From a bacterium (GTDB taxonomy: Bacteria > Patescibacteriota > Minisyncoccia > Phycocordibacterales > JAGLPS01), in the NCBI GenBank assembly GCA_030690305.1, contig JAUYHB010000007.1:1-34581 (forward strand): DNA of 34,581 nucleotides, in the 5' to 3' direction. Shown piece after piece: positions 1 to 34,581 of this stretch; positions within the stretch are counted from its first letter, which is position 1, and each line of letters begins with the position of its first letter. The notes under the pieces are model-generated. The model worked only from the letters and a program-made list of their open reading frames with translations. It made no database searches and was not told where the DNA came from. The translations under genes were made by a program, and so were the position numbers.

Positions 1-1
1 G

Positions 2-367
2 GTAGAGAAGGTGCTCTCTCACCCAAACATGAAGGCTCTTAAGAATGCCGAGCCAGTTGAAGTAAAGGGCGAGAAGTTCGTCAGCTCTCTTGTTTATAAA
101 GATCTAGTTAGCACAGAGGAGAGGGGGCTTGCTGCTACAGGCATCTTTGTCGAGATAGGCTTGGTGCCCAATACAAGCTTTGCTGAAGGTCTTGTGGCAT
201 TAAACGACTACAAACAGATACCTGTAGACCTAAGAACACAAAGAACGGCAGTAGACGGCCTCTGGGCGGCCGGAGACTCCACTGATGCACCATACCACCA
301 GAACAATATTGCCGCAGGAGATGCTGTAAAAGCGCTTGAGGACATATATTTATATCTGAGAGCTTAA
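2..367 (+). CDS. Thioredoxin reductase-like FAD/NAD(P) oxidoreductase, C-terminal part
   Basis: The reading frame is open from the left edge of the window, so only about 121 C-terminal residues are present and the start is missing. The segment has the end of a pyridine nucleotide-disulfide oxidoreductase fold: an ATGIFVEIGLVPNT strand region, then the FAD-contacting GLWAAGDSTDAPYHQ motif and the IAAGDAVKAL helix that close TrxB and the AhpF C-terminal half. Family members pass electrons from NAD(P)H through FAD to a redox-active CxxC pair, which would lie upstream of the window. TrxB and AhpF-type proteins cannot be separated from this fragment. It ends with TAA. The hairpin just downstream is better formed on the other strand. 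Confidence 0.85.
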   Translation, partial: VEKVLSHPNMKALKNAEPVEVKGEKFVSSLVYKDLVSTEERGLAATGIFVEIGLVPNTSFAEGLVALNDYKQIPVDLRTQRTAVDGLWAAGDSTDAPYHQNNIAAGDAVKALEDIYLYLRA

Positions 368-373
368 TGGGCA

Positions 374-406
374 AGAAAAAGCCCTACATCCTTTCGAATG
401 CAGGGC
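374..406 (-). terminator. Rho-independent terminator for the secreted protein gene at 455-1210
   Basis: A 9-bp stem (381-389 with 398-406) is followed on the minus strand by TTTTTCTT. Read on the minus strand, the one non-Watson-Crick pair is G-U; on the plus strand it would be an A-C mismatch. The element therefore belongs to the minus-strand gene. Confidence 0.75.
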
Positions 407-454
407 CCGGGCCACGTCGCCATTGTGGGCACTAGGCGAACAACTGTGGCCGTT

Positions 455-1210
455 TTAGAACTTGATGGCGAGGCTCGACGAACTCGTTGAACGCGCAACG
501 ATTCTGATGCAATCACCCTTGATTGCACAGTATGTACCAACGCCTGCCGCAGTCACCAATGCTCCACCTACTATCCACGGCCATGCTGATGACTTGCGTC
601 TCTCAAGCTTGGCCGCAATGCGGTCGAGCTGTGGGATGTTGAGCGTTAGCTCCCCGCTTACCTGGTTGTCCAATGTAAGCGGCTCCGGAAAGTAGTGCTG
701 GACCGACAAGGCCGGCCAGTCGTCTATTGTGACATGTTGCCGCTCGGGCATCTGTACGAATATCTGCGAATTGCCCGCTACGCCGCCAGATCCAGGACCT
801 ACTGAATCGAGCGCCCAATTGCCGCAGTTTAGTGACGCGAAGGGTTTGTTGTCCCAGTACAGCAACGTCTCACCCTGCCGGCAGTTTCTTGCCTTCCCTA
901 CTCGGCCAATGGTTCCGTCTGCCCGAACGTTCGCAAACTGATGCGCACCAGGCGGACAAGGCCTCTCCTCCATAAGTAGAATCATGTCGGCCAGGCTGTC
1001 ACGGTCAGCAACGATACCGAAGTATTGCTTAGCTGAAGCCGCTATTATATCCCCGGTCGTGTTCAGATCTGCATGGTTATTTGCCCTGATCATGTCGGAA
1101 AGCTCCTGCTTGGTTACCGGCCTTTTCGTAACGGCCTTCGCTTGCCCCAAGGCTTCCGGAGCAAAAACACCAACAAGCAGAGCCACTATTAGAAACAATT
1201 TGAAGCGCAT
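455..1210 (-). CDS. Secreted protein of unknown function with C-terminal hydrophobic segment
   Basis: I do not recognise a family. The ATG at 1210 is chosen because a perfect AGGAGG (1219-1224, read on the minus strand) sits 8 nt upstream; the in-frame GTG at 1219 overlaps that ribosome site. The 251-residue product starts with a signal peptide (MRFKLFLIVALLVGVF, then an ALGQA-type cleavage region). A soluble domain with three cysteines follows, and then a hydrophobic stretch near residues 208-228 (WPWIVGGALVTAAGVG). The tail is short, basic and serine-rich. The DNA appears richer in G+C than most genes in the window, judged by eye. It lies alone between convergent and divergent neighbours with its own terminator. 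It could be a recently acquired gene; its role is unknown. Confidence 0.7.
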   Translation of the reverse strand: MRFKLFLIVALLVGVFAPEALGQAKAVTKRPVTKQELSDMIRANNHADLNTTGDIIAASAKQYFGIVADRDSLADMILLMEERPCPPGAHQFANVRADGTIGRVGKARNCRQGETLLYWDNKPFASLNCGNWALDSVGPGSGGVAGNSQIFVQMPERQHVTIDDWPALSVQHYFPEPLTLDNQVSGELTLNIPQLDRIAAKLERRKSSAWPWIVGGALVTAAGVGTYCAIKGDCIRIVARSTSSSSLAIKF

Positions 1211-1327
1211 GGCGCTCACCTCCTAAATATGTTCAATAACCTTCTCCGTCTCGGACTTTAGCACATTGACAATGCCTTGTCTAGAGCTCTAATAATAAAG
1301 ACGAACTGCCTAAGATTCTCTTAATTT

Positions 1328-1356
1328 TTGATAGAAAACCGGGAGTTTGATAATAT
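1328..1356 (+). promoter_or_regulatory. Sigma70-type promoter of tRNA-Val
   Basis: TTGATA (1328-1333), a 17-nt spacer, then TAATAT (1351-1356). A transcript starting about 7 nt later would begin 2-4 nt before the tRNA. Confidence 0.65.
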
Positions 1357-1366
1357 ACCCAGGCAT

Positions 1367-1439
1367 GCGCGGTTAGCTCAGTTGGTAGAGCGCCTCATTG
1401 ACGTTGAGGATGCCGGGGGTTCAAGTCCCTCACCGCGCA
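1367..1439 (+). tRNA. tRNA-Val (GAC)
   Basis: This is a complete 73-nt cloverleaf. The acceptor GCGCGGT pairs with ACCGCGC. The D-stem is GCTC/GAGC, and the anticodon stem is CCTCA/TGAGG with loop TTGACGT (anticodon GAC). The T-arm carries TTCAAGT and the discriminator base is A. CCA is not encoded. Position 37 is G, whereas the second tRNA-Val (GAC) at 2213-2290 has A. Confidence 0.93.
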
Positions 1440-1443
1440 CTAT

Positions 1444-1869
1444 TTACTGCCAGAGGGCAAGAATCACACCCATCACTATGAGCGCGACGAGGTAGTTTGA
1501 GGCATTGATAAACCAAAGCTTCCACGACTTGCCTTCCCAGAGCACTACTCCGAGAGTGATAGGCGCAACAAAGCCAAGCCAAATCAGAAATGTAATTCCG
1601 AAGATTCCTCCATTCGAGATATCAACTGTAGGAAATCCCTGTAAATTGTAAAGGATTCTTTGAAACGAGTATGCCATCACAAGCGAGGCGATGAATTGTA
1701 TGAGGTAGGCTTTGTTCGCGGTCATCTTCACGCCCTTCATACTCTCAGCCGTAATGCCCATAAGTTGCATCCACGACTTCTTAAAGAGGACCCCATACCA
1801 CACGAACCCCACAGCCATCGAGGCAATAGCAGCCACAATAACTGCCCAAAGATTGATGTTTACTTCCAT
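1444..1869 (-). CDS. DUF1761 family membrane protein
   Basis: A 141-residue integral membrane protein with four predicted helices (about residues 7-27, 53-72, 90-110 and 121-140). The N-terminal pattern AVIVAAIASMAVGFVWYGVLFKKSW followed by W..LMG is typical of the DUF1761 family, whose biochemical role is unknown. Length matches the family. The ATG at 1869 has only an A/T-rich leader and no clear Shine-Dalgarno. It is convergent with tRNA-Val and ends 4 nt after it. Confidence 0.82.
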   Translation of the reverse strand: MEVNINLWAVIVAAIASMAVGFVWYGVLFKKSWMQLMGITAESMKGVKMTANKAYLIQFIASLVMAYSFQRILYNLQGFPTVDISNGGIFGITFLIWLGFVAPITLGVVLWEGKSWKLWFINASNYLVALIVMGVILALWQ

Positions 1870-1920
1870 ATTTTTTAATAAATTCTAATGAATTAATTAT
1901 ATACCTAAAAACTGGTGCAA

Positions 1921-1992
1921 TGACCCCACCGGGAATCGAACCCGGCTTCCAAGCTTGAAAAGCTTGTGTCCTAACCGATAGACGATAGGGCC
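1921..1992 (-). tRNA. tRNA-Glu (TTC)
   Basis: Read on the minus strand: acceptor GGCCCTA pairs with TGGGGTC, including wobble pairs. The D-stem is GTCT/GGAC. The anticodon stem is CAAGC/GCTTG with loop TTTTCAA (anticodon TTC). The T-arm is CCGGG TTCGATT CCCGG and the discriminator is A. CCA is not encoded. Confidence 0.93.
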
Positions 1993-2006
1993 GTAAGAAC
2001 GGGAAA

Positions 2007-2035
2007 ATCATAACACTTTTGGCGTCATACGGCAA
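2007..2035 (-). promoter_or_regulatory. Promoter of tRNA-Glu
   Basis: On the minus strand, TTGCCG (2035-2030), a 17-nt spacer and TATGAT (2012-2007). Its span overlaps the divergent tRNA-Ser promoter, so the two tRNA transcripts start from one shared region. Confidence 0.55.
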
Positions 2036-2048
2036 AAAATGCTATATT
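2019..2048 (+). promoter_or_regulatory. Promoter of the tRNA-Ser / tRNA-Val transcript
   Basis: TTGGCG (2019-2024), an 18-nt spacer and TATATT (2043-2048). The predicted leader before tRNA-Ser holds an 8-bp hairpin (2063-2070 with 2079-2086). Confidence 0.45.
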
Positions 2049-2091
2049 TCTAGCGCAACCTGAATACGCCACCCGGATGGCGTATTGAACT

Positions 2092-2178
2092 GGAAGAGTG
2101 GCTGAGAGGTTGAAGGCACCGGTTTCGAAAACCGGCATCCGGGAAACTGGATCAAGAGTTCAAATCTCTTCCCCTCCG
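2092..2178 (+). tRNA. tRNA-Ser (CGA) with imperfect acceptor stem
   Basis: A class II tRNA with a long variable arm. The anticodon stem is CCGGT/ACCGG with loop TTCGAAA (anticodon CGA). The T-arm AAGAG TTCAAAT CTCTT is perfect and the discriminator is G. The acceptor GGAAGAG faces CCCCTCC, which leaves two A-C mismatches (pairs 4-69 and 6-67). The 3' end reads GCCC, so CCA is not encoded. Confidence 0.85.
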
Positions 2179-2212
2179 CCCAGATAGATTTTTGTGGTAG
2201 TCTATTTTTATC

Positions 2213-2290
2213 GGGCGATTAGCTCAGTCTGGTTAGAGCGCGTCATTGACATTGACGAGGTCAGAGGTTCGAGCCCTCTATCGCCCACCA
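2213..2290 (+). tRNA. tRNA-Val (GAC), second gene, CCA encoded
   Basis: Acceptor GGGCGAT pairs with ATCGCCC. The anticodon stem is CGTCA/TGACG with the loop TTGACAT (anticodon GAC). The T-arm is AGAGG TTCGAGC CCTCT, the discriminator is A, and CCA is encoded (2288-2290). It lies 34 nt after tRNA-Ser and is probably co-transcribed with it. Confidence 0.93.
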
Positions 2291-2339
2291 GAATAGAACT
2301 CAAAGGTTGATTAAAAAATTATAAATAATTTAATATAAT

Positions 2340-2789
2340 ATGAATCTCAAAGAATGCATGGAACCGCATAAGCTCGAAAAATACAGCTTCATGTGGTCGC
2401 AAGCCCGGTTATTCATCGCCGCCCTTGCTCTTTTTATCGGCGGATATCCCCCGATTCTTAAAATCACCCCCATCTTCCTCCTTGGTCTTGTCGGTTTCCT
2501 TCTTCTGATCGCCTGGATAATTTCCGGGGTCGCTTCCGCCTACCTTCTCTACCGTTTCATTAAAAACAATAAAATGATATTTGGAGGGAAAGACAAAATG
2601 GACCTCGTCGCATTTTTCGTGAGCGTTGTCTCCGGCTTTAATTTGGGAATTACCGGAATTGTGGGCATTAATATCGGTATGTCAATTTCTTCAAATTATT
2701 TTCTCTTCGTCATCGTTGGCATTCTCTACATCGTGTCCGCGCTTCACCTTATGAAACGATGGAAAGCGTTCGGAGAGAAGGTTTTCTAA
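2340..2789 (+). CDS. Hypothetical four-helix membrane protein
   Basis: A 149-residue protein with no family I recognise. Hydrophobic segments lie near residues 23-39, 43-72, 87-112 and 119-137, joined by a short basic loop containing RFIKNNKMIFGGKDK. The C-terminus is basic (MKRWKAFGEKVF), suggesting a cytoplasmic end. The ATG at 2340 directly follows an A/T-rich run ending in TATAAT and has no Shine-Dalgarno. A second ATG at 2358 is possible. The gene ends just before a strong 15-bp hairpin shared with the convergent neighbour. Confidence 0.7.
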   Translation: MNLKECMEPHKLEKYSFMWSQARLFIAALALFIGGYPPILKITPIFLLGLVGFLLLIAWIISGVASAYLLYRFIKNNKMIFGGKDKMDLVAFFVSVVSGFNLGITGIVGINIGMSISSNYFLFVIVGILYIVSALHLMKRWKAFGEKVF

Positions 2790-2797
2790 TTAGCGTC

Positions 2798-2831
2798 CAC
2801 AATTAATCCCGCAAAAGCGGGATTAATTGTG
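2798..2831. terminator. Long inverted repeat between convergent genes
   Basis: A perfect 15-bp stem (2798-2812 with 2817-2831) with an AAAA loop lies between the ends of the genes at 2789 and 2857. No good U-run follows on either strand, so a bidirectional terminator or an mRNA end-protecting hairpin are both possible. Confidence 0.6.
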
Positions 2832-2856
2832 TCGTGTGCTATTTTCTAAAAGAATT

Positions 2857-3405
2857 TTACGGGGAAGACGGACTACCGTGAGGAATAAGGTTCATAATTT
2901 CATCTTTCGCTTTTTCAGGATTGGGAATTTGAATAAATTTGAATCGCTCTTCTTTCCCCGCAGTTTGCACATAGAGATTTCCGAAATTGAGAAATGTTTG
3001 CATGACACCCTCCGTTTGAACGGTAACATCTTGTACTTTGGATAGGCGCAGTTCGGAAACCACCCTATTGAACAGCCCTTTTTGAGCATTCTCTATGACT
3101 CGTCTGTCAGTGATAATCCAGACATTAAGGGCATAGAGGGTAAAAGAATACATAATGCCGCACCAGATAAAAAGAAAGTAGACGCTTGCCACAAAGAGAA
3201 AGAGGGGAAAAACATTGTATGAATACAGGACGGAAGAGAAAATCATGCCAATCGCTATCGGCAAAAGAATAAGAATCGTATAAAAACTCAACTCCAACGC
3301 GAAAATGAAAGGGTGACGGCGCAAAAGAAGAAGGACTTTTTCTCCGTCTTCCTGACCATCAAAGGAATTTGTTGACTCTTTGAAAATTGAAAGAAAAGAT
3401 TTCAT
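2857..3405 (-). CDS. Bacterial PH-domain (bPH2/YdbS-like) membrane protein
   Basis: A 182-residue protein. An N-terminal cytoplasmic part is followed by two hydrophobic helices (about residues 33-57 and 65-92). A bacterial pleckstrin-homology-like domain then spans about residues 93-175, recognisable by WIITDRRVI, LRLSKVQDVTV and FGNLYVQTAG. Such domains sit at the inner face of the membrane; their ligands are mostly unknown. The start ATG lies 1 nt after the TGA of the upstream gene (3407-3667), so the two form an operon. Confidence 0.82.
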   Translation of the reverse strand: MKSFLSIFKESTNSFDGQEDGEKVLLLLRRHPFIFALELSFYTILILLPIAIGMIFSSVLYSYNVFPLFLFVASVYFLFIWCGIMYSFTLYALNVWIITDRRVIENAQKGLFNRVVSELRLSKVQDVTVQTEGVMQTFLNFGNLYVQTAGKEERFKFIQIPNPEKAKDEIMNLIPHGSPSSP

Positions 3406-3406
3406 A

Positions 3407-3667
3407 TCAACGACTAAGATAGGGAAAAATATTTTTAAGAATAACGGCTGTTTGATTTTGAGGACTGGAAGCGGCCATATTCAAGAAAAACAAGACACTC
3501 ACGCAGAACAAAATCACGGAACCAAAAAGAAAAGTTGCGGCGTATCGTTTTGGCCGCACCCCTATGCCAAAACGGGTTAAGTGGTAAAAAACGATAAAGT
3601 TGAATATCCAGTAGAAAAAGATGAACACTAACCCGAAAATCAAGAGAACGATATTGGTGGTAAACAT
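3407..3667 (-). CDS. Small membrane protein upstream of the PH-domain gene
   Basis: An 86-residue hydrophobic protein with helices near residues 4-31 and 48-67 and the basic loop RFGIGVRPKRY between them. I do not recognise a family. The frame stays open further upstream, to an ATG at 3772, but that extension would run through a 38-bp repeat shared with 4514-4551 and is probably not coding. The start at 3667 is chosen because TATTAT (3675-3680, minus strand) lies exactly 7 nt before the ATG, as expected for a leaderless mRNA. It is co-transcribed with the PH-domain gene. Confidence 0.6.
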   Translation of the reverse strand: MFTTNIVLLIFGLVFIFFYWIFNFIVFYHLTRFGIGVRPKRYAATFLFGSVILFCVSVLFFLNMAASSPQNQTAVILKNIFPYLSR

Positions 3668-3674
3668 CACCCTC

Positions 3675-3680
3675 ATAATA
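3675..3680 (-). promoter_or_regulatory. -10 box for a leaderless mRNA of the 3667 gene
   Basis: TATTAT on the minus strand, 7 nt before the ATG at 3667. TTTACT, the same weak -35 seen at rnpB, lies 17 nt further upstream (3698-3703). Confidence 0.5.
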
Positions 3681-3718
3681 CGACAACTATGAGGCATAGT
3701 AAAAGCGAAAGCGCCGAA

Positions 3719-3756
3719 AATAAAGGATATTAAACCGCAGGGCAAGCCCTGCACCC
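3719..3756. repeat. 38-bp direct repeat, copy 1 (upstream of HAD gene)
   Basis: This copy matches 4514-4551 with two substitutions. It contains a 7-bp palindrome, GCAGGGC AA GCCCTGC. The two copies bracket the HAD hydrolase gene. Confidence 0.85.
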
Positions 3757-3840
3757 ATACTTGCTTGCGCATATATTTTGTAAATGCTATTTTCTCTTCA
3801 GACGAACTTTACACATAAGCAAACAAAAAAGGAGGTCATC

Positions 3841-4518
3841 GTGAAAATCTTTGGACAAGAAATATCCCTCCTCATATTGGATGTGGACGGAGTACTGACA
3901 AAATTCACTCACATTATTCGACTGGCCAAAGAAGTTGCAAAAGAATTCGGAATGCCTGTTGAAAATGTGACTTCGTATTTTAAAAAGGCCAGAAAAGGAG
4001 AATTCCCGTTTCATTCACGTTTTAAGGATGATGTACGGTCAATGTGGCCAAGTTTTAATAAAGAAGAAATCTCTCGTGTTGTTGCCGCATTCCGGAAAAA
4101 AGAAAAAGAATACGTATACGAGACGTATGACGGAGTAAACGAGTTTCTGTGGTGGCTCCATACGGAAGGCGTGGTGCTTGCCATTTGTACCAGAAATAAT
4201 CATGAGTCGTTATCTCGGAAACTCACGCAAGCCGGTATTGATGAGAAACTCTTTGCTGTAAGGAGTGTCCCGGGAAAATATTCAAAACCCGACCCCAGAT
4301 GCGTACATTCCATTCTTGAAGCTGTTGGAATAAAGAAAGAGTATGCGGCATTTGTCGGAGACTGGTTCCCCGACCTCAATACGGCACGAAACGCGGGAGT
4401 AACGTTTATTGCCACGACCTGCGGGGTACTCGGAAGAAAAGCATTTCTGGATGCCGGCGTTCCTAAACACTGCATCGTAAAAACGCTTCCTGACCTTCGA
4501 AACCTTGTTACGCAATAA
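3841..4518 (+). CDS. HAD-superfamily hydrolase
   Basis: A 225-residue protein with all HAD motifs: motif I LILDVDGVLT (nucleophile Asp14 and acid Asp16), motif II Thr in AICTRNN, a Lys before PDPR in GKYSKPDP, and motif IV GDWFPDLNTARNAG. A helical cap domain lies between motifs I and II (about residues 22-90). These enzymes mostly remove phosphate from small molecules in the cytoplasm; the substrate cannot be read from the sequence. The GTG at 3841 is preferred over an ATG at 3784 because AAGGAGG lies 5-6 nt upstream. The gene is bracketed by the 38-bp repeats; the second overlaps its stop codon. Confidence 0.88.
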   Translation: MKIFGQEISLLILDVDGVLTKFTHIIRLAKEVAKEFGMPVENVTSYFKKARKGEFPFHSRFKDDVRSMWPSFNKEEISRVVAAFRKKEKEYVYETYDGVNEFLWWLHTEGVVLAICTRNNHESLSRKLTQAGIDEKLFAVRSVPGKYSKPDPRCVHSILEAVGIKKEYAAFVGDWFPDLNTARNAGVTFIATTCGVLGRKAFLDAGVPKHCIVKTLPDLRNLVTQ

Positions 4519-4551
4519 AGGATATTAAACCGCAGGGCAGGCCTTGCACCC
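4514..4551. repeat. 38-bp direct repeat, copy 2 (overlaps stop of HAD gene)
   Basis: Matches 3719-3756 at 36 of 38 positions. The palindrome is kept through a G-U pair (GCAGGGC AG GCCTTGC). It begins a chain of hairpins that reaches 4717. Confidence 0.85.
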
Positions 4552-4579
4552 GTTTGGGTGTTCGCTTCGCTCACTCTTT

Positions 4580-4660
4580 CCCGCCCCAAGGGGCGGGGTA
4601 TTAACCCCTTTGTTGTCGTCGCTTGCTCGGTAATACAAAAGTAATAACTTTTGTATTACC
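4580..4660. repeat. Intergenic palindromes between HAD gene and tsaD
   Basis: CCCGCCCC AA GGGGCGGG (4580-4597) is followed by a perfect 14-bp inverted repeat with an AATA loop (4629-4642 with 4647-4660). Together with CACCC GTTT GGGTG (4547-4560), this forms a run of consecutive hairpins resembling clustered REP-type elements. Confidence 0.75.
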
Positions 4661-4683
4661 CTCGCTGTGCTAGGCAATAAAAT

Positions 4684-4717
4684 AAGCCCTCGACTTTTTT
4701 ACAGTCGGGGGCTTTTT
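4684..4717 (+). terminator. Rho-independent terminator upstream of tsaD
   Basis: A 12-bp stem with one G-U pair (4684-4695 with 4703-4714) and a 7-nt loop is followed by five T residues (4713-4717). It probably ends the HAD transcript. Confidence 0.85.
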
Positions 4718-4751
4718 GCTCTCAATATGGGGAAATGATAAGGTAAAACAA

Positions 4752-5924
4752 ATGCGCATTCTGGGAATCGAAACGAGTTGCGACGAAACGTCGCTTTCAA
4801 TTATTGACGCAACAGGGAATGTAAATAAGCCCCGCTTTAAGGTGCGCGCCTTTTCTATTCTTTCTCAAATGAGCATCCACCAGAAATATGGTGGAGTATT
4901 CCCCCATCTTGCCCAGCGTGAACACCAGAAAAATCTCGTGCCGATGCTCGCGCGCACCCTTGAAGAAGCCGGACTTTCAAAGCCCGCGAAAGATGTTTTC
5001 AAACCCGCCACCGCGCGAAAACTGATAAAAACTCTTGAACGCGAAACGGAATTGCTTTCCAAGTTCCTTTCATATGTGCCGACCGTCGCCCGTCCCGATA
5101 TTGATGCCATTGCTGTCACCTATGGGCCGGGGCTTGAGCCCGCATTGTGGGTCGGCGTCAATTTCGCACAAGCACTTGGGGTTGTGTGGGATATCCCCGT
5201 TGTCCCCGTAAATCACATGGAGGGACATTTGGCTTCCGTTCTTTTTGGTGAGAAAAAAGGGGAGACGGTTCCGGTAAAATTTCCCGTTCTCGCATTACTT
5301 GTTTCGGGCGGACATACCGAACTTATTTTTTCAAAAAAATGGGAAATGTATGAGGTCATCGGGGAAACAGTCGATGACGCCGCCGGTGAAGCGTTTGATA
5401 AAGTAGCGAGAATGCTTGAACTTCCCTATCCGGGCGGACCGCAAATTTCCCAGCTTGCCGAGGCACATAGAAAGGCCGTTGATGTCTCGCAAGAGTACAA
5501 ACTCCCCCGCCCCATGAAAAACTCGGGCAATCTTAATTTTTCATTCGCGGGATTAAAAACAGCTGTTCTATACAAAATCAAAGGCCTTAAAATCTTGGAT
5601 GCCAATGCACGGCAAACGATAGCCCGGGAATTTGAAGATGCAGTCATTGATGTGTTGATTTCAAAAACAAAAAAAGCCCTTGAAACGTATGCGCCGAAAA
5701 CGCTGATTGTCGGAGGGGGTGTTATTGCAAATACTGCCCTGCGTCGCGCAGTCGGCACACTTGCCAAAACACAAGGAGTGGAACTGCGCATTCCTCAAAT
5801 GCGGCTTACGGGAGACAACGCGCTTATGATTGCCATGGCAGGATTCATCAAAATAAAAAACAAACCGGAAATTCTTAAAAAGAAAGTTACCGTCAAAGCA
5901 TTCGGAAACTTGAGGTTAGGATAA
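4752..5924 (+). CDS. tsaD: tRNA N6-adenosine threonylcarbamoyltransferase TsaD
   Basis: TsaD transfers the threonylcarbamoyl group to A37 of tRNAs that read ANN codons, working with TsaB and TsaE. The 390-residue product starts with MRILGIETSCDETSLS. It has the metal-binding HMEGH (His155 and His159), VSGGHTEL, DDAAGEAFDKVARML, GGGVIANTALR and the C-terminal TGDNALMIA. It is about 50 residues longer than typical TsaD; most of the excess is a Lys/Glu-rich segment at residues 76-116, before the conserved DIDAIAVTYGPGL. The ATG at 4752 is chosen because the conserved N-terminus begins there. An earlier in-frame start would lie in the upstream terminator. A bidirectional terminator follows at 6151-6175. 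Confidence 0.96.
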   Translation: MRILGIETSCDETSLSIIDATGNVNKPRFKVRAFSILSQMSIHQKYGGVFPHLAQREHQKNLVPMLARTLEEAGLSKPAKDVFKPATARKLIKTLERETELLSKFLSYVPTVARPDIDAIAVTYGPGLEPALWVGVNFAQALGVVWDIPVVPVNHMEGHLASVLFGEKKGETVPVKFPVLALLVSGGHTELIFSKKWEMYEVIGETVDDAAGEAFDKVARMLELPYPGGPQISQLAEAHRKAVDVSQEYKLPRPMKNSGNLNFSFAGLKTAVLYKIKGLKILDANARQTIAREFEDAVIDVLISKTKKALETYAPKTLIVGGGVIANTALRRAVGTLAKTQGVELRIPQMRLTGDNALMIAMAGFIKIKNKPEILKKKVTVKAFGNLRLG

Positions 5925-5936
5925 CAAAACCTGCTC

Positions 5937-6113
5937 AAATTTACTTTTCAAAAACACGATAAAATCCTGCTGGATTTTTCTCTGCTCCTTACAGGAGCTG
6001 TCCACTCGTTGGATCTTTTCTTCGAAAAGCTCACAATGAGTCTTGCGGAAGCTCCATGTATTCGCTTCCTCACACCTTCCTCATGCTCCGCAAGATTTTT
6101 GAAAAGTAAATTT
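5937..6113 (+). ncRNA. Candidate structured RNA or palindromic element after tsaD
   Basis: Two perfect 18-nt inverted arms (5937-5954 and 6096-6113) enclose four hairpins: 5961-5967 with 5972-5978, 5984-5989 with 5993-5998, 6004-6011 with 6034-6041 (containing an inner CTTTTC/GAAAAG stem), and 6041-6049 with 6087-6095. The last hairpin abuts the closing arm. One pair in the third hairpin is G-U on the plus strand but would be C-A on the minus strand, which favours plus-strand RNA. Transcription could come from tsaD read-through, with the 6151-6175 terminator as its 3' end. No known RNA family is recognised. A miniature inverted-repeat element is the alternative. Confidence 0.5.
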
Positions 6114-6150
6114 TCGCTCTAACTGGAAGATAAAAAATTGGAACTTAACA

Positions 6151-6175
6151 AAACCCGCCTCATCGGCGGGTTTTT
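6151..6175. terminator. Bidirectional terminator between tsaD and the large surface protein gene
   Basis: A 9-bp stem (6151-6159 with 6165-6173) has T-rich runs on both strands: TTTTTCTTT on plus and TTTTGTT on minus. Confidence 0.88.
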
Positions 6176-6177
6176 CT

Positions 6178-9100
6178 TTATTGTTTTTTCTCTTCTTCTT
6201 TCTTCTGATTATTCTGGTCAGACTTGCCTGTGAGATTCGGAAAGAGAGGCTCTTTAGCGTCGGTTTTCGGCGGAAGAATGATTGGTGTCGGTTTCTTTTC
6301 TTCTTTCTTTACTTCCGTTATTTCTTTCTTTACTTCCGTTTTGGGGGCTTCGTATTTCTTCATCCCCCCGACATTTGTCGTGGTGACAGAAATTTTCTTG
6401 TCCCCCTTGTTGTTGTGCCAGAGAAGTAGGGCTGCAAGAGCAAAAATCACAACAAGCAAGGGAATAATGAGACAGTAGATTTTTAGAATGACTCCCCCAA
6501 CAAAGGCAATGAGAGTGCCCGCAATAAAGTAAGTGATTTTTCTGATTCGCATTTGCTGTCTTGTCATGCCTCTCGTTGTGCCGTTTGCGACAAGTGTTGA
6601 GACGATATAGACAACGACAAGTGTAAGAAGGAGCGTGAAGAAACAGATAAATGCGTCGGGAATATTTTCAGGCAGTGTGAATGCCGCGGCGGCAAGGTTG
6701 GCAAGATAGATTTGGGTCTGAAGACCGAAACCTCCGCCTTGGTTGTTCGTCGTTGTTGCAGTTTCATTGGAAGCTCCAACTCCGACAACTGAACCGGTTG
6801 AAGGACCGAGACCTACTTCTCCGGGAACTATGACACCACCTTCAACTTCGGAAGGATTGATGTTTCCAAACGGAGGAACGGTTCCGCCCGCTTCACTTTC
6901 GGTAATCACACCGGCACCCGCAAGAGAGGCGAGAAATGCTCTGAATGAATCGATTTCAGTCTGCTCGAGAGAAGTCACGGGGAAAGCGGACTGACAGTAA
7001 ATTTCATTTACTTTCTTTTTGGTCAAAATATATACGTATCCGGTCGGAGCCGTATGACCCCATGGGGTCAAGATGTCCCCCTCATATTTGTTCTGGAATC
7101 GTGATACCGCGGCAAATGTTGCATCGTCAAAGAATCCGTTCACTTCAAGGTTTTCCCCCTCAAATCCATTAAGAAAGACTTGCAGTTTTCGCACTTCAAC
7201 GGGATTGTTATTTTCACCTTGTTTAAGGAAGTCAAAGAGATAATAACAACTTCCGCCAAAGGTTGGTGTAGTTGGTGTTGAAATCGGTGTAATCGGACCA
7301 TTGCCCGGTGGAGTCGGGCTGCCTCCTCCGCCTCCGCCACAGTTTGATGTACAGCCTCCGCCACCTCCTCCGCCGGAAGTTACGTTAACTGTTCGCGTTA
7401 CCTGGTCTGCGGCAAGACCGTCGGAATCCGATACATCGTAGGTAAGGGTGTATGAGCCAACACTTCCCGCGTTGACGCTTCCGCCAACAACAATGTTTAT
7501 GGTGATATCACCATCCTCGTCGTCATTCGCCGTTGCTCCCGCATCGGAGTAACCGCTGCCGGCAATAAATGAAACGGGATTTTCCCCAAGTAAAGTGATG
7601 ACCGGTTTGCTGTTTTCGGTATCTATTTCAGGGTCATATGTTTCGGGATTATCAGGGTTTCCGTCAGTGTGACACGCGGGGTCCTGTGAATCTATTTTCT
7701 GGTCACCGTCATTGTCCTGCGTATCGGAACATTGCGGAAGTATGGTTGTGTCGTATTTGTTGAGAATAACAAGCGTTCTGTCGTAGTTTCCGGCAGACAA
7801 TACAATCTGTCCGTCGGCGCTTGTGTTTCTGCCGGCATCATCAGTCGTTGTTGCGGTAAACAATGCGTTGTCATAAACAAAGAAATCGAAAACGTTGTTG
7901 ACCGAAGAAACATCCTGGTCATTGTATTTTGTGGTTGTCGCCCACGCGCCTGCGCCGGAAATCAATTCTTCCGAGTAGTAGTAATTGCCTAAAGAAAGAT
8001 TATTGATAGTTACGCACTGCGCATCATCGTCATTGAGAATGATATTTCTGTTCGGAGAAAATGTTGAAGCGTCCCATGAAACAGTCTGGAGTATGTCTGC
8101 AGAGAAATCAGTCGTTGAAGCAAATTTGATTGAGAAAAGACCGGCAGGAAGTCCAGAGGATGTCGTTGCAATCGTATTGACTTGGTCAACGATTACCTTA
8201 CAAACGTTAATTGTGCCGGGATTTGCGGGTAAATTGACATTAACCGTTCGAGTTTTTTGGTCCGCAGACAATCCTCCCGAGTCGGTCACGTCATACGTAA
8301 TTGCGTATGAACCGACAATTGTAGTCGTAACGGTTCCGCCTGGAACAATGTCCGCGGTGATATCTCCGTCTTCTTCATCAAGAGCCGTAGCTCCCGGGTC
8401 GGCAAAGATGCCGTTAAGAATCATTTCAAACGGGTTGTCTCCCGTAACGGTGATAACCGGTTTGCTGTTTTCGGTATTTCCATTGGGGTCATAGGTGTTC
8501 GGGTTGTTCGGGTCACCGTCGGTGTGACAGGCCGCATCGGCAGAGTCCGTTCTCGTGTCGCCATCATTATCCAAACCGTCGGAACATACAGGGTTCTGTA
8601 CAGGAGTTTTTAACGCGTTCAAGGCAACACAGTGATATGTCTGTCCCAGTTGAGGATTATCGATAAAATCAAAGTTGTCATAGTTTAAGACGTCGCTGTA
8701 ACACCACATCTCGGCGCTTTCATCGCTTCCGGGCGCCGTGTTGCTGTCGTAGTTATATGTGAAAGGAATGTATCCGTCCTTGAGAACTTCGCGAATCCAA
8801 ATTCTTGAAGAGCCCATAAGGTCTGTGATTTCAACGGAAGTAATTCCGTTTTGGTCGGTCGGACCAAATGTTTTCCATTCGTTAAAGGCACTTCCTGTGT
8901 CGGTATTTGTTCCCTCGCTGCCATCGGCTTCTCCAATGAATGCGCCTGAAAGACCGTCAACACCATCTTGCCCTGATTTATCTCCATATCCCCACTGGAA
9001 TTCCCATCCCGATTCCAAGTGACAATTCGGGTTATTGGCGACAAAGTCGGACGCGGTGGAAGTCGCTATAGTCAGATTCTCTCCGCTCCAGTTCGGTAAA

Positions 9101-10170
9101 TCGGATTCCGCATCGCAGACAATTTTTGAGGCAGTAATGTTTACTTTAGGTTGAGAAGGTTCTGATTTTTTATCAAAGACAACACACACCGGGACTACAC
9201 TGTTAGGACTTGTGTTATCGGGGTATACATCATGAACTGCGATTGCCGTATCTACTGAATCAGCAAGCACCGCGTCCGATACGAGAAGCGTCGAGGTTGC
9301 GGCAATAATATTATCCGCAAGATCGGGAGTTCCTCCCGTTACAAGAACATCTGTGGAACCATTTTTGAGATTAAGGTGCCATGATTCTTGTGGCTGACTT
9401 ACGTTCACACGATCGGCATAGGCGTCAAACGCGACAAGATTGATATCGTATGTACCCGCAGAAAGAGAAACGGACTCGCTCTTCATGGAATCGGCAAGAG
9501 TTTGGTCGGAGCGAATTTTACCCCCATCAAAATTGATTATGGTCCTATCGGTTGCAGGAGAAAAAGGACAGAAAGGTGTCGGAATTTGAGGAGGAGTCTG
9601 CGCCTGATATGCGTTTAAAATAACGACAGTTCGATTGGGGCGGCCTTCAGTCAATACAATGTGTCCATCGGCATCCGTGTTTCGGGATTCATCGTCGGAC
9701 AGGTCGGTATTCCATAACTCGGGACTGTATGAGAAAAAGTTATTAAGTGAGTTAACTGTGGTATTTACCTGGTCGTTATATTTTTTTGATATCCAATCGG
9801 TACCCGTAACTATTTCTTCGCTGTAAAAATAGGAAGCGTTTTCGTCAAGATTGCTGATTGTTACGCACTCGGCATCATTTTCGTTTAAAATTATTTCCTT
9901 ACTTGGAGTGAACGTGGAAGCATCAAACGTAACTGTCTGAAGGAAAGATGAGGAAGTCGCTGTTTCTCCCTTGGAAATCGTGATGGAGAAAGAGCCTGAA
10001 GGCAGTCCTTGTGAACTTGTGGCAATCGTTCCCTCGTTATCAACAATCATTTTACAGACCGTGATAGAGCCGTCGTCATGACTGTAATTGCTCGCAAGCG
10101 TCTGCCCGGTTCCCATAGAGAGGAAAGCCAAGAGTAGAAAAGCTTTCGTTACAAGAGATGTGTTTTTCAT
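6178..10170 (-). CDS. Large modular surface protein: duplicated modules, DUF5011, PG-binding domain, C-terminal membrane anchors
   Basis: A 1330-residue secreted protein. A signal peptide (residues 1-26) is followed by module A (about 34-190, GSITVCKMIVDN... to VVILNAY) and a unique region. Next come a Cys/Asp motif (CSDGLDNDGD) and a DUF5011 Ig-like domain. Module A' (about 652-800, GTINVCKVIVDQ...) repeats module A and is followed by a second Cys/Asp motif and a second DUF5011. A glycine-rich linker (about 933-955) leads to a peptidoglycan-binding-1-like domain (about 973-1058, EVRKLQVFLN and VSRFQNKY). Hydrophobic helices lie near 1173-1196 and 1212-1251, before a Lys/Glu-rich tail. Asp-rich motifs of this kind usually bind calcium. 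The layout suggests a wall- and membrane-anchored surface protein. AAGGAAG lies about 13 nt before the ATG. Confidence 0.85.
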   Translation of the reverse strand: MKNTSLVTKAFLLLAFLSMGTGQTLASNYSHDDGSITVCKMIVDNEGTIATSSQGLPSGSFSITISKGETATSSSFLQTVTFDASTFTPSKEIILNENDAECVTISNLDENASYFYSEEIVTGTDWISKKYNDQVNTTVNSLNNFFSYSPELWNTDLSDDESRNTDADGHIVLTEGRPNRTVVILNAYQAQTPPQIPTPFCPFSPATDRTIINFDGGKIRSDQTLADSMKSESVSLSAGTYDINLVAFDAYADRVNVSQPQESWHLNLKNGSTDVLVTGGTPDLADNIIAATSTLLVSDAVLADSVDTAIAVHDVYPDNTSPNSVVPVCVVFDKKSEPSQPKVNITASKIVCDAESDLPNWSGENLTIATSTASDFVANNPNCHLESGWEFQWGYGDKSGQDGVDGLSGAFIGEADGSEGTNTDTGSAFNEWKTFGPTDQNGITSVEITDLMGSSRIWIREVLKDGYIPFTYNYDSNTAPGSDESAEMWCYSDVLNYDNFDFIDNPQLGQTYHCVALNALKTPVQNPVCSDGLDNDGDTRTDSADAACHTDGDPNNPNTYDPNGNTENSKPVITVTGDNPFEMILNGIFADPGATALDEEDGDITADIVPGGTVTTTIVGSYAITYDVTDSGGLSADQKTRTVNVNLPANPGTINVCKVIVDQVNTIATTSSGLPAGLFSIKFASTTDFSADILQTVSWDASTFSPNRNIILNDDDAQCVTINNLSLGNYYYSEELISGAGAWATTTKYNDQDVSSVNNVFDFFVYDNALFTATTTDDAGRNTSADGQIVLSAGNYDRTLVILNKYDTTILPQCSDTQDNDGDQKIDSQDPACHTDGNPDNPETYDPEIDTENSKPVITLLGENPVSFIAGSGYSDAGATANDDEDGDITINIVVGGSVNAGSVGSYTLTYDVSDSDGLAADQVTRTVNVTSGGGGGGGCTSNCGGGGGGSPTPPGNGPITPISTPTTPTFGGSCYYLFDFLKQGENNNPVEVRKLQVFLNGFEGENLEVNGFFDDATFAAVSRFQNKYEGDILTPWGHTAPTGYVYILTKKKVNEIYCQSAFPVTSLEQTEIDSFRAFLASLAGAGVITESEAGGTVPPFGNINPSEVEGGVIVPGEVGLGPSTGSVVGVGASNETATTTNNQGGGFGLQTQIYLANLAAAAFTLPENIPDAFICFFTLLLTLVVVYIVSTLVANGTTRGMTRQQMRIRKITYFIAGTLIAFVGGVILKIYCLIIPLLVVIFALAALLLWHNNKGDKKISVTTTNVGGMKKYEAPKTEVKKEITEVKKEEKKPTPIILPPKTDAKEPLFPNLTGKSDQNNQKKEEEKKQ

Positions 10171-10255
10171 AATAGTTATGCTTCCTTTTTAATAATTGTG
10201 GCCGCCTCCCGTCTCCAAATAACCGAGAAGTGGTTGGTTTGATAATTGTTTTACA

Positions 10256-10283
10256 ACACTAATCATTTTTCCCCAATTGTCAA
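10256..10283 (-). promoter_or_regulatory. Candidate promoter of the large surface protein gene
   Basis: On the minus strand, a consensus TTGACA (10283-10278), a 16-nt spacer and TAGTGT (10261-10256). This would give a leader of about 80 nt before the ATG at 10170. The -10 match is weak. Confidence 0.4.
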
Positions 10284-10337
10284 ATTGAATCAAAAAGTTA
10301 CGAGTTTGGAAAATCCTTATATAGAGCCGTATTATTA

Positions 10338-10466
10338 AATTTGTCCTATACACAAAAAATGTCCTTTAGATTGCTTCCCAGACTACTGTAAAAGTCATTG
10401 AAAAGAAAGGGTATTTTGTAAAAGACATTTTAGTGCTTGTAAAATCGTAAAAAATGTCCTTTATAC
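10338..10466. promoter_or_regulatory. Five copies of an AATGTCYTTTAYA-like motif in the valS / surface protein intergenic region
   Basis: The 382-bp stretch between 10171 and 10552 has no gene. It holds five related motifs, three on plus (10338-10352, 10354-10370, 10449-10466) and two on minus (10387-10400, 10416-10432), with shared core AATGTC(C/T)TTTA. A TATAGAGCC...ATATTATTAAA-like segment also occurs twice (about 10320 and 10502). Repeated, two-orientation short sites between divergent genes suggest binding sites for a regulator of one or both genes. Confidence 0.5.
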
Positions 10467-10539
10467 AAAACTGTCGGTTTCTACTCGCAGGAAAGCCTTT
10501 TATAGAGCCAGAATATTATTAAAACGGATAAAAAAGTGA

Positions 10540-10545
10540 TATATT
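10540..10545 (+). promoter_or_regulatory. -10 box for a leaderless valS mRNA
   Basis: TATATT lies exactly 7 nt before the valS ATG at 10553, and there is no Shine-Dalgarno sequence. Confidence 0.5.
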
Positions 10546-10552
10546 AAAGTGA

Positions 10553-12736
10553 ATGGACAATAAGTTTTTAAAGCCTTTCAGCCCGAAAGAAACGGAGAAA
10601 AGAATATATGAAAAATGGGAAAAGAGCGGATTTTTTAATCCTGATATTTGTGTTGAAAGAGGCATAATACCGTCGGACGCAAAGTCCTTTACCGTTATAA
10701 TGCCGCCTCCCAATGTCACGGGGGTACTTCACATGGGCCACGCATTAATGCTCACACTTGAGGATATTATGGTGCGCTACAAACGCATGAGGGGGCTGAA
10801 AACTCTATGGCTTCCCGGTACCGACCACGCGGCTATCGCCACACAAACAAAAGTTGAAAAGGGTATATATAAGAAAGAGGGTAAAACACGACATAACCTT
10901 GGCCGCGAAGTATTTCTTTCAAAGGTGGAACAGTTCGCAAAAGAAAGCCACGACACAATCGTTTCCCAAATAAAAACAATGGGGGCTTCGTGCGACTGGA
11001 AAAGAGAGGCGTACACGCTTGATGAAAAAAGAAATCAGGCAGTGAAAACGGTTTTCAAAAAAATGTATGACGACGGTTTGATTTACCGCGGTTTCCGCGT
11101 CGTCAACTGGGACCCTAAAGGACAGACAACCGTTTCCGACGATGAGGTGGAGCACACGGAAACGAAAGGAAAGTTGTACACGTTTCGGTATTCAAAAGAC
11201 TTCCCTATTTCAATCGCCACAACCCGGCCGGAAACAAAATTGGGAGATGTTGCCGTTGCCGTGCATCCCGATGATGCGCGTTATAAAGAATATGTCGGAC
11301 AAACATTCAATGTAAACTTTGTCGGCACGCCGCTTTCAATACGGGTTATAGCCGATGAAACTGTGGACCCGCAATTTGGGACCGGAGCCGTCGGTATAAC
11401 TCCGGCGCACAGCATGACCGACTGGGAAATTGCGGAGCGACATAAGTTGCCCATGCTTCAGGTAATCAACGAGTATGCAAAAATAACGACTGAAGGAGAA
11501 TTTCAGAACAAGAAAACACTTGAAGCGAGAGCGATGATTGTCGACAAACTCAGACAGGAAGGGTTGTTAGAAAAAGAAGAAGACAACACACTGAATCTCT
11601 CGACTGCACAAAGAAGCGGTGGGACTATAGAACCTCTTCCAAAATTGCAGTGGTTTATTGATGTAAACAAAGAGTTTACTATTCCGGAATCCCGTATTCC
11701 CGGCATAGCCTCTGGAAGTAAAACCACTTTGAAGAAAATAATGAGAACCGCGGTTGAAAGCGGTGCTATAAAAATCATTCCTGACTATTTTGATAAAACG
11801 TATTTCCATTGGATTGATAACCTTGGAGACTGGTGTATCAGTCGTCAGATATGGTTCGGGCATCGTATTCCCGTATGGTACCGAAAGGAAGAAATTTTCT
11901 GCGGTATGGAAGCCCCAAAGGGCGAAGGCTGGGAGCAAGACCCGGACACCCTTGATACATGGTTTTCCTCAAGTTTATGGACTTTTTCAACGCTTGGCTG
12001 GCCCGACAAGACCGAGGATTTGAAAATATACCATCCGACAGACGTACTTGAGACAGGGTATGAAATTTTGTTTTTCTGGGTAGCGAGAATGATTTTGATG
12101 ACCGGCTATGTGCTTGGGGATATCCCATTTCACACGATATATCTCCACGGAACGGTGCGTGACAGTCAAGGAAGGAAAATGTCAAAGTCCCTGGGGAACG
12201 GAATTGACCCGATTGACATCGCCGAGAAATTCGGGAGTGACGCGGGACGAATGACCCTTATTGTCGGGAATACCCCCGGAACCGATATGCGGATTTCCGA
12301 AGAAAAAATAAAAGGATACAAACATTTTGCGAATAAAATGTGGAATGTTGCCCGTTTCGTGCATGAAAATACAAAAGACACCGACAGTGCGGAAAATATT
12401 GAGTTGGAACAGGGGGATAAGGATACACTGGCCGATTTTGAAAAGATGACGCGGGATATCACGGCAGACATGGAGAGTTTCAGATTTTATCTCGCGGCTG
12501 AAAAACTGTACCATTATTTATGGCACCAATTCGCCGATATTGTCATTGAAAGCAGTAAAGCGCGCCTTCGTGAAGGAAATGACAAAGAAAAAAATTCAAC
12601 AAAACGGATGCTCCGGTCAATTTTGGGCACGTCGCTTGTGTTATTACATCCGTTTATGCCCTTTGTAACGGAAGAAATATGGGAGTGTTTGGGAAATAAA
12701 GACATATTAATGGTCAGACGATGGCCTGTTATGTAG
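10553..12736 (+). CDS. valS: Valyl-tRNA synthetase, short form
   Basis: This class I synthetase attaches valine to tRNA-Val. The HIGH signature is in PPNVTGVLHMGHAL (about residues 51-64) and the KMSKS loop is in GRKMSKSLGNGIDP (about 541-545). The CP1 editing domain lies between them, recognisable by ATTRPETKLGDVAVAV and GTGAVGITPAHS. The protein has 727 residues, against roughly 850-950 for common bacterial ValRS. The shortfall is C-terminal: it stops soon after FVTEEIWECL, so the C-terminal coiled coil and part of the anticodon-binding domain are missing. The start at ATG 10553 matches the conserved KPFSPKETEKRIYEKWE. prsW follows after 4 nt, so the two are probably co-transcribed. Confidence 0.96.
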   Translation: MDNKFLKPFSPKETEKRIYEKWEKSGFFNPDICVERGIIPSDAKSFTVIMPPPNVTGVLHMGHALMLTLEDIMVRYKRMRGLKTLWLPGTDHAAIATQTKVEKGIYKKEGKTRHNLGREVFLSKVEQFAKESHDTIVSQIKTMGASCDWKREAYTLDEKRNQAVKTVFKKMYDDGLIYRGFRVVNWDPKGQTTVSDDEVEHTETKGKLYTFRYSKDFPISIATTRPETKLGDVAVAVHPDDARYKEYVGQTFNVNFVGTPLSIRVIADETVDPQFGTGAVGITPAHSMTDWEIAERHKLPMLQVINEYAKITTEGEFQNKKTLEARAMIVDKLRQEGLLEKEEDNTLNLSTAQRSGGTIEPLPKLQWFIDVNKEFTIPESRIPGIASGSKTTLKKIMRTAVESGAIKIIPDYFDKTYFHWIDNLGDWCISRQIWFGHRIPVWYRKEEIFCGMEAPKGEGWEQDPDTLDTWFSSSLWTFSTLGWPDKTEDLKIYHPTDVLETGYEILFFWVARMILMTGYVLGDIPFHTIYLHGTVRDSQGRKMSKSLGNGIDPIDIAEKFGSDAGRMTLIVGNTPGTDMRISEEKIKGYKHFANKMWNVARFVHENTKDTDSAENIELEQGDKDTLADFEKMTRDITADMESFRFYLAAEKLYHYLWHQFADIVIESSKARLREGNDKEKNSTKRMLRSILGTSLVLLHPFMPFVTEEIWECLGNKDILMVRRWPVM

Positions 12737-12740
12737 AAGT

Positions 12741-13436
12741 ATGGATAATATAAACGCTTTTATGCTTGCGCTCGGTGGTGGAATTCTTCCCGCTGTTGTT
12801 TGGCTTTTGTTCTGGCTTCGTGAAGACCGAAGACATCCGGAACCCAAGGGAATGATTTCCCTCGCCTTTCTTGCTGGAATGCTTGTTGTTCCGCTTGTCT
12901 TGCCTATCGAACTCGCTATCTACAAATTTTTCGCCAATTCTTCCGTTATTCTCTTTTCCCTGTGGGCACTCACCGAAGAAGTGCTGAAATTCGGGGCGTG
13001 CTACTTTGTCGCTCTTTCAAAAAAAGTAACCGACGAGCCGATTGATGAAGTAATTTATCTTATTACGACCGCATTGGGTTTTTCGGCTCTTGAGAATGCA
13101 TTTTTCCTTATCAATCCCCTGTTTGAAAATGACATCGCAACGGGTGTTGTCGCCGGAAGTATGCGTTTTATCGGGGCAACTCTTTTGCATACCGTTGCCT
13201 CGGCAACAATCGGTATTTTCCTTGCATTTTCATTTTATAAAAATTCCCGAACACGCCGTATCGCCGTTAGTTGGGGTATCTTCTTTGCAGTTGTGTTGCA
13301 TGCGGCTTTCAACTTGTTTATAATTGAGAGCGAAGGAATTCACATATTTACCGTTTTCTCCTTTGTGTGGGCCGCAATTATACTGCTTATGTGGCTTTTC
13401 CAGAGAATTAAACGCATCCGCGCGTATAAAACTTAA
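12741..13436 (+). CDS. prsW: PrsW family intramembrane metalloprotease
   Basis: A 231-residue polytopic membrane protein with the PrsW/CPBP-like signature: EE..K in TEEVLKF (Glu79, Glu80, Lys83), EN in GFSALENAFF (Glu118), His150 in LLHTVAS and His187 in VLHAAFN, all within or beside transmembrane helices. In Bacillus, PrsW makes the first cut in anti-sigma factor RsiW. No anti-sigma factor gene is visible here, so the target is unknown. The start lies 4 nt after the valS stop, and the hsp20 gene follows after 9 nt, pointing to a three-gene transcript that couples a membrane protease with a stress chaperone. Confidence 0.9.
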   Translation: MDNINAFMLALGGGILPAVVWLLFWLREDRRHPEPKGMISLAFLAGMLVVPLVLPIELAIYKFFANSSVILFSLWALTEEVLKFGACYFVALSKKVTDEPIDEVIYLITTALGFSALENAFFLINPLFENDIATGVVAGSMRFIGATLLHTVASATIGIFLAFSFYKNSRTRRIAVSWGIFFAVVLHAAFNLFIIESEGIHIFTVFSFVWAAIILLMWLFQRIKRIRAYKT

Positions 13437-13445
13437 CCAAACGAT

Positions 13446-13928
13446 ATGCCAAAAGAAAAACGATCCTTTTTTGAACGTCTTACCGGCTCGGTTCGTCTTG
13501 ATACGACGGATGCGGATGAATTTATAGAGGAGGAAAACGGACACAAAAAACCCGCCAAAAAAGAAAATGGAAGTTGGATGGAAGAAGAAAGCGGAGACGG
13601 ACAGTTAACTGTTGATGTGTATCAGACAGCCTCGGAAATAGTCATTAAAACAATGGTAGCCGGGGTCAAACCGGAAGATTTGGATATTGATATCACGAGG
13701 GATATGGTAACGATAAAAGGCAAGCGTGAAAATGAACGCGTTGTTGAAGACGATGATTACTACCACAAAGAACTGTACTGGGGCTCTTTTTCAAGGACAG
13801 TAATTCTTCCACAGGAAGTTGACGTTGAAGGAGCGGAAGCTATTGAAAGGCATGGGCTTCTGATTGTCAGACTCCCCAAAATCAATAAAGACAAGCAGAC
13901 GAAACTCCGGGTCCGTAGTACTTCTTAA
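13446..13928 (+). CDS. Small heat shock protein, Hsp20/alpha-crystallin family
   Basis: A 160-residue cytoplasmic holdase. A charged, variable N-terminal arm (about residues 1-50, rich in Lys/Glu) precedes the alpha-crystallin domain (about 51-155). The domain contains LTVDVYQTASEIVIKTMVAG, the DLDIDI strand, ITRDMVTIKGKRE, the YYHKELYWGSFSRTVILP segment and the closing GLLIVRLPK. Such proteins form oligomers and bind unfolding proteins without ATP. It is the last gene of the valS-prsW run and is followed by a bidirectional terminator. Confidence 0.92.
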   Translation: MPKEKRSFFERLTGSVRLDTTDADEFIEEENGHKKPAKKENGSWMEEESGDGQLTVDVYQTASEIVIKTMVAGVKPEDLDIDITRDMVTIKGKRENERVVEDDDYYHKELYWGSFSRTVILPQEVDVEGAEAIERHGLLIVRLPKINKDKQTKLRVRSTS

Positions 13929-13936
13929 GAAAAATC

Positions 13937-13962
13937 AAAAACCGCCGGAAGGCGGTTTTTTT
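13937..13962. terminator. Bidirectional terminator after hsp20
   Basis: A 10-bp stem (13937-13946 with 13951-13960) with a GGAA loop continues into a run of seven T residues on plus. The complementary A-run serves the convergent gene that ends at 13961. Confidence 0.92.
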
Positions 13963-14413
13963 ATTTATCTTTGAGAGGAGTAAGTCTGCTTCCGATAAAC
14001 GCAACTAGCGCGATAAGAGAGAGATTTTTGATGATGTACTGACCTTCAAGTGTCGGCGTTAAGAAACTTTGCCAACTGGTCTCCGTAAGAAGTACAAGAG
14101 GCATACCGGTCATCACCATGTGAAGTGAGAAAAGTAAAATTGCGGGACGTTGTAAACGGGGAATCAGGAAAAGAATACCAATTGCCATTTCGTAGATTGA
14201 GAAAATGACGAGAAATGTCTCGGGAGTCATCAACGAAGCCAAGAATGTTTTCTCCATAAGTTTTTCAACCAACGGAATCGCTGCGCTTGTATCAAAAATT
14301 TTGAGAATACCAAACCAAAAATAAATAATAAAAATGGCAAATCGAGCGAATGGGATGCTGGCTTTTTTGAGAAACTCTATACTGGCGTAATCAAATTTTT
14401 CTATTATATTCAT
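13961..14413 (-). CDS. DoxX/YkgB-like membrane protein
   Basis: A 150-residue protein with four hydrophobic segments (about residues 19-37, 56-80, 86-107 and 129-145). The pattern FARFAIFIIYFWFGILKIF, a following Pro-Leu segment and the late YIIKNLSLIALVAFIGSRL resemble the DoxX/YkgB (DUF417) membrane families; this assignment is tentative and no function follows from it. The ATG at 14413 is chosen over one at 14443 because a perfect TATAAT (14426-14421, minus strand) lies 7 nt before it, inside the longer alternative. A leaderless mRNA is inferred. Confidence 0.7.
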   Translation of the reverse strand: MNIIEKFDYASIEFLKKASIPFARFAIFIIYFWFGILKIFDTSAAIPLVEKLMEKTFLASLMTPETFLVIFSIYEMAIGILFLIPRLQRPAILLFSLHMVMTGMPLVLLTETSWQSFLTPTLEGQYIIKNLSLIALVAFIGSRLTPLKDK

Positions 14414-14420
14414 CGTGTTA

Positions 14421-14426
14421 ATTATA
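14421..14426 (-). promoter_or_regulatory. -10 box for a leaderless mRNA of the 14413 gene
   Basis: A consensus TATAAT on the minus strand, exactly 7 nt before the ATG at 14413. TTTATA lies 17 nt upstream (14444-14449). Confidence 0.6.
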
Positions 14427-14444
14427 ACAAAAAACCACTTCACT

Positions 14445-14482
14445 ATAAAAAAAGGCTGCTCAAAGTTTGAGACAGCCTTTTA
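14445..14482 (-). terminator. Terminator of the 2,3-dehydratase-like gene
   Basis: A 9-bp stem (14473-14481 with 14450-14458), extended by an inner CTCAAA/TTTGAG pairing, is followed on the minus strand by a T-run. Confidence 0.8.
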
Positions 14483-14493
14483 TACATTTTGGA

Positions 14494-15108
14494 TTATGGT
14501 GCATTTATACATCCGCGATGCAGGTGCAACAGTCCGAGCGCCTGGAACAAGTGGTCATTAACCTTCTCTTCAGACGCAAGTTGCGAGATTTCTTCTTCGG
14601 TTACCCATCGGTAATTTTCCGGGTGGAAAATTTCACTGTCGAGGACAATAATTCGGTACTCGTTTACCTTTCCGTAGAACATTCCTCCGTCCTGTGGAAT
14701 AAACGCGCGCACTTTTGGAACACAGCCAACCAATTCCGCCAAAGGCACAGTGTTTCTTTTAAGTGCCCAGTGACTTGACTGAACTGAAGGGGCTAAAAGC
14801 ACATGACCCTTCGCATGCATATTTCCCGGCTCGGCTTTGGCCTGAACCAGGATTTTTTTTGACAAAGAGACTGCAAGAATAATTACTCCGTGAGTCTTTT
14901 CACCATTAACCGGACGCAAAAAAACTTTGTCATATATCCGTCCGTTCTGCTCGCGAGTTAATACAAGATTTGCCTCAAAGAGAGACTTGTCTTTTCGACG
15001 GAAACCTCCTTCAAAGATTTCCCAGTCAACCGCCTCCGATATTAATCCTATCTTTGTCTCAACAGTTGAGTGATTTTGTTGCATTCCAAACCATTTTAGG
15101 ATATTCAC
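14494..15108 (-). CDS. Single-domain NDP-hexose 2,3-dehydratase family protein
   Basis: A 204-residue protein matching one half of the NDP-hexose 2,3-dehydratase family (EvaA-like). The recognisable parts are ILVQAKAEPGN (residues 86-96), the following LAPSVQSS, FYGKVNEYRIIVLDS and the C-terminal W.TEEEI..L...E..VNDHLFQALGLL. EvaA-type enzymes act on dTDP-4-keto-6-deoxyglucose in deoxysugar synthesis and carry two such Nudix-like domains, about 470 residues in all. This protein has only one, and no deoxysugar genes lie nearby, so catalysis is uncertain. The GTG at 15108 is supported by AAGGAGAG about 7 nt upstream. A terminator follows at 14445-14482. Confidence 0.75.
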   Translation of the reverse strand: MNILKWFGMQQNHSTVETKIGLISEAVDWEIFEGGFRRKDKSLFEANLVLTREQNGRIYDKVFLRPVNGEKTHGVIILAVSLSKKILVQAKAEPGNMHAKGHVLLAPSVQSSHWALKRNTVPLAELVGCVPKVRAFIPQDGGMFYGKVNEYRIIVLDSEIFHPENYRWVTEEEISQLASEEKVNDHLFQALGLLHLHRGCINAP

Positions 15109-15211
15109 GAGAACTCTCCTTTTTCAAAGCAACGTTTTTATTTAACCAAATTTTCTGATTAGGATAATGGCATAAATAATTAAATGTGTCAATTTACTCT
15201 TTTTGGGTTTA

Positions 15212-15239
15212 AGCAAAAACAACGTAGCAGAGGCTACGT
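15212..15239 (-). terminator. Terminator of tRNA-Phe
   Basis: The stem ACGTAGC/GCTACGT (15222-15228 with 15233-15239) is followed on the minus strand by TTGTTTTTGC, 14 nt after the tRNA end. Confidence 0.75.
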
Positions 15240-15252
15240 GTTTTATATCTTG

Positions 15253-15325
15253 TGCCGAGAGCCGGATTTGAACCGGCGACCCCGCGCTCTTCAGGCGCAT
15301 GCTCTACCAACTGAGCTATCTCGGC
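15253..15325 (-). tRNA. tRNA-Phe (GAA)
   Basis: On the minus strand, acceptor GCCGAGA pairs with TCTCGGC. The D-stem is GCTC/GAGC. The anticodon stem is TGCGC/GCGCG with loop CTGAAGA (anticodon GAA). The T-arm is GCCGG TTCAAAT CCGGC and the discriminator is A. CCA is not encoded. Its 5' end and flank are repeated upstream at 15392-15414. Confidence 0.95.
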
Positions 15326-15414
15326 AAGTGAGGAACAAAGAGAATGTTAACATTTTCTTCAGTTCCGAGCGACGCCGAGAAAAGCTTTGCTTATCTCGGC
15401 AAGTGAGGAACAAA
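15317..15414. repeat. Direct repeat of the tRNA-Phe 5' end and flank, with an acceptor-like hairpin
   Basis: A 23-bp sequence covering the first nine tRNA bases and 14 flanking bases occurs at 15317-15339 and again at 15392-15414. In the second copy, GCCGAGA and TCTCGGC (15374-15380, 15394-15400) pair around a 13-nt loop, giving an acceptor-stem-only remnant. A near-palindrome centred on GTTAAC lies between them (about 15341-15358). Confidence 0.75.
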
Positions 15415-15467
15415 ATTTAATTTTCAATCTCCCTCCCTCTGATTGGAGGTTGGGAAACTATATATTT

Positions 15468-15731
15468 CTAACGTTTTTTAAGTACGGAGTCAAACAACTG
15501 ATTGATGTCGGCAACCTGACCCGTAAGACTTTGATATGTGTGTGTCAAGGAGTCCAAAACGGGCTGAAGGTAATAATATAAGCCCAAAGAAAGGCCCAAA
15601 ACAAACACCCAGTATACTGCAGACCATATTTTTCGCCACACAAGGTCTCCGTGGAGCTTTTTAAGCATTTTATTGTTGCTTTCCGCAAGCTCCAGGGTCT
15701 TTTTAAGCATTCGTTTATCTTCAGGGTCCAC
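15468..15731 (-). CDS. Small single-span membrane protein with coiled-coil-like N-terminus
   Basis: An 87-residue protein. A charged helix (MLKKTLELAESNNKMLKKL) precedes one hydrophobic segment (about residues 35-56, VYWVFVLGLSLGLYYYL) and a polar C-terminal helix. No family is recognised; similar small proteins of unknown role are common in these bacteria. The GTG at 15731 is chosen because TATAAT (15744-15739, minus strand) lies exactly 7 nt upstream. A longer frame to 15767 would put that box inside the gene. An internal ATG seven codons later is the alternative. Confidence 0.6.
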   Translation of the reverse strand: MDPEDKRMLKKTLELAESNNKMLKKLHGDLVWRKIWSAVYWVFVLGLSLGLYYYLQPVLDSLTHTYQSLTGQVADINQLFDSVLKKR

Positions 15732-15738
15732 AAGTGTA

Positions 15739-15744
15739 ATTATA
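15739..15744 (-). promoter_or_regulatory. -10 box for a leaderless mRNA of the 15731 gene
   Basis: A consensus TATAAT on the minus strand, exactly 7 nt before the GTG at 15731. No convincing -35 box is seen. Confidence 0.55.
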
Positions 15745-15825
15745 GCAAAAAAGCCCCAAAAACCCATGTTATACTTAGCTTAGTCTTTGAAAATCGAATA
15801 TGTTTGGACGAAAGGAGGCGAGAAA

Positions 15826-16257
15826 ATGGCTTTAAAAGTGCTAATCGTTGAGGATGACCCTACCCTTTTGGGGATGCTTCGAAATTTGGTTTTTCCGCTG
15901 GATCCCCGGTTTACCCCCCTTTTCGCTTCATCTATTGAGGAAGCAGAAAAAGTTTTTTACGACCATCCTGACATCGTTGCTATTGCCATGGATGGCCGTA
16001 TAGAAGATGGATTACCACGTACTAATGAAGAGGTGTGGGCGGCTCCAGCAAATACACTGGACCTTGTGCAAAAATATAGAGAAACTTTTTCAGGACCAAT
16101 TATTGCACTTTCAGGTAAATTTAGGCAGGATCTTCTTGACGTCGGTTGTGACTATTATGTTAAAAATAAATACGATATTCACGAAAAGCTTATTGAAGTT
16201 CTTTGCCTGACTCCCTACCCCGCTCATCAAACCAGCCACGGTAAAACCGCCCTGTAG
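15826..16257 (+). CDS. Stand-alone response regulator receiver protein (CheY-like)
   Basis: A 143-residue single receiver domain with no output domain. The acidic pair is in IVEDD (residues 9-11), the phospho-acceptor is Asp56 in AIAMDG, Ser96 lies in IALSGK, and a conserved-type Lys is near 113-115 in YVKNKYD. A longer loop follows Asp56 (DGRIEDGLPRTNEE). Receiver domains are phosphorylated by a partner histidine kinase; none is in this window. The ATG at 15826 is set by AAAGGAGG about 7 nt upstream. The stop codon lies inside the loop of the terminator at 16243-16277. Confidence 0.9.
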   Translation: MALKVLIVEDDPTLLGMLRNLVFPLDPRFTPLFASSIEEAEKVFYDHPDIVAIAMDGRIEDGLPRTNEEVWAAPANTLDLVQKYRETFSGPIIALSGKFRQDLLDVGCDYYVKNKYDIHEKLIEVLCLTPYPAHQTSHGKTAL

Positions 16258-16277
16258 TTTAGGGCGGTTTTTTCTTT
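16243..16277 (+). terminator. Terminator overlapping the response-regulator stop codon
   Basis: An 11-bp stem (16243-16253 with 16261-16271) is followed by a long T-rich run. The 5' arm is coding and the TAG stop lies in the loop. Confidence 0.92.
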
Positions 16278-16302
16278 TTTTATGCTATATTTTGTTTGTA
16301 TT

Positions 16303-16374
16303 GCTCCCATAGTTAAATGGATATAACGACCCCGTCCTAAGGGGTAATTGTGGGTTCGATTCCTGCTGGGGGCA
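16303..16374 (+). tRNA. tRNA-Arg (CCT)
   Basis: Acceptor GCTCCCA pairs with TGGGGGC. The anticodon stem is ACCCC/GGGGT with loop GTCCTAA (anticodon CCT). The D-arm TTAAATGGATATAAC and T-loop TTCGATT closely resemble E. coli argW. The T-stem has two wobble pairs and the discriminator is A. CCA is not encoded (ACCG follows). Confidence 0.92.
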
Positions 16375-16509
16375 CCGAATAAAAACACCTGCTTTATGCA
16401 GGTTAGTTTTATTTGGTCCAGGAATCGAAAACCGGAGCATGACATTGCGAGGTGGGGTCGCAGGCTTTTTCAGTAGAAAAAGACCTGTGACCGATTCTTG
16501 CTGGGGGCA
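16357..16509 (+). repeat. Direct repeat of the tRNA-Arg 3' end
   Basis: The last 18 bases of the tRNA (16357-16374) recur at 16492-16509 with one substitution, 135 bp downstream. Between them lie the tRNA terminator and a 15-bp hairpin (16457-16471 with 16476-16491). An inverted copy of part of the T-arm occurs near 16420. The pattern looks like an attachment-site duplication or a decayed tRNA copy. Confidence 0.7.
16382..16413 (+). terminator. Terminator of tRNA-Arg
   Basis: Stem ACCTGC/GCAGGT (16387-16392 with 16398-16403) is followed by TAGTTTTATTT. Confidence 0.7.
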
Positions 16510-16517
16510 TAAAAGGG

Positions 16518-16541
16518 AAAATCCGCCTGGAGGCGGATTTT
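16518..16541. terminator. Terminator between tRNA-Arg region and glutaredoxin gene
   Basis: A perfect 10-bp stem (16518-16527 with 16532-16541) with a TGGA loop has T-runs on both strands. It can end the minus-strand glutaredoxin transcript. Confidence 0.8.
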
Positions 16542-16553
16542 GTGGCCGTAAAA

Positions 16554-16787
16554 TTAGAGACCAAGTGCTTGGCTGAGTTTTTCTTTGCTGAAGCCAACCA
16601 TTACGGTATTTTCAACTTGTATCACAGGCACCCCTAGCTGCCCGGTTTTCTCAACCATTTCCTGCCGTTTTTGCAGGTCGGCTGCCACGTCATATTCCGT
16701 GTAAGTGACATTGTTTTCTTTAAAGAATTCTTTCGCCATTTTGCAATATACGCACGTGGGAGTTGAATAAATAGTTACGTTCTTCAT
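16554..16787 (-). CDS. Glutaredoxin-like protein (NrdH/Grx type)
   Basis: A 77-residue thioredoxin-fold protein with the redox motif CVYC (Cys12, Cys15), cis-Pro54 in LGVPVIQV, and a C-terminal VGFSKEKL. It would reduce disulfides in the cytoplasm, using glutathione or thioredoxin reductase. The partial thioredoxin-reductase-like gene at the left edge is a possible but unproven partner. Length and motifs fit short glutaredoxins. The ATG at 16787 has no Shine-Dalgarno; a TATAAT (16823-16818, minus strand) lies 30 nt upstream. Confidence 0.92.
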   Translation of the reverse strand: MKNVTIYSTPTCVYCKMAKEFFKENNVTYTEYDVAADLQKRQEMVEKTGQLGVPVIQVENTVMVGFSKEKLSQALGL

Positions 16788-16832
16788 GAAAATCGGTTTT
16801 TAACTCGTAAGAGCCCCATTATAACATATCCG

Positions 16833-17228
16833 TCAAGGGGTAAAACTATCCTGGATTTCCTTTATCCAGCGCAATATCCAATTTTCCCCACTGACATCTT
16901 CGCTTTTGGGTCTGGTCTTCGATTCAACAATAAGCGCCATCATTTCGCCGTCTTTTGCCACGCTAAACTTTTCCCTGATTTCCTCCTCAACTCCTCTTTG
17001 GGTTGAGAGGCGGTCTAGATTTTCTTTGAGCTCCATTTCCCTGTTTTTGAGAGTCTCCAATTCCCGTTCGGTTTGAACAAGACTTTTGCTGCTTTCAAGG
17101 TATTTGCGATATATGTCAAAAAGACCGTTAAACGAGGCTATTGCGACAATAATAAGGCCAAGGGAAACAAAAAAAGACAAGGGGCGAATTCGTTTTTGGC
17201 GTTTTCTTTTTTGTTCCAAAGAGGGCAT
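16833..17228 (-). CDS. Septum formation initiator family protein (FtsB/DivIC-like)
   Basis: A 131-residue bitopic membrane protein. A basic N-terminal tail (KRKRQKRIR) precedes one transmembrane helix (about residues 18-36), then a coiled coil (about 40-80, SKSLVQTERELETLKNREM) and a family-type REKFSVAKDGEMMALIV segment. FtsB/DivIC proteins form a complex with FtsL and FtsQ/DivIB that activates septal wall synthesis. The ATG at 17228 follows TATAGT by 9 nt. It is divergent from a small ORF at 17263. Confidence 0.85.
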   Translation of the reverse strand: MPSLEQKRKRQKRIRPLSFFVSLGLIIVAIASFNGLFDIYRKYLESSKSLVQTERELETLKNREMELKENLDRLSTQRGVEEEIREKFSVAKDGEMMALIVESKTRPKSEDVSGENWILRWIKEIQDSFTP

Positions 17229-17262
17229 ACAGATGCTACTATAGTACCATTATACGAAAAGT

Positions 17263-17370
17263 ATGCTTTTCAAGAAAAAACACAGACGGGTAATAGAAGT
17301 AACATGGATTGTTCTTGCGGCCCTGATTATTGTCAGTATGGTACTTCTCTATACCCCTATTTTCTACTAA
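17263..17370 (+). CDS. Possible 35-residue membrane peptide
   Basis: A short open frame with a strongly biased layout: a basic N-terminus (MLFKKKHRRVIE) followed by one hydrophobic helix (WIVLAALIIVSMVLLY) and the ending TPIFY. It is divergent from the FtsB-like gene, and its stop overlaps the lepA stop by 3-4 nt on the other strand. A TTATAC hexamer lies 7 nt before the ATG. No homologue is recognised. It could be a real micro-protein or chance. Confidence 0.45.
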   Translation: MLFKKKHRRVIEVTWIVLAALIIVSMVLLYTPIFY

Positions 17371-19163
17371 TCAGCCCTCATCATTTTGAGGAAGACTTCG
17401 TGGGGAATGTTTATTTTGGCGCGCCGTTCAAGCATCGCTTTTTTCCCTTTCTTTTGTTTTTCCCACAATTTCTTCTTGCGGCTGATGTCGCCTCCCGAGA
17501 GTTTTGCAGTGACGTCTTTTTTCATAGCGGAAAGCGTATGGGAAGAAACAATTCTCCCCATTGCCTGGGCTTGAATTTTTGTGACAAACATCTGACGAGG
17601 AAGAATTTCTGAAAGTCTTTCCACCGCCTTTTTCCCCTCTTCCTCGACAGTTCGTCTGGCAACGACACGGGTAAATGCGGGAACTATTTCGTCGGCAACG
17701 AGCATGTCGAGCCGTACGACATCCGCTTCCCGCATTTCACCAATAATATAAGACATGGAAGCAAAACCAGAAGAAACGGTTTTTATCTGGTCAAAAAAAT
17801 TCCGCATCAGTTCCCGAAGAGGCATATGAATGGTAAGAGAAACACGTTTATCTCCAAAAGATTCCGTTTCCCCCACCTCGGCTTCATAGCCATAAAGAAT
17901 TTGTATAATGGCACCAAGATACTCGCTTGGGGTAAAAATTTTAACTTCCACCCACGGTTCGTTGATTTTGACAATCTCACCATGCTCAGGGAAAAATGCC
18001 GGCGAATAAATAGTGACTTCTTTGCCGTTTCTTAAGAGCACATGATATGTAATGCTCGGGGTTGTCACGACGAGATTCAAGTTAAACTCGCGGTGAAGGC
18101 GCTCCGTAATAATTTCAAGGTGAAGCATCCCAAGGAAACCACAGCGGAAACCCCTGCCGAGCGCTCCGGAAGATTCTTCTTCATAGGAAAAGGAGGCGTC
18201 GGAAAGACGTAATTTTCCGAGGGACTGCTTAAGCAGCGCGAAATCGTCCTGACTTTCGGGATATACGGAGGCCCACACAACCGGATTCGGGTTCATATAG
18301 CCCGAAAGCGGCGCGTGGGAATCGGAAATATCCGACACCGTATCGCCAACGGAAGCAAAGCCCGATTCTTTGATTCCTGTCACGATGTAGCCGATTTCCC
18401 CGGACACGAGAGCGTCAACCGGAGTTTCTTCCGGGGAAAAGAAGCCCACTTCAAGGGCGGTAAATTTTCGTTTTGCTCCTTTAAATATAAGGACATCGCC
18501 CTTTTTGACTTCCCCGTTCATCACACGCATGTAGACAATGATTCCCTTATGATTGGAATAAGAAAAATCAAACACCAACGAGCGGAAAACTTCCGTTTCG
18601 ATTTCTTTTTTTGGAGGCGGTACGCGGGCGATAATTGTTTGGACGAGCGTTTCAACGCCTTCGCCCGTCTTACCCGACGTTTCCACGATATCACTCTCGG
18701 TACATTGAAGAAGCGTTACGATTTCCTCTTTTACCGCCGCACGGCGCGAAAGCGGAGAATCTATTTTACTTAAGACGGGGATAATAGTGAGGCCAAGCTC
18801 GCGCGCCATATTAAGGGTTGTCAGGGTTTGCGCCTGAACGCCTTGGGTTGAATCGACGAGTAATAGGCACCCCTCGACAGCGCGCAACGCGCGGGACACT
18901 TCATAAGAAAAATCAATATGCCCCGGCGTGTCAATCAGATTAAGTGTGTATTTATTCCCCTCAAACGAGTAATTCATCCGAACGGGTTGCATTTTGATGG
19001 TAATCCCCCGTTCCCGTTCAAGTTCCATGTTATCGAGCACCTGCTCCCGCATCTTTCGCTTTTCTATCGTACCGGTAATTTCAAGCAGTCTGTCGGCAAG
19101 GGTGGACTTGCCGTGGTCTATGTGAGCGATAATGCTGAAGTTGCGAATGTGTATTAACTTCAT
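17367..19163 (-). CDS. lepA: Elongation factor 4 (LepA)
   Basis: A 598-residue translational GTPase of normal family length that acts on stalled or mis-translocated ribosomes. The G1 motif is AHIDHGKSTLADRLLE near the N-terminus, G2 is ERERGITIK, G3 is DTPGHIDF and G4 is SKID. The LepA-specific C-terminal part includes VVARRTVEEEGKKAVE, LPRQMFVTKIQAQA and GGDISRKKKLWEKQKKGKK. The ATG at 19163 matches the family start MKLIHIRNFSIIAHIDHGKS. TAGTAT (19176-19171, minus strand) lies exactly 7 nt upstream, suggesting a leaderless mRNA separate from murJ. Confidence 0.98.
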   Translation of the reverse strand: MKLIHIRNFSIIAHIDHGKSTLADRLLEITGTIEKRKMREQVLDNMELERERGITIKMQPVRMNYSFEGNKYTLNLIDTPGHIDFSYEVSRALRAVEGCLLLVDSTQGVQAQTLTTLNMARELGLTIIPVLSKIDSPLSRRAAVKEEIVTLLQCTESDIVETSGKTGEGVETLVQTIIARVPPPKKEIETEVFRSLVFDFSYSNHKGIIVYMRVMNGEVKKGDVLIFKGAKRKFTALEVGFFSPEETPVDALVSGEIGYIVTGIKESGFASVGDTVSDISDSHAPLSGYMNPNPVVWASVYPESQDDFALLKQSLGKLRLSDASFSYEEESSGALGRGFRCGFLGMLHLEIITERLHREFNLNLVVTTPSITYHVLLRNGKEVTIYSPAFFPEHGEIVKINEPWVEVKIFTPSEYLGAIIQILYGYEAEVGETESFGDKRVSLTIHMPLRELMRNFFDQIKTVSSGFASMSYIIGEMREADVVRLDMLVADEIVPAFTRVVARRTVEEEGKKAVERLSEILPRQMFVTKIQAQAMGRIVSSHTLSAMKKDVTAKLSGGDISRKKKLWEKQKKGKKAMLERRAKINIPHEVFLKMMRAD

Positions 19164-19170
19164 GAAAGGT

Positions 19171-19176
19171 ATACTA
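19171..19176 (-). promoter_or_regulatory. -10 box for a leaderless lepA mRNA
   Basis: TAGTAT on the minus strand, exactly 7 nt before the lepA ATG. No clear -35 box is seen. Confidence 0.4.
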
Positions 19177-19196
19177 GCGGAAAGAAAGAATAATTT

Positions 19197-20876
19197 CTAC
19201 AAACCTTGCACGAGGTCGGTGTCCGGACTGACCGCCCGCACTTTCCATATTTTCTCGCGTAACGCGACAGTAACCTCCTTGAGCTCTCTGTTCTGCAGAA
19301 GCTGAAGCACGAAAATCCCTATTACAATACCAGTAATTCCTGCAAGTAATCCCTGAAAAAATATTCCGACAAACGTATCCAGATTGAGGAACCTACTTAA
19401 AAAGTTAAGCAAGAGATACGTATAGAAACCCATAATGACCGATGCGGAAAATGAGTGAAAAAGGGTAACCACAAGGTCTTTGGAAAATTTACCGAAATCG
19501 AGCTCAAAAAATACCCACAAAAGAAGGCCCGTGAGGAGCGCGCCGAAAGAGTACGCGAGAGGCAACATCAGTACTTCGGTGCCGGGAATCCCTTCCACAC
19601 GAAGCAACGACTCGACAAAAAAACGAAAAACAGGAAGAGTTGAAAACAGTTTAGTGAGAAAATACGCGAAAAAAACCGTTGAAACTCCTCCAAAAAGATT
19701 GAGAAGAAGGGGTTTGAGTGTTTGACCGGCAGAATAATACCCACGTACAAAAAGGAGCGTGAGGCTTTGAAAGAAACAGGAAATCGCGAAAAGAGCGAGC
19801 GCGGCGGCGGTAAGACGGGTATCGGACCAGTCAAATTCTCCCGAACCGAAAATAACACGAACAATTTGCGCACGAAGTACGATAAATAAAACGGCAACGG
19901 GCACGGACCAGAAAATAATGTGGCGGGCGGAAGTAAGCACTTCGTCGAGAAACTCTTTCTGTTTTCCCTCCGAGAAAAAACGCGCGAGGGTGGGAAATGC
20001 CGCCAAAGAATAACTCACTCCTATAACCGAAAGCGGCACCGATTGAAGATTGAAAGAGAGACTGAAGACCGAGATCGAGCCCGTGGTCTGAAGTGACGCA
20101 AGTGCAAGGAGCAGAAGTGTCGAGAGGTGGCTTATCGAGAGCGTAAACGTGCGAGGCAATGAAAGAAGAAGAATGTGTTTAACGGAAGAGAAATTAAAGG
20201 AAAAAACGGGTAAAAGACCGTAACGGGCAATAACGGGGATTTGAATGGCCATATGCAAGAATGAGCCTAAAATCACTCCGAAACCAACGCCCGCAATACC
20301 GTATAAGGAAGAAAAAATAAGCGTACCGAGAATAATACCAAGATTGTAGAGAGTCGGAGCAATGGCATAGACGAAAAAACGACGATGGGCCTGGGCGATG
20401 CTTCCAAACAAGTTTGAAAATCCAAGTAATATCGGAGAAAGTAAAAGTAATCTGGTTAAAAAGACCAGTTGAGGAATAAGGCTGAGATCAAACCCGGGAA
20501 AAAGAATCGGAACAAGAACAGGCACTAGAAAAAAAGCAATGGCACTTACCAAAAATATAAGAAGGAAGAAAAAAGTAAAAAGGTTGTCAATGAGAGACTT
20601 TTCTTCGCGCACATCCCTCCCGCCTCTTTCAACCAAAAGCGGAACGAGAATGGAGAGGGACACGAGAGAGCCCACCGTCACAAAAATGAAGTCGGGGATT
20701 CGAAATGCCGCATAATAAATATCAAGGGCTTGTCCAGCACCAAAAAAATGGGCGAGTAGGCGGTCACGGACGAGGGCGAGGAGAAGGGAAAGAAAAGCGA
20801 AGACAGCAAGAAGATAGGCGGCCTGATGCAGGCCGCCTACTTCTTTCTGAAGAAAATAGAAAATCTTCTTTACCAT
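19197..20876 (-). CDS. murJ: Lipid II flippase MurJ
   Basis: A 559-residue polytopic protein of the MVF/MurJ family, which moves lipid II across the cytoplasmic membrane for peptidoglycan synthesis. Family traits are the N-terminal ALVRDRLLAHFFGAGQALDIYYAAFRIPDF, a long run of predicted helices (about 14), and the conserved-type PVAVLFIVLRAQIVRVIFGSGEFDW, LFVRGYYSAGQTLKPL and LPLAYSFGALL. The start lies 30 nt after the stop of the O-antigen-ligase/TPR gene, so the two are probably co-transcribed. No Shine-Dalgarno is visible. Confidence 0.95.
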   Translation of the reverse strand: MVKKIFYFLQKEVGGLHQAAYLLAVFAFLSLLLALVRDRLLAHFFGAGQALDIYYAAFRIPDFIFVTVGSLVSLSILVPLLVERGGRDVREEKSLIDNLFTFFFLLIFLVSAIAFFLVPVLVPILFPGFDLSLIPQLVFLTRLLLLSPILLGFSNLFGSIAQAHRRFFVYAIAPTLYNLGIILGTLIFSSLYGIAGVGFGVILGSFLHMAIQIPVIARYGLLPVFSFNFSSVKHILLLSLPRTFTLSISHLSTLLLLALASLQTTGSISVFSLSFNLQSVPLSVIGVSYSLAAFPTLARFFSEGKQKEFLDEVLTSARHIIFWSVPVAVLFIVLRAQIVRVIFGSGEFDWSDTRLTAAALALFAISCFFQSLTLLFVRGYYSAGQTLKPLLLNLFGGVSTVFFAYFLTKLFSTLPVFRFFVESLLRVEGIPGTEVLMLPLAYSFGALLTGLLLWVFFELDFGKFSKDLVVTLFHSFSASVIMGFYTYLLLNFLSRFLNLDTFVGIFFQGLLAGITGIVIGIFVLQLLQNRELKEVTVALREKIWKVRAVSPDTDLVQGL

Positions 20877-20906
20877 CTCATTTTAAGCCGGTTGTGTATT
20901 TTCCGC

Positions 20907-23300
20907 TTATTCTTCCGCTTTTACTGTTTCCTCATCGACAGGTAGTGTGTCACGTTTTTCGGGCTCATTGTCAACCGGTGGGGTTGCGTTTGCGAACGGT
21001 TCTTTCCCCGCCTTTAAATTGCTTAAAATAAGTTTGACTTCTTCGTTATTCGGGTTCGTTGCGCGCACTACCTCAAACTGGGCGATGGCATCGTTTATTC
21101 TTCTGTCCTGATAGTAACTGAGGCCCAAGAAGTAGCGGGCATTTGCATACTGTGAATTGACTGTCACTGCACGCTCAAAGGCACCAATGGCTCCCTTATA
21201 GTCGCGTTTATTATATTTGAGAAGCCCAAGCTGGAAATAAAGGGCCGGGTCATTCGGTGCAAGAAGTGTCGCCTTTTCAACAGAGTCAATGGCACCATTA
21301 ACGTTTCCTTCGGAGACTTCAATTTGAGAAAGAAGGAAGACGGCTTCCGTATAGTTTTGCTTTTGCTGTAACGCTTTTGCGATAAATTCCTTCGCTTTTT
21401 TGTTGTCTCCCTTGGCGAGCTCGAGTCGGGCAAATTCAAGTTGCAATGAAGGGTCGTGAGGACTTCGCTTTACCGCTTCCGTGTAAGCCATTTGGGTGCT
21501 TTCATACGCCCCTTCCACTCCCAGAGAAACAAGCACTTGGTAGACATGTCCGAGAGCTACCCAGTTTTGGGGATTTGTTCTGTCTTTATCGCGTGCCCTG
21601 GTCGCATTTTCAATGGCGACACCTAGGGTTTGCTGAAAATCGGTTCGAAGCGATTCCGCGGGCACGTCGGTTCGTGCGGCGATTTGTTGCAGACGGGAAA
21701 GATTGATTTCCGACATGGCACGGTAATACGCGTCATTTCCTTCAATGGACAATACCCTATTGAGAGCGGTTTCTGCGGCGTCCAGATTGCCTTGGGCAAA
21801 TGCGACAGAGCCTTGTTGGAAGTAGTATGACGCAAATCCGCTACGAAGTACGAGATAACCGTATGACACCGTACCTAAAAGAAGAAAGACTATAAGGAGT
21901 ATCGAGAGGAAGCTGATGCGCGGGTTATCAAGGAAGGAAATGGTTTTTATCGGAAACATATTCTGTTCAGCAAGAGCGGCAAGGAATAGACCGCTGAAAA
22001 AGAACGTAAGGGCAAAAATAGTAATGCCGGGGACATAAAAGATTGCAATAGCCCAAAGATACAAAGAGACTAAGAAAGATGACGTGACAAGATACTTCGA
22101 GAACGGGTCCCCCTCTTTGGAAAACAATGCTTTAAAACCGGTATACAGAAGCAGTCCTATAAAGGCAAGCCAAGCGGCCGTACCGATGACACCGCCTGTT
22201 ACGAGACTTGTGGGAATCACACCGACTCCGTAGCTAAAACTCGTGTTCCAGAAATTTGTCGCATTAACACTTTCGGGTTTATACAAATTCCACTGCGTTG
22301 CAAAACGGTTCGGCCCTGAACCAAAAACGGGATTTTGTTTGAATGTCTGCCATGCCACGTCAATTGTTGTTGACCAGGAAGGTCGCACTTCAAACGTGGA
22401 TAGACCAAGTGCCCGGGTAATAGAATCCCCGATGACACGTCCGCCAAGAACAAAGACAAGAGAAAAAATGAGAAGCCCGAGAGAAATCCATGAAACTCGA
22501 GCCTGGCGGGCGCCTTCGGCAACCGAAGTGCTCCATGTGGCAGTAAGAATGTAGACAAAAAATATGAGAGCAAAAGCGGCCAGAAGAACCCAGATGGTTG
22601 AGAAATTGATTACCGTAAGAAAGACAAGGGAGAGCCCGAGAGAAACCCATAGTAAAATATGATACACACGGGTCAGACGGACCATTTCAAGCGAGACGAG
22701 AGAAAGAATGACGATAATACCGAAGAAAACTCCAAGCTCATTCCATTTTCCCACCGTATTGGAGAAGATACTTGTGAAAACACCGAAGGAAAGAAGGTCT
22801 GGACCGAAAATAAATCGCAAAAGATTGAAGAGGGCTACCGCAAAAAAGGAGGCAAAAAAGACAAGGTACGTGTAGAAAATCTTTTCTTTGGAACGGAAAA
22901 TGACAACAGAAAGGATGAGAAGGAGGGCGAGCAGAGTTACAAACGAGAAAGTGCCCATTTCAAAACCGTATCCGACAAGAGAGGCAAACGGAGCACCACT
23001 GAATAGAGAGGAGAGAAATGTTGTAAATAAAACCCCAAGTAATGCGGCGATGACCGGATGATACGGGAACATGGTTGTGCCATTCTTAAGAACCGAAAGA
23101 AGAAAAAAGGCAAGAGAAACTATTACTCCCACCGAAACAAGGAAGCTTTTTGAGAACTGGAAGGAGAAAAGCGGTGTTGAAGCGAAAAAAAGAGGCAAAA
23201 GAAACACGAGAACCATCAATGCGGTTGTAGACACTCCCTCAAAAGAAAAAGGGGATTTCTTCTGGGGCGCAATATCGAAATATGTTTTTGGTAAGTCCAT
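20907..23300 (-). CDS. O-antigen ligase/Wzy-like membrane protein with C-terminal TPR repeats
   Basis: A 797-residue fusion. The first half has about a dozen transmembrane helices and a Wzy_C/O-antigen-ligase-type periplasmic loop near residues 310-345 (FKQNPVFGSGPNRFATQW). The second half (about 510-780) has repeated 34-residue TPR motifs, for example ALNRVLSIEGNDAYY, QLGLLKYNKRDYKGAIGAFE and YFLGLSYYQDRRINDAIAQFE, and ends in an acidic tail. Wzy/WaaL-family proteins join or transfer lipid-linked glycans; the TPR part may recruit partners. Placement directly upstream of murJ supports an envelope role. TATTAT lies 6 nt before the ATG. Confidence 0.88.
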   Translation of the reverse strand: MDLPKTYFDIAPQKKSPFSFEGVSTTALMVLVFLLPLFFASTPLFSFQFSKSFLVSVGVIVSLAFFLLSVLKNGTTMFPYHPVIAALLGVLFTTFLSSLFSGAPFASLVGYGFEMGTFSFVTLLALLLILSVVIFRSKEKIFYTYLVFFASFFAVALFNLLRFIFGPDLLSFGVFTSIFSNTVGKWNELGVFFGIIVILSLVSLEMVRLTRVYHILLWVSLGLSLVFLTVINFSTIWVLLAAFALIFFVYILTATWSTSVAEGARQARVSWISLGLLIFSLVFVLGGRVIGDSITRALGLSTFEVRPSWSTTIDVAWQTFKQNPVFGSGPNRFATQWNLYKPESVNATNFWNTSFSYGVGVIPTSLVTGGVIGTAAWLAFIGLLLYTGFKALFSKEGDPFSKYLVTSSFLVSLYLWAIAIFYVPGITIFALTFFFSGLFLAALAEQNMFPIKTISFLDNPRISFLSILLIVFLLLGTVSYGYLVLRSGFASYYFQQGSVAFAQGNLDAAETALNRVLSIEGNDAYYRAMSEINLSRLQQIAARTDVPAESLRTDFQQTLGVAIENATRARDKDRTNPQNWVALGHVYQVLVSLGVEGAYESTQMAYTEAVKRSPHDPSLQLEFARLELAKGDNKKAKEFIAKALQQKQNYTEAVFLLSQIEVSEGNVNGAIDSVEKATLLAPNDPALYFQLGLLKYNKRDYKGAIGAFERAVTVNSQYANARYFLGLSYYQDRRINDAIAQFEVVRATNPNNEEVKLILSNLKAGKEPFANATPPVDNEPEKRDTLPVDEETVKAEE

Positions 23301-23401
23301 ACAAATATAATAATCTACTGAATAATAGTACCTTAATAATATCCCAAAATGAGCATATTTTCAAAGCCCTTGCGGACATTCTACGTTCATAATTAAAGAT
23401 A

Positions 23402-23430
23402 TTTACTTCCCTCCTTTTTTGTAGTATAAT
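23402..23430 (+). promoter_or_regulatory. Promoter of rnpB
   Basis: TTTACT (23402-23407), a 17-nt spacer and a consensus TATAAT (23425-23430). The first base of helix P1 lies 7 nt later at 23438, which fixes the spacing used to judge leaderless starts elsewhere. Confidence 0.8.
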
Positions 23431-23437
23431 TAGGGGA

Positions 23438-23946
23438 GTTTTCCGTACCGGATAGTTACGCCAGTTTTGTCTGCCGTAGGCAGTTACAAAAGTGAGCGTC
23501 CCGACCCGTTCGACGGGCTCAGGGTCGTCCTGAGTTTTATCGAATGGACGAGCCTGTCGAGGGACAGTCCTTCGACTCACCCTAGAGGGTTCACTCAGGA
23601 CACTCAATTTTGCACCGCCTCCGGCGGGCAAAATTGGTGAGGAAAGTCCGAACACTTATCCGCCGTTGAGGCGGAAAGAGTAGCGGGTAACGCCCGTCCG
23701 AAGTAATTCGCGAGGTGCGAGCAGAGACGCTTCCAACGAAAGAAGGGAGCATCCGCCGTAAGACGGATGAGCTCCCAAGGTAACTTGGGAGGTGAAACGG
23801 CTAAATCCTTACTTGAGTGCAAGGTCGTACTGTTTCTCTAAAGAAACTTTGTGCCGCTAGAGGTTATCGGCAACGATAATCGGAGATAAATGGCTATCGC
23901 CATCCGAAAGGATGCGTACAGAATTCGGCTTATAGGTACGGAAAAC
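23438..23946 (+). ncRNA. rnpB: RNase P RNA with a large P3 insertion
   Basis: This is the catalytic RNA that trims tRNA 5' leaders. P1 pairs 23438-23449 with 23935-23946, and P2 pairs GATAG near 23451 with CTATC near 23894. The conserved core GAGGAAAGTCCG begins at 23639, with GGGTAACGCCC, GTGAAACGG, GAGTGCAAGGTC and ACAGAATTCGGCTTA downstream. P3 is closed by CCAGTTTTG (23461-23469) and CAAAATTGG (23629-23637). The interval inside P3 is 159 nt, far longer than usual, and brings the RNA to about 509 nt instead of about 350-400. A bidirectional terminator follows. Confidence 0.95.
23470..23628 (+). repeat. Palindromic repeat insertion inside RNase P helix P3
   Basis: It contains the inverted pair GTCCTGAG (23527-23534) and CTCAGGAC (23594-23601), CGACCC/GGGTCG (23502-23507 with 23522-23527), and cores such as TTCGACGGGCTCAGG and CCTGTCGAGGGA. 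These resemble dispersed palindromic repeats known from many bacterial genomes. Terminal hairpins CTGCC GTA GGCAG and ACCGCC TCC GGCGG flank it. Confidence 0.75.
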
Positions 23947-23954
23947 AAATATAA

Positions 23955-23990
23955 CAAAACTCCCGCCTCAACGGCGGGAGTTTTGTGTTT
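23955..23990. terminator. Bidirectional terminator of rnpB and the surface-protein operon
   Basis: A 13-bp stem (23955-23967 with 23973-23985) ends in TTTTGTGTTTT on plus and TTTTGTT on minus. Confidence 0.88.
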
Positions 23991-24000
23991 TATATATCTT

Positions 24001-25455
24001 CTACAATCCCGGATTGATTTTTACCGCCTTCCCCATTTGATACAGTTGCCTGATTTCGGTTGTTGTCAGGGCCCGATTATAAATACGGACTTCGTCAATA
24101 ACTCCATTCAAGTAACTTCCGTCCGGCCGTCTGCCAATTTGGACTGTGGCACTTGAAAACGTGGGAATATTCGATTGCGTCAATGTATCGTTGTCCAAAA
24201 CGTTATCAATATATATGCTCGCGTTGTTGTTGCTTAGCGTTGTCGTATCGGTAGTAAAAACAGCGACAACAAAGTGCCAATTTCCATCGTTTACCGCACC
24301 CACCGATTTTCGAGAAACAGCGTTTGGAGCCCCCGCTTTTGTAAGCGCTTCAAGAATACCCGGTGATATCATACGGAACACCCAACCGCTTTGGCTTCCC
24401 CCGCTTGTCGCCCCCTTGCTAATAATAACTCCGCTACTGCTTGTAGTTTTTACCCACGCCGAAACGGCAAATGTTGTATCTTGAAAAAATGTGTTTGCGG
24501 TCAAACCGGTAACGTTTACATAGTCATTAATTCCATCAAATGTAAGCGCTTGTCCGACACGCCCCCCGATTTTTGCGGTTGATGTCGCGCCGCCGACAAA
24601 CCCAGCGTGGTTTGCGGACACAGAGGTGTCGGTAATGACGTTATCGGTAATATCGGGACCGTTAAACGACCAGTAACCCACAAGACCGCTTGTTACTTGA
24701 TTGTTTTGATTGACGCCTCCAATTCGCACCGCGCCGGAGTTATAAAGCGCCTGTACTTCGGAAGCAGAGAGAGCTCGGTTATACACGCGAACCTCGTCAA
24801 TCGAACCGTCGAAATCGAAATCCGTACTTCCATCGGCATGTTTACCTATGAATGTGTTTGAGCCAAGACCGCTGTAAGAAATGGAGGAGGCCTCTGTCCC
24901 CGACCCTTCTTCAACTCCATCAACATAAAATTTTTGGGAATTGCCTGAATCATTAAAGACATATGCAAAATGATGCCACCCAGTACCTGCATAATCGGTA
25001 CTGGTTATTGTCTCCAGCCACAATGTTCCGTTATAAAAAAAACCGACGGTACCACTGGTATCATCAAGGCGGATAGCGATATGGTCACCGAGAGAAATAA
25101 GTTCGGCTCCGGCGGCATCGGCACTATCTAACTTGGCCCACCCGGTAATGGTGATATTTACAGGACTACCCAAAAGACCGGTTACTTGAACGAAGTCGTC
25201 ACCGTCAAAATCAAGGGCCTTGCCCCGCTTTCCATTTATCCATGTCGCCCCGGTAATTGTGCCGCTCCGTTGATTACCAGAAAAATCCGTGGCAACCGTT
25301 CCGATTCCTTCATTAAATGACCAATAACCGATAAGGCCGAGTGCCGTCGGCGGTTTTACGATTGCGAGAGCAGGGTACGGAAAAAGCAACCCGCAAAAAA
25401 TACTTACCGCAAGAAGGGCAAATACATTATTCCTTTGTAGAGTTAAAATTTCCAT
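24001..25455 (-). CDS. Secreted protein with two LamG-like (concanavalin A-like) domains
   Basis: A 484-residue secreted protein. A signal peptide (residues 1-31, ending PYPALA) is followed by two Laminin_G_3-type lectin-like domains at about 37-235 and 255-480. Each opens with GYWSFN(E/G) and DxSGN/VSANHAG patterns and closes with IDEVR(V/I)YNRAL and a short LY helix. LamG-like sandwiches usually bind carbohydrates or proteins. Its first codons overlap the end of the upstream anchor gene by 13 nt, so the two are translationally linked. It is the last gene of the operon and a paralogue of the gene at 26083-28239. Confidence 0.88.
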   Translation of the reverse strand: MEILTLQRNNVFALLAVSIFCGLLFPYPALAIVKPPTALGLIGYWSFNEGIGTVATDFSGNQRSGTITGATWINGKRGKALDFDGDDFVQVTGLLGSPVNITITGWAKLDSADAAGAELISLGDHIAIRLDDTSGTVGFFYNGTLWLETITSTDYAGTGWHHFAYVFNDSGNSQKFYVDGVEEGSGTEASSISYSGLGSNTFIGKHADGSTDFDFDGSIDEVRVYNRALSASEVQALYNSGAVRIGGVNQNNQVTSGLVGYWSFNGPDITDNVITDTSVSANHAGFVGGATSTAKIGGRVGQALTFDGINDYVNVTGLTANTFFQDTTFAVSAWVKTTSSSGVIISKGATSGGSQSGWVFRMISPGILEALTKAGAPNAVSRKSVGAVNDGNWHFVVAVFTTDTTTLSNNNASIYIDNVLDNDTLTQSNIPTFSSATVQIGRRPDGSYLNGVIDEVRIYNRALTTTEIRQLYQMGKAVKINPGL

Positions 25456-26048
25456 GTTTTAAGAACTTCCTGAAGAATATTCTGGGTAGAAAGCGGACTG
25501 CTGAACTGGTATAAATATCCTCCATGTATAAACCACACTTCACGTGTTTTTCCCGAACCGTTGTCGCTTAAAAAAGTGATGCCTGTTCCGCCATCCGACA
25601 CGTTGATTTGTTGCGATTCTTCGATAACCAAATCGGGAATTTCGTTCAGAAGCCTTTCGGGGGTCAAGGTTGTATCTTCTTCGGTAAAGGGAGTCGCATA
25701 TACTTGAAAACCATTCGTATGTTCGGGATTTTGGACTATAACGATGGTTCCGTCTTCCCCTTCGGCAAATCTGCCGACAGTCCAATCTTTTGGATATATG
25801 AAGCTAAAACCGAGAGAGTCTTTATGTGTCTTACCCTCTGACATATTTTCCGATTCGGCAACAGGAATGGAATCCGAGCCGGTATTGTCGTTGGTCAATG
25901 CCGCACTAAAATCAATTATTCCCAAAGGACTTTGGGTTTCGGTGGGGGAAAAGTTTGTTTGGAAAAAGAAAAAGAGAATACCCGCAAGAAAAACCGCTGT
26001 AATAGTTCCCCATATTTTTGCGTTTTTGATATCTCTTGATTGGTTCAT
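25443..26048 (-). CDS. Membrane-anchored small secreted protein, paralogue of 28236-28778
   Basis: A 201-residue protein. One N-terminal transmembrane or signal-anchor helix (about residues 13-30, IWGTITAVFLAGILFFFF) precedes an outside domain with FSFIYPKDW, FQVYATPF, TREVWFIHGGYLYQFSS and the C-terminal VLKTWKF. The same pattern (FSFRYPQG, FQIYITPY, TREIWWLHGGYLFEVTT, IIKTVEF) is present in the 28236-28778 product. No named family is certain. The ATG at 26048 is chosen because the frame further upstream overlaps the preceding gene. The start codon sits at the end of an (AT)9 run. Confidence 0.75.
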   Translation of the reverse strand: MNQSRDIKNAKIWGTITAVFLAGILFFFFQTNFSPTETQSPLGIIDFSAALTNDNTGSDSIPVAESENMSEGKTHKDSLGFSFIYPKDWTVGRFAEGEDGTIVIVQNPEHTNGFQVYATPFTEEDTTLTPERLLNEIPDLVIEESQQINVSDGGTGITFLSDNGSGKTREVWFIHGGYLYQFSSPLSTQNILQEVLKTWKF

Positions 26049-26064
26049 ATATATATATATATAT
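26047..26064. repeat. (AT)9 dinucleotide run at a start codon
   Basis: Nine AT units end in the ATG of the anchor gene at 26048, in the 34-nt gap after the LamG gene. This is a site prone to slippage. Confidence 0.9.
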
Positions 26065-26082
26065 TGAATATTTTTTACCGGA

Positions 26083-28239
26083 TTACCGTCCCATATTATA
26101 CAATTGCAATACCTCGGAAGCAGTGAGTGCTTTGTTATATATCCGAACTTCGTCGATGGCACCCTTATAATAATCAGAGTCAACATCAATTGGACGACCG
26201 ATGCTTGTTTTAGCCGGAGCAGCTGTACGATTAAGGTTTGCCGATACATTTATAACCAATTGACCGTTGCGATAACCTTGCAGTGTGGTTCCATTCGATG
26301 TATATACCACATTGTCCCATATTCCTGGTCCACTTGCGGCAATCTGTGTATCGGCGGCTACACCAGTAGGATAGGCGTTCTTAAAAATATTCCAGTAGCC
26401 GTCCTGAAATCCTAGAATTATTGATCGACTATCAGTACCCAATGCTTGACCATAATCTATAAGATACTGATTCACCGTAGTACCCGCAGGTTTGGCCCAT
26501 AATGAGATTGTAACACCTCCATTTGTGCCCCCGGAAAAGACCGAATTGATGACATAGTCATTTATCCCATCAAACTGCAATGCCTGACCGACCTTCCCGA
26601 TAGTTTTTGCCGACGATGTCGCACCTCCAAAAAATCCCCCGTGGTTTCCGTTCCCCGACATATCAAGCACTTGGTTTGTGGTTATGTCCGCCCCGTTAAA
26701 CGTCCAGAAACCTTTAAGATTGCCCTGCTGGAGTTGCGTCTGTGAGGAGTTGACCGCCACTCCCAACTGATATAAAGATTTGACTTCGCTTGCTGAAAGT
26801 GCGCGGTTGTATACTCGGACTTCGTCAATCTTGCCGTCAAAAAAAGTATTCGGGCCACCTCCCGAACCGAGGTTTCTTGCACCGATAGTAAACGGTTGCC
26901 CGGAAAAATTCATACCGCCATCACTTTTTGTCGTAGCGGCGGGGTGTGCAGTGTCTTCCCCGTCAACATAAATAATGTTCTGCCCGTCGGCGTCGTGCAC
27001 GGCGACAATGTGATACCAGCGGCGGGTAGCCAAAGACGCAGAGGATGTAACCGTGTCATAATCGGCAGTGCCCACCGCGTCACCCACATACATTTGGGGA
27101 GTGGTAACGGTTGTGCCAAGACCGAGAGTAATTTGCATCAATGAACCGTTGGCATCATTGTCATATGCTCCTATGATATTTTCCTCGCCGGTCGGTGAGT
27201 CGTCCAGATACACCCAAGTAGAAATGGTCATATCGGTAAGGGACGGACCAAAACTTGTCTTAATATAATCATCCGCTCCGTCAAAGCTTAATGCTTGGCC
27301 GGTTTTCCCGACAGTTTTTGCCGTTGATGTTGCCCCATTGATGAATCCCCCGTGGTTACCGTTGACTGACACGTCGAGAACTTGATTCGCGGTAATGCCT
27401 CCCCCATCAAACGACCACATTGCAAGGAGACCGTTGGTTAGAAAATAATTTTTTGAAGCGTTGATTTTTGCAATGCGGGCTTCATAAATCGCTTTAATTT
27501 CTGCGGCGGAAAGAATACGGTTATAAACGCGGATTTCATCAATACGCCCGTCGAACTCATTTGTCCCACAGCTAATTCCAATATGCAGGTTATTCGCTGA
27601 ATCGTTATCGGGAGAACTGGCAGGCGTGTTGGTTTCCGAAACCGCTACCGATGCCCCGTTGTAATAAAGAGAAGGGTTGTTGCTCGACGAACCGCTATTA
27701 TAGGTCACAGCCACATGTTGGAATGTCGCGCCGAACGAGAGCACGTCACTGGTAGTTCTCCACCGACCAACACCACCTGTCCACTGGTAAGAAAAAGCAA
27801 AACGACTTGTCGTATCAAGGGCAAGCCTCCACCCATCAGCACCACATCCATATTTGTTAACAATGTTCCCCGCACTGCTATCCCCCAAATCATCGGGGGC
27901 AATCCATGCCATAACGGTTATTTGCCGAATGTTATCAAGGGAAGTTCCACTACCGGCGCTGACACAGGAACTACCGGAACAGCTGTTGTTTACCTGCTGA
28001 AAATCAAAAGCATTGTTTACTTTCCCGGTGGTCCAAGCACCCCATGTTCCCGTAAATACAGCATTGTTTCCGTTGCCGGAATAGTCATTCGCTCTTGTTC
28101 CTGTTCCCTCGTCGAATGACCAGTAGCCGACAAGGCCAAGGTTGTTTGGTGGTCTAATAATTCCCGCAGCGTATACAACGCACGTCTGAAGGCTAAGAAG
28201 TGCGAGAAGTATGAAAATTTTTGTAACAGATCTAATCAT
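26083..28239 (-). CDS. Secreted protein with three LamG-like domains
   Basis: A 718-residue secreted protein. A signal peptide (residues 1-24, ending VVYAA) is followed by three Laminin_G_3-type domains at about 35-255, 268-500 and 505-715. They start with GLVGYWSFDEGTG, GLLAMWSFDGGGI and LKGFWTFNGADI, and each ends with IDE(I/V)R(V/I)YN and a LY-containing helix. The first domain has extra cysteines (NSCSGSSC, YGCGADG, SCGTNEF), likely disulfides. The start overlaps the stop of the upstream anchor gene by 4 nt (ATGA), indicating translational coupling. It is probably a surface adhesin or glycan-binding protein. Confidence 0.88.
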   Translation of the reverse strand: MIRSVTKIFILLALLSLQTCVVYAAGIIRPPNNLGLVGYWSFDEGTGTRANDYSGNGNNAVFTGTWGAWTTGKVNNAFDFQQVNNSCSGSSCVSAGSGTSLDNIRQITVMAWIAPDDLGDSSAGNIVNKYGCGADGWRLALDTTSRFAFSYQWTGGVGRWRTTSDVLSFGATFQHVAVTYNSGSSSNNPSLYYNGASVAVSETNTPASSPDNDSANNLHIGISCGTNEFDGRIDEIRVYNRILSAAEIKAIYEARIAKINASKNYFLTNGLLAMWSFDGGGITANQVLDVSVNGNHGGFINGATSTAKTVGKTGQALSFDGADDYIKTSFGPSLTDMTISTWVYLDDSPTGEENIIGAYDNDANGSLMQITLGLGTTVTTPQMYVGDAVGTADYDTVTSSASLATRRWYHIVAVHDADGQNIIYVDGEDTAHPAATTKSDGGMNFSGQPFTIGARNLGSGGGPNTFFDGKIDEVRVYNRALSASEVKSLYQLGVAVNSSQTQLQQGNLKGFWTFNGADITTNQVLDMSGNGNHGGFFGGATSSAKTIGKVGQALQFDGINDYVINSVFSGGTNGGVTISLWAKPAGTTVNQYLIDYGQALGTDSRSIILGFQDGYWNIFKNAYPTGVAADTQIAASGPGIWDNVVYTSNGTTLQGYRNGQLVINVSANLNRTAAPAKTSIGRPIDVDSDYYKGAIDEVRIYNKALTASEVLQLYNMGR

Positions 28240-28778
28240 TTTTTAAACTCCACGGTCTTTATGATATCGCGAATCCAAGTATCAAGAGAGGCATACGTGG
28301 TAACTTCAAACAGGTACCCCCCATGGAGCCACCAAATTTCTCTTGTTTTTCCTAAAATTGGAGCTTCGCTTATAAACGTTGCCGCAAGAAAATCTTCTCT
28401 GATATTTTCTTCTTTTAAGTCAGTCACCGGCCCTGATGCGTCATAAAGAATGCGGTCACCGGTAATGGTGCTCTCTTCGTAGGGAGTGATGTATATCTGA
28501 AAACTTGTCTTTACGTCATCCGGTTTTTGAAAAACAATCGTGTGAGCACCGTTTTTTTCCTCAAATTCTTCAAATATGAGTCCCTGCGGGTAGCGAAAGG
28601 AAAAATCATATTGCTCATTTGTGTACAAAACATTTTCATTCGGCTTGCCTTCACCTATTACTTTTAAGCGTGAGATGTTGCTGCCCAGGCCGCCTTGGCC
28701 CACTAATATGTATGTTCCCCCAGCCCCAAGGGTTAAACCAAGTATGAATACTGTTAATATGTATCGTGTATTTTTCAT
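28236..28778 (-). CDS. Membrane-anchored small secreted protein, paralogue of 25443-26048
   Basis: A 180-residue protein with an N-terminal signal anchor (about residues 7-26, ILTVFILGLTLGAGGTYILV) and an outside domain. That domain shares FSFRYPQG, FQIYITPYEE, the ILGKTREIWWLHGGYLFEV core and IRDIIKTVEF with the gene at 25443-26048. The shared domain resembles small PsbP-like or lipoprotein-type domains, but I cannot name a family. A purine-rich AGAGGGAAAGG lies just before the ATG. The stop overlaps the start of the following LamG gene. Confidence 0.75.
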   Translation of the reverse strand: MKNTRYILTVFILGLTLGAGGTYILVGQGGLGSNISRLKVIGEGKPNENVLYTNEQYDFSFRYPQGLIFEEFEEKNGAHTIVFQKPDDVKTSFQIYITPYEESTITGDRILYDASGPVTDLKEENIREDFLAATFISEAPILGKTREIWWLHGGYLFEVTTYASLDTWIRDIIKTVEFKK

Positions 28779-28803
28779 GCCTTTCCCTCTTTACTTCGTA
28801 ACT

Positions 28804-30195
28804 CTAATTAATGATAAGCCGTCCGGACAGTAAAATGAGCCTGCCGAAACGCAGAACACGCGGCTCCCCAACTGACGCCGATGTCGGTATTGTGTAGCTA
28901 ACCGCCAATTTTGGTCGCTTAGTGGTCGTGGCATAATACTTGCTTCGGCCTCTTGTGTTGCCGCTTGAATCCTGTATCCATATGCCATTGTTTGGCTTGG
29001 TTCCATCAACCCAATCTTGAACTAAGTCAGCAAGAGCCGACCCCGTAATATCTTGCTGAAACTCTCCATATCCGGATTGTCCTGCGGTGACATTAAAACT
29101 GCCCAAGGAACTACTTAGGACGGTTGAGAGATCGCCGGTACTTCCCGACCATCGTGTATCGGTAGTATCATCAATAAATTTGTAGTTAGCCCCGGTATTG
29201 TAGGTATAACCGTCAGAGCCCATATCGACCCATGGGCCTCTGCTATCGGGGTCGGTCAAATATCCCCAGTAGTTCGTAGCGTTGTTATAACTTTCGTATA
29301 ACCAGAGACTTATTCTGGCACTGCTTATTATTGCATTAGAGGGTATGGTTGAAATGTCCCAAGAAAAAAGGTTGTTGCGACCGTCGCGCAGATAAATTAT
29401 GCTGGTTTCCTGATAATTATCTGACCAGGAAACCGTCCATAAGTTTTCACTACCTGAATAACCCGCAACCCCTTCTTGGAAAGACGCGTCTATAGCAGAG
29501 GGGTCCTTTGCCCATGACGCAACAATACTGGAAGCCCGGTTGTACTGCGTAGAAGCAGTTACTTGATATTGCTTGTTTGTCTGAGTACTTGTTTCAACTC
29601 CAGAAGCTCCTGCAAACGGTGCGCCACCGGTTATTGTGTTAAAGTCTTCCCGTTCGGTAAGCGGTGAGGTCCATGAACCCCAGGTTCCGGTGTTTCCGTT
29701 ACAAGCTCCCATAACAACCAAACCGTCTGCGGGGGTATCTATTGAGGCTTCGGTCGTGGTAAGGTTAACGCCGTCAAAATCGGTTCCGTAGTCATTTTGT
29801 CCTGATTGGCTTACTCCGGTAAATGACTGGGCAATAATTCCACATTCTGCTCCTGAACAACCGCTGGTAATTGTGACATTTACCGTGCCCGAGGAGCTTC
29901 CTAAATCGTCATCATCGCAATAAAAAAGCGTCTGGTAGCTACCACCTCCACTTGAGTTAACCCCCTCAACGACTTGCGTACAGCTTTTGCTGTCAACCGT
30001 AACAGCCGGATTGATATCTGTTGCTATTTCGTCACATATACCCACAGTAACCAGACGGTCACCTGTTTGAGAACCGATATCGAGAGTGATAGTTGTTGCC
30101 GCTCCGAAATTTGAATCAACAAAATAGATTGCCGCCGAAGAAACGGTGGGTATTAGAAAGAAAGTTAATATAATAAATAGGTATGATACTTTCAT
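28804..30195 (-). CDS. Secreted protein with C-terminal DNRLRE-like domain
   Basis: A 463-residue secreted protein. After a signal peptide (residues 1-21, ending VSSA) there is an N-terminal beta-rich domain with paired cysteines (about 22-235). A DNRLRE-type beta-sandwich follows (about 240-435), recognisable by SIIYLRDGRNNLFSWDIS, IPSNAIISSARISLWLYE, ALADLVQDWVDGTKPNNGIWI and RPKLAVSYT. Related sandwiches occur in carbohydrate-binding secreted proteins. The ATG follows the stop of the tail-fibre-like gene by 2 nt, so the two are co-transcribed. The start has no Shine-Dalgarno, consistent with coupled translation. Confidence 0.82.
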   Translation of the reverse strand: MKVSYLFIILTFFLIPTVSSAAIYFVDSNFGAATTITLDIGSQTGDRLVTVGICDEIATDINPAVTVDSKSCTQVVEGVNSSGGGSYQTLFYCDDDDLGSSSGTVNVTITSGCSGAECGIIAQSFTGVSQSGQNDYGTDFDGVNLTTTEASIDTPADGLVVMGACNGNTGTWGSWTSPLTEREDFNTITGGAPFAGASGVETSTQTNKQYQVTASTQYNRASSIVASWAKDPSAIDASFQEGVAGYSGSENLWTVSWSDNYQETSIIYLRDGRNNLFSWDISTIPSNAIISSARISLWLYESYNNATNYWGYLTDPDSRGPWVDMGSDGYTYNTGANYKFIDDTTDTRWSGSTGDLSTVLSSSLGSFNVTAGQSGYGEFQQDITGSALADLVQDWVDGTKPNNGIWIQDSSGNTRGRSKYYATTTKRPKLAVSYTIPTSASVGEPRVLRFGRLILLSGRLIIN

Positions 30196-30197
30196 AA

Positions 30198-33100
30198 TTA
30201 ATTGGTGCTTGTGGAAGTTGCGGTTACCGGTGGTTCGGGTTCCGGAAGAGCTTCAACAATTACCTCCCTCACGGCTTCAAGCGCCTGATTTCCTGCCACA
30301 TCGGTAACATTGTACGTTACTTGATAACTGCCCGGTGTATTTGTGTCGACCAGATTTGCCGTAACAATAGAAGCACTAATGTCGCCGTCCACGTCATCGT
30401 TTGCGGTCGCTCCCTCATCTATATATGTATCCCCTTCCGTAACAGTAACCGAACCTGCTCCAATAAGACTAATTATCGGCGCTGTCGTGTCCGTAACTTC
30501 CGGTTCGGGTGTCGCTTCGTCTCCTACAATAACAGTCCGATCGGCTGTTGCAGTGTTTCCGGCATCATCGGTCGCGGTATATGTAATCGTGTGTGTGCCG
30601 GCAACCGATGTGTCGATTGAAACGCTCGTGGTAATTACACCATTAAGGTATATATATGTAGTTGTGTTTTCGTCCTGGTCATCGGTAATTACCGCTCCAA
30701 GGTCGGCATATGAGGAGCCCACGGCTATTTCTGCCGGATTATTACCTTGAATCACGATAGTGGGAGGAGTGACGTCGGAGATTCCTTGCCCACCGCTTTC
30801 CGATCCGGTGCCTCCGGATTGATTAGAACCGGATGACCCGTTCTGCGAGGCAGCTGTTCCGGCAAGTAGTCCGTCCAGTTGTTCCTTCGTGACACACGTC
30901 TCTCCATTATCGTCAGAAATACACAGCGTGTCGGTATGAACTTCTTGGGCAAACAATTTGCCGATGCCATTTGCTGCATTCGCAAGCCATTGAGTAACAC
31001 GTGAGAACATGTTGGAGAAGAAGCTTTCTGTAAAAGATTGTGATTCCGAAGTTGTGGTGGCTGTTGTTGAGGCAAGGGTTTCAAGATTGAGATTCAATTC
31101 CTGTATCGCCTGAACAGTAAGACCGGTGATTCGCTCAAAGTGGAGGGTAAGCGGCACGCCGTTATAGTCGTAGTCAACAAGTCTCGGGTCGACAAGCTCG
31201 ACTTCTTCGGCAATCAAACCGACAGCCGCCGAATTTTCTCTCGGAGATGTATATTCTTTTTTGTAGTCAAATGACACGACATGGAGTTTTGACAGAGTAT
31301 CTAGCGCTTCTCCTGTTTCTAGAGTCACAACATTTTCCTTGAATCGTATTGAGGAAGGCGTACATGTACCTCCACCCGCATCGGTTATGTCGTCACCCGA
31401 CGTGATACATACCGCATTTCCCGTTCCGGACGAGGTAAGGCCATCGAAAGAAACCGTTCCGGAAACAGAAAGTGTGCGCCACGGGCTAGAAGTTCCGATA
31501 CCAAAGACAGCAGGACCTCTCGGGTCAAGAGAGAGTGCGGTTGATGTTGCGCTTAATGAATCTGTCGAGGTACCGATACGAAAGACACCGTCTATGTTTG
31601 AGAGCAGAACATGTTTTCTATCAGTTGTGGCGTTACTGTCAGTAAGGGCAAGGTACGGAGTCGATGAAGCAATTTGGAGACCCCAATTTGGTGTTGTCGT
31701 ACCAATACCAACGTTACCACCACCACTAACAGTTAGTTGTGCGGTGTCATTTGTTCCGATTCTTAAATCCGCATTCGCCGACGATATCAAAAATGCCACA
31801 TTAGGATCATCTGAGCCACTTCCGCCAAGTTCAATTCCAAATTCTGCAAAACTGTCGTTAACAACACGGACAGCGGTATATTCCGTGCTGTCTGTGCTTT
31901 GAATTTCAATATCAGCATCTCCGGTTCCTATGATTTGAAGTATTTCCTCCGGTGCCAGTGTGCCAATTCCTACAAAGCCACTCGAATAATCAACCGCAAA
32001 GGTGGAACCATCAACAATGAGCCCCCCCGCAAACGTCGACGTTGCCGTTGTCGACGTCGCATGAAAGTATGGAGCGGCGATTTGTCTCCAGACTTCAAGA
32101 CCACCTGCGAAGGTTGAAGTGCCCGTACTCGTTATTTTTAGAGCCGATGAAGTGGCGGCTGAAACCTGTGAGAAGATGTTGGTGCCGTAGGTAAACTCAA
32201 GTTCGCTTCCTCCACCTCCGCCCGTTGCATCCGTGCCGCAATAGAAATCACCTGACGTGGTTGCTTTAACATCACAATCTGCAGAGGTCATGGTGGAAAC
32301 TTGGAGACCTCCGGAATTAATACGAAGACCCGCAAGTGTTGAAGTTGCAGAAGCATTGAGACGTGTTGTTTCAACTCCAGCGCTAAATGTTGAAGATGCT
32401 GTTGGACTGTTTTGAATGCTAATGGTACCGTCGGTTGAAAAAATTCCACCATCTGAAAGGAAAATTGAGCCTGAGCCTGTCTGAAGGGTGCCTTTTACCC
32501 ACAAGTTTGAAGAAAAAGTGGATGTAGCATTCGCCCCTGTACCCAGCACATCAATGAATCCCTTAAAGGTTGAGGTTGCGGTTGTCGAGGTCGCAGTAAA
32601 GTATTGAGCAACCGCTTCTCCGACAACACTTAATTTTGCATATGGGGAGGTGGTACCAATGCCGACGTTGCCGGCATTGGTAATGGCAAAGAGTGTGGAA
32701 GAGGCGGTATTGGTAACGTTAAATACAGGAGCTGTTGTGGTTGCGCTCCAGACGGTGAGAGTGGCTGATGGAGAAGTTGTTCCAATCCCAACACGCCCAT
32801 TTTGGATTCCCCCGACGCCATCAGATTGGGCATAGACGGTAAGTAACGGGTTTCCATCGATTTGTGCCGTGTAGCTTTCAACGGTACCGGCGGACGCGGA
32901 GGAAGTGACCGGCATATCTATCCATGAAAGTATCCCGGCATCCGTGTCAAAAGAGAGAGCTCCAAGATTTAAGTTTGTAACACTTGTAACACCGCTTGAA
33001 AAATCGTATTGAAGAGCACCGCTACCGACATCAAATCCCCCCGCCAAAGTTGACGTCGCTGTGGTAGAGGTCGCGGTAAAATTTCGTGCAACCACTTCTC

Positions 33101-34580
33101 CAACAACAGAAAGTTTGGCGTATGGAGAGGTCGTGCCGATTCCTATGTTGCCCGCACTTGTAATTGTCATCCGTGTTTGAAGTGTTGTTGACCCTGAAGG
33201 TACCGTTTGAAAAGCCAAGTATGTCGGGAAAGAGGAGGCATCCCATGTTCCTTCGGCCGCAGCCAGAATTCTTGCTCCAGATTCAACTGTGTTCGAGGCA
33301 TCGTATGCTCCGCCGAAACTGACAAATCCCAGCCTGTCATCCAAAACATTGGCCGCACCGTCATCGGAATAAAGATATGCACCCGCTCCACCTCCGGCTC
33401 CACTCGCTTCACTACTGATAACTTCCAATGCGTAACTGTCATTGGTGTATATGCCGAGGCCAGCCGCGGAGGTTCCGTCCCCTATGTCAACCCAGCCGGT
33501 GGCATAAATCGTAAGACGCGATGTAATATCATTTGCTATTGTCCCACTATAACTGGCAATGCTCCCGATATTAAAAGTTGAACCGGCAGCACCAACAGTC
33601 CAGGCGGGACGGGCTGCAGACATCACACCACCGGTATCGTAGTACACGGTAAGAGCGTCTTCATTTTCTATCTGTTGTATAGCTCGGGGACTGGTAGTGC
33701 CGATGCCTATAAACCCTGTATTTTTTATCGCAAGAGCGGCACCGGTGCTACCGTTGAAAGGAGTTGGGCTGATGTAAAAAAGGTCGCCACCAGCATCATC
33801 TCCTGTCCCCGTAACTCCCAATTCAAATTGGTCTTCGGCTCCTTGCTGGAAAACCATATATGAATATCCCGCAGTACTGCCGGCACGAACACGAAGCGAG
33901 GTGTCGGATCCTGATTCGGCGCTTACTCTAAAGACACTGGTGGAAGCAATTTTTGCATCAATAAGGTCGCCGTCATAACCGGTGAGAGCATCCAGTGCAA
34001 TGAGGGGTGATGACGTATCATTGCCGGCAACAGAAAGTTTCGCCCAGGGAGACGTGGTTCCAATACCAACATTTCCCCCTCTATCAAACGTAGCTATAGC
34101 CGAGCTGTTGGAATAGTTGCTGATATTTAATCTTCCGCCACTGAAGGCATTGGCTGAGCCGTCATATTTAAGCGCGATACCATTGGCATCATCGGTTTCC
34201 AAAAGTTCAATTGAAGAACTTGAACCATCCGCTCTTCCGGTCAGTCGCAGAGTTGCCCCCGTACCCGTTACGATATGCAAATTGGCTGAAGGAGAAGTGG
34301 TTCCAATGCCGACTTTGTTTGTAGAATAATCAACCGCAAAGGTGGAACCATCAACAATGAGCCCCCCCGCAAACGTCGACGTTGCCGTTGTCGACGTCGC
34401 ATGAAAGTACGGAGCGGCGATTTGCCTCCAGACTTCCAAACCTCCGGCAAAGGTTGAGGTGCCTGTTGATGTGATTTGCAAAGCGGAAGAGGTGGCGGCT
34501 GATACTTGAGAGAAGATGTTTGTGCCGTAGGTGAATTCAAGGTCTCCGCCACCTCCACCTGTCGCATCCGCCGCACAATC
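30198..34580 (-). CDS. Tail-fibre-like repeat protein with S74 chaperone domain and two Ig-like domains, 5' truncated by window edge
   Basis: The frame is open to the right edge, so the N-terminus and signal peptide are missing; about 1460 residues are visible. Nine copies of a (V/I)GIGT(T/S)SP....L motif, alternating with TSTTATSTFAGG-type segments, mark a phage-tail-fibre-like beta-structured shaft. A Peptidase_S74 intramolecular chaperone domain (nt about 31350-31075) is shown by SSIRFKENV, LSKLHVVSFDYK, AVGLIAEEVELVDPRLV and ITGLTVQAIQEL. Such domains help trimerise the shaft and then cut themselves off before a Ser. Two DUF5011-like domains (nt about 30765-30520 and 30485-30240) follow, which is unusual. 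A long in-frame duplication has a 2340-nt period. Confidence 0.85.
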   Translation of the reverse strand, partial: DCAADATGGGGGDLEFTYGTNIFSQVSAATSSALQITSTGTSTFAGGLEVWRQIAAPYFHATSTTATSTFAGGLIVDGSTFAVDYSTNKVGIGTTSPSANLHIVTGTGATLRLTGRADGSSSSIELLETDDANGIALKYDGSANAFSGGRLNISNYSNSSAIATFDRGGNVGIGTTSPWAKLSVAGNDTSSPLIALDALTGYDGDLIDAKIASTSVFRVSAESGSDTSLRVRAGSTAGYSYMVFQQGAEDQFELGVTGTGDDAGGDLFYISPTPFNGSTGAALAIKNTGFIGIGTTSPRAIQQIENEDALTVYYDTGGVMSAARPAWTVGAAGSTFNIGSIASYSGTIANDITSRLTIYATGWVDIGDGTSAAGLGIYTNDSYALEVISSEASGAGGGAGAYLYSDDGAANVLDDRLGFVSFGGAYDASNTVESGARILAAAEGTWDASSFPTYLAFQTVPSGSTTLQTRMTITSAGNIGIGTTSPYAKLSVVGEVVARNFTATSTTATSTLAGGFDVGSGALQYDFSSGVTSVTNLNLGALSFDTDAGILSWIDMPVTSSASAGTVESYTAQIDGNPLLTVYAQSDGVGGIQNGRVGIGTTSPSATLTVWSATTTAPVFNVTNTASSTLFAITNAGNVGIGTTSPYAKLSVVGEAVAQYFTATSTTATSTFKGFIDVLGTGANATSTFSSNLWVKGTLQTGSGSIFLSDGGIFSTDGTISIQNSPTASSTFSAGVETTRLNASATSTLAGLRINSGGLQVSTMTSADCDVKATTSGDFYCGTDATGGGGGSELEFTYGTNIFSQVSAATSSALKITSTGTSTFAGGLEVWRQIAAPYFHATSTTATSTFAGGLIVDGSTFAVDYSSGFVGIGTLAPEEILQIIGTGDADIEIQSTDSTEYTAVRVVNDSFAEFGIELGGSGSDDPNVAFLISSANADLRIGTNDTAQLTVSGGGNVGIGTTTPNWGLQIASSTPYLALTDSNATTDRKHVLLSNIDGVFRIGTSTDSLSATSTALSLDPRGPAVFGIGTSSPWRTLSVSGTVSFDGLTSSGTGNAVCITSGDDITDAGGGTCTPSSIRFKENVVTLETGEALDTLSKLHVVSFDYKKEYTSPRENSAAVGLIAEEVELVDPRLVDYDYNGVPLTLHFERITGLTVQAIQELNLNLETLASTTATTTSESQSFTESFFSNMFSRVTQWLANAANGIGKLFAQEVHTDTLCISDDNGETCVTKEQLDGLLAGTAASQNGSSGSNQSGGTGSESGGQGISDVTPPTIVIQGNNPAEIAVGSSYADLGAVITDDQDENTTTYIYLNGVITTSVSIDTSVAGTHTITYTATDDAGNTATADRTVIVGDEATPEPEVTDTTAPIISLIGAGSVTVTEGDTYIDEGATANDDVDGDISASIVTANLVDTNTPGSYQVTYNVTDVAGNQALEAVREVIVEALPEPEPPVTATSTSTN
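31984..32069. repeat. Long direct repeat inside the tail-fibre-like gene, copy 1
   Basis: These 86 bases are identical to 34324-34409. Weaker similarity continues to the window edge. The 2340-nt spacing is a whole number of codons (780). Confidence 0.9.
34324..34409. repeat. Long direct repeat inside the tail-fibre-like gene, copy 2
   Basis: Identical to 31984-32069. The flank up to the window edge remains clearly related to 32070-32240. Confidence 0.9.
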
Positions 34581-34581
34581 C

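Follow-up and report, generated by a model that had tools for sequence, protein, structure and literature searches.

What is the 177-nt, multi-branched structured element that follows tsaD at positions 5937-6113 of the window (the whole stretch of DNA analysed here, 34,581 nt of contig JAUYHB010000007.1), and is it a single element at all? The earlier note, made from the sequence, had described perfect 18-nt arms enclosing four hairpins with nearly all bases paired, and had proposed an undescribed small RNA, a tsaD 3'-UTR structure or a folded miniature mobile element.

Sequence comparison and folding confirmed the outline of the structure: positions 5937-5954 and 6096-6113 are reverse complements, perfect over 18 nt, and four hairpins lie between them. 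The plus-strand minimum free energy was -60.6 kcal/mol, against -29.95 +/- 3.8 kcal/mol for dinucleotide shuffles (z = -8.1), and none of 200 shuffles matched it; the minus strand folded at -61.4 kcal/mol (z = -6.3 against dinucleotide shuffles), so that both strands were far more stable than their controls. The near-complete pairing was overstated, as the fourth hairpin of the plus-strand fold has a loop of ~32 nt. A search of the own genome (790 kb, 30 contigs) returned 18 matches to the 177-nt element, including a second full-length copy (80%; contig C6, 51041-51213). Most of the other matches covered the outer parts only (query 1-51 plus 137-177, ~90 nt), and the inner part alone was matched once (contig C22, 1257-1353); therefore, the inner part (hereafter A) and the outer part (S) occur independently. 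S, A and S+A are each present as separate copies within one genome and, judged from these sequences, the 177-nt element is evidently not one repeat element but two, with A nested inside S (Table 1). The fourth plus-strand hairpin joins S sequence (CTTGCGGAG) to A sequence (CCGCAAG), bases that belong in the conserved structures to the P2 helix and GCAAGAC linker of A and to the B stem of S. The minus strand is the more informative reading strand of the element.

Table 1. Features of the nested element and its surroundings, in window coordinates.
Feature	Position	Strand	Basis or remark
Composite, S interrupted by A	5937..6113	- (canonical strand)	separate copies of each part in the same genome
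Inserted A element, 86 nt, TGAG...TGTAAGG	5987..6072	-	covariance-model match 5984-6072 minus, 70.6 bits
Target triplet AGC of the A site	5984..5986	-	ends P4 3' arm, pairs with element-internal GCT
S, 5' part: P1 5' arm and start of B stem	6073..6113	-	
S, 3' part: end of B stem, D hairpin, P1 3' arm	5937..5986	-	
P1 arm of S	5937..5954	none	
P1 arm of S	6096..6113	none	perfect complement of 5937-5954
D hairpin of S	5961..5978	-	AAAATCC-AGCA-GGATTTT (minus)
P4 of A	5984..5998	-	GCTCC-T-GTA-A-GGAGC, GTA triloop, 3' end from target
P3 of A	6004..6041	-	variable hairpin, conserved base
P2 of A	6047..6069	-	GGAAGC...GCTTCC
tsaD (mechanical ORF)	4716..5924	+	PF00814, E 2.1e-83
Bidirectional intrinsic-terminator-like hairpin, outside the element	6151..6175	none	sequence: CCCGCC-TCATC-GGCGGG

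A small RNA tied to tsaD was rejected, because its parts are dispersed repeats: the element is multi-copy and unrelated to tsaD, and the G-T excess in its inner stems is almost nil. The 3'-UTR proposal survived in part, for the outer S, which lies 12 nt past the tsaD stop codon, like its relatives at other gene ends. The evidence, with dispersed copies of both parts in the same genome and strong covariation of all helices of A and S in relatives, favoured the miniature mobile element, but as two elements, one nested in the other. The start of tsaD itself may be a downstream ATG instead. Elsewhere in the window, the G+C content is 50-56% over the first 1.25 kb and ~40% by 2.5-4 kb; an AhpF-like open frame occupies 11-367 (within 1-1500), and the start of the contig could be of foreign or chimeric origin. 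At 30198-34481 on the minus strand, an open frame of 1427 a.a. with repeated ATSTTATSTF-type blocks resembles a surface or tail-fibre type protein.

The mobility of A was assessed by joining the flanks of each copy and seeking unoccupied sites in all loci around matches. In 19 of 22 independent filled/empty pairs, the flanks were separated by exactly 3 nt in the unoccupied site, and in 10 of these 19 that triplet reappears as the final three bases of the filled site (permutation mean 1.16; 10 was never reached in 20,000 permutations, p < 5e-5). The nine triplets without an exact match mostly came from paralogous reference sites, several of the "empty" sites being paralogues rather than orthologues; in several inexact cases, the filled site was one base off the reference, with the change improving the P4 pairing. 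The left flank carries G at -1 in 111 of 116 copies, with mostly purines at -2 and -3. Short S copies without A read ..G/AGC/AGAGAAAA, and the A copy in the window sits in S at G^AGC, as these predict. The exact 3-nt junction and the identity of the triplet thus argue for precise insertion of A behind RRG, with nothing duplicated or lost. The simplest reading of the aligned sites is that insertion would occur at G^NNN, with NNN ending the P4 3' arm and pairing with the element-internal P4 5' arm. That A is a precise mobile insertion is well supported by the alignments, which show it with defined ends, flanked by RRG on one side and by three further target bases on the other, and P4 (arm, GTA triloop, arm) as a hairpin closed by the first two or three of these bases. 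At two loci (L104 and L140), one A lies within the P4 tail of the A before it, a tandem self-insertion.

On the minus strand, A is an 86-nt sequence with three hairpins, in the order TGAG, P2, GCAAGAC, P3, GTGKACWG and P4 with a GTA triloop. Among 17 equal-length copies, the covariation score was 0.568 versus 0.187 for shuffled and at most 0.14 for slid alignments, 97.6% of the cells were paired, and two-sided changes were present in every helix; the four helices of A all covary. The pairs at P4 positions 1-4 included G-T (3/464) and A-C (2/464) equally rarely, a pattern unlike that of typical RNA families. The P4 tip was always a GTA triloop and the P3 tip often GCGAAGC; in DNA, triloops of the GNA type are highly stable. 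The rarity of G-T and the triloop tips lean towards DNA hairpins, although they are not proof. A general closing stem around A was not apparent, the mean flank complementarity of -12.1 being barely above the -11.1 of random pairings.

We also analysed the outer element. In minus-strand order, S consists of P1, a B hairpin (TGCGGAG..CGAGCA), a D hairpin (AAAATYCAGCAGRATTTTATCGTG) and P1'. It has ~11 copies in the own genome; within the order, 55 of 148 genomes carry it, with up to 26 copies. All of its helices covary (0.433 versus 0.159 shuffled), and 97.8% of the cells were paired in seven copies. The arm sequence is unique to each copy, yet 477 of 510 cells are Watson-Crick pairs; G-T (13/510) exceeds A-C (3/510), which leaves room for RNA-level selection. 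Of 57 copies, 24 have an antisense gene whose stop codon is no more than 40 nt from the S 3' edge, mostly at 10-18 nt, and 10 have a sense gene that ends at the S 5' edge; the typical distance of S from a stop codon is ~11 nt.

These features bear on the possibility that A and S are functional structured RNAs, in which S would be a 3'-UTR or terminator module with a protein-bound conserved tip, A a carried-along domain and the covariation a product of selection on the RNA fold. The covariation of every helix, the placement of S just past stop codons, the G-T excess in its arms and the retention of several S sites between two species of one genus are as it would predict. Against it, A keeps a constant junction at unrelated places that include broken tRNA copies, its stems contain few G-T wobbles, the arms, core type and orientation vary at orthologous S sites, and neither A nor S matched Rfam 15 at the gathering score. 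Overall, we regard selection on functional RNAs as unlikely. Hairpin arms copied and corrected by the host give the same signal, so that strong covariation is not by itself a sign of a functional RNA in such genomes.

Orthologous sites in a same-genus pair held the same S, a different S reversed, a different perfect hairpin plus a remnant, or no S. In this pair, S was central in terminator-like palindromes, such as AAAAACATAGCA/S/TGCTATGTTTTT. From these varied contents, S may be a mobile element or a terminator module that evolves fast, or indeed both. A single clean orthologous empty S site was identified; the right arm was already present at it, so S may spread by a route other than that of A; in genome G023, the search for empty S sites encountered no synteny. 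At G013:C7:17474-17605 (in locus L353), where the sister species has S, a perfect palindromic stem of 35 bp encloses a different core.

The arms of S reach at least 6 bp into the host flank in 13 of 34 copies (random, 0.09%). Quasi-palindrome correction would explain such arms, and a broader version of this idea dispenses with an enzyme of the element's own: stems would be written by replication template switching (quasi-palindrome correction or fold-back synthesis), which makes hairpin arms perfect and copies neighbouring sequence into inverted arms, and the tips would spread by occasional strand invasion from one hairpin to another. The process is known (PMC8794818, PMC8604942), and S arms that are near-perfect, unique to each copy and continuous with the flank, as well as the empty site retaining one arm only, are consistent with it. 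However, it leaves unexplained both the arrival of a 100-nt core at new loci and, for A, the fixed ends, the RRG preference and the exact 3-nt junction at unrelated sites. We consider it rather improbable.

A is enriched next to tRNA genes. A tRNA lies within 100 nt of 18 of 97 A copies (8-kb loci), compared with 5.7% of random positions (p ~9e-6), and among the 31 copies within 300 nt of a tRNA, A has the same orientation as the tRNA in 28 and the opposite in 3 (p ~5e-6). Several copies are inside partial tRNA copies adjoining an intact tRNA gene; the insertions include the T-loops of tRNA-Gly (L157) and tRNA-Pro (L018, and L085 reversed) and the variable arm of tRNA-Ser (L150). This sense bias, and a 3'-flank pairing that recalls intron guide pairing, could be attributed to a retroelement that reverse-splices into RNA or is copied by a reverse transcriptase. 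This is very improbable: reverse transcriptase (RVT_1, PF00078) had no match in the own genome and showed no association with A (present in 4 of 15 genomes with A and in 5 of 15 without), Rfam scans gave no match to group I or II introns, and the tRNA-Pro T-loop copy at L085 is antisense. Two of these loci have further inserts. The partial tRNA-Pro at L018 (own genome, C27 ~17000-17250), which carries A in its T-loop, also has an anticodon-loop insert with inverted ends GGTTAAT..ATTAACC that holds an intact tRNA-Pro; at L150, two successive truncated 5' tRNA-Ser copies, each with a different terminal hairpin insert, precede the intact tRNA-Ser gene.

Copies of A with bodies as much as 95% alike have different P4 arms, and 16 of 19 similar same-genome pairs differ at the P4 5' arm; the putative guide thus varies even where the rest of the element is nearly the same.

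The enzyme responsible for A insertion was sought among Y1 transposases, reverse transcriptases, GIY-YIG nucleases and neighbouring ORFs, and none was found. Y1 genes were not significantly commoner in genomes with A (10 of 15) than in those without (5 of 15; p 0.14). Small GIY-YIG nucleases were rejected as candidates: they occur in most genomes tested, and the own genome has a UvrC-sized match only. Among the top 30 clusters of recurrent ORFs beside A, housekeeping ones predominated and no transposase was recognised. A and S could be REP-like repeats, themselves non-autonomous, that were mobilised by a Y1 (HUH) transposase, either TnpA-REP/RAYT or IS200/IS605 in type, since lost from the own genome. 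Such an origin would account for the subterminal hairpins, the lack of target duplication and a junction pairing resembling the guides of IS608 (PMC5934647) and the GTAG guide of REP (PMC8266576), and RAYT-like genes are common in the class, being the reading of most Y1 loci. The own genome and G038, both A-rich, have no Y1 match, however, and A is near only 2 of 40 Y1 loci, which leaves RAYT unsupported as a direct partner of A; in addition, the hairpins lack a preceding GTAG tag, and the variable paired bases are in the right flank, whereas IS608 targets are in the left. We consider a lost Y1 transposase doubtful.

A pattern scan of 84,980 species genomes detected at least 114 A-like stretches, at more than 110 loci, in Parcubacteria-type genomes; the records listed were Kaiser-, Nomura-, Taylor-, Lloyd-, Zambryski-, Yonath- and Vogelbacteria and other Parcubacteria/Patescibacteria, with some named just "bacterium". 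A covariance-model search found A in at least 16 of 238 genomes across the class, with up to 12 copies each, counts that are underestimates since the search scores few candidates. BLAST gave A-like or S-like matches in 22 of 60 same-order relatives. The A and S patterns had no match in IMG/VR, nor did the 177-nt element in phage and plasmid collections. The two families are gene-free and scattered, and seem confined to the ultra-small Paceibacteria. Loci L043, L044 (own genome, C27:15682 and C6:151655), L079 and L090 combine the GTGAG-P2-GCAAG head of A with a different continuation (GGCCGGAG..CGAG..CAGCAG..TATCNGTGAC), and these hairpin modules are probably further families of the same kind.

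Taken together, we consider it probable that S occupies the tsaD 3' end, that A was inserted into the B loop of S, and that A moves as single-stranded DNA recognised through its hairpins. In the mechanism we propose, the hairpins would be the recognition signal and the P4 5' arm a short element-internal "guide" pairing with the target. The attacked strand may be the one that stays single-stranded where hairpin-rich DNA, for instance a tRNA gene, is transcribed; this would account for the sense bias at tRNAs. Resetting of the guide between near-identical copies could come from a choice among variants or from fold-back copying of the target, either of which would be sufficient. The enzyme might act in trans, might have been lost from the own genome, or might be one of the replication or repair activities of the host. 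S, for its part, occupies terminator-like palindromes past stop codons, and its stem arms change rapidly. More tentatively, and on balance improbably, A could represent a new class of guide-bearing mobile DNA hairpin that enters hairpins and tRNA genes through their exposed strand, after RRG, completes its own terminal hairpin with target bases and resets its guide at each jump, driven by some Paceibacteria activity. If confirmed, A would be a minimal DNA-guided insertion system, and its junction rule is exact enough for automatic insertion finding and for a test of the base-pairing guide.

These tiny Paceibacteria genomes thus carry dispersed structured-repeat families that are unlisted in Rfam, and no published description of A or S was found in the literature searched, which excluded subscription papers and preprints; the precise base-level rule of A fits no element described there. 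A DDE MITE with conserved inverted ends was rejected because the S arms differ in every copy; A has neither terminal inverted repeats nor a duplication. Quasi-palindrome template switching perfects inverted arms and yields compensatory changes without selection (PMC8794818), but it is a mutation process rather than a dispersed element and does not produce the fixed ends of A. Mitochondrial double-hairpin or repetitive hairpin-forming elements of fungi, sponges and cryptophytes are tiny, repetitive, seemingly mobile and geneless (PMC2800124, PMC5910586). In this they resemble A and S, but they belong to organelle genomes. We know of no guide-paired junction in them. REP/REPIN sequences with TnpA-REP (RAYT) are short, intergenic, multi-copy, non-coding hairpins in mosaic arrays, thought to be moved in trans (PMC3116915, PMC8266576). 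A and S are likewise multi-copy, non-coding extragenic palindromes, but A is larger, with three hairpins, an RRG^NNN junction and target bases closing one hairpin, its genome lacks RAYT (PF01797), and in place of a GTAG-type tag 5' of the palindrome it has TGAG (TGAA in some copies) left of P2. The IS200/IS605 family, exemplified by IS608 and its single-strand transposition, has hairpin ends and inserts precisely without target duplication, its internal guide bases pairing with the target (PMC5934647). A shares the precise, duplication-free insertion (19 of 22 filled/empty pairs) but carries no tnpA or tnpB, and its guides differ between sister copies. The pairing of its putative guide with the target is significant, but differently placed: the fixed RRG of A is to the left and the variable paired bases are in the right flank, whereas the targets of IS608 lie in the left flank.
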